64,000 nt of DNA from Gammaproteobacteria bacterium. GTDB lineage: Bacteria; Pseudomonadota; Gammaproteobacteria; Natronospirales; REEB76. A program made the translations under genes and the position numbers. Below are positions 1 to 64,000 of the stretch, in pieces (position 1 is the stretch's first letter; each line of letters starts with the position of its first letter). Location: contig DATEHU010000026.1 in assembly GCA_035279405.1 (NCBI GenBank), positions 124,001 to 188,000 of the forward strand, written 5' to 3'. A model generated the notes under the pieces. It was given only the letters and a program-made list of their open reading frames with translations. It did no database searches and had not been told where the DNA came from.

Positions 1-1
1 G

Positions 2-193
2 GGCGCGCGCGTGGCCATCCGCAATGCGCGCCGCGATGCGAATACGGAACTCAAGACCGCGCTCAAGGACCGGAAAATCACCGAGGACCAAGAGCGCCGC
101 ACCCAGGATGACATTCAGAAGCTCACCGACCGGCATATCGCGGGCATAGACAAGATTCTGGCCGCCAAGGAAACCGAGCTGCTGGAAGTCTGA
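2..193 (+). CDS. frr: Ribosome recycling factor, C-terminal part (5' end outside window)
   Basis: This is the last 63 codons of ribosome recycling factor, which with EF-G splits post-termination ribosomes in the cytoplasm. The reading frame is open from base 2 and ends at TGA 191-193. The visible part matches the helical C-terminal arm of RRF: an RNARRDAN start, a [16 protein letters not shown] stretch and an AAKE...LLEV ending, all typical of the family. uppS begins 41 bp downstream, the usual gammaproteobacterial order (pyrH-frr-uppS-cdsA). The first two thirds of the gene lie outside the window, so its start cannot be judged. The family assignment is secure. Confidence 0.95.
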
Positions 194-234
194 ACCTTGC
201 CTGAGGCGCGGGGCAGCGCGCCGGAATTCACCCC

Positions 235-981
235 ATGACGAAAGATGAAGGCTCTAGTCTGCCGCGCCACATTGCCGTCATCATGGACGGTAATGGCCGC
301 TGGGCGCAGCGTCGTCTGCTGCCGCGCCAGGCCGGCCATCGTGCAGGTCTCACCGCGGCGCGCCGCCTGATCGAGGCCTGCGTGCAACGCGGCATCGGCG
401 CACTCACCCTGTTTGCCTTTAGCAGCGAGAACTGGCGGCGCCCGCAGCCGGAGGTTGGCAGTCTCATGGGCTTGTTCATGAACGCGCTGGAAAGCGAAAT
501 CGCGGAACTGCACAAGAACAAGGTACGCATGCGCTTCATCGGTGCACGTGAACAGTTTTCGGCGGCGCTGCAACAGGGCATGCGTGAATCCGAAGAGTTG
601 ACGGCCGGCAATAACGGCCTGGTGTTGAACATCGCGGCGGGTTACGGTGGACGCTGGGATTTGTTGCAGGCCGCGAGGCGCCTGGTGGGCGAGGCCGTAA
701 GCGGGCGCTTGCGTGTCGAGGAGTTGGACGAACCGCAAGTGTCGCATGCGCTGGCGCTCGCGGAGCTGCCGGATCCCGATCTCTTCATCCGCACCGGTGG
801 CGAACAGCGCATCAGCAATTTTCTGTTGTGGAATCTGGCGTACACCGAGCTGTATTTCACCGAGGTGCTGTGGCCGGATTTTGATGCTGCGGCGCTGGAG
901 GCGGCGTTGAGCTGGTTTGCGCAACGCCAGCGGCGTTTCGGCCGCACACCCGAACAGACCCGGGACGCGGATCATGCTTAA
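235..981 (+). CDS. uppS: Undecaprenyl diphosphate synthase (cis-prenyltransferase)
   Basis: Condenses FPP with eight IPP units to give the C55 carrier lipid precursor for peptidoglycan and O-antigen export. The 248-residue protein has the usual length. Family landmarks are MDGNGRWA (about residues 17-24, with the catalytic Asp18), SSEN (63-66) and the C-terminal PDLFIRTGGEQRISNFLLW block (181-199), which holds the Arg residues that bind IPP phosphate. The ATG at 235 gives a normal N-terminus. The stop (979-981) overlaps cdsA by 8 bp, so the two are probably cotranslated. Soluble or membrane-peripheral enzyme; no unusual features. Confidence 0.97.
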   Translation: MTKDEGSSLPRHIAVIMDGNGRWAQRRLLPRQAGHRAGLTAARRLIEACVQRGIGALTLFAFSSENWRRPQPEVGSLMGLFMNALESEIAELHKNKVRMRFIGAREQFSAALQQGMRESEELTAGNNGLVLNIAAGYGGRWDLLQAARRLVGEAVSGRLRVEELDEPQVSHALALAELPDPDLFIRTGGEQRISNFLLWNLAYTELYFTEVLWPDFDAAALEAALSWFAQRQRRFGRTPEQTRDADHA

Positions 982-1777
982 GCTGCGCATCCTCACCGCC
1001 GCAATCCTGGTGCCGGCAGTCGTGGCGCTGGTGTGGTTTGCACCCACTTGGGCGCTGGGTCTGGCGGCCGGAGTGGTGGCGCTGGTGGCCGCGTGGGAAT
1101 GGACCGCCCTGTCCAGACTGCGCGCGCCGTGGCTGCAAGCCGCTTTCACACTGCTGCTGGCGGTGCTGCTCATCTGCTTCTGGGTGCTGCGGCACAACAA
1201 TTGGGTGCTGTGGATCACGACTGGGGCGGCGCTGGGCTGGTGGTTGTTCGCGCTCGTCTGGATCGCCGTCTGGCGCAGGGAATTTGCGCTGCCCGTAAAA
1301 TTGCTGTGCGGCCTGCTGACAATCCTGCCCGCGTGGGTTGCCACCATCGCACTGCATGCCAGTGTCGACGGCCGGCGCAAGCTGCTGTTCCTGCTGGTGC
1401 TGATCTGGGCGGCGGATATTGCCGCGTATTTCGCCGGGCGGGCCTTCGGGCGGCGCAAGCTTGCGCCCGAAGTGAGCCCCGGCAAAACCTGGGAGGGCGT
1501 CGCCGGTGCTACGCTGGCGCTACTGGCTGTAGCCTGCGCCGGTGTGTTCTGGGCGCTGCCGGCCGGCGGCTATGCTCTTATTCTGGTGTGTGTACTCACA
1601 GGCTGGCTGTCCATCGTGGGCGATCTTTCCGAAAGCATGTTCAAACGTGAAGCCGCGCTCAAGGACAGCGGCCGGCTGTTTCCCGGTCACGGCGGCGTGC
1701 TCGACCGCATTGACAGCCTGACGGCCGCGCTGCCGGCTTTCTGGCTGGGTCTGGCGATCCTGGAGCGCCTGAAATGA
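974..1777 (+). CDS. cdsA: Phosphatidate cytidylyltransferase (CDP-diglyceride synthase)
   Basis: Makes CDP-diacylglycerol from phosphatidate and CTP, the branch point to all phospholipids. The 267-residue product is a polytopic inner-membrane protein: hydrophobic segments run from residue 4 ([17 protein letters not shown]) onward. The family signature is near the C-terminus (about residues 220-247), containing [20 protein letters not shown] and then GVLDRIDS. The ATG at 974 was chosen over an upstream in-frame ATG at 917 because it begins directly before the first membrane segment, gives the usual length and overlaps uppS by only 8 bp. It overlaps dxr by ATGA (1774-1777). Confidence 0.95.
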
Positions 1778-2964
1778 AGGGCGTGACGATCCTCGGCGCC
1801 ACCGGCAGCATCGGCATGAGCACCCTGGATGTCGTCGGGCGCCATCGCGAGGACTACCGCGTGGTGGCGCTGACGGCGCGCAGCAATGTCGAGCGCCTGC
1901 TCGGCCAGTGCCGCGAGCACCAGCCGGATTATGCGGTGATGGTGGAGGAGGCCGCGGCACGGGAATTGCGCGCGCAGCTCAAGGCGCAAGGCCTGAAAAC
2001 CGAAGTGCTCGCGGGTGCGCGCGCCCTGGAAGACGTCGCGGCGCTGCCGGAGAGCGACTGCGTGATGGCTGCGATCGTGGGCGCGGCCGGGCTGCTCGCG
2101 ACGCTGGCCGCCGTCAAGGCCGGCAAGCGCGTGCTGCTCGCCAACAAGGAATCGCTGGTCATGAGCGGTGCGCTGTTCATGCAGGCGGTGCGCAGTTACG
2201 GCGCCGAACTGCTGCCAATCGACAGCGAGCACAACGCGCTGTTTCAGTGCATGCCGAACGGGTATCGTGCCGGCGCACGTCCCGAGGGTGTACGCCGCCT
2301 GCTGCTCACCTGCTCGGGTGGGCCGTTCCGCGGCTGGTCGCGGGAACGGCGGCACACGGCCACGCCGGATCAGGCGTGTGCGCATCCGCGCTGGAAAATG
2401 GGGCGCAAGATTTCGGTGGACTCCGCCACGCTCATGAACAAGGGCCTGGAAGTGAACGAGGCATGCTGGCTGTTTGACCTGCCGCCCGAGCGCATCGATG
2501 TGGTGGTGCATCCGCAGAGCGTGGTGCACTCGCTGGTGGAATATGCCGACGGTTCGGTGCTGGCGCAGCTCGGCAATCCGGACATGCGCACGCCCATCGC
2601 CTGCGGGCTCGCCTGGCCGGAGCGCATCCAGGCCGGCATCCAGCCGCTGGACCTGTTCGGTGTGGCGCATCTGGATTTTGAACCGCCGGATTTCGCGGCG
2701 TTCCCGTGCTTGAGTCTGGCCATCGAAGCGGCCAAGACCGGTGGCAGCGCGCCGCTGGTGCTGAACGCTGCCAACGAAATCGCGGTGCAGGCGTTTTTGT
2801 CGGAACGGCTGCGGTTCACGGCGATTGCCGAGGTGGTGAGCGAGACCCTGGAACGCTGTCCTTCCGCGGCCGCTGGTTCCATTGAAGAGGTGCTCGACTG
2901 TGACCGGCGTGCGCGCAGCATGGCGACCGGGATTGCCGCGCAGGTGATGGGGCAGGCGTCGTGA
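1774..2964 (+). CDS. dxr: 1-deoxy-D-xylulose 5-phosphate reductoisomerase
   Basis: Second enzyme of the MEP isoprenoid pathway: NADPH-dependent conversion of DXP to MEP. 396 residues, normal size. The nucleotide-binding loop GATGSIG is at 8-14. NKES (about 125-128), the [10 protein letters not shown] metal and substrate region (about 149-158) and [19 protein letters not shown] (from about 212) are all present. Overlaps cdsA by 4 bp (ATGA) and rseP by 4 bp (GTGA). The window also carries ispD and ispF, so three MEP-pathway genes are visible. No damage seen. Confidence 0.97.
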
Positions 2965-4322
2965 ACGTACTTATCAGCATCGGCGCGTTTTTGGTGGCCA
3001 TCTGCGTGCTCATCATCTGGCACGAGTTCGGCCACTTCGTCGTGATGCGCGCCTTCGGCATCAAGGTGCTGCGTTTCTCCGTATTTTTCGGCAAACCGCT
3101 GCTGCGCTGGCAGCGTACTCCTGAGTCCACTGAAATCGCCGTCGGCTGGCTGCCACTCGGCGGCTACGTCAAACCGCTCGACGAGCGCGAGGGCGAGGTG
3201 CCGGAGGCCGAGAAACACCTGGCTTTCAACCGCCAGTCATTGCCCAAGCGGTTTCTGTCGGTGCTGGCCGGACCGGGCTTCAATTTCGTGTTTGCGATCA
3301 TTGCCTATTGGGTGATTTTCATGATCGGCGTGCCCGGCATTCGCCCAATCGTGGGCGAGATCCGGGCCGGCTCGCCCGCCGCAATCGCCGGTTTGCAGCC
3401 GCAGGACGAGATTGTGTCCGTCAACGGTCACGCCACGCCTACCTGGGATACCGCGGTCGTGCACCTGTTCGAAGGCGTGTTGCAGAGCCATCGCATCGAA
3501 GTGACCGTACGTACTCCGCAACATGCCGAACGCCAGTTGCTGCTTCCCGCTGCCGACACCCGTGCGCTCACGATGCCGGGAGCACTACTCACAGGTCTGG
3601 GATTGAGCCAGTGGCAACCGCAGGCCGCGCCCGTGGTGGGACAGTTGGCCGCGGATGGCACCGCCCGGCAATCGGGGCTGAAACCGGGAGATGTCATTCT
3701 CGAAGTCGGCGGCACGGCACTTACCGGTCCGGGCCAACTGGCGAAAGTTCTGCAGGCTGCGCCACAGCAGACGCTCGAGATCCTGGTGCAACGGGGCAAG
3801 CAGCGGCTGAATTTATCGCTGCGCGTGGGCGCGCAGGAAGTTGACGGCAAAGTCGTCGGTCACATCGGCGCCGAGCTCGGGTATCCCGCCTGGGTGTTGC
3901 AGCGTCTGGAGTCCGAAGAACGGTATAATCCCGCGGCCGCTCTGGGCCGTGCCGTGGTGCGCACCGGCAGCCTGGCTTGGCTCACCCTGGATGCTTCCTG
4001 GAACATGGTGATCGGCAAGGTTTCGCTGCGCAACCTGAGCGGGCCGATAGACATTGCGCGCTACGCTGGCTACACCGCGGAGAGCGGCCTGGTGCCGTTT
4101 CTTGCGTTTCTGGCCATCGTGAGTATCAGCCTCGGGGTGCTGAATCTGTTGCCGGTTCCGGTGCTGGACGGCGGCCACCTGCTGTACTACGTCATGGAGG
4201 CGATCAAGGGTTCACCCCTGTCCGCCCAGGCGGAGATGACCGGTCAGCGTATCGGGTTGACGCTGATCCTGATGTTGCTGGGTTTTGCCGTCTACAACGA
4301 TCTGCTGCGACTGTTTGGGTAA
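2961..4322 (+). CDS. rseP: Site-2 intramembrane zinc metalloprotease RseP
   Basis: Cleaves the trimmed anti-sigma factor RseA inside the inner membrane, releasing sigma-E; also clears signal-peptide remnants. 453 residues. The zinc motif HEFGH is at 21-25 in the first membrane segment; the second catalytic motif, in [12 protein letters not shown], ends near residue 406. Between them lie two periplasmic PDZ domains (about 125-195 and 215-300), as in the long gammaproteobacterial type. The GTG start overlaps the dxr stop. Its presumed substrate RseA and the sigma factor RpoE are encoded at 44849-46096, so the circuit is represented in this window. Confidence 0.96.
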
Positions 4323-4327
4323 GGAGG
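4321..4327 (+). promoter_or_regulatory. Strong Shine-Dalgarno site for bamA
   Basis: AAGGAGG begins inside the rseP stop codon (TAA 4320-4322) and lies 4 bases before the GTG start at 4332. It is a near-perfect anti-SD complement and fixes the bamA start despite the GTG codon. Confidence 0.8.
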
Positions 4328-4331
4328 ACGA

Positions 4332-6725
4332 GTGGGTCTGTTAAAAGGCACCGGGATAATCCTGGCAACGCTGTTTGTCCTGATGCTCACTCTTCCTGCC
4401 GCCCGGGCGGATGAGTCGTTCGTGGTGAAGAAGATCGAGATCGTCGGCCTGCAGCGCATTTCCCAGGGCACGGTCTTCGACTATCTGCCCATCAATATCG
4501 GCGATCAGATCGACGCCACCCGCATCCAGGACGCCATCCGCGCGCTTTACAAGACCGGATTTTTCCGCGACGTCGCCATGCGCCGCGACGGCGATACGCT
4601 CATCATCGTCGTGCAGGAGCGTCCCTCGATTGCGAGCTTCGTGGTCACCGGCAACAAGCTTATCAAGAGCGACGACCTCAACAAAAATCTCACCAAAGCC
4701 GGCCTGTCCACCGGGCAGATCTTTAACCGCGTGACCCTGGATGGATTCCTGCAGCAGCTCACCGACGAGTACTACAGCCACGGCCACTACGGTGTGGTCA
4801 TCACGCCCACGATCACCGACATCGGTGACAACCGCGTCAACGTGGCGGTGAAGATCAACGAAGGGGCGACCGCCAAGATCCGCGCCATCGACATCGTCGG
4901 AAACCATGCGTTCTCGGAGGATGAGCTGCGCGATGTATTCAAGCTCAAGGTGGCGGATTTCTGGACCTTTTTCGGCAGCTCCGACGAATACGCGCGTGAA
5001 AAGCTGGTCGGCGATCTGGAGTCCTTGCGCTCGTATTACATGGACCGCGGCTACGCGGACTTTGCCGTGGATTCCGCGCAAGTGGCGATCTCGCCGGATC
5101 GCACCAGCGTGTACATCACGGTGAATATCAGCGAGGGCGCGATTTACAAGGTCAAGGACGTGAAGCTTGCGGGCCAGTTCGTGGTGCCGGAAGCGGTATT
5201 GCGCAAACTGGTGCTGGTCAAGCCGGGCGAGACGTTTTCCCTGCAGCTTGCCACCACCACCACCAAGCTGATGCAGGCGCGGCTGGGCGAGGACGGCTAT
5301 GGTTTTGCCAAGGTCAATTCCATTCCCGACATCGATCGCAAGGATAAATTGGTATCCATCACGTTCTTTGTCGAGCCCGGCCCGCGGGTGTACGTGCGGC
5401 ATATCAATTTCAGCGGCAGTTCCGGTACCGATGACGTGGTGTTCCGCCGCGAGATGCGCCAGTTCGAGGGCACGTGGCTGTCGAACGTGGACGTCGAGCG
5501 TTCACGGGTGCGCCTCAATCGTCTGCCGTGGGTGGAAAATGCGACGGTCAAAACCGTGCCGGTGCCCGGAACCAATGACATGGTGGACGTGGATTACACG
5601 CTCACCGAGCGCCCGGCGGGCACGGCGCAGGTGGGAGTGGGCTACGGCAGCCTGAGCGGCCTGGTGTTGAGCGGGCAGATCGTGAACGCCAATTTCCTGG
5701 GAACCGGCGAGCGGCTGGAAATCAATGCCAACCGTACCTACATCGGCCACACTTATTCCGGAAGTTTCACCGATCCCTATTGGACCGTGAATGGCGTGAG
5801 CCGCACGATTTCCCTGTTCCAGAGCCAGTCTTCTTCCATCACCGTCAACAGCGCACCGCTGTCCACTAATTCCTACGGCGGCAGCCTGAGCTTTCTCATG
5901 CCGCTCACCGAGGTGAGTTGGTGGGGCTTGGGCGCAACGTATTCGCACAATGAGCTGTTCACGCAATCGGGCTCGTCACAGCAATACGTGGCTTTCATTT
6001 CCAATCCGCAGAACGGCAAAGTCGTGAATACGCTGGGTGCCTGCTCGGATGCGCGCGGATTCTTTTTCCTGTGTCCATACCCGGCGCTGCAGTACAACAC
6101 GCTTGAGGGCAAGTTGAGTTATGTACGAGATACCCGCGATCGCATTATCTTCCCGACCAGCGGCTCGCAGGAAACCCTGAGTCTGACCGCGGCTTTGCCG
6201 GGATTCGATCAGCAATACTACATACTCACCTACCAGCAGCTGGCCTTCATCCCGCTGTTCAAGGGATTCATTTACGGCATCAACGGCGAAGCCGATTACG
6301 GCGCACCCTATGGCAAGACCGCCACCTACCCGCCTTACAAGAATTTCTTCGTGGGTGGCGCGGACACGGTGCGCGGCTGGCAGGTGGCGACACTCGGCCC
6401 CAAGGATTCCTACGGCTTTCCGTTTGGCGGGCGTGCTGATTTCTGGATCCAAAACGAGCTGATATTCCCGAATTTCGGCAAGAGTGACAATACCTCCGGC
6501 ACCGGGGGTACCGGCTCAAGCCGCTGGGCACTGTTCATCGATGCGGGCAATGCGTTTGCCGATCCCGGTGATTTTCGCTGGAATCGGCTGCGGGTTTCCG
6601 CGGGCCTGGCCGCCACCTTCCTGACACCGCTCGGCGCTATGAAATTCAGTTATGCTTTCCCGCTGAATCCCAAACCCGGGGATTTGACGGAGCGCTTCCA
6701 GTTCACCCTCGGTACTTATTTCTGA
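4332..6725 (+). CDS. bamA: Outer membrane protein assembly factor BamA (Omp85)
   Basis: Central subunit of the BAM machine that folds and inserts beta-barrel proteins in the outer membrane. 797 residues. An N-terminal signal peptide (GIILATLFVLMLTLPAARA, cleaved around residue 26) precedes five POTRA repeats (to about residue 420) and a C-terminal 16-strand barrel ending in an aromatic residue (GTYF). The VRGW motif of the L6 loop is present (ADTVRGWQ in the barrel). GTG start with a strong SD site. Followed by skp with its stop just upstream, the standard rseP-bamA-skp-lpxD order. Confidence 0.97.
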   Translation: MGLLKGTGIILATLFVLMLTLPAARADESFVVKKIEIVGLQRISQGTVFDYLPINIGDQIDATRIQDAIRALYKTGFFRDVAMRRDGDTLIIVVQERPSIASFVVTGNKLIKSDDLNKNLTKAGLSTGQIFNRVTLDGFLQQLTDEYYSHGHYGVVITPTITDIGDNRVNVAVKINEGATAKIRAIDIVGNHAFSEDELRDVFKLKVADFWTFFGSSDEYAREKLVGDLESLRSYYMDRGYADFAVDSAQVAISPDRTSVYITVNISEGAIYKVKDVKLAGQFVVPEAVLRKLVLVKPGETFSLQLATTTTKLMQARLGEDGYGFAKVNSIPDIDRKDKLVSITFFVEPGPRVYVRHINFSGSSGTDDVVFRREMRQFEGTWLSNVDVERSRVRLNRLPWVENATVKTVPVPGTNDMVDVDYTLTERPAGTAQVGVGYGSLSGLVLSGQIVNANFLGTGERLEINANRTYIGHTYSGSFTDPYWTVNGVSRTISLFQSQSSSITVNSAPLSTNSYGGSLSFLMPLTEVSWWGLGATYSHNELFTQSGSSQQYVAFISNPQNGKVVNTLGACSDARGFFFLCPYPALQYNTLEGKLSYVRDTRDRIIFPTSGSQETLSLTAALPGFDQQYYILTYQQLAFIPLFKGFIYGINGEADYGAPYGKTATYPPYKNFFVGGADTVRGWQVATLGPKDSYGFPFGGRADFWIQNELIFPNFGKSDNTSGTGGTGSSRWALFIDAGNAFADPGDFRWNRLRVSAGLAATFLTPLGAMKFSYAFPLNPKPGDLTERFQFTLGTYF

Positions 6726-6742
6726 TGGTTACGGAGATCACT

Positions 6743-7294
6743 ATGCGATTCGCTTACCGTATGTTGCTGATGGTCGCCGTTGCCGCGCTGTTGCTCGGCG
6801 CCGGGACGCTGCGTGCCGCGGAACTCAAGATCGGCGTAGTCAACATGCAAGCCTTGATGAAGGAGTCGCCACAGGCCAAAGCGGCGGAAGCAGACATGCA
6901 GAAGAAATTCGGCAGTCGGCGCAGCACGCTGCTTGCGCAGGAAAACAAGGTCAAGGCCTTGCAGGAGCAGATCAACCGCAATGGCTCGGTGATGAGCGCC
7001 TCACAGTTGCAAAGCCTGCAGAATCAGCTGGATGCCGATCAGCAGGATTTGAGCCGCAAGGAAAGCGATTTTCAGGCGGACTTGAATCAATGGCAGAACC
7101 AGAAGCTCGGCGCCATCCAGGAAGTCGTGGTCAAGGAAGTGCAGGCCTTTGCCAAGGCGCACAATTACAACCTGATCGTCGGCCTGGGCATCGTGTATGC
7201 CGACGGCACGGTGGACGTGACCGATCAGGTGCTGGCGCAGTTGCAAAAGGACTACAAGGCGTCGGCCCCTGCGGCGGCCACGGGCGGTAGTTGA
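6743..7294 (+). CDS. skp: Periplasmic chaperone Skp/OmpH
   Basis: Trimeric periplasmic chaperone that holds unfolded outer-membrane proteins on the way to BamA. 183 residues with a signal peptide (MRFAYRMLLMVAVAALLLGA..., cleavage near LRAAE) followed by IGVVNMQALMKESPQAK, the conserved beta-core start, and a long charged coiled coil (about residues 50-130) forming the tentacles. The start at ATG 6743 is preferred to ATG 6725: GGAGA at 6733-6737 sits five bases upstream, and the signal peptide then begins with Arg. Skp sequences diverge, but position between bamA and lpxD supports the call. Confidence 0.92.
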   Translation: MRFAYRMLLMVAVAALLLGAGTLRAAELKIGVVNMQALMKESPQAKAAEADMQKKFGSRRSTLLAQENKVKALQEQINRNGSVMSASQLQSLQNQLDADQQDLSRKESDFQADLNQWQNQKLGAIQEVVVKEVQAFAKAHNYNLIVGLGIVYADGTVDVTDQVLAQLQKDYKASAPAAATGGS

Positions 7295-7307
7295 GGTCGA
7301 GCGGCGC

Positions 7308-8330
7308 GTGGCGGCGGAATACACGCTGGCCGAACTGGCGGAAAGCTGCAGGGCACAGGTACGCGGCGATGCCAGTGTGCGTGTCCACAGCGTAGCCACG
7401 CTGGAGCATGCAGGTCGCGGCAGTATCAGCTTTCTTTCGAATCCGCACTATCGGCGTTATCTGGCGGGCACGCGCGCCTCGGCAGTGATTCTGGCGCCGG
7501 CCGATGCGGACGCCTGCCCGGTGCCCGCACTGGTGGTGTCCAACCCGTATCTGGCGTATGCGCGTGTCGCCGCCATGCTGGCGCCGGCAGCGCCGGCTCG
7601 GCAGGGAATTGATCCCGCCGCCCGGGTGCATCCCGCAGCCAAAATTGCCGCCAGCGCCTGGATTGGTCCCGGGGCGGTGATTGAGGAGACGGCGGAGATT
7701 GCCGCCGGTGCTGCCGTCGGACCCAACTGCGTAGTGCTGCGCGCGGCGCAGGTGGGCGAACACTCGCATCTGGTGGCCAACGTCACGCTCGCCGAGCGCG
7801 TGCAGATCGGCAGGCGCGTGCTGGTTCATGCCGGTGCGGTCATCGGCGCGGACGGCTTCGGTATCGCGCGCGACGACGAACGCTGGGTCAAGGTTCCACA
7901 ACTGGGCTCGGTGGTAATCGGTGACGACGTGGAAATCGGCGCCAATACCACCATTGATCGCGGTGCGCTCGATGACACGCGCATCGAGAATGGCGTGAAG
8001 CTGGATAATCAGATTCAGATCGGGCATAACGTGCACATCGGCGCGCACACCGCCATCGCCGGTTGCGTGGCGATTGCCGGCAGCACGCGCATCGGCAAAC
8101 GCTGCATGATCGGCGGCGCCGCCGGCATCGTCGGGCACATCGAGATTGCCGACGATGTCGTGATTACCGCGATGACCCTGGTGAGCCACTCGATACACGC
8201 GCCCGGGGTGTACTCCGGCAGCGCCCCTATGGATCGTGCGGCAAAATGGCGCAGGAACAGCGTGCGCTTCCGTCAGCTGGATGATCTGGCGCGGCGTCTG
8301 CAACAGCTTGAGCAAAAGTTGAAGGACTGA
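7308..8330 (+). CDS. lpxD: UDP-3-O-acylglucosamine N-acyltransferase
   Basis: Third lipid A step: transfers a 3-hydroxyacyl chain from ACP to the 2-amino group of UDP-3-O-acyl-GlcN. 340 residues. An N-terminal uridine-binding domain (about 1-100) is followed by a left-handed beta helix made of hexapeptide repeats (about 105-300), and a short C-terminal helix. The GADGFG stretch and the DNQIQIGHNVHIGAH segment that carries the catalytic His region are intact. GTG start, 13 bp after skp, with GAGGT upstream. Works with fabZ, lpxA and lpxB just downstream. Confidence 0.96.
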   Translation: MAAEYTLAELAESCRAQVRGDASVRVHSVATLEHAGRGSISFLSNPHYRRYLAGTRASAVILAPADADACPVPALVVSNPYLAYARVAAMLAPAAPARQGIDPAARVHPAAKIAASAWIGPGAVIEETAEIAAGAAVGPNCVVLRAAQVGEHSHLVANVTLAERVQIGRRVLVHAGAVIGADGFGIARDDERWVKVPQLGSVVIGDDVEIGANTTIDRGALDDTRIENGVKLDNQIQIGHNVHIGAHTAIAGCVAIAGSTRIGKRCMIGGAAGIVGHIEIADDVVITAMTLVSHSIHAPGVYSGSAPMDRAAKWRRNSVRFRQLDDLARRLQQLEQKLKD

Positions 8331-8336
8331 AACAGC

Positions 8337-8795
8337 ATGTCAACGGCATCGTCCCTGGATATACACGCGATCCTGCGTCAACTGCCGCACCGCTACCCGT
8401 TCCTGCTGGTGGATCGGGTGCTGGAGTGCGTGCCCGGCAAGCGCCTGGTCGCCATAAAGAACGTCACCATCAATGAACCGTTTTTCCCCGGTCATTTTCC
8501 CCATCGGCCGGTGATGCCCGGGGTGCTGATCCTCGAGGCCCTGGCCCAGGCCACGGGGCTGTTGGCATTTGCCAGTCTGGGCCACGCGCCCCAGGCCAAC
8601 GAACTGTACTATTTCGTCGGCATCGACAAGGCGCGCTTCAAGAAACCGGTGGAACCCGGCGACCAGGTGCTGCTCAAGGTGGAATACCTGTGGGACAAAC
8701 GCGGCGTGTGGAAATTCGCCACCCACGCCGAGGTGGATGGCCAGATGGTTGCGGAAGCGGAACTCATGTGCGCGGCGCGGGAGTTCGAGGCTTGA
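8337..8795 (+). CDS. fabZ: 3-hydroxyacyl-ACP dehydratase FabZ
   Basis: Dehydrates beta-hydroxyacyl-ACP in fatty acid elongation; competes with LpxA and LpxD for the same substrate, which is why it is embedded in the lipid A cluster. 152 residues, a single hot-dog fold. [11 protein letters not shown] (18-28) and [13 protein letters not shown] (50-62) are present, with the catalytic His53 and Glu67. The stop TGA (8793-8795) overlaps a TTG start for lpxA. Confidence 0.97.
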
Positions 8796-9562
8796 TTGAC
8801 GCGCGCGCCGCCGTGGATCCGGGCGCACGGCTGGCGGCGGATGTCACGGTCGGGGCCTTCGCGGTCATCGGTGCGCAGGTGGAAATCGGTGCGGGCTCGG
8901 TGATCGGGCCGCATGCCGTGATCCAGGGTCCCACGTGCATCGGCCGCGACAACCGCGTCTTCCAGTTTGCCTCGATCGGCGGCATTCCCCAGGACATGAA
9001 ATATCACGGCGAGCCGACCTGGCTGGAAATCGGCGACCGCAACACATTCTTTGAATGCGTCACCATCAATCGCGGTACCGCGCAGGACCGCGGCAAAACC
9101 ACCATTGGCAACGACAACTGGATCATGGCCTACGTGCATGTGGCGCATGATTGCCAATTGGGCAATCACATCATCATGGCCAACAATGCCACGCTTGCCG
9201 GGCACGTGAACATCGAGGACTGGGCGATACTCGGCGGGTTCACCAAAGTGCACCAGTTCTGCCGCATCGGTACCCACAGTTTTACCGGCATGAACGTGGA
9301 CCTGAGCCGCGACGTTCCGCCCTACATGATGATTTCCGGCACACCGGCCGAGCCGCGCGGCATCAACAGCGAAGGCCTGCGTCGCCGTGGATTCGATGCC
9401 GCGCAGCTGCGTAACATCAAAAACGCCTACCGGGTGTTGTATCGTTCGGATCTGCGTCTTGCGGAAGCGCTCGCCAAGCTGCGCGCGCTGAGCGCCACTC
9501 AATCCGAGTTGCAATGCCTGGTGGAGTTTCTGGAAGCGAGCGAGCGCAGTATCACGCGCTGA
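8792..9562 (+). CDS. lpxA: UDP-N-acetylglucosamine acyltransferase
   Basis: First step of lipid A synthesis. The 256-residue hexapeptide-repeat protein aligns from its first residues with the family (M/L-I-D-x-x-A-x-V-x-P). That points to TTG 8792 as start: it overlaps the fabZ stop as TTGA and gives normal length. An in-frame GTG at 8768 is possible but would add an atypical extension. The catalytic His lies in AHDCQLGN (about residue 119). The conserved [18 protein letters not shown] and RRGF...NAYR segments follow. Cytoplasmic trimer. Start codon is rare but well supported by alignment. Confidence 0.94.
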
Positions 9563-9594
9563 GAGTACGGCAGGACAGCGGGGCGCAGCCGGGC

Positions 9595-10791
9595 ATGTTG
9601 CGAATTGGAATGATTGCAGGCGAAAGTTCCGGCGACCAGTTGGGGGCCGGGCTGATGCGCGCCATCCGTGCGCGCGTGCCGGATGCCGAATTCGAGGGCG
9701 CCGCGGGCCCGGCGATGATCGCGGCCGGTTGCCGGCCCCTGGTACACGCCGAGACGCTTGCGGTCATGGGCATCACCGAAGTGCTGGCGCACCTGCCGCG
9801 TTTGATGCGGCTGCGCCGGCGCCTGTACAAACATTTCCTGCAACACCGTCCCGATGTGCTCATCGGCATCGACATGCCGGATTTTAATCTCGGTCTCGAA
9901 TCCAGGTTGCGCAAGGCCGGAATCCGCACCGTACATTACGTCAGCCCTTCGATCTGGGCCTGGCGCGCACGCCGTGTATTCAAGGTCGGCAAGGCCGCGG
10001 AGCTGGTGCTCACGCTGTTGCCATTTGAACAGCCGCTGTACGCGCAACATGGATTTCATGCCGTGTACGTCGGCCACCCGCTTGCGGATCGCGCGCCGCG
10101 CAGTCTGGACCGCGGCGCGTTGCGTCGCGGCCTGCATCTGCCGGTCGAGGATGCGCTGGTGGCCTTGTTGCCCGGCAGCCGTTTCACCGAGGTGGAACGC
10201 CTGCTGCCGGTGTTCCTGGAAACCGCGCAGTGGCTGGCGAACCACCTGCCGCAGCTAAGATTCGCCATGCCCGCCGCATCGCCGGCGCTCAGCCGCCATA
10301 TCAAGAATCAGGTGCGCATGCTGGTGCCCGATCTTCCGGTCACCGTGATCGAGGGGCATGCGCAGGAGATTCTGGGAGCGGCCAATGCCGCACTCATTGC
10401 CTCCGGCACCGCCACCCTGGAAGCCATGTTGTGGCGCTGCCCGATGGTGGTCGCCTACCGCCTGTCCGCCGGCAGCTACGCGCTGGTCAAGGGCCTGGGA
10501 CTGTTGCGAGTGCCGCATGTGGCCTTGCCGAATCTGCTGGCGGGCCGGGAGGTGGTACCGGAATTTCTGCAATACCGGGCGCTGCCGCTCAATCTCGGCA
10601 ATGCCATACTGCGCCTGCTGCAGGATGCGCGTGCGCGCGATGCCCAATTACAGAGTTTTGCCGAGCTGGAACGGGGCTTGCGCTTGGGCGCGAACGAGCG
10701 TGCCGCCGCCGCGGTTCTCGCTCTGCTGCAACGACCGGCGGCGACGCCGCAGGCGCGCACGCGGTCGCGCGCCGATGGTGCGATCTCATGA
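9595..10791 (+). CDS. lpxB: Lipid-A-disaccharide synthase
   Basis: GT19 glycosyltransferase that joins lipid X to UDP-2,3-diacyl-GlcN, giving the lipid A disaccharide at the inner membrane. 398 residues. The N-terminal block [17 protein letters not shown] (4-20), [22 protein letters not shown] and the C-terminal [10 protein letters not shown] nucleotide-binding block are all present. ATG 9595 was chosen because upstream in-frame codons extend into lpxA with no family match. The stop overlaps rnhB by ATGA. Confidence 0.96.
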
Positions 10792-11372
10792 CACAGGCAC
10801 ACAGCCATATTCTGGTCGCCGGCGTGGACGAGGCCGGACGCGGGCCGCTTGCCGGTCCGGTGGCCGCCGCCGCGGTGATTCTGCGCGCCGCAGTGCCGAT
10901 AGCGGGATTGCGCGATTCCAAACAACTCACGGCCGCGCGCCGCGAAACGCTTGCGGCTGAAATTCGCGCGCTGGCCGTGGCCTGGGCAGTGGGTTGGGCG
11001 GATGCCGCGGAGATCGATCGCATCAACATCCTGCAGGCCTCGCTGCTGGCGATGCAGCGCGCGGTGATGGCATTGGCGGTGACGCCGCAGCGCGTGCTGG
11101 TGGACGGCAATGTGTGCCCACGCCTGGACTGCCCGACAGAGGCGCGCGTGCAGGGCGATTGCAGCGTAGCCGCGATCAGTGCCGCGTCGATTCTTGCCAA
11201 GGTTGAACGCGACGCGCTCATGTGCCGCATGGATGCGGAATTTCCGCATTATGGTTTTGCGCTGCACAAGGGTTATCCGACGCCGGCACACCTGCGGGCG
11301 CTCGCAAGTCACGGACCCTGCAGCATCCACCGCCTTTCATTCGCGCCGGTGCGGCGCGTCCTGGAGCACTGA
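10788..11372 (+). CDS. rnhB: Ribonuclease HII
   Basis: Removes RNA from RNA-DNA hybrids and single ribonucleotides left in DNA. 194 residues. Catalytic acids Asp14 and Glu15 ([13 protein letters not shown]), Asp106 (VDGN) and Asp142 (LAKVERD) are in place; the KGYPTPAH motif is near the C-terminus. Start ATG 10788 overlaps the lpxB stop by 4 bp. dnaE starts one base after the stop, pairing the ribonucleotide repair enzyme with the replicative polymerase, as in many gammaproteobacteria. Confidence 0.96.
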
Positions 11373-11373
11373 G

Positions 11374-14300
11374 ATGAGTGCGGCTCCGGGTTTCGTGCAC
11401 CTGCGCCTGCACAGCGAGTATTCGCTGGCCGACAGCGTGATCCGCATTCCCGAATTGGTAGAGGCCGTGGCGGCGGCGGACATGCCGGCCGTGGCGCTCA
11501 CCGATCAGGGCAATGTGTTTGCACTCGTGAAGTTTTTCCGCGCGGCGGAAGCCGCCGGCATCAAGCCGCTGATCGGCGCGGATTTGCGCCTGCGCGACAC
11601 CGAGGCGGACAGCAGCAGCCGGTTTACGCTGTTGTGCTGCGATGCACGCGGCTATCGCAATCTGTCGCAGCTGATTACGCGCAGCTATCTCGAGGGTCAG
11701 CAACGCGGCCAACCGGTGCTGGAGCGCGCCTGGCTGGCGGAACACTGTACCGGATTGATCGCCCTGTCCGGCGCGCGTGAGGGCGAGATCGGCCGCGCGT
11801 TGCTCGCCGGCCGCGACGCCCAGGCGCAGTCGCTGCTTGAGGAATGGGCGCGGTGGTTTCCGCAGCGCTTTTATCTGGAACTCCAGCGCACCGGGCGTGA
11901 AGGCGAGGAGGAATATCTGCGCACGGCGGTGGCCCTGGCGGCACGCAGCGGCTTGCCGGTGGCGGCCACCAACGACGTGCGTTTCCTGCAGGCCGCGGAC
12001 TTCGGTGCGCACGAGGCGCGCGTCTGCATCCAGGAGGGCTACACGCTCAACGATGTGCGGCGGCCGCGGCGTTACAGCGAACAGCAGTACCTGCGCAGCA
12101 CGGCGGAAATGCAGCAGCGCTTCGCGGATCTGCCGGAAGCCCTGGAAAACAGCGTCGAGATCGCGCGCCGCTGCAATTTCAGCCTGGAGGCGGGGAAAAA
12201 TTTCCTGCCGGCCTATCCGGTGCCGTCCGGCATGGATATCGGGAGCTTTCTGCGTGCCGAGGCCGAGCGCGGGCTCGCGCGGCGGCTGCATGCCGTGGCC
12301 GCGGTTGAGGACAGCGCACACATGCAGCCTTACCGCGAACGTCTGGCGAGCGAAGTCGACGTGATTCTGCGCATGGGATTTGCCGGCTACTTCCTGATCG
12401 TGGCGGATTTTATCCGCTGGGCGCGCGAGCACGGCGTGCCCGTGGGTCCGGGCCGAGGCTCGGGAGCGGGCTCGCTGGTGGCGTACGCGCTCGGCATCAC
12501 CGATCTCGATCCGTTGCAGCACCATTTGCTGTTCGAGCGTTTCCTCAATCCCGAACGCGTCTCCATGCCGGACTTCGACGTGGACTTCTGCATGCAGGGG
12601 CGTGATCGCGTGATTGACTACGTGGCCGGGCGCTACGGCCAGGGTCATGTGGCGCAGATCATCACCTTCGGCAGCATGGCTGCACGCGCGGTTGTGCGCG
12701 ACGTCGGTCGGGTGCTGGGGCACAACTACGGCTACGCGGACCAGATTGCCAAGCTCATTCCCTTCGAGCTGGAAATGACGCTCGACAAGGCGCTGGCCCA
12801 GGAACCGGAGTTGCGCAAGCGCTATCAGGAAGACGACGAGGTGCGCCAGCTGATTGATCTGGCGAAATCCCTCGAAGGCCTGGCGCGCAATGCCGGCAAG
12901 CATGCCGGCGGCGTGGTGATTGCGCCCGCGGAGCTCACCGATTTCATGCCGCTGTACTGCGAAGCCGGTGGCAGCCACCCGGTCACGCAGTTCGACAAGG
13001 ATGACGTGGAGGCCGTGGGTCTGGTGAAATTCGATTTTCTCGGCCTGCGCACGCTCACCATCATCGACTGGGCGGTGAAGAGCATCAACGCGCGCCGTAC
13101 GGACAAGGATGAACCGCCGCTCGACATCGCCACCCTGCCGCTCGACGACCCGGAAGTCTTCAAGCTGTTCCGCGCGGCACGCACGGTCGCGGTATTCCAA
13201 TTTGAAGGCGGCGGCATGCAGCGTCTGCTGAAAGACGCGCACCCCGACCGCTTCGAAGACCTGATCGCACTCAACGCCTTGTTCCGTCCCGGCCCCATGG
13301 AGCTGATTCCCAATTACGTGGCGCGCAAGCGCGGGCGCGAACCCGTCGTCTATCCGGACGCGCGCGTCGAGCCGATCCTGAAGGAGACCTACGGCATCAT
13401 GGTCTATCAGGAACAGGTCATGCAGATGGCGCAAATCATCGGCGGCTACACGCTGGGTGGCGCCGATCTGCTGCGCCGTGCCATGGGCAAGAAAAAGCCC
13501 GAAGAGATGGCGCAACAGCGCACGATTTTCCGCGAAGGCGCCGCTCGAAACGGGCTGGCCGCTCACAAGGCCGACCGGATTTTCGACCTCATGGAGAAAT
13601 TCGCGGGCTACGGTTTCAACAAGTCGCACGCCGTGGCCTATTCCCTGGTGGCGTATCAGACCGCCTGGCTCAAGGCGCACTATCCGGCGGAATTCATGGC
13701 GGCGGTGTTGTCCTCCGACATGGATCACACCGACAAGGTGGTCGGTCTAATCGATGAATGCCGCAAGCTGGAGCTCGAAATCCGGCCGCCGGACATCAAT
13801 CGTTCCGAGTACCTGTTCACGGTGGTCGATGCACGCAGCATCAGTTATGGTCTGGGCGCCATCAAGGGCGTGGGGCTGGCGGCCATCGAAGGCGTGCTCG
13901 CCGAGCGCCGCGCACACGGCGCTTACCGCAATCTCGAGGATTTCTGTCGCCGCATCGATCTGCAGAAAGCCAATCGCCGCGTGCTCGAGGCGCTGATTCG
14001 TGCCGGCGCCCTGGATACCTTCGGCATCAATCGCGCCACACTCATGGCGCGTCTGCCGCAGGCACTGGCGGCGGCGGATCAGGGCAGCCGTGCGCAGGAC
14101 GCCGGGCAGGTGGATCTCTTCGGTCTGGCCGGCGCGGCGGCGCGCATGCCGGCGCAGCCATCGGCCCGCGAGCTGCCCGACTGGGAGGAGGACGAACGCC
14201 TGCGCGGTGAGCGCGAAACCCTGGGGCTGTATCTCACCGGTCATCCGGTAACACGCTATGCCGCGGATCTGCAGCATGTGGTGAGCGCGCCCCTGGCGGA

Positions 14301-14886
14301 GCTTGCGGATGCCGCGCCGCCCGCCGGCGATCGCGGCCAGGTGTTCGCGAGCGCGCGTAACGTGACCGTGGCCGGACTGGTGGTGGAGATGCGCCGCCGC
14401 GGCGGCCGCGTCAACCTGACGCTGGATGACCGCAGCGGCCGGCTCGAACTCACCTTGTTCGAGGAGGTGTTCAATCGCTTCCGTACCCTGGCGGTCAAGG
14501 ACCGGGTGGTGGTGGTGGAAGGGCGGCTCACCTTCGACGAGTTCAGCGACGCCTGGCGCGTCACCGTCAAAAACATGTATGGGGTGGACGAATTGCGCGA
14601 GCGTTACGTGCGCCGCCTGGATGTGGACTGGACGGAGCAGGCCGGAGCGGATTTCCCCGGGCGCCTGCAGGATGCACTCAAACCGTATCTGGGGGGGCGT
14701 TGCGCGGTGTGGGTATGCTATGCGGAGGCACAGGCCAGCGTGCCGGTTTTCCTGGGCGACGCCTGGCGGGTGCATCCGGCCGAGATGCTGGTGCGCCGGC
14801 TGCAGGCGTGGCTGGGCGCCGACAAAGTCCGGTTGCATTACGGCGCCCGCCCCATGGAACCAGCCGGTGAGCGGGCCAGTGCCTGA
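11374..14886 (+). CDS. dnaE: DNA polymerase III alpha subunit
   Basis: Replicative polymerase catalytic subunit. 1170 residues, close to the E. coli length. Domains in order: PHP domain (FVHLRLHSEYSLADS from residue 6 to about 275), the polymerase palm, fingers and thumb with catalytic aspartates in PDFDVDF (400-406), tandem HhH, an OB-fold (about 990-1070) and a C-terminal tau/beta-binding tail. ATG 11374 follows the rnhB stop by one base; the long upstream in-frame extension into rnhB is spurious. A 114-bp gap follows before accA. Confidence 0.98.
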   Translation: MSAAPGFVHLRLHSEYSLADSVIRIPELVEAVAAADMPAVALTDQGNVFALVKFFRAAEAAGIKPLIGADLRLRDTEADSSSRFTLLCCDARGYRNLSQLITRSYLEGQQRGQPVLERAWLAEHCTGLIALSGAREGEIGRALLAGRDAQAQSLLEEWARWFPQRFYLELQRTGREGEEEYLRTAVALAARSGLPVAATNDVRFLQAADFGAHEARVCIQEGYTLNDVRRPRRYSEQQYLRSTAEMQQRFADLPEALENSVEIARRCNFSLEAGKNFLPAYPVPSGMDIGSFLRAEAERGLARRLHAVAAVEDSAHMQPYRERLASEVDVILRMGFAGYFLIVADFIRWAREHGVPVGPGRGSGAGSLVAYALGITDLDPLQHHLLFERFLNPERVSMPDFDVDFCMQGRDRVIDYVAGRYGQGHVAQIITFGSMAARAVVRDVGRVLGHNYGYADQIAKLIPFELEMTLDKALAQEPELRKRYQEDDEVRQLIDLAKSLEGLARNAGKHAGGVVIAPAELTDFMPLYCEAGGSHPVTQFDKDDVEAVGLVKFDFLGLRTLTIIDWAVKSINARRTDKDEPPLDIATLPLDDPEVFKLFRAARTVAVFQFEGGGMQRLLKDAHPDRFEDLIALNALFRPGPMELIPNYVARKRGREPVVYPDARVEPILKETYGIMVYQEQVMQMAQIIGGYTLGGADLLRRAMGKKKPEEMAQQRTIFREGAARNGLAAHKADRIFDLMEKFAGYGFNKSHAVAYSLVAYQTAWLKAHYPAEFMAAVLSSDMDHTDKVVGLIDECRKLELEIRPPDINRSEYLFTVVDARSISYGLGAIKGVGLAAIEGVLAERRAHGAYRNLEDFCRRIDLQKANRRVLEALIRAGALDTFGINRATLMARLPQALAAADQGSRAQDAGQVDLFGLAGAAARMPAQPSARELPDWEEDERLRGERETLGLYLTGHPVTRYAADLQHVVSAPLAELADAAPPAGDRGQVFASARNVTVAGLVVEMRRRGGRVNLTLDDRSGRLELTLFEEVFNRFRTLAVKDRVVVVEGRLTFDEFSDAWRVTVKNMYGVDELRERYVRRLDVDWTEQAGADFPGRLQDALKPYLGGRCAVWVCYAEAQASVPVFLGDAWRVHPAEMLVRRLQAWLGADKVRLHYGARPMEPAGERASA

Positions 14887-15000
14887 GCGTCCCGGGTGCG
14901 CCGACCGTGGACCGGAGCCCGGACTCTGTGCATCCGGGGGGTTGCCCGCCGCCAGGCCAGCCGGTAACGTTTGCCCTTCCTGAGAGGTCCGGCCGCCGCG

Positions 15001-15957
15001 ATGAAATTCAGTTTCCTTGAATTCGAACAGCCGATTGCCGAGCTCGAAGCCAAGATCGAGGAATTGCGCTTCGTGGGCGACGAATCCGCGGTCAGCATCA
15101 CCGACGAAATCGAGCGCCTGCAGGCCAAGAGCCGCATGCTCACCGAGACCATCTTCTCGAACCTCAGCGCCTGGCAGGTCGCGCAACTCGCGCGCCACCC
15201 GCTGCGGCCCTACACGCTGGATTACATCGGGCGCATCTTCACCGACTTCGAAGAACTGCACGGCGATCGCGCCTTCGGCGACGATGCGGCGATGGTCGCG
15301 GGTGTCGCGCGTCTCGACGGCCGGCCGGTGATGATCATCGGCGAGCAGAAAGGCCGCGATACCAAGGAGAAAGTGCGGCGCAATTTCGGCATGCCGCGTC
15401 CCGAGGGTTATCGCAAGGCTTTGCGCATCATGAAGCTCGCGGAGCGCATGCGCCTGCCGCTCATGACCTTTATCGATACGCCCGGCGCCTACCCGGGCGT
15501 GGGCGCCGAGGAACGCGGCCAGTCCGAGGCCATCGCCCGCAACCTGTTCGAGATGTCCGAGCTGCGCGTGCCGATCATCGCCACCGTGATCGGCGAAGGC
15601 GGTTCCGGCGGCGCGCTCGCGATTGGCGTGGGCGATCGCGTGCTGATGCTGCAATACAGCATTTACTCGGTGATTTCACCCGAGGGTTGCGCCTCGATCC
15701 TGTGGAAGAGCGCGGACAAGGCCAGCGACGCCGCCGAGGCCATGGGCATCACCGCCGAACGCCTCAAGAACCTCGGGCTGATTGATGCGGTGCTCAAGGA
15801 ACCGCTGGGCGGCGCGCACCGCAATGTGGATGCCATGGCCACCGCCGTCAAGAAAGCGCTGGTGGACAATCTCAGCCGTCTGGAGCACGTGTCCATGGAT
15901 GAGCTGCTGGAGATGCGTTACAAGCGCTTCACCTCCTTTGGCACGTTCAAGGAGTGA
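15001..15957 (+). CDS. accA: Acetyl-CoA carboxylase carboxyltransferase subunit alpha
   Basis: With AccD forms the carboxyltransferase that makes malonyl-CoA, the first committed step of fatty acid synthesis. 318 residues, near the E. coli length. The start [20 protein letters not shown] is the typical N-terminal helix. [19 protein letters not shown] and the oxyanion-hole region [12 protein letters not shown] are intact. An in-frame TTG at 14971 would add ten atypical residues; ATG 15001 is preferred. dnaE-accA-tilS order is common in this class. Confidence 0.97.
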
Positions 15958-15978
15958 CGCTGCATTCGTCCGGGCGCC

Positions 15979-17319
15979 GTGAACTTCGATGCCGACAAAT
16001 TGCTGAATACACTGCGCGGCCTTCCGGCCGCGCAGCGCTATTGGGTGGCCTACAGCGGCGGACTGGATTCCAGCGTGCTGCTGCATGCGCTGGCGCAGTG
16101 CCGTACCGAACTTGGCGGCGAACTGCGCGCGGTGCACGTGAATCATCACCTCCAGCCGCAGTCAGATGCCTGGCAGGCGCACTGTGCGCGCGTGTGCACG
16201 CAGCTCAGCGTGCCGCTCGAGTGCCGCGACGTCAGCGTGGCCCCGGCCAGGGGCGAAAGTCTCGAAGCCGTGGCGCGTGCGCAACGTTACGCGGCTTACC
16301 GCAAATTGCTGCGTGCGGGAGACCTGCTGCTGCTCGCACATCATCAAGACGATCAACTCGAGACGTTTCTGCTGCAGGCGCTGCGCGGTGCCGGCCTGCG
16401 CGGATTGGCGGCCATGCGTGCGCGTGCCAAATGCGGCACCGGAAAATTGGCGCGGCCGCTGCTCGGGTTCACACGCGCGGAATTGCGCGCCTGGGCGGAG
16501 CTGCAACGCTTGGAGTGGCTGGAGGATCCCAGCAACGCCGACACGCGCTTTGCGCGCAATTACCTGCGCCATGAAATCCTGCCGCGGCTGAAAGCTCGCT
16601 GGCCGGCGGCCGCGGCGACCGTGAGCCGCAGTGCGCGGCATTGCGGCGAGGCCGTGGAATTGCTCGCCGCCGTAGCGGCGGAGGACTGGCAGCGGTGCGC
16701 CGACAGCGAGGGGTGGTCGCTGGCGGTAGCGGCGCTGCGCAAGCTGGGCGTGGCGCGCGCCGGGAATCTGCTGCGTTTCTGGTTCGCCAGGCTGGAATTG
16801 CCGGCACCGCCTGCCCACAAACTCGAGCAGGTGTTTACTGAAGTGCTGGCGGCCGGCGCGGATCGCAATCCGCGCGTGAACTGGGAGGGCGCGGAATTGC
16901 GCCGTTTCCGCGCGCGTCTGTATGCCATGGCGCCGCTGCCGGAGGCGCCGGCAGAGGAACTGCGTCTGCATCCGGGGATTGCGCTGGACCTCGGTGCTGG
17001 CTTGGGCAGCCTGTCTCTGCAGACGATGGACGGCGAGGGTCTGCGTGCGGCATTGTGCCCCGCGGAGGGCTTGCGTATCCGGTTTCGCAGCGGCGGCGAG
17101 ATTTGCCGGCCGGCCGGTCGCGCGCATCGCCGGCCATTGAAGAAATGGCTGCAGGAATTCGCGGTATTGCCCTGGATGCGCGAGCGCCTGCCGCTGATTT
17201 ATGCCGGCGACGAACTCGCGGCCGTGGCCGGCCTGTTCGTGTGTGCCCGGTTTGCCGCCGGCAAAGCTGAGCCCGGACTGCGCATTCAGTGGCATGCGCA
17301 TCCGCCGTTGCAAGCGTAG
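15979..17319 (+). CDS. tilS: tRNA(Ile)-lysidine synthetase
   Basis: ATP-dependent conversion of C34 to lysidine in the CAU anticodon of tRNA-Ile2, essential for AUA decoding. 446 residues. The PP-loop SGGLDS is at 26-31, followed by AVHVNHHLQPQSDAW and the AHHQDDQLETFLLQALRGAG block. The C-terminal substrate-binding domains are the variable TilS type, with RPAGRAHRRPLKKWLQE recognisable. GTG start 21 bp after accA. A 111-bp gap then separates it from pyrG. Confidence 0.94.
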   Translation: MNFDADKLLNTLRGLPAAQRYWVAYSGGLDSSVLLHALAQCRTELGGELRAVHVNHHLQPQSDAWQAHCARVCTQLSVPLECRDVSVAPARGESLEAVARAQRYAAYRKLLRAGDLLLLAHHQDDQLETFLLQALRGAGLRGLAAMRARAKCGTGKLARPLLGFTRAELRAWAELQRLEWLEDPSNADTRFARNYLRHEILPRLKARWPAAAATVSRSARHCGEAVELLAAVAAEDWQRCADSEGWSLAVAALRKLGVARAGNLLRFWFARLELPAPPAHKLEQVFTEVLAAGADRNPRVNWEGAELRRFRARLYAMAPLPEAPAEELRLHPGIALDLGAGLGSLSLQTMDGEGLRAALCPAEGLRIRFRSGGEICRPAGRAHRRPLKKWLQEFAVLPWMRERLPLIYAGDELAAVAGLFVCARFAAGKAEPGLRIQWHAHPPLQA

Positions 17320-19910
<2,591 letters not shown>

Positions 19911-19932
19911 GCTAGGGGCTAAAGGAACCGCG

Positions 19933-20463
19933 ATGGAACCCAGATTGCTTGCGAAGATTTTGCTCAGGCTGTTGGCGATCTATTTAGTAGTCCGCGGAAT
20001 TATGTTTTTGCCGAATTTGTATATTGTACGTTCAGCGGCGCAATTTCATTCGGATAGCTTGAATCCATATCTTTGGTCTGTGATCACAGTGCTTGCTCCC
20101 ATCGTTGCCGGAATCATACTTTGGGCGCTATCACCGTTTATTGCTTCCTGGCTCGTGGGAGCTAATGACCGAAAGTTGAATGTATCCATGATGTCTAGCG
20201 ACAACATTCAGGAGATTGTCGTTGGCTTGGCTGGTCTGATCATTGTGATTTTGGCAATCCCAGAGGTTGTCAATTGGCTAATACATTTGTTTACGCGCTC
20301 GTTCTTTAACGGCCAACACCGTGTATTTGATATGGATGAATTGGCATGGTTGATTGCGTCGGCATTGCAGCTGCTTCTTGGTTTGTGGTTGTTTTTTGGA
20401 GTTCGGTTTTGGGTAAGGTTATTTCGGAAAGCGCGCGAGTTTGGCTTGAGCAAGCCTCTGTGA
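19933..20463 (+). CDS. Uncharacterised four-helix membrane protein inserted between kdsA and eno
   Basis: I do not recognise this family. The 176-residue product has about four hydrophobic segments: residues 9-28, about 47-67, about 92-112 and about 138-158. A polar stretch between helices 2 and 3 contains NDRKLNVSMMSSDNI. Arg/Lys-rich ends suggest an inner-membrane protein. AAAGGA lies six bases before ATG 19933, a clear ribosome site. The coding sequence is visibly AT-richer and uses AT-ending codons (ttg, att, gaa, tta) far more than kdsA and eno on either side, suggesting recent acquisition. It is codirectional with both neighbours and sits in the kdsA-eno gap. Confidence 0.75.
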   Translation: MEPRLLAKILLRLLAIYLVVRGIMFLPNLYIVRSAAQFHSDSLNPYLWSVITVLAPIVAGIILWALSPFIASWLVGANDRKLNVSMMSSDNIQEIVVGLAGLIIVILAIPEVVNWLIHLFTRSFFNGQHRVFDMDELAWLIASALQLLLGLWLFFGVRFWVRLFRKAREFGLSKPL

Positions 20464-22109
<1,646 letters not shown>

Positions 22110-22113
22110 GCGC

Positions 22114-22821
22114 ATGTCGTCCGGGCCGAGATTCTGGGCCGTCGTTCCCGCCGCGGGCCGCGGGACGCGCATGGGCGGCGGAGTTCCCAAGCAGTATCTG
22201 CCGCTCGCCGGACGCACGGTTATCGAGCACACGCTGGAGTGTTTGCTGGCACAGGCGCGCATTGCCGTAGTCACCGTGGCCGTGGCCGACGATGATGTTT
22301 ACGCTAGGCGCTACCTGGCGCGCGGCTGGAGCAAGCCGGTGAAGCTGGTACCGGGCGGTGCGCAACGCGCGCACTCGGTGCTCAACGCCCTGCACAGCTT
22401 GCAGGACGAGTTGCATGCAGACGACTGGGTGCTGGTACACGATGCGGTGCGCCCGTGCTTGCATGCCGAAGATCTGGATAAGCTGATGCGCACACTCGAA
22501 TCAGCGGACGTTGGCGGCATCCTGGCAGCGCCACTCGCCGATACCGTGAAGCAAGTCGCGGAAGACGGCACCATTCAGGCAACGCCGGACCGGCAGAAGC
22601 TGTGGCGGGCATTTACTCCGCAGATGTTCCGCTACGGCTTGTTGCAATCCGCACTGCAGACTGCGTTGGATTCAGGCCGGGTGCCGACCGACGAAGCCGC
22701 GGCCATGGAAACCGCGCATCCCGGGCAGGTCCGCGTGGTCGAGGGGCGCAGCGATAACATCAAGATCACGCGACCCGCAGACGTGATCCTCGCGGAGGCT
22801 ATTTTGGGAGCACGTGCATGA
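22114..22821 (+). CDS. ispD: 2-C-methyl-D-erythritol 4-phosphate cytidylyltransferase
   Basis: Third MEP-pathway enzyme, making CDP-ME from MEP and CTP. 235 residues, a Rossmann-like nucleotidyltransferase. The CTP-binding start [20 protein letters not shown] is intact, as are VHDAVRPC and the C-terminal [19 protein letters not shown]. Its stop overlaps ispF by ATGA; the two proteins are fused in some bacteria but separate here. Confidence 0.96.
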
Positions 22822-23294
22822 GAATCGGACAGGGTTTTGATGTGCATGCCTTCGGACCCGGGACCGGATTTGTTCTGGGCGGCGTGCACATTCCGCACAT
22901 ACAAGGCATCAAGGCGCATTCCGACGGCGATGTGCTGCTGCACGCGTTGTGCAATGCGCTGTTGGGTGCGGCGGCGCTCGGCGATATCGGCCGGCATTTT
23001 CCCGACACTGACGCACGCTACAAGGGCGCTGACAGTCGCAAGCTGCTGGCACAGGTAATAAGACTTCTGGCAGGGCGTGGACTGAAGCCCGTGCAAGTGG
23101 ATTCCACCATCATCGTCCAGTCACCGAAAATGGCGCCCCACATTCCCGCCATGTGTGCCAATCTGGCCTCGGATCTGAAACTGTCGCACGATCGCGTGAA
23201 CGTCAAGGCCACCACTACCGAGGGCTTGGGTTACATTGGCCGCGGTGAGGGTATTGCCGTGCAGGCGGTGGTGTTGGTGGATGTGGATAGCTAG
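22818..23294 (+). CDS. ispF: 2-C-methyl-D-erythritol 2,4-cyclodiphosphate synthase
   Basis: Fifth MEP-pathway step, cyclising CDP-ME-2-phosphate. 158 residues. Zinc ligands Asp8, His10 (GQGFDVH) and His42 are present, with [23 protein letters not shown] and the C-terminal [18 protein letters not shown]. The TAG stop (23292-23294) lies in a CTAGAAC sequence that appears to be the outer end of a small inverted-repeat element, see 23291-23470. Confidence 0.96.
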
Positions 23295-23470
23295 AACTTA
23301 AAATCAGATTTTCTAACCGTTCGTGTTGAGCTTAGCGGAGCGCAGCTCCGCGAAGTCGAAACGCCGGATATTGAGAAACCTGCTGTCCTTCGACTTCGTG
23401 CCTTCGGCACTACGCTCAGAACCTGCCCCGGACTTGATCCAGGAGCGAACGTATTTTGAGATCAGTATTA
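23291..23470. repeat. Small inverted-repeat (MITE-like) element, copy A
   Basis: Begins CTAGAAC at the ispF stop codon and ends near TTTTGAGATCAGTATTA (23454-23470). Inside are outward-facing CCGTTCG (23317 on) and CGAACG motifs, GTCGAA/CTTCGAC arms and a CGGAGC-gca-GCTCCG hairpin. The same ends and arms occur at 60433-60592. No ORF of its own. The left end is a good match to the second copy, the right end is degenerate, so the boundaries are approximate. Confidence 0.5.
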
Positions 23471-23487
23471 AAACGTTGGAGAATGCT

Positions 23488-24255
23488 GTGCTGACGAAAA
23501 TTGAACACGGAAACGGAATCACGGAGCTGCAGCTCGCGCATCCGCCGGCCAATGCCCTGAATCCGGCCTTGGTGCAGGCGTTGCGTCAAGCCATCACATC
23601 CGCTGCCAGAGGCGGGACACGCGCGCTGATACTGTCCGGCGCCGAAGGCATGTTTTCTGCCGGCCTGGATGTGCCGGAACTCCTGAAACTGGATGCCGCC
23701 GCCATGAGCGCGTTCTGGAGGGAATTCATCGGACTGCTGCGAACGATCGCACTGTCGCCGGTTCCCATCGCCGCCGCGCTTACGGGACATAGTCCCGCGG
23801 GCGGCGCGGTGCTCGCGATTTTTTGCGATACGCGCATCGCAGCCCAGGGCGAGTTCAAGATTGGCTTGAATGAAGTGCAGGTGGGTCTGCCCGTGCCGGC
23901 GGTCATTTATGCCGCCATGCAGCGTCTGATAGGTGCGCGCCAGGCGGAACGCCTGTGTCTGCACGGCTTGTTGATCACACCGGATGAAGCGCTGCGCATC
24001 GGATTGGTGGACCAGGTGTTGCCAATGGAACGGGTGATTGCCGCTGCGCTCGAATGGTGCCGCAGCCTGCTGGCCTTGCCGCCGCAGGCCGTGGCCGCCA
24101 CGCGCCAACTCGCGCGGGCTGACCTCGTGGAGTCATGTACAAAACTCGGCGAACGCAGTCATGAGGACCTGATGAATGTCTGGTTCAGCGCTGAAACCCA
24201 GGCCGCGATGCGCGCCATGGTAGCGCGGCTGGCTGCGCGTAAAACCTCCTCTTAA
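23488..24255 (+). CDS. Enoyl-CoA hydratase/isomerase family protein
   Basis: Crotonase-fold protein of 255 residues. Family features: LQLAHPPANALNPALVQAL near the N-terminus, the CoA-binding oxyanion segment SGAEGMFSAGLDV, and ALTGHSPAGGAVLAIFCDTRI. The usual second catalytic region reads IGLNEVQVGLPVP, so one acid is present, but substrate cannot be told. Start GTG 23488 is chosen for GGAGA at 23478-23482; the longer upstream frame runs through the repeat element and is not convincing. Stand-alone, not part of an evident beta-oxidation operon. Confidence 0.85.
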   Translation: MLTKIEHGNGITELQLAHPPANALNPALVQALRQAITSAARGGTRALILSGAEGMFSAGLDVPELLKLDAAAMSAFWREFIGLLRTIALSPVPIAAALTGHSPAGGAVLAIFCDTRIAAQGEFKIGLNEVQVGLPVPAVIYAAMQRLIGARQAERLCLHGLLITPDEALRIGLVDQVLPMERVIAAALEWCRSLLALPPQAVAATRQLARADLVESCTKLGERSHEDLMNVWFSAETQAAMRAMVARLAARKTSS

Positions 24256-24327
24256 GGCGGCAGGTTTGTTGCTTATTGCACAAACCCACGTCTGCCCGTC
24301 GTCACCTATCCGTAATTCTCTTCTCCT

Positions 24328-24401
24328 GTAGGAGCGCCTTTCAGGCGCGATTCTGACGCGATAAGCAGATTGATTGAATCGCGGCAGCATGCCGCTCCTA
24401 C
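24328..24401. repeat. Paired inverted REP sequences (REPIN-like)
   Basis: GTAGGAGCGCC-TTTCAGGCGCGA (24328-24350) is followed after 28 bp by its inverted partner TCGCGGC-AGCATGCCGCTCCTAC (24379-24401). The GTAGGAGCG...CGCGA pattern is the classic gammaproteobacterial REP. Two in opposite orientation form a hairpin-capable REPIN. It lies between the crotonase gene and the next promoter. Confidence 0.75.
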
Positions 24402-24450
24402 CGCAAAATGTGCTGATTCCGTGGCATGTCGCTGCGAGGCTGCCGCCCGC

Positions 24451-24456
24451 TATAAT
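24451..24456 (+). promoter_or_regulatory. Candidate -10 element for the TolB/TPR gene
   Basis: A perfect TATAAT lies 25 bases before ATG 24482, giving a short leader. No good -35 is seen at 16-18 bp spacing and there is no TGn extension, so activity is uncertain. Confidence 0.4.
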
Positions 24457-24481
24457 CTGGCGCGGCCACTCTGGGGATTCC

Positions 24482-26629
24482 ATGGCTGACGAGCAACCAA
24501 GCTTTTGGGCACGCCTCAAGCAGCACCACATCTACCGCGTGGCGGCATGGTATGGCGCGTCCATTGCCGTGCTGATTCAGATCGTGGCCCGCGCCTTTCC
24601 ATACTTTGGCTGGTCGTCGGCGGTGCCGGCCGTAATCATTATCCTGATTGCGGGGTTCCCGGTAGCGATGGTGCTGGCCTGGCTCCTGGTCACGCCTGCC
24701 GATGCCGCCAGCCAAACCGTTTGGCAGCGACGACACTGGAAGCTTGGCGCCATAGTCGTGCCCGTGGTGATCGCCGCGGTGGTGGTGTCCGGTTACTTCG
24801 CTTGGGGGGTTTCCAAGCGTCATGTACAGCGGCTCGCTGAAGCGTCTGCGGTGACCGCCGCCATTCCGACGAAATCCATCGCAGTACTGCCATTCGAAAA
24901 TCTCAGCGCCGACAAGAACAATGAATATTTCGTCGCTGGCATGCAGGACCTGATTCTGACCAAGCTGGCCGATATCGGCGATCTCAAGGTGATCGCACGC
25001 ACTTCGACCGCGAATTACGCCAGTCATCCCGATAACCTGAAATCCGTCGGCCGGCAACTGGGTGTTGCAAGCGTTCTGGAAGGAAGTGTGCAGAAACAGG
25101 GTACGCAGGTGCTGATCAACGTGCAGTTGATCGATGCCGATACTGAGAGTCATATCTGGGCGCAGGCTTACACGCGCACGCTGGACAACGTGTTCGGGGT
25201 GGAAGGTGAGGTGGCGGAAAAGATCGCCGCTGCGCTCGATGCAAAACTGACCCACGCCGAAACGGCGCGCCTTGCAGCGGTGCCGACCCAGAACCAGGCC
25301 GCGTTCGATCTGTTCCTGCGTGCCGAGTACCAGACGAACCAGGGCGAAATCGGGGGCGGCAACCCTCTGTTCTTTGCGGTCGCGATCCCGCTGTACCGGC
25401 AAGCCATCGAAAGGGATCCCGGTTTTGCGCTTGCTTACGCGCGGCTGTCCTACGTGGAAAGCGCCCTCGCATGGGAAGGCGCCAGTGGGCAGGATGCAGG
25501 GCAGCTCAATGCACAGGCACGTGCCGACGCCGAACAGGCGCTCAAATTGGCGCCGGATCTCGCCGCGTCGCAACTCGCGTTGGGCTACAACGACTATTTG
25601 GGCCATCTCGATTACGACGGCGCGCTCAAGGCCTTTGCGGCAGCACTTGCGCTTCGTCCCAACGATCCCGACGCGCTTGAAGCACAGGGGTTGGCTCAAC
25701 GTCGCATGGGACGTTTCGATGCGGCGATCGCTTCTCTCGAACAGGCGTTCACGCAGAATCCACGCAACTCCGTGCTTGCCGAAGATATCGGCAGCACCTA
25801 CATGGGTGTGGGTCGTTACCCGGATGCCGAACGCTGGTCATCGCGTGCACTGACCCTGGATCCAGGCAATATCAGTGCCACGGAGGACCTGGTTCACAGC
25901 ATCCTGTTCGGCAGCGGCGATGTTGCGCGCGCCTTGGCTGCGGCGGATCCCGCAACTCGCGGATCAACCATTCCCGAGCGCTACTCCAACCGCGCGAAAA
26001 TCGGAATGCGCGTACCGCTATTGATCTATCAAAGGCAGTACCGGCAGGCACTGGAGCTGCTCGACAGTGTTCCCGGCCCCAACATACCCGACCCGTTCCT
26101 TCGCTACGTGATAATCGGCAAGCCGCAGACGAAAGCGCGGTTGTTCCGGTTGCTGGCCGAGCCGGACCGTGCCAAGCCTCTGTACGAGCAGGTTCTGCCC
26201 ATACTGCGGGCACAACTCAAGGTGCAGCAGGATGTCAATCTGGCGCTGGTCTGGAACCGTATCGCCGAAGCCGAGCTGGGTCTTGGTCACACCGCGGAAG
26301 GTCTGGACGCGGTCGCCAGGTCGCAGGCCATCGCTTCCAGGAGCAACGATCGCATATCTGCAGCGAGGGTGATGGAACTCAACGCCGGGCTCTACGCTCA
26401 GGTCCATCGCCCCGATCTTGCGGTGCCGCTGGCGGCCAAGTCCCTGGCGACGCCCGGCATCGGCGACCACTACTCACCAGTGATGCTGTGGTTGGACCCG
26501 GCCTGGGATCCGATCCGTAACGATCCGCACTTCCAGGCGTTGCTGATGCAATATGCGAAATACAAACCGGCGGTCACCTACGACAGCGCGCCCGCCGCCG
26601 CGACGTCCGCCTCCGCTTCCACACATTGA
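24482..26629 (+). CDS. Membrane-anchored TolB/FlgO-like domain plus TPR protein
   Basis: 715 residues. Three predicted membrane segments lie at about 20-40, 47-70 and 88-108. Next comes a FlgO/TolB-N-like domain (about 130-255), starting KSIAVLPFENLSADKNNEYF and containing VLEGSVQKQGTQVLINVQLID. Then tetratricopeptide repeats follow (about 290-500). The middle-to-end layout is that of proteins usually headed by an adenylate cyclase or a winged-helix DNA-binding domain; here that effector is replaced by membrane helices. The role is unknown; a sensory or scaffold function is inference. ATG 24482 is chosen because a perfect TATAAT sits just upstream and earlier codons fall in repeat DNA. Monocistronic. 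Confidence 0.8.
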   Translation: MADEQPSFWARLKQHHIYRVAAWYGASIAVLIQIVARAFPYFGWSSAVPAVIIILIAGFPVAMVLAWLLVTPADAASQTVWQRRHWKLGAIVVPVVIAAVVVSGYFAWGVSKRHVQRLAEASAVTAAIPTKSIAVLPFENLSADKNNEYFVAGMQDLILTKLADIGDLKVIARTSTANYASHPDNLKSVGRQLGVASVLEGSVQKQGTQVLINVQLIDADTESHIWAQAYTRTLDNVFGVEGEVAEKIAAALDAKLTHAETARLAAVPTQNQAAFDLFLRAEYQTNQGEIGGGNPLFFAVAIPLYRQAIERDPGFALAYARLSYVESALAWEGASGQDAGQLNAQARADAEQALKLAPDLAASQLALGYNDYLGHLDYDGALKAFAAALALRPNDPDALEAQGLAQRRMGRFDAAIASLEQAFTQNPRNSVLAEDIGSTYMGVGRYPDAERWSSRALTLDPGNISATEDLVHSILFGSGDVARALAAADPATRGSTIPERYSNRAKIGMRVPLLIYQRQYRQALELLDSVPGPNIPDPFLRYVIIGKPQTKARLFRLLAEPDRAKPLYEQVLPILRAQLKVQQDVNLALVWNRIAEAELGLGHTAEGLDAVARSQAIASRSNDRISAARVMELNAGLYAQVHRPDLAVPLAAKSLATPGIGDHYSPVMLWLDPAWDPIRNDPHFQALLMQYAKYKPAVTYDSAPAAATSASASTH

Positions 26630-26671
26630 TGCCGCACTTCGTTGTGTCCTGAAAGCAGTTGAATTCGCTGG

Positions 26672-26691
26672 ATTCCGGCTTTCGCCGGAAT
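26672..26691. terminator. Perfect hairpin after the TolB/TPR gene
   Basis: ATTCCGGC-TTTC-GCCGGAAT forms an 8-bp perfect stem 43 bp after the stop. The surrounding GGATTCCGGCTTTCGCCGGA text is a dispersed repeat in many proteobacteria. It has no U tract on either side, so it may be a repeat rather than a true terminator. Confidence 0.5.
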
Positions 26692-26713
26692 GACGAAATG
26701 AGGGCGCGGCTTG

Positions 26714-26899
26714 TCAGAGCTTATTCACGTACGGGATCAGGATGCCCAGCAGCGCGAGCACACCCAGCACGATGAGGCCGATACCGGCGATGTAACGCAG
26801 TACCCTGATTCTCTGGAACAGTCCTGGCCACAGCAGAACAATGAAGCCGCCGACGATGGTGAAGATGACCAGCAGGTTGATGTTGAGCGTGATGTGCAT
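26714..26899 (-). CDS. Small two-helix membrane protein (DUF3096-like)
   Basis: 61 residues: helix 1 at about 7-26 (INLLVIFTIVGGFIVLLWP), a short RIRVLRY loop, helix 2 at about 36-56 (IAGIGLIVLGVLALLGIL). The pattern resembles DUF3096-type proteins with their GGxIVLLWP element. The ATG at 26899 is preceded by AGGGGAC, a good ribosome site. Function unknown. It stands alone on the minus strand between repeat sequences. Gene status is supported by the ribosome site and coherent topology; family match is tentative. Confidence 0.65.
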   Translation of the reverse strand: MHITLNINLLVIFTIVGGFIVLLWPGLFQRIRVLRYIAGIGLIVLGVLALLGILIPYVNKL

Positions 26900-26938
26900 G
26901 ATTTCGGTCCCCTGAAAATAATGAATTCAAATCAATGT

Positions 26939-27041
26939 CGTTCGTGCTGAGCCCGTCGAAGCCTAGATAAAAATACTGCAATGACGGCATGATTTTTAAA
27001 TAGACCCTTCGACTTCGCTGCGCTACGCTCAGGGCGAACGG
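26939..27041. repeat. Inverted CGTTCG...CGAACG dispersed repeat pair
   Basis: CGTTCGTGCTGAGCCCGTCG (26939-26958, then AAG) faces CCCTTCGACTTCG...GCTCAGGGCGAACGG (27005-27041). Similar arms occur at 23317-23450 and 60455-60557. Here no CTAG ends are visible, so it may be a partial or different member. It occupies the gap between the small membrane gene and the smr gene. Confidence 0.6.
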
Positions 27042-27071
27042 ACAATAAGGCGGAGTCGCAAAATGGGAGCC

Positions 27072-27611
27072 TTAGCGGCCACTCAATAATACATAGACCG
27101 CGCCGGTGCCGCCGTCCACCGGCCGCGCCGAGCAGAAGGCCATGACCCCGTCGTGTTGCCTGAGCCAGCCGTTGAGTTTCTGCTTGAGCACCGGCCCGCG
27201 CGGCCCTGAACGGTAACCCTTGCCGTGGATGATGCGCACGCAGCGCACGCGCCCGCCGCGCACCTGCTGCAGGAATTCAGCCAGTGCCAGGCGCGCATCC
27301 TCGCTGCGCAGGCCGTGCAGGTCCAGTTCCGCGCCCACGCTGAAATGCCCGCGGCGCAGCTTGCGCAGTACACGATCCTGGACACCGGGTTTGGCGTAGA
27401 AAAGTCCCTCGCCGATCAGAGGCTCGGACGGGTCCGGCAGGCCGCTCAGGCTCTCCACGAGGATTTCGCGCACCGCCGCACGGGTGAAACGCGCGTGCGG
27501 TTTAGGTTTGGGTGTACGGCGCACGGGTTTGGGTGGCAGCGGTTTGGCGTCGGCAACCGCTGCGCGGAATTCGCGAACTTCTTCGTGGCTGATTTTGTTC
27601 GGGCTTGTCAT
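27072..27611 (-). CDS. Smr-domain protein (SmrA-like)
   Basis: 179 residues. The N-terminal half is basic and Pro-rich; the C-terminal Smr domain begins ELDLHGLRSEDARLALAEFL (about 95-114) and carries the IIHGKGYRSGPRGPVLKQ core (about 127-144). The DLHG and HGKG motifs are those of Smr nucleases, which nick DNA or cleave RNA. ATG 27611 gives MTSPNKISHEEVREF, the normal family start; a longer upstream frame runs into pcm. It is divergent from the surE remnant and pcm; smr beside surE-pcm occurs in some Xanthomonadales, from memory. Confidence 0.85.
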   Translation of the reverse strand: MTSPNKISHEEVREFRAAVADAKPLPPKPVRRTPKPKPHARFTRAAVREILVESLSGLPDPSEPLIGEGLFYAKPGVQDRVLRKLRRGHFSVGAELDLHGLRSEDARLALAEFLQQVRGGRVRCVRIIHGKGYRSGPRGPVLKQKLNGWLRQHDGVMAFCSARPVDGGTGAVYVLLSGR

Positions 27612-27697
27612 GCGCGCCACCATCCACACCGGCCACAGTATATCAAGCGCGGTTTTACAGTATCCTAGGAGCTGCAGTTGCAACGGCGGAATATCGC

Positions 27698-27793
27698 GTG
27701 CGTATCCTGCTGAGAAATAGCAACGGCGGTCACGCCAAAGAGCTGCACTGTCTGTCCGACGCCGTGCATCACGGCGGTGTGCCGCGCCCATGA
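27698..27793 (+). pseudogene. surE: Remnant of surE (5'-nucleotidase SurE), N-terminal fragment only
   Basis: A 31-codon frame starts GTG at 27698 with [19 protein letters not shown], against the SurE start MRILLSNDDGxHAPGIxxL. The RILL, N, G and HA positions and the leucine spacing match, then the frame ends at TGA 27791-27793, overlapping the pcm ATG as ATGA, as intact surE often does. The two metal-binding Asp residues of NDDG are replaced by Ser and Asn, and the remaining roughly 220 residues are gone. Position directly before pcm-nlpD-rpoS strengthens the case. Chance similarity cannot be fully excluded on 20 residues. Confidence 0.65.
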
Positions 27794-28455
27794 TGGCAGC
27801 CGGCGTACGCGGCATCGGCATGACATCGGCGCGCACCCGCGACCGGCTCATGCAGCGCCTCAAGGAGCAGGGCATCCGCAATCCGGCGGTGCTCAATGCC
27901 ATCCGCTCCGCACCGCGACACCTGTTCGTGGACGAAGCGCTCGCCAGCCGTGCGTATGAGGACACCGCCTTGCCCATCGGGCTGGGTCAGACCATTTCCC
28001 AGCCCTTTATCGTGGCGCGCATGACCGAAGCGCTGCTCGAGGATGGCGTGCCGCAAAAGGTTCTGGAAGTCGGCACCGGCTGCGGTTATCAGACCTTGAT
28101 TCTGGCCAGGCTCGTACCGCAGGTGTTCACGGTCGAGCGGCTCGCGGCCTTGCAGCAGCGTGCGCGCCGCACGCTCAATGACCTGAAAATCCGCAACGTG
28201 CGTTTCAAGCACGCCGACGGCAACTGGGGCTGGCCGCAACATGCGCCCTACGACGGCATCCTGGTCACCGCGGCGCCGGAAGAAGTGCCGGGCGCGCTGC
28301 GGGAACAACTGGCGGTCGGCGGGCGCATGGTGATTCCCGTGGGCGGGGCGGGCGGACAGGATTTGCTGCTGGTGACGCGCACGGGCGAGCGCGATTACGC
28401 GCGCCGGAGCCTGGACCGCGTGAGTTTCGTGCCGCTCCTGGGAGGCACGGAATGA
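27790..28455 (+). CDS. pcm: Protein-L-isoaspartate O-methyltransferase
   Basis: Repairs isoaspartyl damage in aged proteins using SAM. 221 residues. [31 protein letters not shown] is reflected in the visible blocks [18 protein letters not shown] and [13 protein letters not shown]; the SAM-binding [15 protein letters not shown] is intact, as is the C-terminal GGRMVIPVG. It sits between the surE remnant and nlpD and is translationally coupled to both by ATGA overlaps. An internal ATG at 27820 ([11 protein letters not shown]) is an alternative start. Confidence 0.95.
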
Positions 28456-29213
28456 GCCGCGCGCTGCGCGGCCTGCTGATCGCGGTGTGTGGCGGTGCGC
28501 TCGCCGCGTGTGCCGGCGCACTCACCTGGAATCCTTACAGTACGTCCGCACCGGCGCAGGCGAGCGCTGCCGTGGAGCCGATTCCCGGCAGGTACGTAGT
28601 GCAACCCGGCGACACGCTGTATTCCATCGCCTGGCGTTATGGGCTGGATTATCACGATGTGGCGGCCTGGAACGGTATCGGCTCCAGTTACCTCATCAAA
28701 CCCGGCCAGACCCTGGTGCTGTCCGCCCCGGCGCATGTGGTGATTACACGCCCGCCGGCGCATACCTCTGCACCAAGCCGCGTGACAGCTCCGACGAGCG
28801 GTTATGCAGCGCCTGCCAGCCCCCTCAGCTGGGCCTGGCCCACCAGCGGTGCGGTCGTGCGGCTCTTCCACGCCGGCGATCCGTTGTCCAAAGGCATTGA
28901 TATCAGCGGTGCGCAGGGCCAGCCGGTGTATGCCGCCGCACCCGGGAAAGTGGTGTACACCGGCAGCGGCATCATCGGTTACGGCAAACTCATCATCATC
29001 AAGAATAGCGAGCAGTTTCTCAGCGCCTACGCCGACAATGACAGCATGCTAGTGCGCGAGGGCGATGCAGTGCAGTCCGGCGAACGTATCGCCACCATGG
29101 GCCTGGATCGCAACGGCCACCCGCTGCTGCACTTCGAGATCCGTTACAACGGCAAACCGGTGAATCCACTCGATTACCTTCCGGGGCGCGTACACTTGCG
29201 CAATATGCCATAA
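28452..29213 (+). CDS. nlpD: NlpD-type LysM/M23 lipoprotein (amidase activator)
   Basis: Envelope lipoprotein that activates the cell-separation amidase AmiC. 253 residues: lipobox GGALAAC with Cys20, one LysM domain ([20 protein letters not shown], about 48-92), a Pro/Thr linker, and a C-terminal LytM/M23 domain (about 130-250). The zinc-binding positions of active M23 peptidases look incomplete (for example [18 protein letters not shown] without the His-x3-Asp pair), as expected for the non-enzymatic NlpD type. Overlaps pcm by ATGA and precedes rpoS, the classic arrangement. Confidence 0.93.
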
Positions 29214-29262
29214 CGTTGGCAAGATTAACCTTCTGCGCCGTCCCGAGAGCGTTTCCGACATC

Positions 29263-30282
29263 ATGACCGACCGCGAGCACGACCCCATGTCGGAACCGGA
29301 AGAGGAAATGCTTCCCGATGCCGAGACTGGGGAATCGCCGGACGGCGACAACCTGCTGGACGACGAGCAACAGGCCGCGCCGCTGGCCGGCGAGGTCGCC
29401 ACGGCCTTGCGCGCGGAACCGGCCGATCCCGAGCCGCAGTTCGGCGAGGACCAGCTCGACGCCACGCGCATCTACCTTTCCGAAATCGGCTACTCGGCGC
29501 TGCTCACGGCCGAGGAAGAGGTGTATTACGCACGCCGTGCGCTGCGCGGCGACGAAGCCGCGCGCCGCCGCATGATTGAAAGCAATCTGCGCCTGGTGGT
29601 GAAAATCGCGCGCAAGTACATCAATCGCGGCCTGCCGCTGCTGGATCTGATCGAAGAAGGCAATCTCGGCCTGATTCATGCGGTGGAAAAATTCGACCCG
29701 GAGCGTGGCTTCCGGTTTTCCACCTACGCCACCTGGTGGATACGCCAGACCATCGAGCGCGGCATCATGAACCAGACGCGCACCATCCGTCTGCCCATCC
29801 ACGTCATCAAGGAACTCAATCTTTATCTGCGGGCCGCACGCAAACTCTCGCAATCCCTGGACCGCACACCCTCACCCGAAGAGATTGCCGGCATGCTGGA
29901 CAAGCCGCTGGCCGACGTGAAGCGTCTGCTGGGCCTGAACGAGCATATCGCCTCGGTGGATACTCCCATCGGCAAGGACGGCGACCGCATGCTGCTGGAT
30001 GCCATTCCCGACGAGAACAACACCGATCCCTCTAACATCGTGCAGGACACCGATCTGCAAATCATCGTGGGACGGTGGCTGGCGCGCCTCAACGAGAAGC
30101 AACGTGAAGTCGTGGAATTACGCTTCGGCCTGAATGGCCGCGACAAGGGCACGCTGGAAGAAGTCGGAGTAGCCATCGGCGTCACGCGCGAGCGCGTGCG
30201 CCAGATCCAGATGGATGCGCTCAAGCGTTTGCGCCAGCTGCTGCAGGCGGAAGGGTTGTCGGAAGAATCGTTGTTTGAATAG
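29263..30282 (+). CDS. rpoS: RNA polymerase sigma factor RpoS
   Basis: Stationary-phase and general stress sigma factor. 339 residues. An acidic N-terminal tail leads to region 1.2 ([20 protein letters not shown]), region 2 ([20 protein letters not shown], then [20 protein letters not shown]), region 3 and region 4 ([20 protein letters not shown]). RpoS type rather than RpoD: no long region 1.1, and the location after nlpD is diagnostic. ATG 29263 has only a weak GAGAG upstream; ATG 29287 is an alternative start. In relatives the main rpoS promoter lies inside nlpD, not tested here. Confidence 0.97.
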
Positions 30283-30348
30283 CGGGGTGCCAGATCAAAC
30301 TGGTAGAAGTAAATTAAGAAGTGTGGATACTAAAAATGGCGGGCTATT

Positions 30349-30942
30349 ATGATTAAGATATTTCTTATAGTTGTGCTGTTCATGATTTCACTCCATTCAT
30401 TTGGTGCTGGCAATAAAATTGACACCGACTTATTTTATATACCAAATGATGCTCCGAAAGGAACGATGTCGCTCTTGAAGCATGCAGCTCGTTTGGCACT
30501 GAAGAGTCAGCAGTGTGTGGAAGTGATCGGTGGTGCATGGTCAACAAGAAAGGAAGCGGCTGAAGAAACGCCGTTTGATCCAGATAAGCAGTTTTTCATT
30601 CAGTGTCAATCTAACCAACCTGGTCCAGTTCCGGGGTCACCTGCTGTATTTAACCTCTATTACAGTTACAAAGATCTACGCAGCAATACGATAGAACAAC
30701 GACCCGTACCCATACCGGATAATGTAGCTATCGCAGAATGCAAAAAAGCAATCCTAGGTCGTTTGAAATTTCCTAGTTCAGCAGAGATGGCACTTGTTCG
30801 CTACGGAGCTAACGGAACTGATAATAATTTGGTTATCTATAACTTCACCGCGCTAAATGGGTTTGGTAATCGTATTCCACAGAAGGGAAGTTGCATAATA
30901 ACCCCGAAGAATGAGATTGACGTAAGAATCACCAATCGTTAG
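30349..30942 (+). CDS. AT-rich secreted protein of unknown function
   Basis: I do not recognise this 197-residue protein. A clear signal peptide (MIKIFLIVVLFMISLHSFGA) is followed by a mature region with three or four cysteines (for example SQQCVEV, FIQCQ, AECKK, GSCIITP), which could form disulfides in the periplasm. The DNA is strikingly AT-rich beside rpoS, and codon choice (aaa, aat, tat, tta) is unlike the rest of the window, pointing to horizontal origin. The ribosome site before ATG 30349 is weak (GGCGGG). Codirectional with rpoS, 66 bp after it. Confidence 0.7.
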   Translation: MIKIFLIVVLFMISLHSFGAGNKIDTDLFYIPNDAPKGTMSLLKHAARLALKSQQCVEVIGGAWSTRKEAAEETPFDPDKQFFIQCQSNQPGPVPGSPAVFNLYYSYKDLRSNTIEQRPVPIPDNVAIAECKKAILGRLKFPSSAEMALVRYGANGTDNNLVIYNFTALNGFGNRIPQKGSCIITPKNEIDVRITNR

Positions 30943-30998
30943 GCGAAGTTGTGAATTTCAGTGTGAAGCGAATACTGGTTAAGTAAGCTAGGAAGATT

Positions 30999-31370
30999 TC
31001 AAATCATCAGCAGCGCCGCGGCCACTTTGCGGTTTTCACTGATGAGCACGTTATAGGTGCGGCAGGCGGCGGCAGTATCCAGCACTTCCAGGCCGATGCC
31101 GCGACCCTGGATTTCAGCGCTGAGGCGCGCGTCCAGAAAATGCAATTGAGCGCCGGTGCCGACCACCAGAATTTCCGGTTCCAGCGCCAGCGCCACTTCG
31201 AGAGTCTCGAGGCTGATGTCCGCGGCGCGCTGCGGCGACCAATCTTCGATCAGCGTTGCGGATGAAATCACGAAACTCCGGTTGAGCAAGCGGTCATTGA
31301 CGTTGATGCGCCCCGGCGCATAGGCGCGGATGACATGGGTGCTCGCGGTGCTGTCAAGCGTGAATTTCAT
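30999..31370 (-). CDS. Mth938-domain protein (DUF498 family)
   Basis: 123 residues starting MKFTLDSTASTHVIRAYAPGRINVN. The middle LEPEILVVGTGAQLHFLDARL and the C-terminal GIGLEVLDTAAACRTYNVL are hallmarks of the Mth938/NDUFAF3-like fold. The mitochondrial relative aids complex I assembly, but bacterial function is unproven. ATG 31370 is preferred over an in-frame ATG 36 bases upstream because family members start at MKF. Divergent from the RpfE-like gene, 42 bp apart, so both promoters must share that gap. Confidence 0.88.
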   Translation of the reverse strand: MKFTLDSTASTHVIRAYAPGRINVNDRLLNRSFVISSATLIEDWSPQRAADISLETLEVALALEPEILVVGTGAQLHFLDARLSAEIQGRGIGLEVLDTAAACRTYNVLISENRKVAAALLMI

Positions 31371-31412
31371 CGCCAATAGGTTAGGGGAACGGCATAATGC
31401 GCACAAGCGCGT

Positions 31413-32402
31413 ATGCGAGAGTCACGCCTCCTTCTCTATCTTCCCGATCTGGCCGGCGCGATCCGCGCGGCAGGCAAGCGGCGTTTCCCGGTCATGGAGA
31501 AATTCCTGGCGCGCGCCTCCCGCCACCCGGTTGCGGACGGGCCTGCGCTGCTGGCGGAATGTTTCGGGATGCCGCCCGATGATTTTCCCGTGGCGGCTCT
31601 TGAACGCTTGGCCCTTGGCGGCGCGCACAGAGGGGGCCACTGGTGGCGCGCCGATCCGGTGCACCTGCTGGTGGACCGTGATCAGGTAGCGATGCTGCCG
31701 CGCAACGCGCTGGGCGTGACGCCGGAAGAAGCGGGTGCCTTGGCCGTCAGTATCAACGCATGTTACGCAGACGACCACATGGCGCTCGAGACCCCGCGGC
31801 CGGATGCGTGGTACCTGCGCGTGCCGCAGGTCTGGCGCTGCCGTACCTGGGATCCGGCGCGGGTGGAAAGCCGTGCGATCACGGAGTTCATGCCCTCCGG
31901 TGCCGAGGCGGACCAGGTGCGCAAACTCATGACGGAAATCCAGATGCTGTTGCACACGCATCCCGTGAATCAGGCGCGCGAAGCCATGGGCCAGCCGGCT
32001 GTCAACAGTGTGTGGCTTTGGGGAGGCGGCCCGCTGCCTGATCGAACCGCACATGCGCCCGCGCGCATTGTTGCGAGCTTGCCTCTGGTGCAGGGCCTGG
32101 CGCAGCTTGCAGGACAGACCAGCGCACCCTGGCCTGCGGATCTTGATGCCCAAGCAGTAAAAGGCGAATGGCTCGTGGCCTTGAGCGTGAATGACTTCGG
32201 CGCAGATCTGGCGCGCTTGGAGCGGGAGGTTATGGCCCCGCTGTGGCGCGCGTTGCTGCGTGGACGCGTGCGTAAAATCCGGTTTTTTCCCGGCGGCAAT
32301 GCGGTGTACGAGTTGACGCCAATGCCCGCACGCCACTTCTGGCGGCGTGCCCAACCTACGGCGGAACAATTGCGTGGGCCGGATGACTCACCGGCGCATT
32401 GA
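31413..32402 (+). CDS. RpfE-like protein (phosphoglycerate mutase-like)
   Basis: 329 residues without evident signal or membrane segments. Resembles the conserved proteins called RpfE in Xanthomonas, often labelled cofactor-independent phosphoglycerate mutase-like: RRFPVMEKFLARA, HWWRADPVHLLVDRD, NSVWLWGGGPLP and KIRFFPGGNAVYEL are the conserved blocks. The biochemical activity is unknown. The 3' end overlaps recJ by 20 bp, and recJ-prfB-lysS follow, the same neighbours that I recall from the Xanthomonas rpf region. The name is based on recalled similarity plus synteny. Confidence 0.7.
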   Translation: MRESRLLLYLPDLAGAIRAAGKRRFPVMEKFLARASRHPVADGPALLAECFGMPPDDFPVAALERLALGGAHRGGHWWRADPVHLLVDRDQVAMLPRNALGVTPEEAGALAVSINACYADDHMALETPRPDAWYLRVPQVWRCRTWDPARVESRAITEFMPSGAEADQVRKLMTEIQMLLHTHPVNQAREAMGQPAVNSVWLWGGGPLPDRTAHAPARIVASLPLVQGLAQLAGQTSAPWPADLDAQAVKGEWLVALSVNDFGADLARLEREVMAPLWRALLRGRVRKIRFFPGGNAVYELTPMPARHFWRRAQPTAEQLRGPDDSPAH

Positions 32403-34122
32403 GCATCGCATACCGGCGGCCGACGTGTCCCTGCCGGATACGCTGCATCCGCTGCTGCGGCGCATTTACGCGGCGCGCGGAGCGCTGACGGCGGCGGATC
32501 TGGATCACGCGCTCAGCGCCCTGCACGATTTCCGCGGATTTCACGGCATGCACGCCGCGGTCGGGCTGCTGGCGGAGTGCCTGCAGCAGGACTTGAATAT
32601 ATTGATAGTCGGCGACTTCGATGCCGATGGCGCCACCAGTTCGGCGCTCGGAGTGCGCGCACTGCGCGCGCTCGGCGCCCGGCACGTGGATTACTTGGTG
32701 CCGAACCGTTTCGAGTACGGCTATGGCCTCACGCCTGAAATCGTGGCGCTTGCCGCCACGCGCAACCCGCAGTTGATTGTTACCGTGGATAACGGCATTT
32801 CCAGTCACGCGGGGGTGACGGCGGCGCGCGCGGCCGGCATGCGCGTTCTTGTGACCGATCATCACTTGCCCGGCGCAACCCTGCCGGACGCCGATGCGAT
32901 TCTCAATCCCAATCTCCCGGGCGACGGCTTTCCGAGCAAATGCCTGGCAGGCGTGGGCGTGACCTTCTATCTGCTGTTGGCATTGCGTGCGCACCTGCGC
33001 GAATCCGGCTGGTTCACGCAGCGCGCCATCCCGGAACCGAATCTCGCCGAATTTCTCGATATCGTGGCGCTCGGCACGGTCGCCGACCTCGTGCCGCTGG
33101 ATCACAACAACCGCGTGTTGGTGGCGCAGGGGCTGGCCCGCATCCGCGCCGGTCAGTGCGTGCCCGGAATCCAGGCCCTGCTGCGCAGCGCGCAGCGCGA
33201 ATTGGGGCAGGTCACGGCGGAGGACCTGGGATTCGCGGTGGCGCCGCGCTTGAATGCCGCCGGCCGGTTGACCGACATGTCCCTCGGCATCGAATGCCTG
33301 CTCGCGGACGACGCTTTGCGCGCAGGCGAACTCGCTGCGAGGCTCGATGCGCTCAATCGCGAGCGCCGCGCCATCGAAGCGCAGATGCGCGCGGAGGCGC
33401 TGCGCGCAATCGACCAGATGAGCCTGAATGCGGAGGATGCGACGCTGCCGTTCGGCCTGTGCCTGTTCAATACCGAGTGGCACCAAGGCGTGATCGGTCT
33501 GGTGGCCGCGCGCATCAAGGATCGCATGCACCGCCCGGTGATTGCCTTTGCGCGCGCCGAGGACGGCCAGCTCAAGGGTTCGGCGCGCTCCGTGGCGGGC
33601 GTGCACATCCGCGATGTACTGGAAGCGGTGGACACGCGTCATCCCGGACTGATTACGAAATTCGGCGGCCATGCTATGGCGGCCGGGCTCAGCCTCGCGG
33701 CGCAGCACTATGAGGAATTTGCGCGGGCCTTTGATGCCGAAGTGCGCGACTGGCTGAAGGCCGCCGACCTGGACGGCGTGCTGTACACCGATGGCGAGCT
33801 GGAGCCCGAATACCTGACGCTGGAATGCGCCACGCTGCTGCGCACAGCCGGGCCCTGGGGCCAGGCGTTTCCCGAGCCGAGTTTCGACAATGTGTTCCAG
33901 ATACTGGAGCGGCGCATCGTGGGCGACGGTCACGTGAAGCTCACGCTGGCGGAGCCGCGCAGTCATGCGCAGGTGGATGCCATCGCGTTCCATCCGGTAG
34001 GCGCGCAATTGCCAATGGACTGCCGGCAGGTACGCGTGGTTTACCGGCCGGACGTGAATGCCTGGCGCGGTGAAACCCGGCTGCAGTTGCTCGTGGAGCA
34101 CATCGAGCCTGTAGTACCATAG
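32383..34122 (+). CDS. recJ: Single-stranded-DNA-specific exonuclease RecJ
   Basis: 5'-3' ssDNA exonuclease for recombination, mismatch and base-excision repair. 579 residues, close to E. coli. DHH-family motifs: [12 protein letters not shown] (77-88, Asp78, Asp80, Asp82), VTVDNGIS, the DHH triad at 159-161 (VTDHHLPG), and [11 protein letters not shown]. The DHHA1 [10 protein letters not shown] motif and C-terminal OB fold follow. ATG 32383 is chosen for the typical HRI...P start; it overlaps the preceding gene by 20 bp. Confidence 0.96.
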
Positions 34123-34149
34123 CGCCCTTTGTTTGACCGGAATACCGCC

Positions 34150-35248
34150 GTGGAAGACATCAATCCCCTGCGCAACAAGATCACCGACCTCACGAGCCGC
34201 GTGCAGGCTCTCCGGGGGTATCTTTGACTACGACACCAAGCGCGAGCGCCTGCAGGAAGTAAGCCGGGAACTGGAAGATCCCGGAGTCTGGAACCAGCCG
34301 GCGCACGCCCAGGAACTGGGGCGCGAGCGAGCGCGCCTTGAGGAAACCGTGACCGGCCTCGACCGGCTGACGCGCGAGCTCGCGGATTCCGATGAGCTGC
34401 TGGGCTTGTTGGTCGAGGAGGGCGATGCGGCCTCCGCTGCAAGCCTGACGCGCGACGTGGAGCGTGTCGAGCAGCAGGTGGCGGACCTCGAGTTCCGCCG
34501 CATGTTCTCCGGCGAAATGGACGCGCACAACGCGTTCCTCGACATCCAGTCCGGTTCCGGCGGCACCGAGGCCCAGGACTGGGCCAACATGCTGCTGCGC
34601 ATGTATCTGCGCTGGGGTGAACGCCGCGGTTTCAAGACCGAGCTCGTGGAAATCTCGGCCGGCGAGGTGGCGGGCATCAAAAGCGCCACGCTGCGTTTTG
34701 AGGGGCCGTATGCTTTCGGCTGGCTGCGCACCGAAGCCGGCGTGCACCGGCTGGTGCGCAAGTCACCGTTCGATTCCGGCAACCGCCGGCACACCTCGTT
34801 TGCGGCGGTGTTCGTGTCACCGGAAGTGGACGACGACATCGAGATCGATATCAACCCGGCGGACCTGAAGGTGGACACTTATCGGTCGAGCGGCGCGGGC
34901 GGCCAGCACGTCAACAAAACCGACTCTGCCATCCGCATCACGCACATTCCGACCGGCATCGTGGTGGCCTGCCAGAATGAGCGCTCGCAGCACAAGAACC
35001 GCTCCACCGCGATGAAACAGCTCAAGGCCAAACTTTACGAGCGGGAGATGCAGAAGCGCCGCGCTGACCAGCAAAAGCTCGAGGACAGCAAGGCGGACAT
35101 CGGCTGGGGCAGCCAGATCCGTTCCTACGTGCTGGACCAGTCGCGCATCAAGGATTTGCGCACCGGGGTGGAGAAAGGCGACACTCAGGCGGTGCTGGAC
35201 GGCGCTCTGGACGATTTCATCGAAGCGTCGTTGAAGCAGGGGCTTTAA
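34150..35248 (+). CDS. prfB: Peptide chain release factor 2 (programmed +1 frameshift)
   Basis: Terminates at UGA and UAA. It is encoded as join(34150..34224,34226..35248). Twenty-five codons from GTG 34150 end at an in-frame TGA (34225-34227). A +1 shift at CTT TGA C then gives a 365-residue protein, exactly the E. coli length. The peptidyl-tRNA hydrolysis motif GGQ ([16 protein letters not shown]) and the RF2 stop-codon motif SPF ([17 protein letters not shown]) are present. Autoregulation: scarce RF2 favours frameshifting. Lies between recJ and lysS, as in many gammaproteobacteria. Confidence 0.97.
34213..34227 (+). promoter_or_regulatory. prfB programmed frameshift site
   Basis: CGGGGGTATCTTTGA followed by C. 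The canonical site is AGGGGGTATCTTTGAC: an internal SD-like run three bases before the CTT slip codon, and TGA as the poor stop with a C after it. Here the first base is C, leaving GGGGG as the SD core. All other positions match. Confidence 0.95.
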
Positions 35249-35289
35249 GAAGTGAGGGGTGAGGGTGAATTGGATATCCAGGACGCAAA

Positions 35290-36771
35290 ATGAACGAACA
35301 ACAAGATGAAAATAATCTGATCCGGGAGCGGCGCGGGAAGCTCGCGAAACTGCGCGCCGACGGGCATGCGTTCCCCAACGATTTCAGGCGCGATGCGCTG
35401 GCCGAAGAACTGCATGCCGTGTACGGCAAGCATGGTCCCGAAGCGCTGGAGAAACAGGCGGTGCACGTCACCGTGGCCGGGCGCATGATGGCCAAGCGCG
35501 TCATGGGCAAAGCCAGCTTTGTCCATATCCAGGACGGGTCCGGCCGCATCCAGTTGTTTCTGCAAAAGGACGTGCTCGGTGACGCCTACGAGGCATTCAA
35601 AGGCTGGGACATCGGCGACATCCTGGGTGCGCAAGGCGTGCTGTTCAAGACCAAGACCGGCGAGTTGTCGCTGCGCGTGCAGCAACTGCGGCTGCTGACG
35701 AAATCGCTGCGGCCGCTGCCCGAGAAGTTTCACGGCCTCGCTGACACCGAGATCCGCTACCGCCAGCGCTATCTGGATCTGGTCATGAATCCGGAGTCCG
35801 CGCGCGTGTTCCAGACACGCACGCGTATCGTGCAGCACCTGCGCGATTTCATGAACGCACTCGGATTCGTGGAAGTGGAAACCCCGATGATGCAGCCGAT
35901 TCCGGGCGGCGCCGCCGCCCGGCCGTTTGTGACGCATCACAACGCGCTCGACATGGACCTGTACCTGCGCATCGCGCCGGAGCTGTACCTCAAGCGCCTG
36001 GTGGTGGGCGGTTTGGAGCGCGTGTTCGAGATCAACCGCAATTTCCGCAACGAAGGCGTGTCCACGCGCCACAATCCCGAATTCACCATGCTGGAGTTCT
36101 ATCAGGCCTACGCCAGCTACTCCGATCTCATGGATCTGACCGAGAACCTGATGCGCAGCCTGGCGCAGACCCTGGGTCATGGCACGCAGATCACCTACCA
36201 GGGCGCAACCCATGATTTCGGTCCCGCGTTCCGGCGCCTGCCGATCGAGCAGGCGATTGCCGAGGCCAATCACCTGGAGCGCACCCGGCTGCGCGAGCTG
36301 CCTTATCTGCGCGGAGTGTGCGAAAAACTCAGGCTGCCGGTGAAATCCGGCGACGGCGCGGGCAAACTGCAATTCTCGATTTTCGAGAAGACCGTGGAAC
36401 CCAGGCTCGCGCAGCCCACGTTCATCATTGATTATCCGCTGGAAGTCTCGCCGTTGTCGCGCCGCAAAGACGGCGATCCCTTCCTGGTGGATCGCTTCGA
36501 GTTCTACGTGGGCGGACGCGAAATCGCCAACGGTTTTTCCGAGTTGAACGATCCCGAAGATCAGGCTGAGCGTTTCCGCCAACAAGCCGGCCAGAAGGCC
36601 GCGGGCGATGAGGAAGCCATGTATTACGACGCCGATTACGTGCGTGCGCTGGAATACGGCATGCCGCCCGCGGCCGGCGAGGGCATCGGCGTAGACCGGC
36701 TGGTGATGCTGTTTACCGATTCGCCCTCGATCCGCGACGTGATCCTGTTCCCGCTGATGCGGCCGGAGTAG
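35290..36771 (+). CDS. lysS: Lysyl-tRNA synthetase (class II)
   Basis: 493 residues. An N-terminal OB anticodon-binding domain ([20 protein letters not shown] to about residue 150) precedes a class II catalytic core with motif 2 ([20 protein letters not shown]) and motif 3 ([14 protein letters not shown]). Ends LFPLMRPE, the normal C-terminus. ATG 35290 lies 41 bp after prfB. prfB-lysS is a widely conserved pair. Confidence 0.98.
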
Positions 36772-36799
36772 GCGCGTCGGCGCGCCCAGGCAATACGTC

Positions 36800-38107
36800 G
36801 TGCAGCAGCGCAACGGCTTAGCCAGCGCACGGTTCAAACAGGCCGTCGAACTTCTGACCCTGCTGCTGCGCTTTGTGTATCCAGCCGATGCGGAGATCGG
36901 CCGCTATTTCCACGCGCGCCGCAAGATGGGTTCCACCGATCGCGGTTTCGCGGCGGAAACCGTTTACGGGTGTCTGCGTCGCAAGCGCGAGCTGGAAGCG
37001 CTGTACGAGCCCGTGCACCGGCCGGAAGCGGACGACGAGTGCGCGCGCTGGCTGGTTGCCACCTGGTTGTTGAAATATGGCGGCTGGAGTGCGCGTGCGC
37101 TAGCCGATGCCGGCTTCAATGAGGGCGCCGTGGCGTTGGTGGAGCGCATCCGCGCGCTGGACCTGTTCGAGTTTCCGCTGGAAGTGCGCGCCAACCTGCC
37201 GGACTGGATGGCCCACAAGCTGGTGGCGCAATTCGGTCCGGAACAAACCCTGCAGCTTGCCGATGCGCTCAACCAGCCCGCGCCCGTGGACCTGCGGGTC
37301 AATCTGCTCAAGATTACACGTGAAAATCTACAGGCCCAACTCAAGGACGAGGGCTTCGAACTTGCGCTCACACCGTATTCACCGCTGGGATTGCGGCGTG
37401 AACAACGTGCCGCCTTGTTCAATACACGCGCCTTTGGCATGGGGCTGTACGAAGTGCAGGATGAAGGCAGCCAGCTCGTGGGCCTGTTGGTGGAGGCCAA
37501 ACCCGGGGAAAAGATCGTGGACTTCTGCGCCGGTGCGGGCGGCAAGACGCTACAGCTTGCCGGCCAGATGCGCAATTCCGGCGTGGTGCAGGCTTTCGAT
37601 GTGTCGCGCAAACGCCTGGATCGTTTCCGGCCGCGCCTGAACCGCGCGGGCGTGGACAACGTGCAACGCCGCATGCTGCGCGACGAACACGATCCGGTGC
37701 TCAAGCCGTTCGCAGGCACGGCCGACGCAGTGCTGGTGGACGCGCCGTGTTCGGGAACCGGCACGCTCAGGCGCAACCCCGACGTCAAATGGAAGAACAT
37801 CGATCTTGCCGGGCTGCAGCGCACGCAGCGCAGCATTCTCGAGGCCGCATCCGCGCTGGTGAAACCCGGCGGCCGGCTGGTGTATGCGACCTGCAGTCTG
37901 CTGCATGATGAAAACGCCGCAGTCACCGCCGCGTTTCGGGCGGAGCATCCGGACTTCAGGCCGGAGCATGCGGGTGAGATTCTGATGCGACAGGGCGTCG
38001 CAATTCCGGATGCGGTGACCTCCGAGGGCGCCCTGCAGTTGTTGCCGCAGCGTCACGGGACGGATGGCTTTTACGCACTCGTCATGCGCCGCAATACGGA
38101 TGGCTAA
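36800..38107 (+). CDS. RsmB-like 16S rRNA m5C methyltransferase (NOL1/NOP2/Sun family)
   Basis: 435 residues. An N-terminal NusB-like helical region (about 1-150) precedes a SAM methyltransferase domain with [20 protein letters not shown] (motif I). The two catalytic cysteines are Cys317 in [15 protein letters not shown] and Cys365 in [11 protein letters not shown]. It may be RsmB itself (m5C967), but related family members exist and there is no fmt-def neighbour, so no symbol is given. GTG 36800 is 28 bp after lysS. Ends shortly before a small repeat element. Confidence 0.85.
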
Positions 38108-38124
38108 AGCAGGCCGGCCTGCCC

Positions 38125-38262
38125 TAAGAGCGTCTAACAAAATGTACGATGGTCATCATCCGGCACACGTTAAATCCCCCCGTACCCCCCTTTGCAAAGG
38201 GGGGGCCACGCTTTGCGCGCGGGAGGTTTTATCACGAATGGCCATTTTGTTATGGGCTCTAA
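38125..38262. mobile_element. Miniature inverted-repeat element of about 138 bp
   Basis: TAAGAGCGTCTAACAAAATG (38125-38144) and CATTTTGTTATGGGCTCTAA (38243-38262) are terminal inverted repeats matching at 16 of 20 positions. Inside is a perfect 20-bp palindrome CCCCCCTTTGCAAAGGGGGG (38185-38204), a dispersed text seen in many bacterial genomes. No ORF. The right end overlaps the ygfZ stop codon (TAG on the minus strand, 38259-38261). Confidence 0.65.
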
Positions 38263-39269
38263 GCGATCACTGTGACGGGTGAGCCCTGGATTTTCAACGG
38301 AGTTGCCGCGGATTCATCCTGCAGCACCAGCAGCATCTGCCACTTGCCACTCGCGTCGCGGGAGGCATCCGCAATTTCGCCCACCGGCTGATCGTGCGCC
38401 GCAGCGAAAACCGCCAATCCCGGCCGCAACGGTTCGGTCGAGCGGCAGCGGGCGCGATGCAGATGGCGTTTGACGGCGCCGCGATAATGCGCGCGCGCGA
38501 TGACTTCCTGACCCAGATAACAGCCCTTGTTGAAATGCACGGCGCCAAGCTCTTCGAGTCCCAGCATTTGCGCGACAAAATGCCCGGAGGTCTCGGGATG
38601 CACCGCGGGCTCGCCGGCCAATATGCGCAGCACGGTCCACACGTCGCTGCCCACGGGCCGGCCACCGCGCTCCAATATATTGGTCCACAGCGACTGCAGC
38701 TCTGGGCTGGGGCCGAGCACGAGGTAGCGTGGTGTTTTGCCGTGCAGTCGTGCGAGTCGCATGCCTTGGTGCTCCGTGACTGCATTGATTTCCGCCGGTG
38801 CGCTGAGCCCGCATGTGGTCAGCAAATCCGCGGCGTGCTCGCCCGTCAGGCCAAATTGGCAGAGGGTGTCGCTGGCATCCATGAGTCTGGCTTGGGCGCG
38901 CAGCACGTACATGGAGAGCCCCTTGAGTACGGTCGCGGCCAGTGCCTGGGGCAAAATCAGCAGCAGGCGGTCGTCGTACTCGAGCACGCGCAGCGTCGTG
39001 GTTACACGGCCCTTGACGTTGCTCCAGGAACTGAACTGGCTCAAGGCGGGCGTGAGCGCCAGCAGGTTGGTACTCAACTGGCCTTGCAGAAAGTTGCGGC
39101 CGTCCGCGCCCTCGACCGCGATCACCGCGTAATCGCCCGACAGGTCCGCGATCACCACGTCGCCCGCGGCCGCGCGTAGCCCGGCCGCGGCGTCGCCGTA
39201 ATGCAGCACGCGCTGCGCGTCGAAAACCGCGCCTTGTCGTTGCAGAAACGCTCGCCAGTCAGGGTGCAT
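38259..39269 (-). CDS. ygfZ: tRNA-modifying / Fe-S repair protein YgfZ
   Basis: Folate-binding protein of the GcvT family, needed for normal activity of several Fe-S enzymes such as MiaB. 336 residues. The diagnostic KGCYLGQE motif is at 248-255 with the key Cys250. A GcvT-like N-terminal part (VEGADGRNFLQGQLSTNL) is present. The last codons and TAG stop fall in the terminal repeat of the small element at 38125-38262, so the extreme C-terminus (SPVTVIA) may have been altered by the insertion. It is divergent from the sdh cluster; ygfZ beside sdhE/ygfX is a known gammaproteobacterial neighbourhood. Confidence 0.94.
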   Translation of the reverse strand: MHPDWRAFLQRQGAVFDAQRVLHYGDAAAGLRAAAGDVVIADLSGDYAVIAVEGADGRNFLQGQLSTNLLALTPALSQFSSWSNVKGRVTTTLRVLEYDDRLLLILPQALAATVLKGLSMYVLRAQARLMDASDTLCQFGLTGEHAADLLTTCGLSAPAEINAVTEHQGMRLARLHGKTPRYLVLGPSPELQSLWTNILERGGRPVGSDVWTVLRILAGEPAVHPETSGHFVAQMLGLEELGAVHFNKGCYLGQEVIARAHYRGAVKRHLHRARCRSTEPLRPGLAVFAAAHDQPVGEIADASRDASGKWQMLLVLQDESAATPLKIQGSPVTVIA

Positions 39270-39342
39270 GCATGTTCCGGTTGCGATTATCCATGATAAG
39301 TGGTGCGGGTCGCGCTGTCAGTGATGCGCAGCTTGGGTGTAA

Positions 39343-39537
<195 letters not shown>

Positions 39538-39578
39538 ATGCCCCCGGTGCGCTGCCCGATGCCGAGTGAGGTAAGGCC

Positions 39579-39968
39579 ATGACCGACACACGACCGCTGT
39601 CACCGCACGTTGGCGTTTACCGGTGGCAGATCACCATGACCATGTCGATCGCACACCGCATCACCGGAGTGTGGTTGGCGATCGGCACGCTGGCGCTGGT
39701 GTATTGGCTGGTGGCCGCCGGTACCGGGCCGGACAACTTCGCGACCGCGCACTGGTTTTTCGGTACCTGGATCGGCCAGATTCTCATGTGGTTGTGGACG
39801 TTCAGCCTGTTCTACCACCTGTGCAACGGCATCCGCCACCTGTTTTGGGACGCCGGGCAGGGATTCAAGATCCGGACCATCTACTTGAGCGGCTACAGCG
39901 TATGGGTGCTGGCCTGCATCCTGACGGCCCTGACCATCCTGTTTGCCTATCTCGGAGGCCGGCCATGA
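39579..39968 (+). CDS. sdhC: Succinate dehydrogenase cytochrome b556 subunit
   Basis: Membrane anchor and heme-binding subunit of complex II. 129 residues with three membrane helices (about 29-48, 66-88, 106-126). [26 protein letters not shown] and the heme region [17 protein letters not shown] (His80, His87) are typical. It overlaps sdhD by 4 bp (ATGA). Confidence 0.96.
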
Positions 39969-40345
39969 GCTACCGCACACCGCTGGCGCGCGCGCGCGGG
40001 TTGGGCTCGGCCAAGGACGGCACCACGCACTGGGTCGTGCAACGCATCACGGCCGTGGCCCTCGTGCCGCTCAGCCTGTGGTTCGTGGTTTCAATACTCA
40101 TGCTCATGCATGCCGACTATGTTGCGGTCGTGAACTGGATGCATGCGCCGTGGAATGCCATTCTGCTGGTGCTGCTGGTGCTCACGATGTATTGGCACGC
40201 TTACCTGGGCCTGCAGGTGGTGGTCGAGGACTACGTGCATGTCGCGTGGGTGAAAGTGAGCGCCATCGTTTTGCTGCGCCTGCTGGCCGTGGTGTTGACC
40301 GCCATCGGCATTTTCGTGGTGCTACGTATCGCCTTTGGGGGTTGA
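39965..40345 (+). CDS. sdhD: Succinate dehydrogenase membrane anchor subunit
   Basis: 126 residues, three membrane helices. Starts [20 protein letters not shown], the conserved N-terminal amphipathic region, followed by [19 protein letters not shown] and the heme/quinone helix [19 protein letters not shown] with the conserved His. ATG 39965 overlaps the sdhC stop. Its own stop overlaps sdhA by one base. Confidence 0.95.
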
Positions 40346-42138
40346 TGAGCATGGCCGAAGCCTACAAGCTGGTGGATCACGTGTATGACGCGGTGGTGGT
40401 GGGAGCGGGCGGCGCGGGCTTGCGTGCCAGCGTGGGACTGGCGGAAGCCGGCCTGTCCACGGCCAACATCACCAAGGTCTATCCCACGCGCAGCCACACG
40501 GTGGCCGCGCAGGGCGGCATCGCCGCCACGCTCGGCAACATGGGCGAGGACGACTGGCGCTGGCACATGTATGACACCGTCAAGGGCGGAGATTACCTCG
40601 GCGACCAGGATGCCATCGAGTACATGACGCGCGAAGCGGTGTCCGCGGTGATTGAACTCGAACACTACGGCGTGCCGTTTTCGCGCACCGAGGAAGGCCG
40701 GATCTATCAGCGCCCGTTCGGCGGCATGACCACGCGTTTCGGCGAGGGCACCGCGCACCGCACCTGCGCCGCGGCCGACCGCACCGGTCACGCGATGTTG
40801 CACAGCCTGTATCAACAAAGCCTCAAGCATCACGTCGAGTTCTACTACGAATACTTCGCCATTGACCTGCTCATGGAGAATGGCGTCTGCCGTGGCGTGA
40901 TCGCCTGGGATCTGGCCACCGGTACCTTGCACCGCTTCCTCGCGCAGCAGACCATTCTGGCGACCGGCGGTTACGGACGTGCCTATTTTTCCTGCACCTC
41001 GGCGCATACCTGCACCGGCGACGGCAACGGCATGGTGTTGCGCGCGGGCCTGCCGCTCGAAGACATGGAGTTTGTGCAATTCCATCCCACCGGCATCTAT
41101 GGTGCCGGCTGTCTGATTACCGAGGGCGCGCGCGGCGAGGGCGGTTATCTCACCAACTCCAGCGGCGAACGCTTCATGGAGCGCTATGCGCCGCATGCCA
41201 AGGACCTGGCTTCGCGCGACGTAGTGTCGCGCGCCATCACCCTCGAAGTGCGCGAAGGTCGCGGCGTGGGTGAGGAAAAGGATCACGTGTTCCTGAATCT
41301 CATGCACCTCGGTCCCGATGTGCTGCACGCGCGCCTGCCGGGGATTTCGGAGACCGCGCGCATCTTTGCCGGCGTGGATGTCAGCAAGCAGCCGATTCCG
41401 GTACTGCCCACGGTGCACTACGACATGGGCGGAATCCCGACGAATTACCACGGCGAAGCCATGACCTTGAAGGACGGCAATCCGGATGCGGAAATTCCCG
41501 GGCTCATGGCGGTGGGCGAGGCGGCGTGCGTGTCGGTGCACGGTGCCAATCGCCTGGGCTCCAACTCGCTGCTGGATCTCGTGGTGTTCGGGCGTGCCGC
41601 AGCCAGGCGCTGTGCGGGAAAGGTCAAGCCGGGCGAAACTCCGCGCACCGCTCCGCAGGAAGCCAGCGACCGCATTCTGGAGCGCTTCGACAAATTGCGT
41701 CACGCCCAGGGTTCGGAACCCACGGCGGCTATCCGCCTGCGCATGCAGAAGGTGATGCAGTCCGATGCCGCGGTATTCCGGACCGCCCAAACCCTGGAGC
41801 AGGGCCGCAACAAACTCGCGGAGGTGGCGCAGTCCTTCGAGAAAGTGCGCGTCAGCGACCGTTCCCTGATCTGGAATTCCGACCTGGTGGAAACCCTGGA
41901 GCTCGCCAACCTGCTGGCCTGTGCCACGGTCACCATGGGCGGCGCCATCAATCGCACCGAAAGCCGCGGTGCACACGCGCGCGAGGATTTCCCCGAGCGC
42001 GACGACAAAAACTGGATGAAACACACACTCGCCTGGCTGGACGCCAAGGGCAAGGTGAAACTCGACTATCGCCCGGTGCACAGCTATACGCTCACCCGGG
42101 ACGTTGAAACTTTCCCGCCCAAGAAGCGGGTTTACTGA
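40345..42138 (+). CDS. sdhA: Succinate dehydrogenase flavoprotein subunit
   Basis: Oxidises succinate to fumarate with covalently bound FAD. 597 residues. Dinucleotide fold [15 protein letters not shown] (17-31), flavin-linked His51 in [30 protein letters not shown] in the active-site region, and the C-terminal [10 protein letters not shown]. Start is ATG 40345 or 40351 (MAEAYKL); GGGG upstream fits the latter slightly better. Intact to its stop at 42138. The expected sdhB does not follow. Confidence 0.97.
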
Positions 42139-42283
42139 CGACGCTGTTGCATGGCGGGATGCGCCGTTGCCGGAAATTCGCGCGAGCCGCCGGGCTCAAC
42201 TCGGTAGCCGCTGGCAAGCGTCCGAGAATACCCAGAGCGTGCATAGAGCCAGTCGCCAACCCACCAGGGACGGGATATCACCC

Positions 42284-42433
42284 ATGAATGAAATCTCCCG
42301 CTTGCGCTGGCAGTGCCGACGGGGGCGAGCCGGAAAGAGAAATTCGTCCAGTGGACGAAATTCCCGGCGAGCGCCCGGACAGGGAAGTCCGGGCTGGCCA
42401 GCGCACCACGGACGGTCGCCTGCTCATGAATGA
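42284..42433 (+). pseudogene. Truncated duplicate of the sdhE 5' end
   Basis: MNEISRLRWQCRRGR from ATG 42284 repeats MNEYGRMRWQCRRGL of true sdhE at 42426. Both the coding start and the preceding CACCA-GGACGG text are shared, about 65 bp in all, offset 142 bp. After CRRG the copy loses similarity and reads Ser/Arg/Pro-rich filler until TGA 42431-42433, which overlaps the sdhE start. It lacks the SdhE core, so it is a remnant. A 49-residue peptide could still be made but no clear ribosome site is seen. Confidence 0.7.
42343..42393 (+). other. Two hairpins in the sdhA-sdhE gap
   Basis: TTCGTCC-agt-GGACGAA (42343-42359) and CCCGGAC-agggaa-GTCCGGG (42374-42393) are perfect 7-bp stems only 14 bp apart, just before sdhE. 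They could stabilise or punctuate the sdh transcript. No U tract follows either, so ordinary intrinsic termination is unlikely. Confidence 0.55.
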
Positions 42434-42668
42434 ATACGGGCGCATGCGCTGGCAGTGCCGGCGTGGCTTGAAAGAACTGGACGTGTTGCTGGAACGCTAT
42501 CTGCAGGAGCATTTCAGCACGGCACCGGCCGCGGAACAGCAGGCGTTCGCGGAATTGCTGTGTCTCCCGGATCCTTTGCTGTTGAGTTACATCATGGGCC
42601 GGGACCAGCCGGACAACCAGGAGCAACGCCGTGTCATCGCCAGCCTACGGCGAACCCCTCGAACTTGA
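42426..42668 (+). CDS. sdhE: SdhE, FAD assembly factor for SdhA
   Basis: 80-residue helical protein that promotes covalent flavinylation of SdhA. RMRWQCRRGLKELDVLLERY matches the conserved RGxxE surface (CRRGLKELD). FAELLCLPDPLLLSYIMGRD is the usual second half. Found next to the complex II genes and followed by ygfX with a 38-bp overlap (AGGAG at 42619-42623 serves ygfX). With SDHAF4 upstream, this operon carries two SdhA assembly factors. Confidence 0.94.
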   Translation: MNEYGRMRWQCRRGLKELDVLLERYLQEHFSTAPAAEQQAFAELLCLPDPLLLSYIMGRDQPDNQEQRRVIASLRRTPRT

Positions 42669-43065
42669 TATCCGGCCTTCGCGCCAGGTGGCGAGCCTTT
42701 TGCTGGCCATCCATCTCACCGCAGCCGTGGTGATTGCGCAGCTGCCCATGGCGCTGACGAGCCGGCTGGCGATTCTGACGGCGATCCTGGCGAGCCTCAT
42801 CTGGAACGGGGTGATGTTCTGGCGGCGCACGCCCAAGAAGCTGCTGTGGTCGCGCGAGCAGGGCTGGCGTATCACCGATCGCCGCGGCCACACACATGAT
42901 CTCGACTTGCTGCCGCAGGCTTATCTTGGCAACTGGATGATGGTCGCGCATTTTCAGACGCCCGGGGGAAAGCGCCGTGCGGTGATGCTGGCGCGCGACA
43001 GTTGCAGCGCGGACAGTCTGCGCCGTTTGCGGGTGATGCTGCGTTACGGAACGCCGAAGCACTGA
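42631..43065 (+). CDS. YgfX/CptA-type membrane protein
   Basis: 144 residues. Two adjacent membrane helices (about 20-60: VASLLLAIHLTAAVVIAQLP and LAILTAILASLIWNGVMFW) precede a soluble C-terminal part with KLLWSREQGWRITDRRG. This matches the YgfX family (formerly CptA), encoded beside sdhE (CptB). A toxin role has been proposed for E. coli YgfX, but is contested. GTG 42631 starts inside sdhE with a good AGGAG seven bases upstream. Confidence 0.85.
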   Translation: MSSPAYGEPLELDIRPSRQVASLLLAIHLTAAVVIAQLPMALTSRLAILTAILASLIWNGVMFWRRTPKKLLWSREQGWRITDRRGHTHDLDLLPQAYLGNWMMVAHFQTPGGKRRAVMLARDSCSADSLRRLRVMLRYGTPKH

Positions 43066-43088
43066 CCAGGAGCTTTGCGCTGCACAGC

Positions 43089-44726
43089 TCAGCACATCCA
43101 GTTCACGGCCTGTTTGGCCGCCGCGAAATTGGGTGGCACCAGCACGGTGCTCTGCGGTGTGCGCGTGTTGTCGGGCTCGGGGTAGTCCAGGGTGTAATGC
43201 AGGCCGCGGCTTTCCTTGCGTGATATCGCCGACAGGATGATGAGCCGGGCCACCTGTTCCAGATTGCGCAGCTCGATCAGGTCTCCGGTGATGCGGAAGT
43301 TGCCGTAGTACTCCGCGATTTCGTGCAGCAGCAGTTCGGTGCGGCTCAAGGCGCGTTGCAGGCGTTTGTCGGTACGCACAATGCCGACGTAGTCCCACAT
43401 GCAGTGTCGCAGCTCGCTCCAGTTGTGCGACACCACGACTTCCTCATCCGAATCCGTGACGCGGCTCTCGTCCCATTTGGGCAATTTCCCCGGCAGGTCG
43501 CTGTGCAGGGCAGACGTGATGTCCGCGGCCGCGGCGGCGCCGAATACGATGCATTCCAGCAAGGAATTGGAGGCCATGCGATTGGCGCCGTGCAGTCCCG
43601 TGCACGCGACTTCACCGATGGCATACAGCCCCGGCAGGTCGGTGCGCGCATGCAAATCGGTAAGCACGCCGCCGCAGGTGTAGTGCGCGGCCGGCACCAC
43701 CGGGATCGGGGCTTTGGCCATGTCGTAGCCGTATTGCAGGCAGCGTGCGTAAATGGTGGGAAAGTGTTCCTGGATGAATTCCCGCGGCCGCTGGCTGATG
43801 TCGAGCAGCACGTGATCGGAACCCAGGCGTTTCATCTCGTGGTCTATGGCGCGCGCCACGATGTCGCGCGGAGCAAGCTCGGCGCGCGCATCGAATTTGT
43901 GCATGAAGGGCGTGCCGTCCGGCAGCAGCAGCTTGCCGCCTTCGCCGCGCACCGCCTCACTGATCAGGAAGGACTTGGCAGCCGGGTGAAACAGGCAGGT
44001 GGGGTGAAACTGCATGAATTCCAGGTTGGCCACTCGGCAGCCGCTGCGCCATGCCATGGCGATGCCGTCACCGCTGGAACTGTCGGGGTTGGTGCTGTAG
44101 AGATACGCCTTGTTAGCGCCGCCGGTCGCGAGTACCACGTGGTGAGCGCCCACGGTGCGCACGTGCTGCGTGCGCCGCTCGAGCAGGTAGGCGCCGTAAC
44201 AGCGCGGCTCTGGCAGGCCGAGCTTGGCGGCGGTGATCAAATCCACGGCGATGTGGTGCTCGAGCAGCGTGATGTTGGCGCGCGCGCGCACCAGTTTCTC
44301 GAGCGTAGTCTCGATCTCGCGTCCGGTGGCGTCGTCCGCATGCACTACGCGACGGTGGCTGTGTCCGCCCTCGCGCGTCAGATGGTAGGCGTCCGGATCG
44401 TGCGCGTCGTGAGCGCGGGTGAAGCGCACGCCTTGCGCAATCAGCCAGCGGATGCACTCCGGTCCCTGCGCGACCACAAAGCGCACGGTCTCGGGATCGC
44501 ACAGGCCGGCGCCCGCGTTGAGCGTATCCGCGACGTGGGACTCGAGCGAATCGGCCTTGTCCAGCACCGCGGAGATGCCGCCCTGGGCATAGAGCGTGCT
44601 GCCTTCCTGCAGCGGCCCCTTGGAGACCAGGGCAACGCGGCAGCTTGGGGGCAGGCGCAGCGCCAGGCTCAGGCCGGCCGCGCCGCTGCCAAGGATGAGC
44701 ACGTCGTAACTGGCCGCCTGTTGCAT
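43089..44726 (-). CDS. nadB: L-aspartate oxidase
   Basis: First enzyme of de novo NAD synthesis: FAD-dependent oxidation of L-Asp to iminoaspartate. 545 residues. [17 protein letters not shown] (FAD fold), [39 protein letters not shown] and the C-terminal helical domain ([16 protein letters not shown]) are typical. Related to SdhA but distinguished by those motifs. Convergent with ygfX and divergent from rpoE; nadB beside rpoE is a classic gammaproteobacterial arrangement. Confidence 0.96.
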
Positions 44727-44751
44727 GCAATCGGCCCCTCTTCAAGGCTGC

Positions 44752-44837
44752 TAGAATGGCCGCCGGGTGCCCGGGGGACGCGAAATATACCTGTCCCGGC
44801 CGATTTTGGCGAACTATCCAGCCTCCCATGTGTCTAT
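44752..44837 (+). promoter_or_regulatory. Candidate rpoE promoters (extended -10, and sigma-E-like)
   Basis: TGC-TAGAAT (TAGAAT 44752-44757) is an extended -10. Farther down, GCGAACT near 44809-44815 followed 17 bp later by TCTAT (44833-44837) resembles the sigma-E pattern GGAACTT-N16-TCTGA, which would give autoregulation. The second sits close to the ATG (44849). Both are weak pattern matches. Confidence 0.35.
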
Positions 44838-44848
44838 GAGCCGAGCGC

Positions 44849-45457
44849 ATGCATAACCCCAAGCCGGTGGTCACGCTCCAGCCGGGCCGGACCGATACCG
44901 ACCAGATGTTTGTGGCTCGGGTGCAGCGCGGTGACAAGTCGGCCTTCGATGTACTGGTGCGCAAGTATCAGCACAAGATCGTCAAGCTGGTCACGCGCTA
45001 CGTGCATGACAACAGCGAGGCGTTGGATGTGGCGCAGGAAGCTTTCATCAAGGCGTACCGGGCGATCCCGGGGTTCCGCGGTGACAGCGCGTTTTATACC
45101 TGGCTGTACCGCATTGCCATCAACACCGCCAAGAATTACCTGGTGGCGGAGAACCGCCGCCCGCTGGATCATGGCGTGGACCTGCAGGATCCGGAGCAGT
45201 ACGAGGTACAGTCGCGCTTGCGCGACTTGGATACGCCCGAACGTCTGCTGCTCACCGAGGAGATCCAGCACACCGTGGAGGCTGCGATCCGGGAATTGCC
45301 CGAGGATTTGCGTACCGCGATTGTCCTGCGCGAGATTGACGGCATGAGCTACGAGGAAATTTCCCAGGCCATGTCCTGCCCGGTGGGCACGGTACGTTCG
45401 CGCATCTTCCGGGCGCGCGAGGCGATTGACGGCAAACTGCGGCCCTTGCTGGATTGA
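44849..45457 (+). CDS. rpoE: Envelope-stress ECF sigma factor RpoE (AlgU)
   Basis: 202 residues. Region 2 spans about 25-95 (FDVLVRKYQHKIVKLVTRYV, ALDVAQEAFIKAYRAIPGFR, AFYTWLYRIAINTAKNYLV); region 4 spans about 135-195 (MSYEEISQAMSCPVGTVRSR). The sequence is typical RpoE/AlgU. It is followed by anti-sigma rseA after 18 bp, then rseB and mucD, giving the complete module. Confidence 0.97.
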   Translation: MHNPKPVVTLQPGRTDTDQMFVARVQRGDKSAFDVLVRKYQHKIVKLVTRYVHDNSEALDVAQEAFIKAYRAIPGFRGDSAFYTWLYRIAINTAKNYLVAENRRPLDHGVDLQDPEQYEVQSRLRDLDTPERLLLTEEIQHTVEAAIRELPEDLRTAIVLREIDGMSYEEISQAMSCPVGTVRSRIFRAREAIDGKLRPLLD

Positions 45458-45475
45458 ACGCGAGCGATTGAACCC

Positions 45476-46096
45476 ATGACGGAAAAACTGCGCGAACAGA
45501 TTTCAGCTCTGGCGGACAACGAGCTTGCCGAGAGCGAGCACGAGCTGCTGGTGCGGCGCTTTGCAAGCGAGGGTTACCTGCGCTATTGCTGGGAACGCTA
45601 CCATCTGATCGGCGAAGCCATGCGCAAGAGCCTGCCGCAGGTGGACACGCGCGGACTGGCGGATCGCATCATGCAGGCGCTCGCGGGAGAAGCCGCCAGT
45701 CCTCAGCAGCAAGGCGTGCGCCGCGTTCCGGCCATGCGCATTGCCGCGAGCGTGGCCGCGGCGGTCTGCGTGGCGGTGGCGGCGCTGGCGGTCACGCGCT
45801 TTGGCGGTGGTCCCGGCCACCTGGGCGCCGCGCCCGCGGAGATCGTGCCGCCGGCATCGGTGCTGCAGACCACGCCGGTGGGCTATGGCATGGTGAACGC
45901 CGCGGCCTGGAACGGCAACATGCCGGAGGTCCAGGCGGAACTCAACAACTACATCATCAATCACTCCGAGACCAGTGCGGCACTCGGCCGGCCGGATCCG
46001 CTGCCTTACTTTTACATCACCACGTATAACGTCAACCAGGCAACGCGCGGCGCCGCGCGCGCCGGTACGCCGCAAATACCGCCGCGCAAGCGATGA
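45476..46096 (+). CDS. rseA: Sigma-E anti-sigma factor RseA (MucA)
   Basis: 206 residues. Cytoplasmic sigma-binding domain (about 1-85, SALADNELAESEHELLVRRF and a HLIGEAMRKSLP helix), one membrane helix (about 89-106, AASVAAAVCVAVAALAV), and a periplasmic tail that binds RseB. Cleaved stepwise by DegS-like protease, then RseP (2961-4322). The stop overlaps rseB by ATGA. Confidence 0.93.
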   Translation: MTEKLREQISALADNELAESEHELLVRRFASEGYLRYCWERYHLIGEAMRKSLPQVDTRGLADRIMQALAGEAASPQQQGVRRVPAMRIAASVAAAVCVAVAALAVTRFGGGPGHLGAAPAEIVPPASVLQTTPVGYGMVNAAAWNGNMPEVQAELNNYIINHSETSAALGRPDPLPYFYITTYNVNQATRGAARAGTPQIPPRKR

Positions 46097-47094
46097 CCGT
46101 CGGGCCGCCGCTGGCGATCGCACTGATCGTGTGCGGGCTGCTGGCTCCAGCAGCGCAGGCAAGCAGCCACTCCAAGCCCGCTTCCAGTCCCCAGGTCTGG
46201 CTGCAGCGCATGAATCTGGCGCTGCGTGATCGCAATTACACCGGTACGTTCGTGTATGTTCACGGCGACCATCTGGAAAGCATGCGCATCTATCACCGCG
46301 CCGACGCCCACGGCGGCATCGAGCGCCTGGTGTCCCTGACCGGGCCGCCGAGCGAGGTGATTCGCGATCATCACAGCGTCAAGTGCATACTGCCCGACAG
46401 CCGCATGGTATTGGTGGAACGCCGCTATGCGGCCGAGCGTTTCCCGGCAGCGCTGCCCGCCAGCATCCCCGCAGCGCGGCTTGCGGCGTATTACGATTTC
46501 AAGGATCTCGGGGACGGCCGGATTGCCGGCTATCGGAGCAAAATCATCGGCATCATGCCGCGCGACCGGTACCGCTACGGTTACCGGCTGTGGCTGGATG
46601 CGCACACCGGCATGCTGCTGCGTTCCGATCTCGTGAACAGCGACGGGCATACCGTGGAACGCGTGATGTTCACGTCGCTGCAATATCACCAATCCATCCC
46701 AGACCAGGAGCTGCAAGCCACGGAAATTGGCCGCGGGTTTGTGTGGAATATCCAGGGTGACAGCGAAAAGCTGTCGCCTGCCGAAGCGCACGTAAGCTGG
46801 CACGCCACGCAGCTGCCGCCCGGATTCGTGCTGTCGTTGACCGAAGTACAGCGTATGGCCGGCGTCACCCAGCCGGTGCGTCACCTGATATTCAGCGACG
46901 GCCTGGCGTCGGTATCGGTGTTCGCGGAAGCGGCCGGCCCGAGGCACAATGCGCTGATCGGTCCGTCGCAAATGGGCGCCATCAACGCATTCGGGCGCCA
47001 AGTGGGGGAGCACCACCTCACCGTGGTGGGGGCGGTGCCGGCCGCAACCGTACAGCTGATTGCCGAATCCATGCGCCTGGTGCGCTCACCGTAG
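46093..47094 (+). CDS. rseB: Sigma-E regulatory protein RseB (MucB)
   Basis: Periplasmic sensor that shields RseA from cleavage and responds to mislocalised lipopolysaccharide or lipoproteins. 333 residues with a signal peptide (LAIALIVCGLLAPAAQASS). WLQRMNLALRDRNYTGTFVY begins the LolA-like N-terminal domain; the C-terminal domain contains FSDGLASVSVFAE. Starts inside the rseA stop codon. Confidence 0.94.
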   Translation: MTVGPPLAIALIVCGLLAPAAQASSHSKPASSPQVWLQRMNLALRDRNYTGTFVYVHGDHLESMRIYHRADAHGGIERLVSLTGPPSEVIRDHHSVKCILPDSRMVLVERRYAAERFPAALPASIPAARLAAYYDFKDLGDGRIAGYRSKIIGIMPRDRYRYGYRLWLDAHTGMLLRSDLVNSDGHTVERVMFTSLQYHQSIPDQELQATEIGRGFVWNIQGDSEKLSPAEAHVSWHATQLPPGFVLSLTEVQRMAGVTQPVRHLIFSDGLASVSVFAEAAGPRHNALIGPSQMGAINAFGRQVGEHHLTVVGAVPAATVQLIAESMRLVRSP

Positions 47095-47145
47095 CGCGCC
47101 ACGGGGACGCTTGCAGGCGCTCGGCGCTTGCTCGAAAATGACCAC

Positions 47146-48582
47146 GTGCGACAAATTTCCTGGCTGATTCCCTGGGTGCTGGCCACGGTGGCGCTGCCGG
47201 CGCGCATGACGCTGGGCGCGGACCTGCCGGACTTTGCTGCGGTGGTCAACAAGGTATCCGCCGTCGTAGTGAACGTGAGTGCAGTGCAGCCGGCCGGCGT
47301 GCTTGCCGACAACCGCGCAGCCAACGGACCGGATGACGACAGCAGCGACTCCTATTCCGACTGGTATCGCCGCTACTTCGGTGTCACGCCAGACGATGGT
47401 GCACAGGACGACAGTGACAGCGCAGATGCCGCCGCCACCGAATCCCTGGGTTCGGGATTCATCATTTCGAAAGACGGAGAAATCCTCACCAATTATCACG
47501 TGGTGGCGCAAGCGCAAAGCATAAGCGTGAAGCTCAGCGACCGGCGCGTATTGCCGGCGCGCATCGTGGGCGTGGATCGGCAAAGCGACCTCGCGTTGCT
47601 CCGGATTCACGCCGATCATCTGACAGCGGCCAGTATCAGCACCCAGCCGGTACGCGTGGGTCAGTGGGTGCTGGCGATCGGTTCGCCTTTCGGGTTTGAC
47701 CATTCAGTCACCGCCGGGATCGTCAGCGCCGAGGGCCGCAGCATCGGCGGCGATCAATACGTGCCCTACATCCAGACCGATGTGCCCATCAATCCCGGCA
47801 ATTCCGGCGGGCCGCTGTTCAATCTCCAGGGTCAGGTGGTGGGCATCAATGCGGAGATCTACAGCGGCACCGGCGGCTACCAGGGCGTGTCGTTCGCCAT
47901 CCCCATGAATCTGGCCATGCAGGTGGTGCGCCAGTTGCGCGCATCCGGGCATGTCACGCGTGGCTGGCTGGGAGTCAGCATCGGGGACGTGGACACGGAT
48001 CTGGCCGGGAAACTGAAATTGCCGCGTCCGGAAGGCGCGCTGGTGCGCCGCGTGACACCGGCGAGTCCGGCCGCACGCGCCGGCATTCGCGCCGGTGACG
48101 TGATTCTGAATTACGACGGCATGGATATCGTGAGCTCGGAAAGCCTGCCGCCGCTGGTCGGCAGCACCGCCGTGGGCCATGAAGTCGCGGTGACCATATT
48201 GCGCAGCAATCGCGTGGACAAGCTGCAGGTGCGCGTGGGCCTGTTGCCGGCCGACGCCGCAGGAACCGCGCAGGCGGATGGGCGCACGCAGGACTGGAGA
48301 TTCGATGCCCTGGGCCTGGCAACACGTGCGCTCACGCGCGATGAGCGCAATCAGTTCCGGGTCAGGCAAGGCGGAGTCGTGGTCGAGCAGGTGGGGCCGG
48401 GAGCGGCGCGGACGGCCGGCGTCAAATCCGGTGACGTGGTGTTGATGCTCGGCGGCACGCCGGTCACCGGTCCCGACCAGTTGCAGCGCCTGGAAAAGCA
48501 GTTGCCGGACCGTGCCGTACCGATGCTCGTGCGGCGGCCCGATCAAACCCTGTTTCTCGCCGTGCGGGCCGGCAGTGCATGA
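47146..48582 (+). CDS. mucD: Periplasmic serine endoprotease MucD (DegP/HtrA family)
   Basis: 478 residues. A hydrophobic signal peptide (WLIPWVLATVALPARMTLGA) is followed by a trypsin-like domain with catalytic His118 (NYHVVAQAQ), Asp148 (DRQSDLALL) and Ser220 (NPGNSGGPLF), then two PDZ domains (about 275-360 and 385-475). GTG 47146 is preferred over TTG 47128 because it gives a positively charged n-region (VRQISW) rather than MLENDH; neither has a strong SD. Degrades misfolded envelope proteins. Overlaps the next gene by ATGA. Confidence 0.93.
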   Translation: MRQISWLIPWVLATVALPARMTLGADLPDFAAVVNKVSAVVVNVSAVQPAGVLADNRAANGPDDDSSDSYSDWYRRYFGVTPDDGAQDDSDSADAAATESLGSGFIISKDGEILTNYHVVAQAQSISVKLSDRRVLPARIVGVDRQSDLALLRIHADHLTAASISTQPVRVGQWVLAIGSPFGFDHSVTAGIVSAEGRSIGGDQYVPYIQTDVPINPGNSGGPLFNLQGQVVGINAEIYSGTGGYQGVSFAIPMNLAMQVVRQLRASGHVTRGWLGVSIGDVDTDLAGKLKLPRPEGALVRRVTPASPAARAGIRAGDVILNYDGMDIVSSESLPPLVGSTAVGHEVAVTILRSNRVDKLQVRVGLLPADAAGTAQADGRTQDWRFDALGLATRALTRDERNQFRVRQGGVVVEQVGPGAARTAGVKSGDVVLMLGGTPVTGPDQLQRLEKQLPDRAVPMLVRRPDQTLFLAVRAGSA

Positions 48583-48818
48583 ACCGCCCGCTGACCCTCT
48601 ATTACCGCGACGGTTGTCACCTGTGCGAGAAAATGCTCGCCGAATTGCGCGCACTGCATGGCGCGGATTTCCCGGTACGCCTGGTGGACGTGGACGGCAA
48701 CGCGGACTTGCGTGCGCGCTACGGTGAGCGGGTTCCGGTGCTCATGGGCGGCGAGCACATGCTGGGGAGCGGCAGGCTGGACCGCGTACAGCTGGAAGAA
48801 TACCTGTCCGGAGCATGA
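48579..48818 (+). CDS. Glutaredoxin-like protein (DUF836)
   Basis: 79-residue thioredoxin-fold protein. LTLYYRDGCHLCEKMLAEL holds the redox pair Cys13-x-x-Cys16; RVPVLMGG holds the cis-Pro loop. Starts in the mucD stop codon (ATGA), and precedes lepA. This small gene before lepA is common in gammaproteobacteria. Partner unknown. Confidence 0.9.
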   Translation: MNRPLTLYYRDGCHLCEKMLAELRALHGADFPVRLVDVDGNADLRARYGERVPVLMGGEHMLGSGRLDRVQLEEYLSGA

Positions 48819-48839
48819 GAGCCGGCCTTGCAGTGCCGG

Positions 48840-48845
48840 TATAAT
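48840..48845 (+). promoter_or_regulatory. Candidate -10 for lepA-lepB-rnc
   Basis: A perfect TATAAT lies 22 bp after the glutaredoxin stop and 131 bp before the lepA GTG. No convincing -35 at 16-18 bp spacing is seen. If used, it would give a long leader carrying the hairpin at 48922-48937. Confidence 0.4.
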
Positions 48846-48921
48846 GCCCGCACTTTGCGGCCTGCCCGGGACCGCGCAGCCCTGATCCGGGCGCGGGAAT
48901 TTCGCAGCCGCCATCCATTGG

Positions 48922-48937
48922 GGCAGTTTCGACTGCC
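48922..48937 (+). other. UUCG tetraloop hairpin in the lepA leader
   Basis: GGCAGT-TTCG-ACTGCC is a perfect 6-bp stem closed by the extra-stable UUCG loop (closing pair here T-A rather than C-G). It ends 39 bp before the lepA GTG. No U tract follows, so it is a leader structure rather than a clear terminator. Confidence 0.55.
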
Positions 48938-48976
48938 TGAATTTCAACCCACCCGACAGCGCAACCAATATTCCTA

Positions 48977-50776
48977 GTGGACCAGCACCATCTCCGCAAC
49001 TTTTCCATCATTGCGCACATCGATCACGGCAAATCCACGCTCGCCGACCGCTTCATCCAGATCTGCGGCGGCCTGACGGAGCGCGAGATGGAGGATCAGG
49101 TGCTGGATTCCAATCCCATTGAACGCGAGCGTGGCATCACCATCAAGGCCCAGAGCGTGTCGCTGCAATACGCCGCGCGCGACGGCCAGACCTATCAGCT
49201 GAATTTCATCGATACGCCGGGGCACGTGGATTTTTCCTACGAAGTCTCGCGCTCGCTGGCGGCCTGTGAAGGCGCCTTGCTGGTGGTGGACGCTTCCCAG
49301 GGCGTCGAGGCGCAAAGCGTGGCCAATTGCTATACCGCGATCGAGCAAGGGCTCGAGGTCGTGCCGGTGATCAACAAGATAGATCTGCCGAACGCCGAGC
49401 CGGAAAAGGTCAGCCGCGAGATCGAGGACATCATCGGCATCGAAGCGCGCAATGCCGTGCGCGTGAGCGCCAAGACCGGTGCCGGCGTGCCGGAACTGCT
49501 GGAAGAGCTGGTGGGGCGCATCCCCGCGCCGCGCGGCAATCCGCAGGCGCCGTTGCAGGCGCTCATCATTGATTCCTGGTTCGACAATTTCGTGGGCGTG
49601 GTGTCGCTGGTGCGCATCGTGAACGGCAGCCTGCAGCCGCGCCAGAAGTTGCTGATCATGTCCACGGGGCGTACCCACGAGGTGGATCGCGTCGGAATCT
49701 TTACGCCCAAGCCGCAGGACCGCGAGCGGCTCACGACCGGCGAGGTCGGCTTCGTGATCGCGGGCATCAAGGAAATTGACGGCGCACCGGTGGGTGACAC
49801 GCTCACGGACGCGGCGCACCCTTGCACGACGCCCCTGCCGGGCTTCAAACAGGTGCAGCCGCGGGTATTTGCCGGCATGTATCCAGTGCAGTCGGATGAC
49901 TATGAGGCGTTTCGCGAGGCGCTGAGAAAACTCAGGCTCAACGATTCCGCATTGCATTTCGAGCCGGAAACCTCCAGCGCGCTGGGATTTGGCTTCCGCT
50001 GCGGCTTTCTCGGCCTGCTGCACATGGACATCGTGCAGGAACGCCTGGAGCGCGAGTACCACCTGGCACTGATCACCACCGCACCCACCGTGGTGTACGA
50101 AGTGTTGACCACGGCCGGCGACACGCTGTACGTGGACAATCCCGCCAAGCTGCCGCCGGTGGATCGCATACGGGAGATCCGCGAGCCGGTGATCACCGCG
50201 AATATCCTCACGCCGCAGCAATATATCGGCGCCATCATCACCCTGTGCATCGAAAAACGCGGCGTGCAGAAGAAGATGGTGTATCACGGCACGCAGGTGA
50301 TTTTGACCTGGGAGTTGCCCATGAACGAGGTGGTCATGGATTTCTTTGACCGCCTGAAATCCGTGAGCCGCGGTTATGCCTCCTTCGACTACAGTTTCAC
50401 GCGCTTTCAGGTCGCACCGCTGGTGAAGCTGGACCTGCTCATCAACGGCGATCGCGTGGACGCGCTTTCCAGCATCGTGCACAAGGACCATGCCTACGCG
50501 CGCGGCCGCGAGCTGTGCGAGAAGATGCAGGAGCTGATACCAAGGCAGATGTTCGAAGTGGCGGTGCAGGCCGCCATCGGCTCGCACATCATTGCGCGTA
50601 CCACCGTCAAGGCGTTGCGCAAGAATGTCACCGCCAAGTGCTATGGCGGCGACGTCACCCGCAAGCGCAAGCTGCTGGAAAAGCAGAAAGCGGGCAAGAA
50701 GCGCATGAAGCAGATCGGCACGGTGGAGATACCGCAGGAGGCCTTTCTGGCGGTGCTGCACATCGGCAAGAAATGA
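48977..50776 (+). CDS. lepA: Elongation factor 4 (LepA)
   Basis: Ribosome-associated GTPase acting on stalled or assembling ribosomes. 599 residues. The G domain has [21 protein letters not shown] and NKIDLP. It is followed by EF-G-like domains II, III and V, and the unique C-terminal domain ending with [20 protein letters not shown]-type sequence. GTG start at 48977 with weak SD. lepA-lepB order is standard. Confidence 0.98.
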
Positions 50777-50809
50777 ACATCAACAATCTTCCGCAGTGAG
50801 AGACAAGCC

Positions 50810-51688
50810 ATGGATTTCGATCTAGAGACCATTCTGACCGTGCTCGTCGTGTTGTCCGGCCTGGTGTGGCTGGTGGATGCGCTGGTGTTCATGCGCCCGC
50901 GCCGGCGCCGGCAGCAGGCGCAAGCATCGGCGGTGGCCGGGACGCCGGCGGCCAAGAAGCGCCGCGACCCGCTGCTCGTGGATTATTCCAAGTCGTTTTT
51001 TCCGGTGCTGCTGGCGGTATTGCTGCTGCGCAGCTTTTTGGCGGAACCCTTCCATATTCCGTCATCCTCCATGGTACCGACGCTGCTGGTGGGCGATTTC
51101 ATCCTGGTCAACAAGTTCGAATACGGACTGCGGCTGCCGGTGATTCACACGCGCATTATCCCCATCGGTGAGCCGCGGCGCGGCGACGTGGTGGTGTTCC
51201 ATTATCCGGAAGATTCCGCGCGCCGTTATTGCCAAGGCCATCCGCTATGCGCCGACACGGGCAGCATGCGCGAGGTCGAGTCCTCGGCCGGCACCGATTA
51301 CGTCAAGCGCGTCATCGGCCTGCCGGGCGACCACATCGCCTATCGTGACGACGTGCTGTACATCAACGGCGTGCCTGCGCCCGGTCAGGTGCTGGGCCTG
51401 TACACAGGCAGCGACGCGCTCGGCGCCACCTTGAGGCGTGAAACGCTCGGTAGCGTGACGCATGATATTCTGGCAACCAACGGCCAGTTGGGGCCGCAGG
51501 GCGAGTGGGTGGTGCCGGCCGGAGAGTATTTCGTGATGGGCGACAACCGCGGCAACAGTTTCGACAGCCGTTGGTGGGGGTTCGTCCCGGAAAGTAATAT
51601 AGTCGGCAAGGCGTTTTTCGTGTGGATGAACTGGGATGCGTTTCATAATTCCGCACTCTGGCACCGCGTGGGTACGGTGATTCATTGA
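50810..51688 (+). CDS. lepB: Signal peptidase I
   Basis: Removes signal peptides on the periplasmic face. 292 residues: membrane helix 1 at about 7-27, a basic cytoplasmic loop, helix 2 at about 62-79, then the catalytic domain. The nucleophile Ser87 lies in FHIPSSSMVPTL, and the general-base Lys166 in YVKRVIGLPGD. GDNRGNSFDSRWWGFVP is box E. Intact. It would process BamA, Skp, RseB and MucD encoded here. Confidence 0.97.
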   Translation: MDFDLETILTVLVVLSGLVWLVDALVFMRPRRRRQQAQASAVAGTPAAKKRRDPLLVDYSKSFFPVLLAVLLLRSFLAEPFHIPSSSMVPTLLVGDFILVNKFEYGLRLPVIHTRIIPIGEPRRGDVVVFHYPEDSARRYCQGHPLCADTGSMREVESSAGTDYVKRVIGLPGDHIAYRDDVLYINGVPAPGQVLGLYTGSDALGATLRRETLGSVTHDILATNGQLGPQGEWVVPAGEYFVMGDNRGNSFDSRWWGFVPESNIVGKAFFVWMNWDAFHNSALWHRVGTVIH

Positions 51689-51736
51689 GCTTAAGTGACC
51701 CGAAGGCGTAAGCACCTTTTCTGGAGAGGCAGTGAT

Positions 51737-52123
51737 ATGAAGACCAAGCGGCAACAAAGCGGCCTGACCATGATCAGCTGGCTGATCATCCTGGCGCTGG
51801 TGGCATTTGCATTCTGGTTCTGCTTCAGCCTGTTCACGCTGTACTACCAGTACTTCGCCATCAGCGACGTGGTGAAGACTGCGGCACAACAGGTCACCGC
51901 CGGTGAAACCCCGCTGCAGATCCAGCGCAGCATGGAGATGAAGTTCACCATCAATGGCGTTCAGGATCCTGCGCTTACGCCGGAGAAGATCGTCCACATT
52001 GCGGCGGCACCGAGCGGCAATGCGCTGATCCTCACGCTGGATTACGAAGCACGCACCAGTTTCATCGGCAACGTGTTCCTGGTGGTGCACTTCCACAAGA
52101 CCTATCAGGCCACTCCGCATTGA
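51737..52123 (+). CDS. DUF4845 membrane protein
   Basis: 128 residues. RQQSGLTMISWLIILALVAF and the following FWFCFSLFTLYYQYF make one N-terminal membrane anchor, resembling a prepilin-like start, followed by a periplasmic domain ending LDYEARTSFIGNVFLVVHFH. This is the DUF4845 protein regularly found between lepB and rnc; function unknown. ATG 51737 has GGAGAGG seven bases upstream. Its stop overlaps the rnc TTG. Confidence 0.9.
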   Translation: MKTKRQQSGLTMISWLIILALVAFAFWFCFSLFTLYYQYFAISDVVKTAAQQVTAGETPLQIQRSMEMKFTINGVQDPALTPEKIVHIAAAPSGNALILTLDYEARTSFIGNVFLVVHFHKTYQATPH

Positions 52124-52797
52124 ATGATCCGCTCTCACGCCTGAGCGCTGCCATCGGTTACTCCTTTCGCGACCCGCAATGGCTGACGCGGGCCTTGACC
52201 CACCGCAGCGTGGGCAGCCTCAACAACGAACGTCTGGAATTCCTGGGTGACGCGCTGTTGAATGCCGTGATCGCCAGCGAACTGTTTGCACGCCACGCGG
52301 ACCTGGACGAAGGTACGTTGTCGCGGCTGCGTGCGGCGCTGGTGAATCAGGCCGCACTGGTCGAGATTGCCGCCGGTTTGGATCTCGGCAGCTGCCTGCG
52401 CCTGGCGCCGGGCGAGGCCAGGAACGGCGGACAGCAGCGCCAGTCCATCCAGGCTGACGCCCTGGAGGCGATCATCGGCGCGGTGTACCTGGATGGCGGC
52501 TGGGAAAGCGCGCGCACCGTGATTCAACACCTGTTTGGCGCGCGCCTGGAGCGCCCGCCGGAGCTTGCCGCGCTCAAGGACAGCAAGACGCAGTTGCAGG
52601 AATTGCTGCAGGCGCGCGGCCTGCCCTTGCCGGTTTACGTACTGGAAAAGGTCGGCGGCCAGGATCACGCGCAGACATTTCACGTTGCCTGCCGCCTGAC
52701 TTCGCCGGCCGTGAGCGCCAGCGGTGCGGCGGGCAGCCGGCGCGGTGCCGAGCAGGATGCCGCGGGCCGGGTACTTGAGATGTTACAAGGTGCCTGA
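52120..52797 (+). CDS. rnc: Ribonuclease III
   Basis: Double-strand RNA endonuclease for rRNA and mRNA processing. 225 residues. The signature [10 protein letters not shown] is at 36-45 with acidic residues Glu40 and Asp44; a second acidic site lies in [16 protein letters not shown]. The dsRNA-binding domain occupies about 150-222. Start is TTG 52120, which overlaps the DUF4845 stop as TTGA; the nearest ATG is out of frame. The only doubt is the weak ribosome site. Confidence 0.95.
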
Positions 52798-53689
52798 AGG
52801 GACTTTCCGCTGCGGCTACGTGGGGCTGGCCGGCCGCCCGAATGTGGGCAAGTCCACGCTGCTGAATGCGCTCGTGGGCGCAAAAATCAGCGCGGTGACT
52901 CCCAAACCGCAGACCACGCGCAGCCGCATCCTGGGTATCCGCACCACCGCGGACGCGCAAATTATCCTGGTGGATACCCCGGGCCTGCATGCGCAGCAAC
53001 ACCATGCCATCAACCGTCACATGAACACCGCCGCACGCCATGCGCTGGCTGAAGCCCAAAGGTTGCTGCTGGTGGTGGAGGCGACGCGCTGGACCGCGGA
53101 CGACGCGCACGCACTGGAATATTGCCAAGCCTTGGGCCATCCGCTGGCGCTGGTCGTCAACAAGATCGACCTGTGCCGGCCGCGTGCGCAACTGCTGCCG
53201 TTCCTCGATTCGCTGGCGGAGAAAGCCGATTTCAAGTTCATGGTGCCGGTCGCGGCCAGCAGCGGTGAGAATCTTTCCGAACTCGAGGCGCAGATCAAGA
53301 ACTTTCTGCCGGAATCGCCGCCGCAGTTTCCCGCCGCACAGCTGACGGATGCCGAGGACGAACAGCGTGCCACCGAGTGCATCCGGGAAAAACTCATGCA
53401 GGCACTCGCACAGGAATTGCCGTATGCGCTCGCGGTCGAGCTGGGCGAATACCGCGTGCAGGATAGTGTGCTGCGCATTGCCGCCACCATCTGGGTGGAG
53501 CGCGAGGGGCAGAAGGCCATTGTCATCGGCCGCCGGGGCGAGAGGCTGAAACACGTCGGCCGCGAGGCCCGCCTGGAATTGGAGCGCAGCACCGGTCACA
53601 AGGTGTTTTTGAGCCTGTGGGTCAAGGTGCAGGAGAACTGGACCGAAGACCCGCGGGCGCTGGAAAAGTTCGGTTTGCGGGGATCATGA
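52790..53689 (+). CDS. era: GTPase Era
   Basis: Essential GTPase for 30S subunit maturation. 299 residues, matching E. coli. Motifs: G1 [10 protein letters not shown]2 PQTTR, G3 DTPG, G4 NKID. The C-terminal KH domain includes [23 protein letters not shown] 52790 overlaps rnc by 8 bp and gives the standard length; longer upstream frames run through rnc. Confidence 0.96.
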
Positions 53690-54414
53690 AAAACTCGGAG
53701 CGCGTGACGCTGGCACCGGCCTACGTGTTGCACCATCATGATTGGCGCGAAACCAGCCGGCTGGTGGAAATTTTCAGCCGCGATCACGGCCGGCTGGGCG
53801 CGGTGGCACGCGGTGCGCGGCGCGCGCAGTCGCCGTGGCGCGCCGTGCTGCAACCGTTTCGGCCGCTGCTGCTGTCCTGGACAGGCGGCGGAGAGCTGGT
53901 GACACTGATGGGTGCGGAAGCCGGCGGCGAACCGGAGCCGCTCAGCGGCGCGGAACTCATGAGCTCGTACTACATGAACGAGTTGCTGTTGCGCCTGCTG
54001 CCGCGCCATGATATCCAACCGGATTTGTTCCGCCACTATGCCGGTGCGCTGGAGCGCTTGCGCCGCGCCACGGCGCCGGCTCTGCGGATATTCGAGAAGC
54101 AATTGCTGTCGGCACTCGGCTATGGATTGACACTCGACCGCGACGTGGCCAGCGACGAACCGCTGCAGCCCGACGCAGTCTACAGCTATGAGCTGGAGCG
54201 CGGCCCGATACGCACGGCCCCCGCAGGTGGCGCGGGCCTGCACATCAAGGGTGCGGCGCTCACGGCGTTGGCGCGGGAAGATCTCGCGCAACCCGCACAG
54301 TTGCAGCAGACCCGCGAACTGCTGCAGGTCGCGCTGGACCGGCTGTTGGGAACCCGGTCATTGCGCACGCGCACGGTGGCGCGCGCGCTGGCGCGCAGTA
54401 TCAGGAGCCGGTGA
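53686..54414 (+). CDS. recO: DNA repair protein RecO
   Basis: Mediates RecA loading in the RecFOR pathway. 242 residues: OB fold at the N-terminus ([32 protein letters not shown]), then a helical domain ([17 protein letters not shown]). No zinc-finger cysteines, as usual in this class. Overlaps era by ATGA and pdxJ by GTGA. Confidence 0.95.
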
Positions 54415-55157
54415 TCATCATGCGGGATGCCATTCGGCTGGGAGTCAACATCGATCACGTGGCGACGCTGCGCCAGGTGCGCGGCACGCGTTATCCCGAT
54501 CCGGTGGAAGCCGCGTTGCTCGCGGAAAGCGCGGGCGCCGACAGCATTACCGTGCACTTGCGCGAGGACCGCCGCCATATCCAGGAGCGCGACGTGCAAC
54601 TGCTGCGCCAAGTGCTGCAAACCCGCATGAACCTGGAAATGGCGGCCACCGCGGAGATGCTCGCATTCGCCTGCGCCACCGGGCCCGAGGACTGCTGCCT
54701 GGTGCCGGAGCGCCGCCAGGAACTCACCACGGAAGGCGGCTTGCAATTGCAGGCGCAGAGTCAATCCCTGGTGCCGATCTGTGCACAGCTCGCGGACGCA
54801 GGCATCCGCGTGGCGCTGTTCATTGATCCGCAGCCCGAACAGATCGAGAGCGCCGCCCAGTTGCGCGTGCCGGCGGTGGAGCTGCATACCGGACGCTATG
54901 CGGATGCGCCGGACGAGCGCGCGCAGGCGCAGGAACTGCACCGTCTACGCGCGGCGGCACAACAGGCCGCACAGCACGGCATCGAGGTGCACGCCGGGCA
55001 CGGGCTCAACTATCACAACGTCATGCCGGTGGCGGCGATTGCCGAGATCGTGGAACTCAATATCGGTCACAGCATCATGGCGCGCGCGCTCATGACCGGC
55101 CTGCCGGAAGCCGTGCGTGACATGCAGAGTCTGATGCGCCAGGCGCGCGGCGCGTGA
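54411..55157 (+). CDS. pdxJ: Pyridoxine 5'-phosphate synthase
   Basis: Final ring-closing step of de novo vitamin B6 synthesis. 248 residues, TIM barrel. [61 protein letters not shown] and the C-terminal GHSIMARAL are conserved. Either GTG 54411 (overlapping recO) or ATG 54420 may be the start: AGGAG at 54403-54407 lies 3 or 12 bases away. Overlaps acpS by GTGA. Confidence 0.96.
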
Positions 55158-55546
55158 TTTTCGGCATCGGTACGGATCTCGTCGAAGTGGCGCGCGTGCG
55201 CGCCGCGTGGGAACGGTTCGGCGAGCACTTTGCGCGGCGTGTGCTCATGCCGGAGGAACTGCAGGGTTTCGGACGCACGCGTGATCCCGTGCGCTTCCTG
55301 GCCACGCGCTTTGCAGCCAAGGAAGCCATCGTCAAGGCCCTGGGCACGGGATTTCGCCACGGCATGTGGCTGCGCGATTCCGGCCACGTTCCCGATGCGC
55401 GCGGCAAGCCCTGCGTGATTTTCTCGGCGCGCGGATTGGCGCTGTGCCGGCGGCTGGGTGCGGGGCAGGCCTACGTGAGCCTGAGCGACGAAGCCGGAAT
55501 GGTGCTGGCGTTCGCGGTGATTCTCAGGGCGGCAGCGCCGAACTGA
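55154..55546 (+). CDS. acpS: Holo-ACP synthase
   Basis: Transfers 4'-phosphopantetheine from CoA to acyl carrier protein. 130 residues. [14 protein letters not shown] holds the metal-binding Asp8; [20 protein letters not shown] holds the catalytic Glu in AKEA. Last gene of the lepA-acpS run. Its 3' end overlaps the convergent barA-like gene by 23 bp. Confidence 0.96.
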
Positions 55547-58256
55547 GTTCTTGCGGTTCGAGGGACTGCAGGAGCGCGGTGATTTCCGCGCCCATCTGGG
55601 TGAGCAGCGGTGCCAGCGCGGACTCACGCAGCGGCGCATGCAACTGCGTTTCCAGTTGTGCGCACAAGCCGCGCAGACGGGTCAGGCGGCAAAAGGCCGC
55701 GGTACCCTGCAATTTGTGCACCTGCTGTTGCAACTGGCGTTGATCGCGTTGTTGCCAGGCGCGTTCAATCGCCTGCCATTGGCCCGGCAGGTCCTCGGCC
55801 AGCATTTGGCGCAGCGCGGGACGCAATTCGGCCAGCGCGACTTCCAGGCTCACTGCGGACGCCGTAGCGGCGCTGCTCACCGGGGCCTGCGGTGCCAGCG
55901 CCAGCCGACCTATGGTTTCGGTCAGCGCCGCTTCGTCCAGCGGCTTCAGCAGCCAGCCCGAAAGCCCGGCTTCGGCCAGGGCTTGTGACGATTCCTCGGT
56001 AGGTGAGGCGGAAAGCGCGATGACCGGTATTGCGCGCACGGACCCGGAACGCAGGCGGCGCGCCACCTGCCAGCCGTCCTGATCCGGCATGTGCATGTCG
56101 AGCAGAATCAGGTCAACCGCGTGGTCGCGCACCAGATCCAGCAGTTCCTGTCCCGATTTGGCTTCCAGCACGCGGGCACCCTGCTTTTCCAGCAGAATGC
56201 GTTCCAGCAGCCGATTGATGCGGTTGTCGTCCGCCACCAGGATGGTCAAGCCGTGTAACGACTGCAGCGTATGGCTGTCGTGCGGGTCGGATGCCACACG
56301 CGTGCCGGTGACCATGTGCATCAGTTGCTGTTGCAGGCGGGCTTCGCTCACGCATTTGGGCAGACACACGCCGGAAACCCGCCGACCGATGTCCGCTTGC
56401 ACCTCGGCATTGACGGAATTCACCAGTGCCAGCACCGGCAAACCCGCGGCGGCCGGCGGCAACAGGTGTTCCAGCGCCGCGGGCTGTTGCAGCTCACTGT
56501 AGTTCAGCGACACGATGACCGCAGAGTACGCGCCGTGCGCCGTGCGCAGCTGCGCGGAGACTTGCTCCGGACTGCCGACGTGAGTGGGCTTCCAGCCGAG
56601 GCGTTCAAGCCGTGCCTGCAACGCGGCGGCGGACTGGGGATTGGATTCGTAAAGCAGCAGTGCATTGCCGTGCGCCGGGTATTCGGCGGTCGCGGGTGCG
56701 CGCGCCGGCACGGCTGTCTTGCGCGGCAGGCGCAGGCGCACATGCAGCCTGCTGCCTTGGCCGAACACGCTGCTGATGGTGAGCGCTCCGCCCATCTGTT
56801 CAACCAGCTTCTTGGTAATGTACAAGCCCAGTCCGGCGCCGCCTTGCTGGCGGTCGCTGCCACCGTTCACCTGGTAAAACGGCTGGAACAGGCGCCGCTG
56901 GTCCTGTTCGCGGATACCGATGCCGGTGTCCGTGACTTCGATATCCGTCTGCACCGTGGCCGCATCCAGCGCCGTGCTGTGTGTGCGGATCACGATGCTG
57001 CCCACCTCCGTGAACTTGATGGCATTCGCGAGCAGGTTGCCCAGGGTGCGCGTGAGTTTGGCGCGGTCAGCGAGCACCGCCTGGGTATCGTTGCCGTCGC
57101 TATCCAGCACCAACTCCAGTTGCTTGGCGTAGGCGTCCATGGCATGTATCTGCAGCGCTTCTTCCAGCAGCTCGCGCAGCGTAACGCGGCTCACACGCAC
57201 GTCGGACTCGCCCATTTCCAGGCGTGCGGCCAGCAGGATGTTGTCCAGCAGCATGAGCAGAATCTGCGCCGCCTGGCGGATGGTGGTCAGGTAATTGCGC
57301 TGGCTGTCGTCGAGTGACGTACGCGTGAGCAAATCGCTGAAGCCCAACACCGCATTCATGGGCGTGCGAATCTCGTGGCTCATGTTCGCCAGGAATTCGG
57401 TTTTCACGCGGCTGGCTTCGAGCGCACGCTTGCGCGCCAGATCCAGCTCGACACTCTTGATTTCGAATTCCTCCAGCGTGCCGCGCAATTCCGCGGTCGC
57501 CTGGCCCACCTGATCCTGCAATTCCTGCTGGGAACGCTGGGCGTTGGCGGCCATTTGGTTGATGCCGCGCTCCAGTCGGCCCAATTCACCGCCGGACAGT
57601 TCCGGCGTGCGCGCGCCGTATTCGCCGGCGCTGAAGCGCCGCACCACTCCGATCACGCGGGCAATGGGCGCGACCACGCTGCCGCTGATGATGAGCGCCA
57701 GCAGGATGGTGAGCGCCAGGCACACCAGCATGATCACGCCGCCATTGAGGATGATGCGCGCCTGACGTTCGGCAAAATGCACTTGCGAGAACTGCACCGT
57801 TACTTTTCCCACGACGGTGTCGGCTGGGCCGGTGGCGGGGGCCGCCGGATCCATCCAATAGATGGGTTGCGTGAATGTAAGCGAGCCCTCAAAGCCGGTC
57901 TCGGCACCGAGTCGGCGGGCCAGGTCGGCCACCAGGCCCCGGCCGGGCGGAGTCGGCGCTTTTACCTGCGCCAGCACCTGGCCCTTGTTGTCGGTGATGA
58001 CCACCGAGTCAACGCCCTGTCCGCGTGCGACGCTCTGTGCGAGGGTTTGCAAAGCCCGCGGGTCGTGCGTAAGCAGGCCGTACAGGCTGGAGGAAGCCAG
58101 CTGGCGCGCGATGGTGTCGCCCAGAGCCATGCGCGAAGCGCCGAGATCGTGCACGCGGCCGCGAATGAAATAAGCACCGAGGATCACGCCCAGACTGATG
58201 GTCGGCAGCAGCGCCAGCAGCAGCACGCGATTGCGGATGCTCCAGTTGCGGATCAT
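55524..58256 (-). CDS. barA: Hybrid sensor histidine kinase, BarA/GacS type
   Basis: Inner-membrane tripartite kinase that drives the UvrY/GacA response and small regulatory RNAs. 910 residues against 918 in E. coli BarA. Order: two membrane helices flanking a periplasmic domain (about 12-30 and 173-195), HAMP, dimerisation/H box with His294 (NMSHEIRTPMN), HATPase, a degenerate receiver with no phospho-Asp (NALLLYESNPQSAAALQARL), an intact receiver with Asp720 (LILLDMHMPDQDGW), and C-terminal Hpt with His847 (VHKLQGTAAF). Convergent with acpS, sharing 23 bp. The partner regulator is not in this window. Confidence 0.93.
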   Translation of the reverse strand: MIRNWSIRNRVLLLALLPTISLGVILGAYFIRGRVHDLGASRMALGDTIARQLASSSLYGLLTHDPRALQTLAQSVARGQGVDSVVITDNKGQVLAQVKAPTPPGRGLVADLARRLGAETGFEGSLTFTQPIYWMDPAAPATGPADTVVGKVTVQFSQVHFAERQARIILNGGVIMLVCLALTILLALIISGSVVAPIARVIGVVRRFSAGEYGARTPELSGGELGRLERGINQMAANAQRSQQELQDQVGQATAELRGTLEEFEIKSVELDLARKRALEASRVKTEFLANMSHEIRTPMNAVLGFSDLLTRTSLDDSQRNYLTTIRQAAQILLMLLDNILLAARLEMGESDVRVSRVTLRELLEEALQIHAMDAYAKQLELVLDSDGNDTQAVLADRAKLTRTLGNLLANAIKFTEVGSIVIRTHSTALDAATVQTDIEVTDTGIGIREQDQRRLFQPFYQVNGGSDRQQGGAGLGLYITKKLVEQMGGALTISSVFGQGSRLHVRLRLPRKTAVPARAPATAEYPAHGNALLLYESNPQSAAALQARLERLGWKPTHVGSPEQVSAQLRTAHGAYSAVIVSLNYSELQQPAALEHLLPPAAAGLPVLALVNSVNAEVQADIGRRVSGVCLPKCVSEARLQQQLMHMVTGTRVASDPHDSHTLQSLHGLTILVADDNRINRLLERILLEKQGARVLEAKSGQELLDLVRDHAVDLILLDMHMPDQDGWQVARRLRSGSVRAIPVIALSASPTEESSQALAEAGLSGWLLKPLDEAALTETIGRLALAPQAPVSSAATASAVSLEVALAELRPALRQMLAEDLPGQWQAIERAWQQRDQRQLQQQVHKLQGTAAFCRLTRLRGLCAQLETQLHAPLRESALAPLLTQMGAEITALLQSLEPQELSSALPP

Positions 58257-58425
58257 CCCTTATCCCGGTCCTGGAATCGGGTGCGTGCTGAAAGCGCCGG
58301 CGTTACGCATGGTCTGTTTCCGGGTGTGCCTGCCGCGTATGGTGCGATGTTTTGGCACGGTGGTAAAGGCCGAACCGGGCCGCGCGGCGTTTGCTACACT
58401 GGCCGCAGATTTTGCGGGGGTACGC

Positions 58426-59223
58426 ATGAATATCCTGGCCTTCGACATCGAGACCATTCCGGATGTGGTGACCGGACGCCTTCTGCATGGGCTGGACAAC
58501 CTGAGCGACGAGGACGTGGCGCGCGCCATGTTCCAGCAGCGTCGCCAGGAAACCGGGGCCAGTGAATTCCTGCCCCTGCATCTGCACCGCGTGGTGGCGA
58601 TCTCGGTGGCGCAGCGCTATGCCGACGATTTCCGCGTGTGGTCGCTGGGCACGCCGCAGTCGGGTGAAGCCGAGCTCATCACGCGCTTTTACGAGGGCAT
58701 CGAGAAATTCACCCCGGACCTGGTGTCCTGGAACGGCGGCGGCTTCGATCTGCCGGTGCTGCATTACCGCGCGCTGCATCACGCCATTGCCGCCCCACGC
58801 TATTGGGAGATCGGCGACAGCGAAACCGGCTTTCGTTACAACAATTATCTGTCACGTTTCCACTGGCGGCATACCGACCTGATGGACGTGCTCGCCGGGT
58901 TTCAAATGCGGGCCGCGGCACCGCTGCATGAAATCGCGCAGTTGTGCGGCCTGCCCGGCAAGCTCGGCATGCACGGCAGCCGGGTGTGGGACACGTATCT
59001 TGCCGGCGGCATAGACAGCATTCGCGATTACTGCGAGACCGACACGCTCAATACCTATCTTATATATCTGCGTTTCGAACGCATGCGCGGACGCATGGAA
59101 GCGGCGGGTTACCGGTCCGAATGCGCGCGCGTGCGCGAGTACCTGGAGCGCGCCGACAAACCCCACCTCACCGAGTTTCTCAAGGTCTGGCAGGCGCAGA
59201 CCGATCCGGCGGCCGGCAACTGA
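58426..59223 (+). CDS. Predicted 3'-5' exonuclease (PolB exonuclease-like)
   Basis: 265 residues. DEDD-type nuclease: LAFDIETIPDV has the Asp7/Glu9 pair; DLVSWNGGGFDLPVLHYRAL and the C-terminal SIRDYCETDTLNTYLIYLR supply later acidic residues. Family is the PolB-exonuclease-like group found as a lone gene in proteobacteria. Role in DNA or RNA repair is inferred only. ATG 58426 chosen: upstream codons run into the barA promoter region. Confidence 0.9.
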   Translation: MNILAFDIETIPDVVTGRLLHGLDNLSDEDVARAMFQQRRQETGASEFLPLHLHRVVAISVAQRYADDFRVWSLGTPQSGEAELITRFYEGIEKFTPDLVSWNGGGFDLPVLHYRALHHAIAAPRYWEIGDSETGFRYNNYLSRFHWRHTDLMDVLAGFQMRAAAPLHEIAQLCGLPGKLGMHGSRVWDTYLAGGIDSIRDYCETDTLNTYLIYLRFERMRGRMEAAGYRSECARVREYLERADKPHLTEFLKVWQAQTDPAAGN

Positions 59224-59303
59224 GCCATGCACGCCATCCGCGGCCAGCGCTGCGCAAGGGGCATACCTCAGGTCCTGTGTTCCACACCCGCTGAGCCGAG
59301 TCC

Positions 59304-60350
59304 ATGAGCCTCGGTCCGCTGATGGTGGATGTCGCCGGCACCGCGCTGAATGCCGAGGACCGCGAGCTGCTGCAACATCCGTTGATTGGCGGCGTGATTC
59401 TGTTCACGCGCAATTACGTGGATCCCGGACAACTCGGCGCCCTGGTCGCCGATATCCACGTGCTGCGCACGCCGCCCTTGCTGGTCGCCGTGGATCAGGA
59501 AGGCGGCCGGGTGCAGCGCTTCCGCGACGGGTTCACGCGCCTGCCGCCGGCGCGGTTTTTCGGCTTTGTGTACGAGCGCGATCCCAGTTCCGCACGCCGG
59601 CTGGCCGAGAGCAGCGCATGGCTGATGGCGGCGGAGCTGCGCGCTGCGGGCGTGGACCTGAGCTTCGCACCGGTGCTGGACCTCGACTACGGGCGCAGTG
59701 TGGTCATTGGCGACCGCGCATTCCATCACACCCTCAAGGCGGTGGCGGAACTGGGACGCGCCTGGCTGCTGGGCATGCGGCGTGCCGGCATGGCCGCCAC
59801 CGCCAAGCATTTCCCCGGCCACGGCGCGGTAAGCGGCGATTCGCATCACGTGCTGCCGGTGGATGAGCGAGAGCTGGATGAAATCCGGCGTCGCGATCTC
59901 TATCCGTACATACAATTGATTCGCCTCGAACTGCTGTCAGTCATGATGGCGCACGTGGTGTACCCGGCCGTGGACCGCATGCCGGCGAGCCTGTCGCGCC
60001 GCTGGATCGAGGGCGAATTGCGCGACCGGCTGGACTTCAAGGGCGCGGTATTTTGCGATGACCTCAGCATGCACGCTGCGGAAGTTGCCGGCAGCCCTGT
60101 CGAACGCGCGCGGGCGGCGCTGACCGCCGGCTGCGACATGCTACCGGTGTGCAACAACCGGGCCGCGGTACAGGCGATACTCGGCGAATTGGGAACCTAC
60201 AGGCATCCCATGAGTCAATGGCGGCTGGTACGCTTGCACGGCGCGATGCCGATCGCGCTTGATGACCTGCACGCCAGCCGCGAGTGGCGCGAGGCACACG
60301 CCGAACTGGAAGGCCTGCAGACCGGCGCGGATTTCAAGCTCGAAACCTGA
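59304..60350 (+). CDS. nagZ: Beta-N-acetylhexosaminidase NagZ
   Basis: Cytoplasmic GH3 enzyme that removes GlcNAc from muropeptides during peptidoglycan recycling; its products feed AmpR signalling in species that have it. 348 residues. LVAVDQEGGRVQRFRDGFT, the catalytic loop AKHFPGHGAVSGDSHH, and FCDDLSMHAA with the nucleophile Asp are present. Start ATG 59304, 80 bp after the exonuclease gene. Confidence 0.96.
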   Translation: MSLGPLMVDVAGTALNAEDRELLQHPLIGGVILFTRNYVDPGQLGALVADIHVLRTPPLLVAVDQEGGRVQRFRDGFTRLPPARFFGFVYERDPSSARRLAESSAWLMAAELRAAGVDLSFAPVLDLDYGRSVVIGDRAFHHTLKAVAELGRAWLLGMRRAGMAATAKHFPGHGAVSGDSHHVLPVDERELDEIRRRDLYPYIQLIRLELLSVMMAHVVYPAVDRMPASLSRRWIEGELRDRLDFKGAVFCDDLSMHAAEVAGSPVERARAALTAGCDMLPVCNNRAAVQAILGELGTYRHPMSQWRLVRLHGAMPIALDDLHASREWREAHAELEGLQTGADFKLET

Positions 60351-60407
60351 ACCGCGTGCTGAGGGTCGTGGGTTCAGGGCGCGACACGCGCGAGCCGCGC
60401 TGTCCGA

Positions 60408-60429
60408 GAGCCGGGGCGTTCTCCGGCTC
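60408..60429 (+). terminator. Hairpin after nagZ
   Basis: GAGCCGG-ggcgttct-CCGGCTC is a perfect 7-bp stem 57 bp after the nagZ stop. No U tract follows, so termination activity is uncertain. Confidence 0.4.
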
Positions 60430-60432
60430 AGA

Positions 60433-60592
60433 CTAGAACCCATCTCAAAATCTCCGTTCGCCCTGAGCCTGTCGAAGGGCGCATGAGCAAGTGCTTGTTT
60501 CAGTTCATGCTTCGACAAGCCTGTCTTGAGCACAGTCGAAGGGCTCAGCACGAACGGAAACTTCGGTACGCGGGTTCTGAGATAAGTTCTAG
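60433..60592. mobile_element. Small inverted-repeat (MITE-like) element, copy C
   Basis: CTAGAACCCATCTCAAAA (60433-60450) and TTCTGAGATAAGTTCTAG (60575-60592) are inverted repeats matching at 15 of 18 positions. Inside are CCGTTCGCCCTGAGCCTGTC (60453 on) and its inverse ending CGAACGG, with extra CTTCGACAAGCCTGT arms. No ORF. The right CTAG contains the TAG stop of the DUF2459 gene (60589-60591, minus strand). Confidence 0.65.
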
Positions 60593-61248
60593 CGCAATTG
60601 CCGCCAAAGCTGATCCGCGAATATCACTCCGTGATAGTTAATTGGCACTCCGGCATCGTGCAGCGCCTCGGCCGTCCATGTGTTGCAGGTGTGGAAGGCA
60701 TCGTAAGACAGTCCCGAAGGGTAGAACTTGCTGTCGGCGTCCGGCCCCGGAGCGAGTGGTTCGAGGCGGCCTTGCGCATCGGTTTGCAGCGAAGCGACGA
60801 GGTAGCCATCGAGGTGCTCCAGGCCGTTCGCGGTAACGGGTACGGCATGCAGTTGAACTTCGGGGCTGTAGGAGGCACGCGGTGGACTGTTGCAGTCCTC
60901 GACCAGCATTACGCTTTGCGACGGGAACAGCGCGGCGATGTCCATGCCGAATGTTGGATTGGGCGCCATGTAGAAGCGGCGGTTGCCCCAGCCGAACATG
61001 AAGTACTGCGCATCGCGCGCGGGCTGCAGCAAATCGGTGAGCGTTGGCCCCAGTTCCGCGCGCGACAGCATCAGCCCCGTGTGCCAGCCGGAGTCCAGTA
61101 CCCAGACCTGGGCACGTGGTGCGGTGGCTTGTATTGCGGTATCCGGCCGGAGTGGTGTTGGCGCGCGGGCCGGACCTGGGCTCGCGCAGCCTGTGATGAG
61201 CAGCAGGCTGCAGGTAATCAGCGGAATAAGGCGTTCGGAAAAATTCAC
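60589..61248 (-). CDS. DUF2459 lipoprotein
   Basis: 219 residues with a lipoprotein signal (LIPLITCSLLLITGCASPG; lipobox LITGC, Cys21). Mature part contains VWVLDSGWHTGLMLSRAEL, MFGWGNRRFYM and LSYDAFHTCNTWTAEAL, the conserved DUF2459 blocks with His, Cys and Trp residues that look like a papain-like active site (inference). GTG start at 61248. The TAG stop falls within the right terminal repeat of the element at 60433-60592. Function unknown; envelope location likely. Confidence 0.8.
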   Translation of the reverse strand: MNFSERLIPLITCSLLLITGCASPGPARAPTPLRPDTAIQATAPRAQVWVLDSGWHTGLMLSRAELGPTLTDLLQPARDAQYFMFGWGNRRFYMAPNPTFGMDIAALFPSQSVMLVEDCNSPPRASYSPEVQLHAVPVTANGLEHLDGYLVASLQTDAQGRLEPLAPGPDADSKFYPSGLSYDAFHTCNTWTAEALHDAGVPINYHGVIFADQLWRQLR

Positions 61249-61273
61249 ATAGAGAGTCGCAAAGCGGAACCGA

Positions 61274-62023
61274 TCATTTGGTACGCGGCGTAATCAGCAC
61301 CAGCGCGCCAAACATGGGGTTGTCAAAGTAATTCAGCTTGCCGGCATCCAGCCGCCGATCCTCTTTGAGCCGGTAGGGTTGGCATGCGGGAACATTGGAG
61401 GCTGCCGTTGGCGACGCGCTCGCGGCTGGCGGCGCGCCGGCCACTGTGGGTGCCGTGGAAGCGATCAGATGTTTGGCCGGTGGTCCGCAATACACCAGAT
61501 CCAGATCGAAATGCAGGTACGGCCCGGTGGTGCTGAGTTTGGCAATGCCGTACACCGCATTCGGAGAATTTTCCGGCGCACTCGCAACGCTGACCAGGGA
61601 ACCAGCGCTTGCCGCGACGCTAGCCGGCGGCGCTGTGCTCATACGCACGAACAGGGCACTGGCGCGATCAATTGCAGGCTGAGCCCACGCGCTGCGCAGC
61701 AGTGGCTGGTATTCAGATGAGTGCTGCAGCTTTGCCCACACGGAATTCATGCGCGCGCTCGCAGCGGGCAATTGCATGTATGGCAGGCCACTGGCGGCCG
61801 GCTTGAGCGGCACCACGCTGTTCCAATCGGGTGTACCGGGATCGGCCGGCCAGCTCTCCAGCACGCCCGCCTGTGGGTCGGTGTTGGCAAACACGATCAC
61901 TTCCACGTTGTACCAGTTGGGCGCAGGGGCGGGCGCTGCCGGCGGCGCATCGGCAAGAACCAGCAGCGGCACGCCAAGCAGCAACAGCGTGGCAAGCCGT
62001 GAAACGGTGCGCGGTAGGTTCAC
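61274..62023 (-). CDS. CsiV-type secreted protein
   Basis: 249 residues with a signal peptide (LATLLLLGVPLLVLADAPPA). WYNVEVIVFANTDPQ and YRLKEDRRLDAGKLNYFDNP are the two conserved blocks of the CsiV family (a peptidoglycan-binding LPO-associated protein in Vibrio). The centre is Ala/Pro/Ser-rich and poorly conserved. GTG 62021-62023 start with AGGA just upstream. Usually found near mfd in relatives, which is not visible here. 25 bp before the DUF2459 gene and in the same direction, so they may be cotranscribed. Confidence 0.75.
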   Translation of the reverse strand: MNLPRTVSRLATLLLLGVPLLVLADAPPAAPAPAPNWYNVEVIVFANTDPQAGVLESWPADPGTPDWNSVVPLKPAASGLPYMQLPAASARMNSVWAKLQHSSEYQPLLRSAWAQPAIDRASALFVRMSTAPPASVAASAGSLVSVASAPENSPNAVYGIAKLSTTGPYLHFDLDLVYCGPPAKHLIASTAPTVAGAPPAASASPTAASNVPACQPYRLKEDRRLDAGKLNYFDNPMFGALVLITPRTK

Positions 62024-62100
62024 AGGATGATCCTGAATTTGGGCGTCAAGGCATTATATCCCGCGATCCCGATGGCGTTGTCCGCTGTCAATCCGGGGCG

Positions 62101-62289
62101 CTGCGGGCCAGTGCCAACCAGAACGGCACGGCCTTATTCGACGGCGTGACGGTGCTGATCCTGGCGCAGTTCTTCGGCATCGAACTGACGCCGGCGCAGC
62201 AGTTGACAGTAATGTTCGTGTGCATTCTCGGCGGTATCGGTACGGCCGGCGTACCGGCGGACTCCTTGCCGGTGGTTGCCCTAATCGTG
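62101..62289 (+). pseudogene. Fragment of a dicarboxylate/amino-acid:cation symporter
   Basis: One frame reads SANQNGTALFDGVTVLILAQ, FFGIELTPAQQLTV and CILGGIGTAGVPADSLPVVA. These are the unmistakable substrate- and ion-binding helices (NMDGTAL-type and GIGTAGVP-type motifs) of the DctA/GltP family. Only about 63 codons of a roughly 420-residue protein remain, with no start and no C-terminus. The frame runs straight into the inverted repeat at 62292. Clear gene debris. Confidence 0.8.
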
Positions 62290-62291
62290 AA

Positions 62292-62651
62292 TAGGGGACG
62301 CTACCCTTTTCAACATGCAGCGGAACCCGGCGCGTGCGAAGATCGTTCCCAGGCCCAAGGATGATCCTTGGTCGAGCGCCGCAGCCACTGTGGGATAAAG
62401 GACGATAGAGCACTGAGTAACACCCCAGCGTGGTGCAGGCAGATTGAGAGTATGGGTGACTGGTCTGCGTGGCTCGCAGCAGGAGACGAAATTGGCCGAT
62501 TGGAAGTTATCCGACGTAATGCCGATAAAGGGTTACCCTGAGGCACCGAGAAAATCATTTATGGACTTGAGAAACTGGTGGGGAGAGATTTGGCTTATCG
62601 GCCCCCTGGACGACCGCGCAGAAAGCCGGAAAAAGGGTAGCGTCCCCCTTT
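62292..62651 (+). mobile_element. RAYT-like transposase remnant between inverted repeats
   Basis: GGGGACGCTACCCTTTT (near 62294-62310) is repeated inverted at 62630-62646, 17 bp exact. Just inside the left copy a frame reads QRNPARAKIVPRPKDDPWSS (62318 on), the conserved C-terminal block of REP-associated Y1 transposases (NPVRAxLVxRPEDWPWSS), before a TAA at 62396. The HUH catalytic half is missing and nothing else in the roughly 340-bp interior is coherent. An inactive element or a non-autonomous derivative. Confidence 0.65.
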
Positions 62652-62735
62652 CTTTTGTCCTTAATGAATGTGCGCCACCGTACCGACTACGGCCTGTGTT
62701 TCCGCTAGTCTGTAACCCGTTAACCAGGAGGTTTT

Positions 62736-63170
62736 ATGAAAGTAATTCACATAGTTCCAATAGTCGCCCTCGCGGCCGCCGCGTTACTTGGCGGTTGTGC
62801 CACCAACGGGCCCGGTGGAATGATGGGCTCACGGTCAAGTGATTTGTATGGCGTGGTCGAATCCATCAACATCTCGAGTGGCAGCAGCAGCGGCATGAAT
62901 GCCGGTACGGTCATCGGCGGGCTCGTTGGCGCAATCGCCGGCAACCAGGTGGGTGGAGGCAACGGCAAGACCTTGGCAACGGTCACGGGTGCGGTCGGCG
63001 GTGCGGTGGCAGGTACGGCCATCGAAAACAACAGCGCTTCTCAGATGTACAGCATCCAGATACGTCTGGATAACGGCAATTACGAGACCATCAACCAGAA
63101 AGGCAGTGTGGCAGATTTGCGCGTGGGCGACCGCGTACGCATTGAAAACGGTCGGGCCTATCGAGCTTAG
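62736..63170 (+). CDS. Glycine-zipper outer-membrane lipoprotein (SlyB-like)
   Basis: 144 residues. A lipoprotein signal peptide (IVALAAAALLGGCATN, lipobox LGGC) is followed by a glycine-zipper 2TM segment (GTVIGGLVGAIAGNQVGGGN, then GAVGGAVAGTAIEN), and a C-terminal beta-rich part (MYSIQIRLDNGNYETINQ). This is the SlyB/PCP layout; SlyB stabilises the outer membrane under PhoPQ stress in enterics. AGGAGG (62726-62731) precedes ATG 62736. Its real partner here is unknown. Confidence 0.85.
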   Translation: MKVIHIVPIVALAAAALLGGCATNGPGGMMGSRSSDLYGVVESINISSGSSSGMNAGTVIGGLVGAIAGNQVGGGNGKTLATVTGAVGGAVAGTAIENNSASQMYSIQIRLDNGNYETINQKGSVADLRVGDRVRIENGRAYRA

Positions 63171-63564
63171 CCCGCAGTCATTAAGCTGAGTTCCATCAGC
63201 CGCCTCATCCGTGCTGTCAAACCAGATTTCGCAATTTTGGGTCCATCACAATAATTGCCGCTCATGCCGCGTACTCCGGATCATGCTTGAACTATCTCTC
63301 CCAAGATGTTTTATCGAGTGACACCAAATTCCATCAGCAAGGCACAGCCGTAGTCCGCGTATCGCGCGACAAAATGGCATGTGGAGCGTCTTCGCGCAGG
63401 GCTTTGACAAAACCACTTGACCTCTTCGGCAAACGGCAAGAATGCCTGTAACTGCGCTGAAGATTTTGCGAAGAACAAATCAAGGTCCAAGATCCTGATT
63501 CAGGACGATGGCACTGAACCCCGCATTAGCCAGCCTCCACCGTATGCAACGCTGTATCAAGTAA
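63171..63564. other. Gap of 394 bp without a recognisable gene
   Basis: No ORF longer than a few dozen codons, no strong hairpin, no tRNA-like arms and no repeat family from elsewhere in the window were seen. Base composition is less GC-rich than the neighbours. It may hold decayed sequence and the promoter of the AsmA-like gene, but nothing definite can be supported. Confidence 0.6.
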
Positions 63565-64000
63565 ATGTCAAAATTAGTTAAAATCATTCTCATTGCCATC
63601 GGCGGGCTCGTTGGTCTCCTCGCCCTGAGCGTGGTCGCCCTGCATCTGTTCGTAAACCCGAATGCCTACAAACCCCAGTTGGAGGCAGCTGCCTCGCGAC
63701 ACTTGGGGATGGAAGTCAAAGTCGAGGGTCCGCTGGGAATCAGCCTCTTTCCGGGATTATTCGTCACTTTGCAGGATGTGCATATTCGCAACCACGGGGC
63801 TGAGGTTGCCTCCGCGGCAAAGGCCAAGCTCGGGATCGAGCTTCTGCCGCTGCTGCGCAAGCAAGTCCGGATCACGACAATCATCCTGAATCATCCTACG
63901 ATTTCGATCGAGCGAGAACGCAGCGGCCGGTTCAATTTCACCACGGCGGCAACGGCGGGCGGAGGCTGGTCGAGCCTCAAGTTGACGAATCTTTCATTTG
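63565..64000 (+). CDS. AsmA family protein, N-terminal part (3' end outside window)
   Basis: At least 145 residues, open to the end of the window. An N-terminal membrane helix (IILIAIGGLVGLLALSVVAL) precedes the AsmA-type sequence VNPNAYKPQLEAAASRHLG, VEGPLGISLFPGLFVTLQDV and a NFTTAATAGG stretch. AsmA-like proteins are long bridge-like lipid-transport proteins of the envelope. ATG 63565 lacks a strong SD, and TAA at 63562-63564 in frame just before it limits any extension. Which AsmA paralogue cannot be told from this part. Confidence 0.85.
   Translation, partial: MSKLVKIILIAIGGLVGLLALSVVALHLFVNPNAYKPQLEAAASRHLGMEVKVEGPLGISLFPGLFVTLQDVHIRNHGAEVASAAKAKLGIELLPLLRKQVRITTIILNHPTISIERERSGRFNFTTAATAGGGWSSLKLTNLSF

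Follow-up and report, generated by a model that had tools for sequence, protein, structure and literature searches.

What takes the place of sdhB, the gene for the iron-sulfur subunit of complex II, when the sdh operon of a gammaproteobacterium runs from sdhA directly into sdhE, and where has the gene itself gone? The question is raised by a 64,000-nucleotide stretch of DNA (C26:124001-188000, here called the window) from a draft assembly of 2.46 Mb in 59 contigs (G000, the window genome; 97.57% complete by tool), for which a reading made without database searches (the sequence-only reading) had pointed to the missing subunit gene.

The sdh operon of the window

The window carries sdhC, sdhD, sdhA, sdhE and ygfX as open frames with matches above the Pfam cut-offs, in keeping with the sequence-only reading, which had called these genes intact; a DUF1674 gene (for an SDHAF4-like assembly factor) likewise passes (Table 1). 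The subunits, the sdhC-sdhD-sdhA order and the assembly-factor neighbours (DUF1674, sdhE-ygfX) are those of a gammaproteobacterial sdhCDAB operon. Unlike in such an operon, sdhB does not directly follow sdhA anywhere in the window but lies outside the operon, belongs to a distinct SdhB lineage and stands beside a cysteine-synthase-like gene. As that reading had stated, sdhA adjoins sdhE across a 287-bp gap with no sdhB in between, and the window holds no SdhB-type ferredoxin motif; the genome's sole PF13085 match (E of 0.001 or better) is outside it. The retention of both SdhA assembly factors had been judged unusual, but DUF1674 and SdhE matches flank sdhCDAB in 7/7 family genomes with an operonic sdhB, and by our own count both are present in 16 of 80 named sdh loci.

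Table 1. Features of the sdh locus and of the solo sdhB loci (positions without a contig name are those of the window)
Feature	Location	Strand	Remarks
DUF1674 gene (SDHAF4-like assembly factor)	39373..39537	+	PF07896, 61.9 bits
sdhC	39579..39968	+	PF01127, 118.8 bits
sdhD	39965..40345	+	PF01127, 80.9 bits; CybS, 24.4 bits (cut-off of 27 not reached)
sdhA, 597 aa	40345..42138	+	TIGR01816, 958.9 bits, above cut-off
Gap, first half	42139..42282	+	G002 has similar DNA, G009 a shorter stretch of it; this half terminates in a CACCAGGGACGG-type element end (by eye)
Truncated sdhE 5' copy	42284..42322	+	81% repeat; flank match score 44, offset 0
Hairpin element	42323..42416	+	Covariance model R1, 97.2 bits; best match to the model and itself one of its 12 seeds
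sdhE, complete	42426..42668	+	PF03937, 78.5 bits
ygfX (Cpta_toxin family)	42631..43065	+	PF07254, 53.9 bits
Solo sdhB	C26:317822-318619	-	Sole hit of the genome to PF13085 (2Fe-2S, SdhB-type), E of 0.001 or better
Broken solo sdhB, frameshifted	G006:C21:25104-25867		Decay stage beside the cysteine-synthase-like neighbour
Broken solo sdhB, cut to about 40 residues	G005:C5:61805-61930		Decay stage beside the cysteine-synthase-like neighbour

The gap contains repeats and hairpins, and draft assemblies can collapse repeats, which raises the question of whether an sdhB between sdhA and sdhE was simply collapsed or dropped during assembly. The same sdhA-sdhE junction is present in three relatives (G009, G002 and G003), which are separate genome entries, although possibly of one common sequencing study, and the gap differs in length among them (56 bp in G003, 223 in G009, 287 in G000 and 418 in G002). 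The shared junction argues against misassembly, as does an intact sdhB elsewhere that is kept beside the same neighbour in two of the three relatives. An assembly artefact is thus very improbable, and the suspicion of a deletion or misassembly peculiar to the window finds no support.

A solo sdhB gene on the same contig

The expectation that sdhB must lie elsewhere was borne out by a genome-wide profile search, which finds a copy with an intact frame on the same contig, about 152 kb from sdhA (the solo sdhB). Since the assembly is a draft, a further sdhB may be present in its missing part. The solo gene has a TTG start preceded by AAGGAG, encodes 266 aa and begins 12 bp after the stop of the cysteine-synthase-like gene, a spacing that suggests that the two are probably co-transcribed. 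Beyond it are a DUF488-like gene (named by eye, with no NCBIfam match) and an AhpD-like gene. The solo SdhB exceeds the Pfam cut-offs for PF13085 (110.4 bits), PF13534 (34.5) and PF13183 (33.2), that is, Fer2_3 plus dicluster Fer4; it also passes the dhsB model and, with 348.8 bits against a cut-off of 228, NCBIfam PRK05950. In the alignment the Cys residues of all three clusters, at what we take to be the ligand positions and motifs, are canonically spaced. Its dN/dS values (0.04 for G000-G009 and 0.09 for G000-G003) indicate purifying selection. With sdhCDA in the window and an intact, conserved solo sdhB, complex II is complete on paper, and the solo SdhB would be expected to assemble with the SdhA, SdhC and SdhD of the same genome.

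Split sdh loci with a separate sdhB are known from Rickettsia. In alphaproteobacterial split loci sdhB is likewise apart from sdhCDA, with genes between sdhA and sdhB; several of these loci keep sdhB about 0.5-3 kb from sdhA, whereas here the distant copy is of a second lineage.

Two sdhB loci and their probable fates

The sample of the order comprises 19 genomes, 16 of which have both sdhA and sdhB; G008 and G012 have neither at the thresholds applied. In all 13 genomes outside the clade of the window genome sdhB directly follows sdhA, and in all three of the clade (G000, G009 and G003), each with one sdhB, the two genes are apart. G002 has the sdhA-sdhE junction, but neither a solo sdhB nor the cysteine-synthase-like neighbour was found in it, probably because this genome is 80% complete.

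The cysteine-synthase-like gene has orthologues in 5 of the 12 family genomes (G000, G009, G003, G005 and G006; 81-98% identical to that of the window genome), and some of the other seven are incomplete (G004 52%, G011 76%). G005 and G006 have an intact operon sdhB and, beside the cysteine-synthase-like gene, a broken one (Table 1). A GST-like gene (named by eye) lies between the broken sdhB and the DUF488-like gene in both. In the more distant class member G251 the cysteine-synthase-like gene likewise precedes the DUF488-like gene and this the AhpD-like gene, and no sdhB match lies between them. No orthologue of the second sdhB locus was found in the other genomes of the genus, and the pairing of a cysteine-synthase-like gene with sdhB was found outside the genus neither in the 80 named loci nor in seven further loci (L180-L186). 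A second, distant SdhA/SdhB-like pair occurs in G010 (C36:12365-14807) and G004 (C161:7-2290), 44-45% and 34-36% identical to the proteins of the window genome.

The solo copies also differ from the operon copies in sequence. The broken copy of G006 groups with the solo genes in three trees (support 98/86, 92/79 and 82). A Trp before the AC motif is found in exactly the five rows of the solo lineage among 97 aligned, and the position before RRSC is Leu in 7/7 family operon SdhBs and Phe in 84 of the 97 rows, including the solo copies (six rows are unread).

The native operon sdhB might itself have moved to the new site. Such a relocation would agree with the single sdhB per genome in the clade, with the identity of the solo SdhB, which is highest to the operon copies of G005 (76%) and G006 (75%), and with the failure of the AU tests (below) to reject a family origin of the solo lineage. 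It is disfavoured by G006, whose intact operon copy and broken solo copy mean that both loci coexisted, and the Leu of the family operon copies against the Phe and the lineage-specific Trp of the solo copies also speaks against it. We consider relocation unlikely.

In a genus tree of five proteins, all of them from the sdh neighbourhood, G005/G006 do not come out as the sister group of the G000 clade, which makes an ancestor with both copies, followed by opposite losses, the simplest history. The order of events inferred from this is as follows. Two sdhB genes were most likely present in an ancestor within the genus, a native one behind sdhA and a second beside the cysteine-synthase-like gene. 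The clade of G000, G009 and G003 (probably with G002) would then have lost the native gene and kept the second, and G005 and G006 would have kept the native gene as the second decayed. An exchange of sdhB between species would also fit. The coexistence of both copies, the distinct lineage and the decayed counterparts suggest that the role of the operon copy, since lost, passed to the second sdhB. Our conclusion, which we hold with good confidence, is that complex II is complete but split, that a solo sdhB of a second lineage has replaced the operon copy, and that the gap holds a repeat element instead of a remnant of sdhB. Replacement of this kind with reciprocal decay is a new form of split sdh locus.

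Origin of the solo lineage

The solo lineage may be an old duplicate that arose within the family or a foreign gene. In the free tree an orphan SdhB of Rhodanobacter thiooxydans LCS2 joins the solo lineage, on a long branch, outside the operon SdhB of the family (100/99), making it the nearest outside SdhB in the trees. The orphan is part of an sdhB-sdhC-sdhD set with no adjoining sdhA match and, unlike the solo gene, shares its genome with two further sdhCDAB sets, which fall outside the solo lineage. Its locus (L084:5932-7606) continues with an aconitase-like gene (named by eye), and no sdhA match is present in the 12.8-kb locus. Besides this tree, the discrete residues (Trp, Phe/Leu) that set the solo lineage apart count against an old duplicate, as do AU tests with the Rhodanobacter gene held outside the clade (p 0.0688 and 0.0649 for a family origin). 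A duplicate would agree with the identities, which are highest to family operon copies (the 80 outside SdhBs kept are at most 73% identical), and with the AU tests in which the Rhodanobacter gene was inside the clade (p 0.273 and 0.582) or left out of the tree (p 0.889). In two AU tests the tree with the family kept as one group scored higher than that of the free search, with margins of 36.6 and 2.5 log units. The AU tests thus do not reject a family origin, which they leave open, and birth within the family is a reading that we take seriously without favouring it. In a search for a donor among 369 sampled Gammaproteobacteria, the window genome alone matched the orphan at 1e-128 or better and 11 did so at 1e-122, and in the orphan's own family 1 of 147 matched, which was the orphan itself.

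The gap holds a dispersed hairpin element

The sequence-only reading had described the gap as a duplicated sdhE start with two hairpins. The description is correct: the repeat spans 42283-42324 and 42425-42466 (81% over 42 nt), and two stem-loops can be seen by eye between the copies. What it missed is that the gap holds one copy of a dispersed element, and this duplicated start with its hairpins is the more unusual part of the locus. No remnant of sdhB was seen in the gap, which matches the repeat element and in G003 is only 56 bp long. The first half of the gap is probably an eroded older copy of the element, although the covariance model gives no match there. The truncated sdhE copy and the element form a frame of about 50 codons (42284-42433), whose stop overlaps the sdhE start. 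Since the frame crosses the element and reaches its stop just inside sdhE, translational coupling to sdhE is possible on the basis of the arrangement.

In each of the three longer gaps (G009, G000 and G002) there are one or two strong copies, accompanied in every case by an sdhE 5' end; G001, of another genus with sdhB in place, has a copy too (64.1 bits). A DNA search finds gap-related DNA in 9 of the 12 family genomes. The covariance model, built from 12 hand-picked copies of which most were picked after the flank repeats (below) had been seen, matches at least 53 copies in the window genome and occurs in at least 16 of the 19 genomes of the order, among them 12/12 of the family; with scoring limited to 150 candidates in each genome, the true numbers may be higher. 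Outside the order, 995,288 bases of 88 loci, centred on genes other than tRNAs, gave one weak match (E 0.043).

The element is about 95 nt long with three stem-loops (by eye); most matches are of about 65-102 nt and three of 132-166 nt. Pairing holds in 95.3% of the pair cells of 90 distinct copies compared with 69.4% in shuffles, and 13 of the 14 model pairs have changes on both sides, figures that lean towards the structure since the alignment is fitted to it. GG stands at the left edge in 85 of 92 copies, a count that leans on the model, which begins with GGG. Rfam gave no match near the gathering score in the gap, plasmids gave no match, and viral contigs gave none to one tRNA-element junction pattern. 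In Rfam and among the matches listed in the literature searched, where most subscription papers were beyond reach, the element is undescribed.

REP/RAYT repeats are short dispersed hairpin repeats that are sometimes found in genes (PMC3733652). The element resembles REP in being such a repeat and differs in lacking a terminal GTAG or CGTC tag (consensus of 12 copies, by eye), in its length and three stem-loops, and in the repetition of a neighbouring gene end. A MITE has terminal inverted repeats and a short target duplication; the element begins with GGGCGAGCC... and closes with ...CACCAGGGATGGT, which by eye form no inverted repeat, and the flank repeats seen are long.

Gene ends are often repeated on both sides of the element

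The 45 nt to the left of each element copy were aligned with about 250 nt to its right (threshold score 30) for 88 of the 94 model matches; six were left unscored (two partial matches and four with flanks that were too short). The left flank recurs on the right in 48/88 copies, against 22/1035 mismatched pairs, and in 38/76 when the 12 seed copies are set aside. The match ends exactly at the left edge of the element in 44 of the 48, which are not independent since some are the same site in several species, and in at least three of which (L264, L267 and L289, offsets 1, 6 and 5) the match is to a neighbouring element copy and not to a gene end.

A tRNA gene is directly downstream in 30 of the 48 scoring copies. 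Among the other 18 are protein-gene starts (sdhE, murG, rpe and sufC), arrays with a second element before a tRNA, the three or more matches to neighbouring elements, and a few copies without an assigned target. The starts of xthA (scores 23 and 27) and one sdhE case are below the threshold (range 23-28); these protein genes were named from their encoded N-termini, which we presume to identify them. A complete tRNA starts within 90 nt downstream in 41 of 92 copies (51 are without one) and a tRNA ends within 90 nt upstream in six of 92. Thirty of the 88 copies have neither a tRNA nor a scoring repeat. Of 33 tRNA cases with a score of at least 26, 20 are in sense orientation, and in 15 of these the left copy stops at tRNA position 18-19, presumably the D-loop GG; in all 13 antisense cases it stops 15-17 nt from the tRNA 3' end. 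At L271, before sufC in the window genome, the element lies at the end of the preceding gene and seems by eye to supply its TGA stop.

Integrative islands with tyrosine integrases restore the tRNA genes into which they insert. Many of the element copies, though only part of the total, resemble them in standing at fixed places relative to tRNA genes with a whole tRNA on one side. Unlike them, the element has no room for an integrase gene in its length of about 95 nt; it is found at either end of tRNAs and at several protein starts, and half of its copies have no tRNA beside them.

How the element may move

These repeats would be accounted for by a moving unit that consists of the hairpin element, a spacer and the end of a specific gene. 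The unit would land behind a GG within that gene at another site, that is, at the D-loop GG or in the T-arm of tRNAs and at the starts of murG, rpe, sufC, sdhE and perhaps xthA. The native gene end would be left as a stump, and the incoming copy would supply a working replacement.

Alternatively, the flank repeats may be ordinary, if long, duplications of the target site, or may come from tandem duplication where an element was already upstream, without any transport of gene ends. Several arrays are perfect tandems, and at sufC G009 has one unit more than G000, the difference of 208 nt being the repeat period; the two sufC starts of G009 look by eye closer to each other than to that of G000. 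Against duplication, the flank repeat in tRNA cases often stops about at the gene boundary, with unlike flanks (by eye). Stumps and active starts of protein genes differ mostly at third positions (35 of 55 differences in eight hand-chosen pairs), an excess that is explained in part by decay, since a dead stump next to a copy under selection would alone give about 46% third-position changes by our own estimate. The sufC pair has the same bias although it is seemingly a tandem within one lineage. The first 48 nt of murG group G000 with G003 and the remainder groups G000 with its sister G009; sites divide 1:9 before this boundary and 53:24 after it (p 0.0005, for one gene in one genome triple and with the 48-nt boundary set afterwards). 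At the murG copy of G000 itself the flank repeat stays below the threshold (score 13).

The murG pattern, the third-position excess and the boundary stops suggest that the moving unit may include the gene end and restore the gene on landing. We tentatively infer a tiny non-coding mobile family, found in one order so far, that inserts in gene ends, brings replacement ends and shuffles them between species, a proposal in which our confidence is rather less than even; duplication in place comes close to an even chance.

Implications for complex II and for the repeat family

A core respiratory subunit has been swapped for a divergent copy at another site, and intact, broken and absent versions of this copy occur within one genus, which makes the genus a natural test of the exchangeability of SdhB between complex II assemblies. 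The gap left at the operon has in turn exposed a repeat family that often stands beside tRNA genes or the starts of core genes, with a gene end on both sides. If the element moves as proposed, small elements could find safe landing sites in essential genes and swap the ends of these genes from one species to another, and the annotation of start sites and the phylogenies of such genes would be affected.
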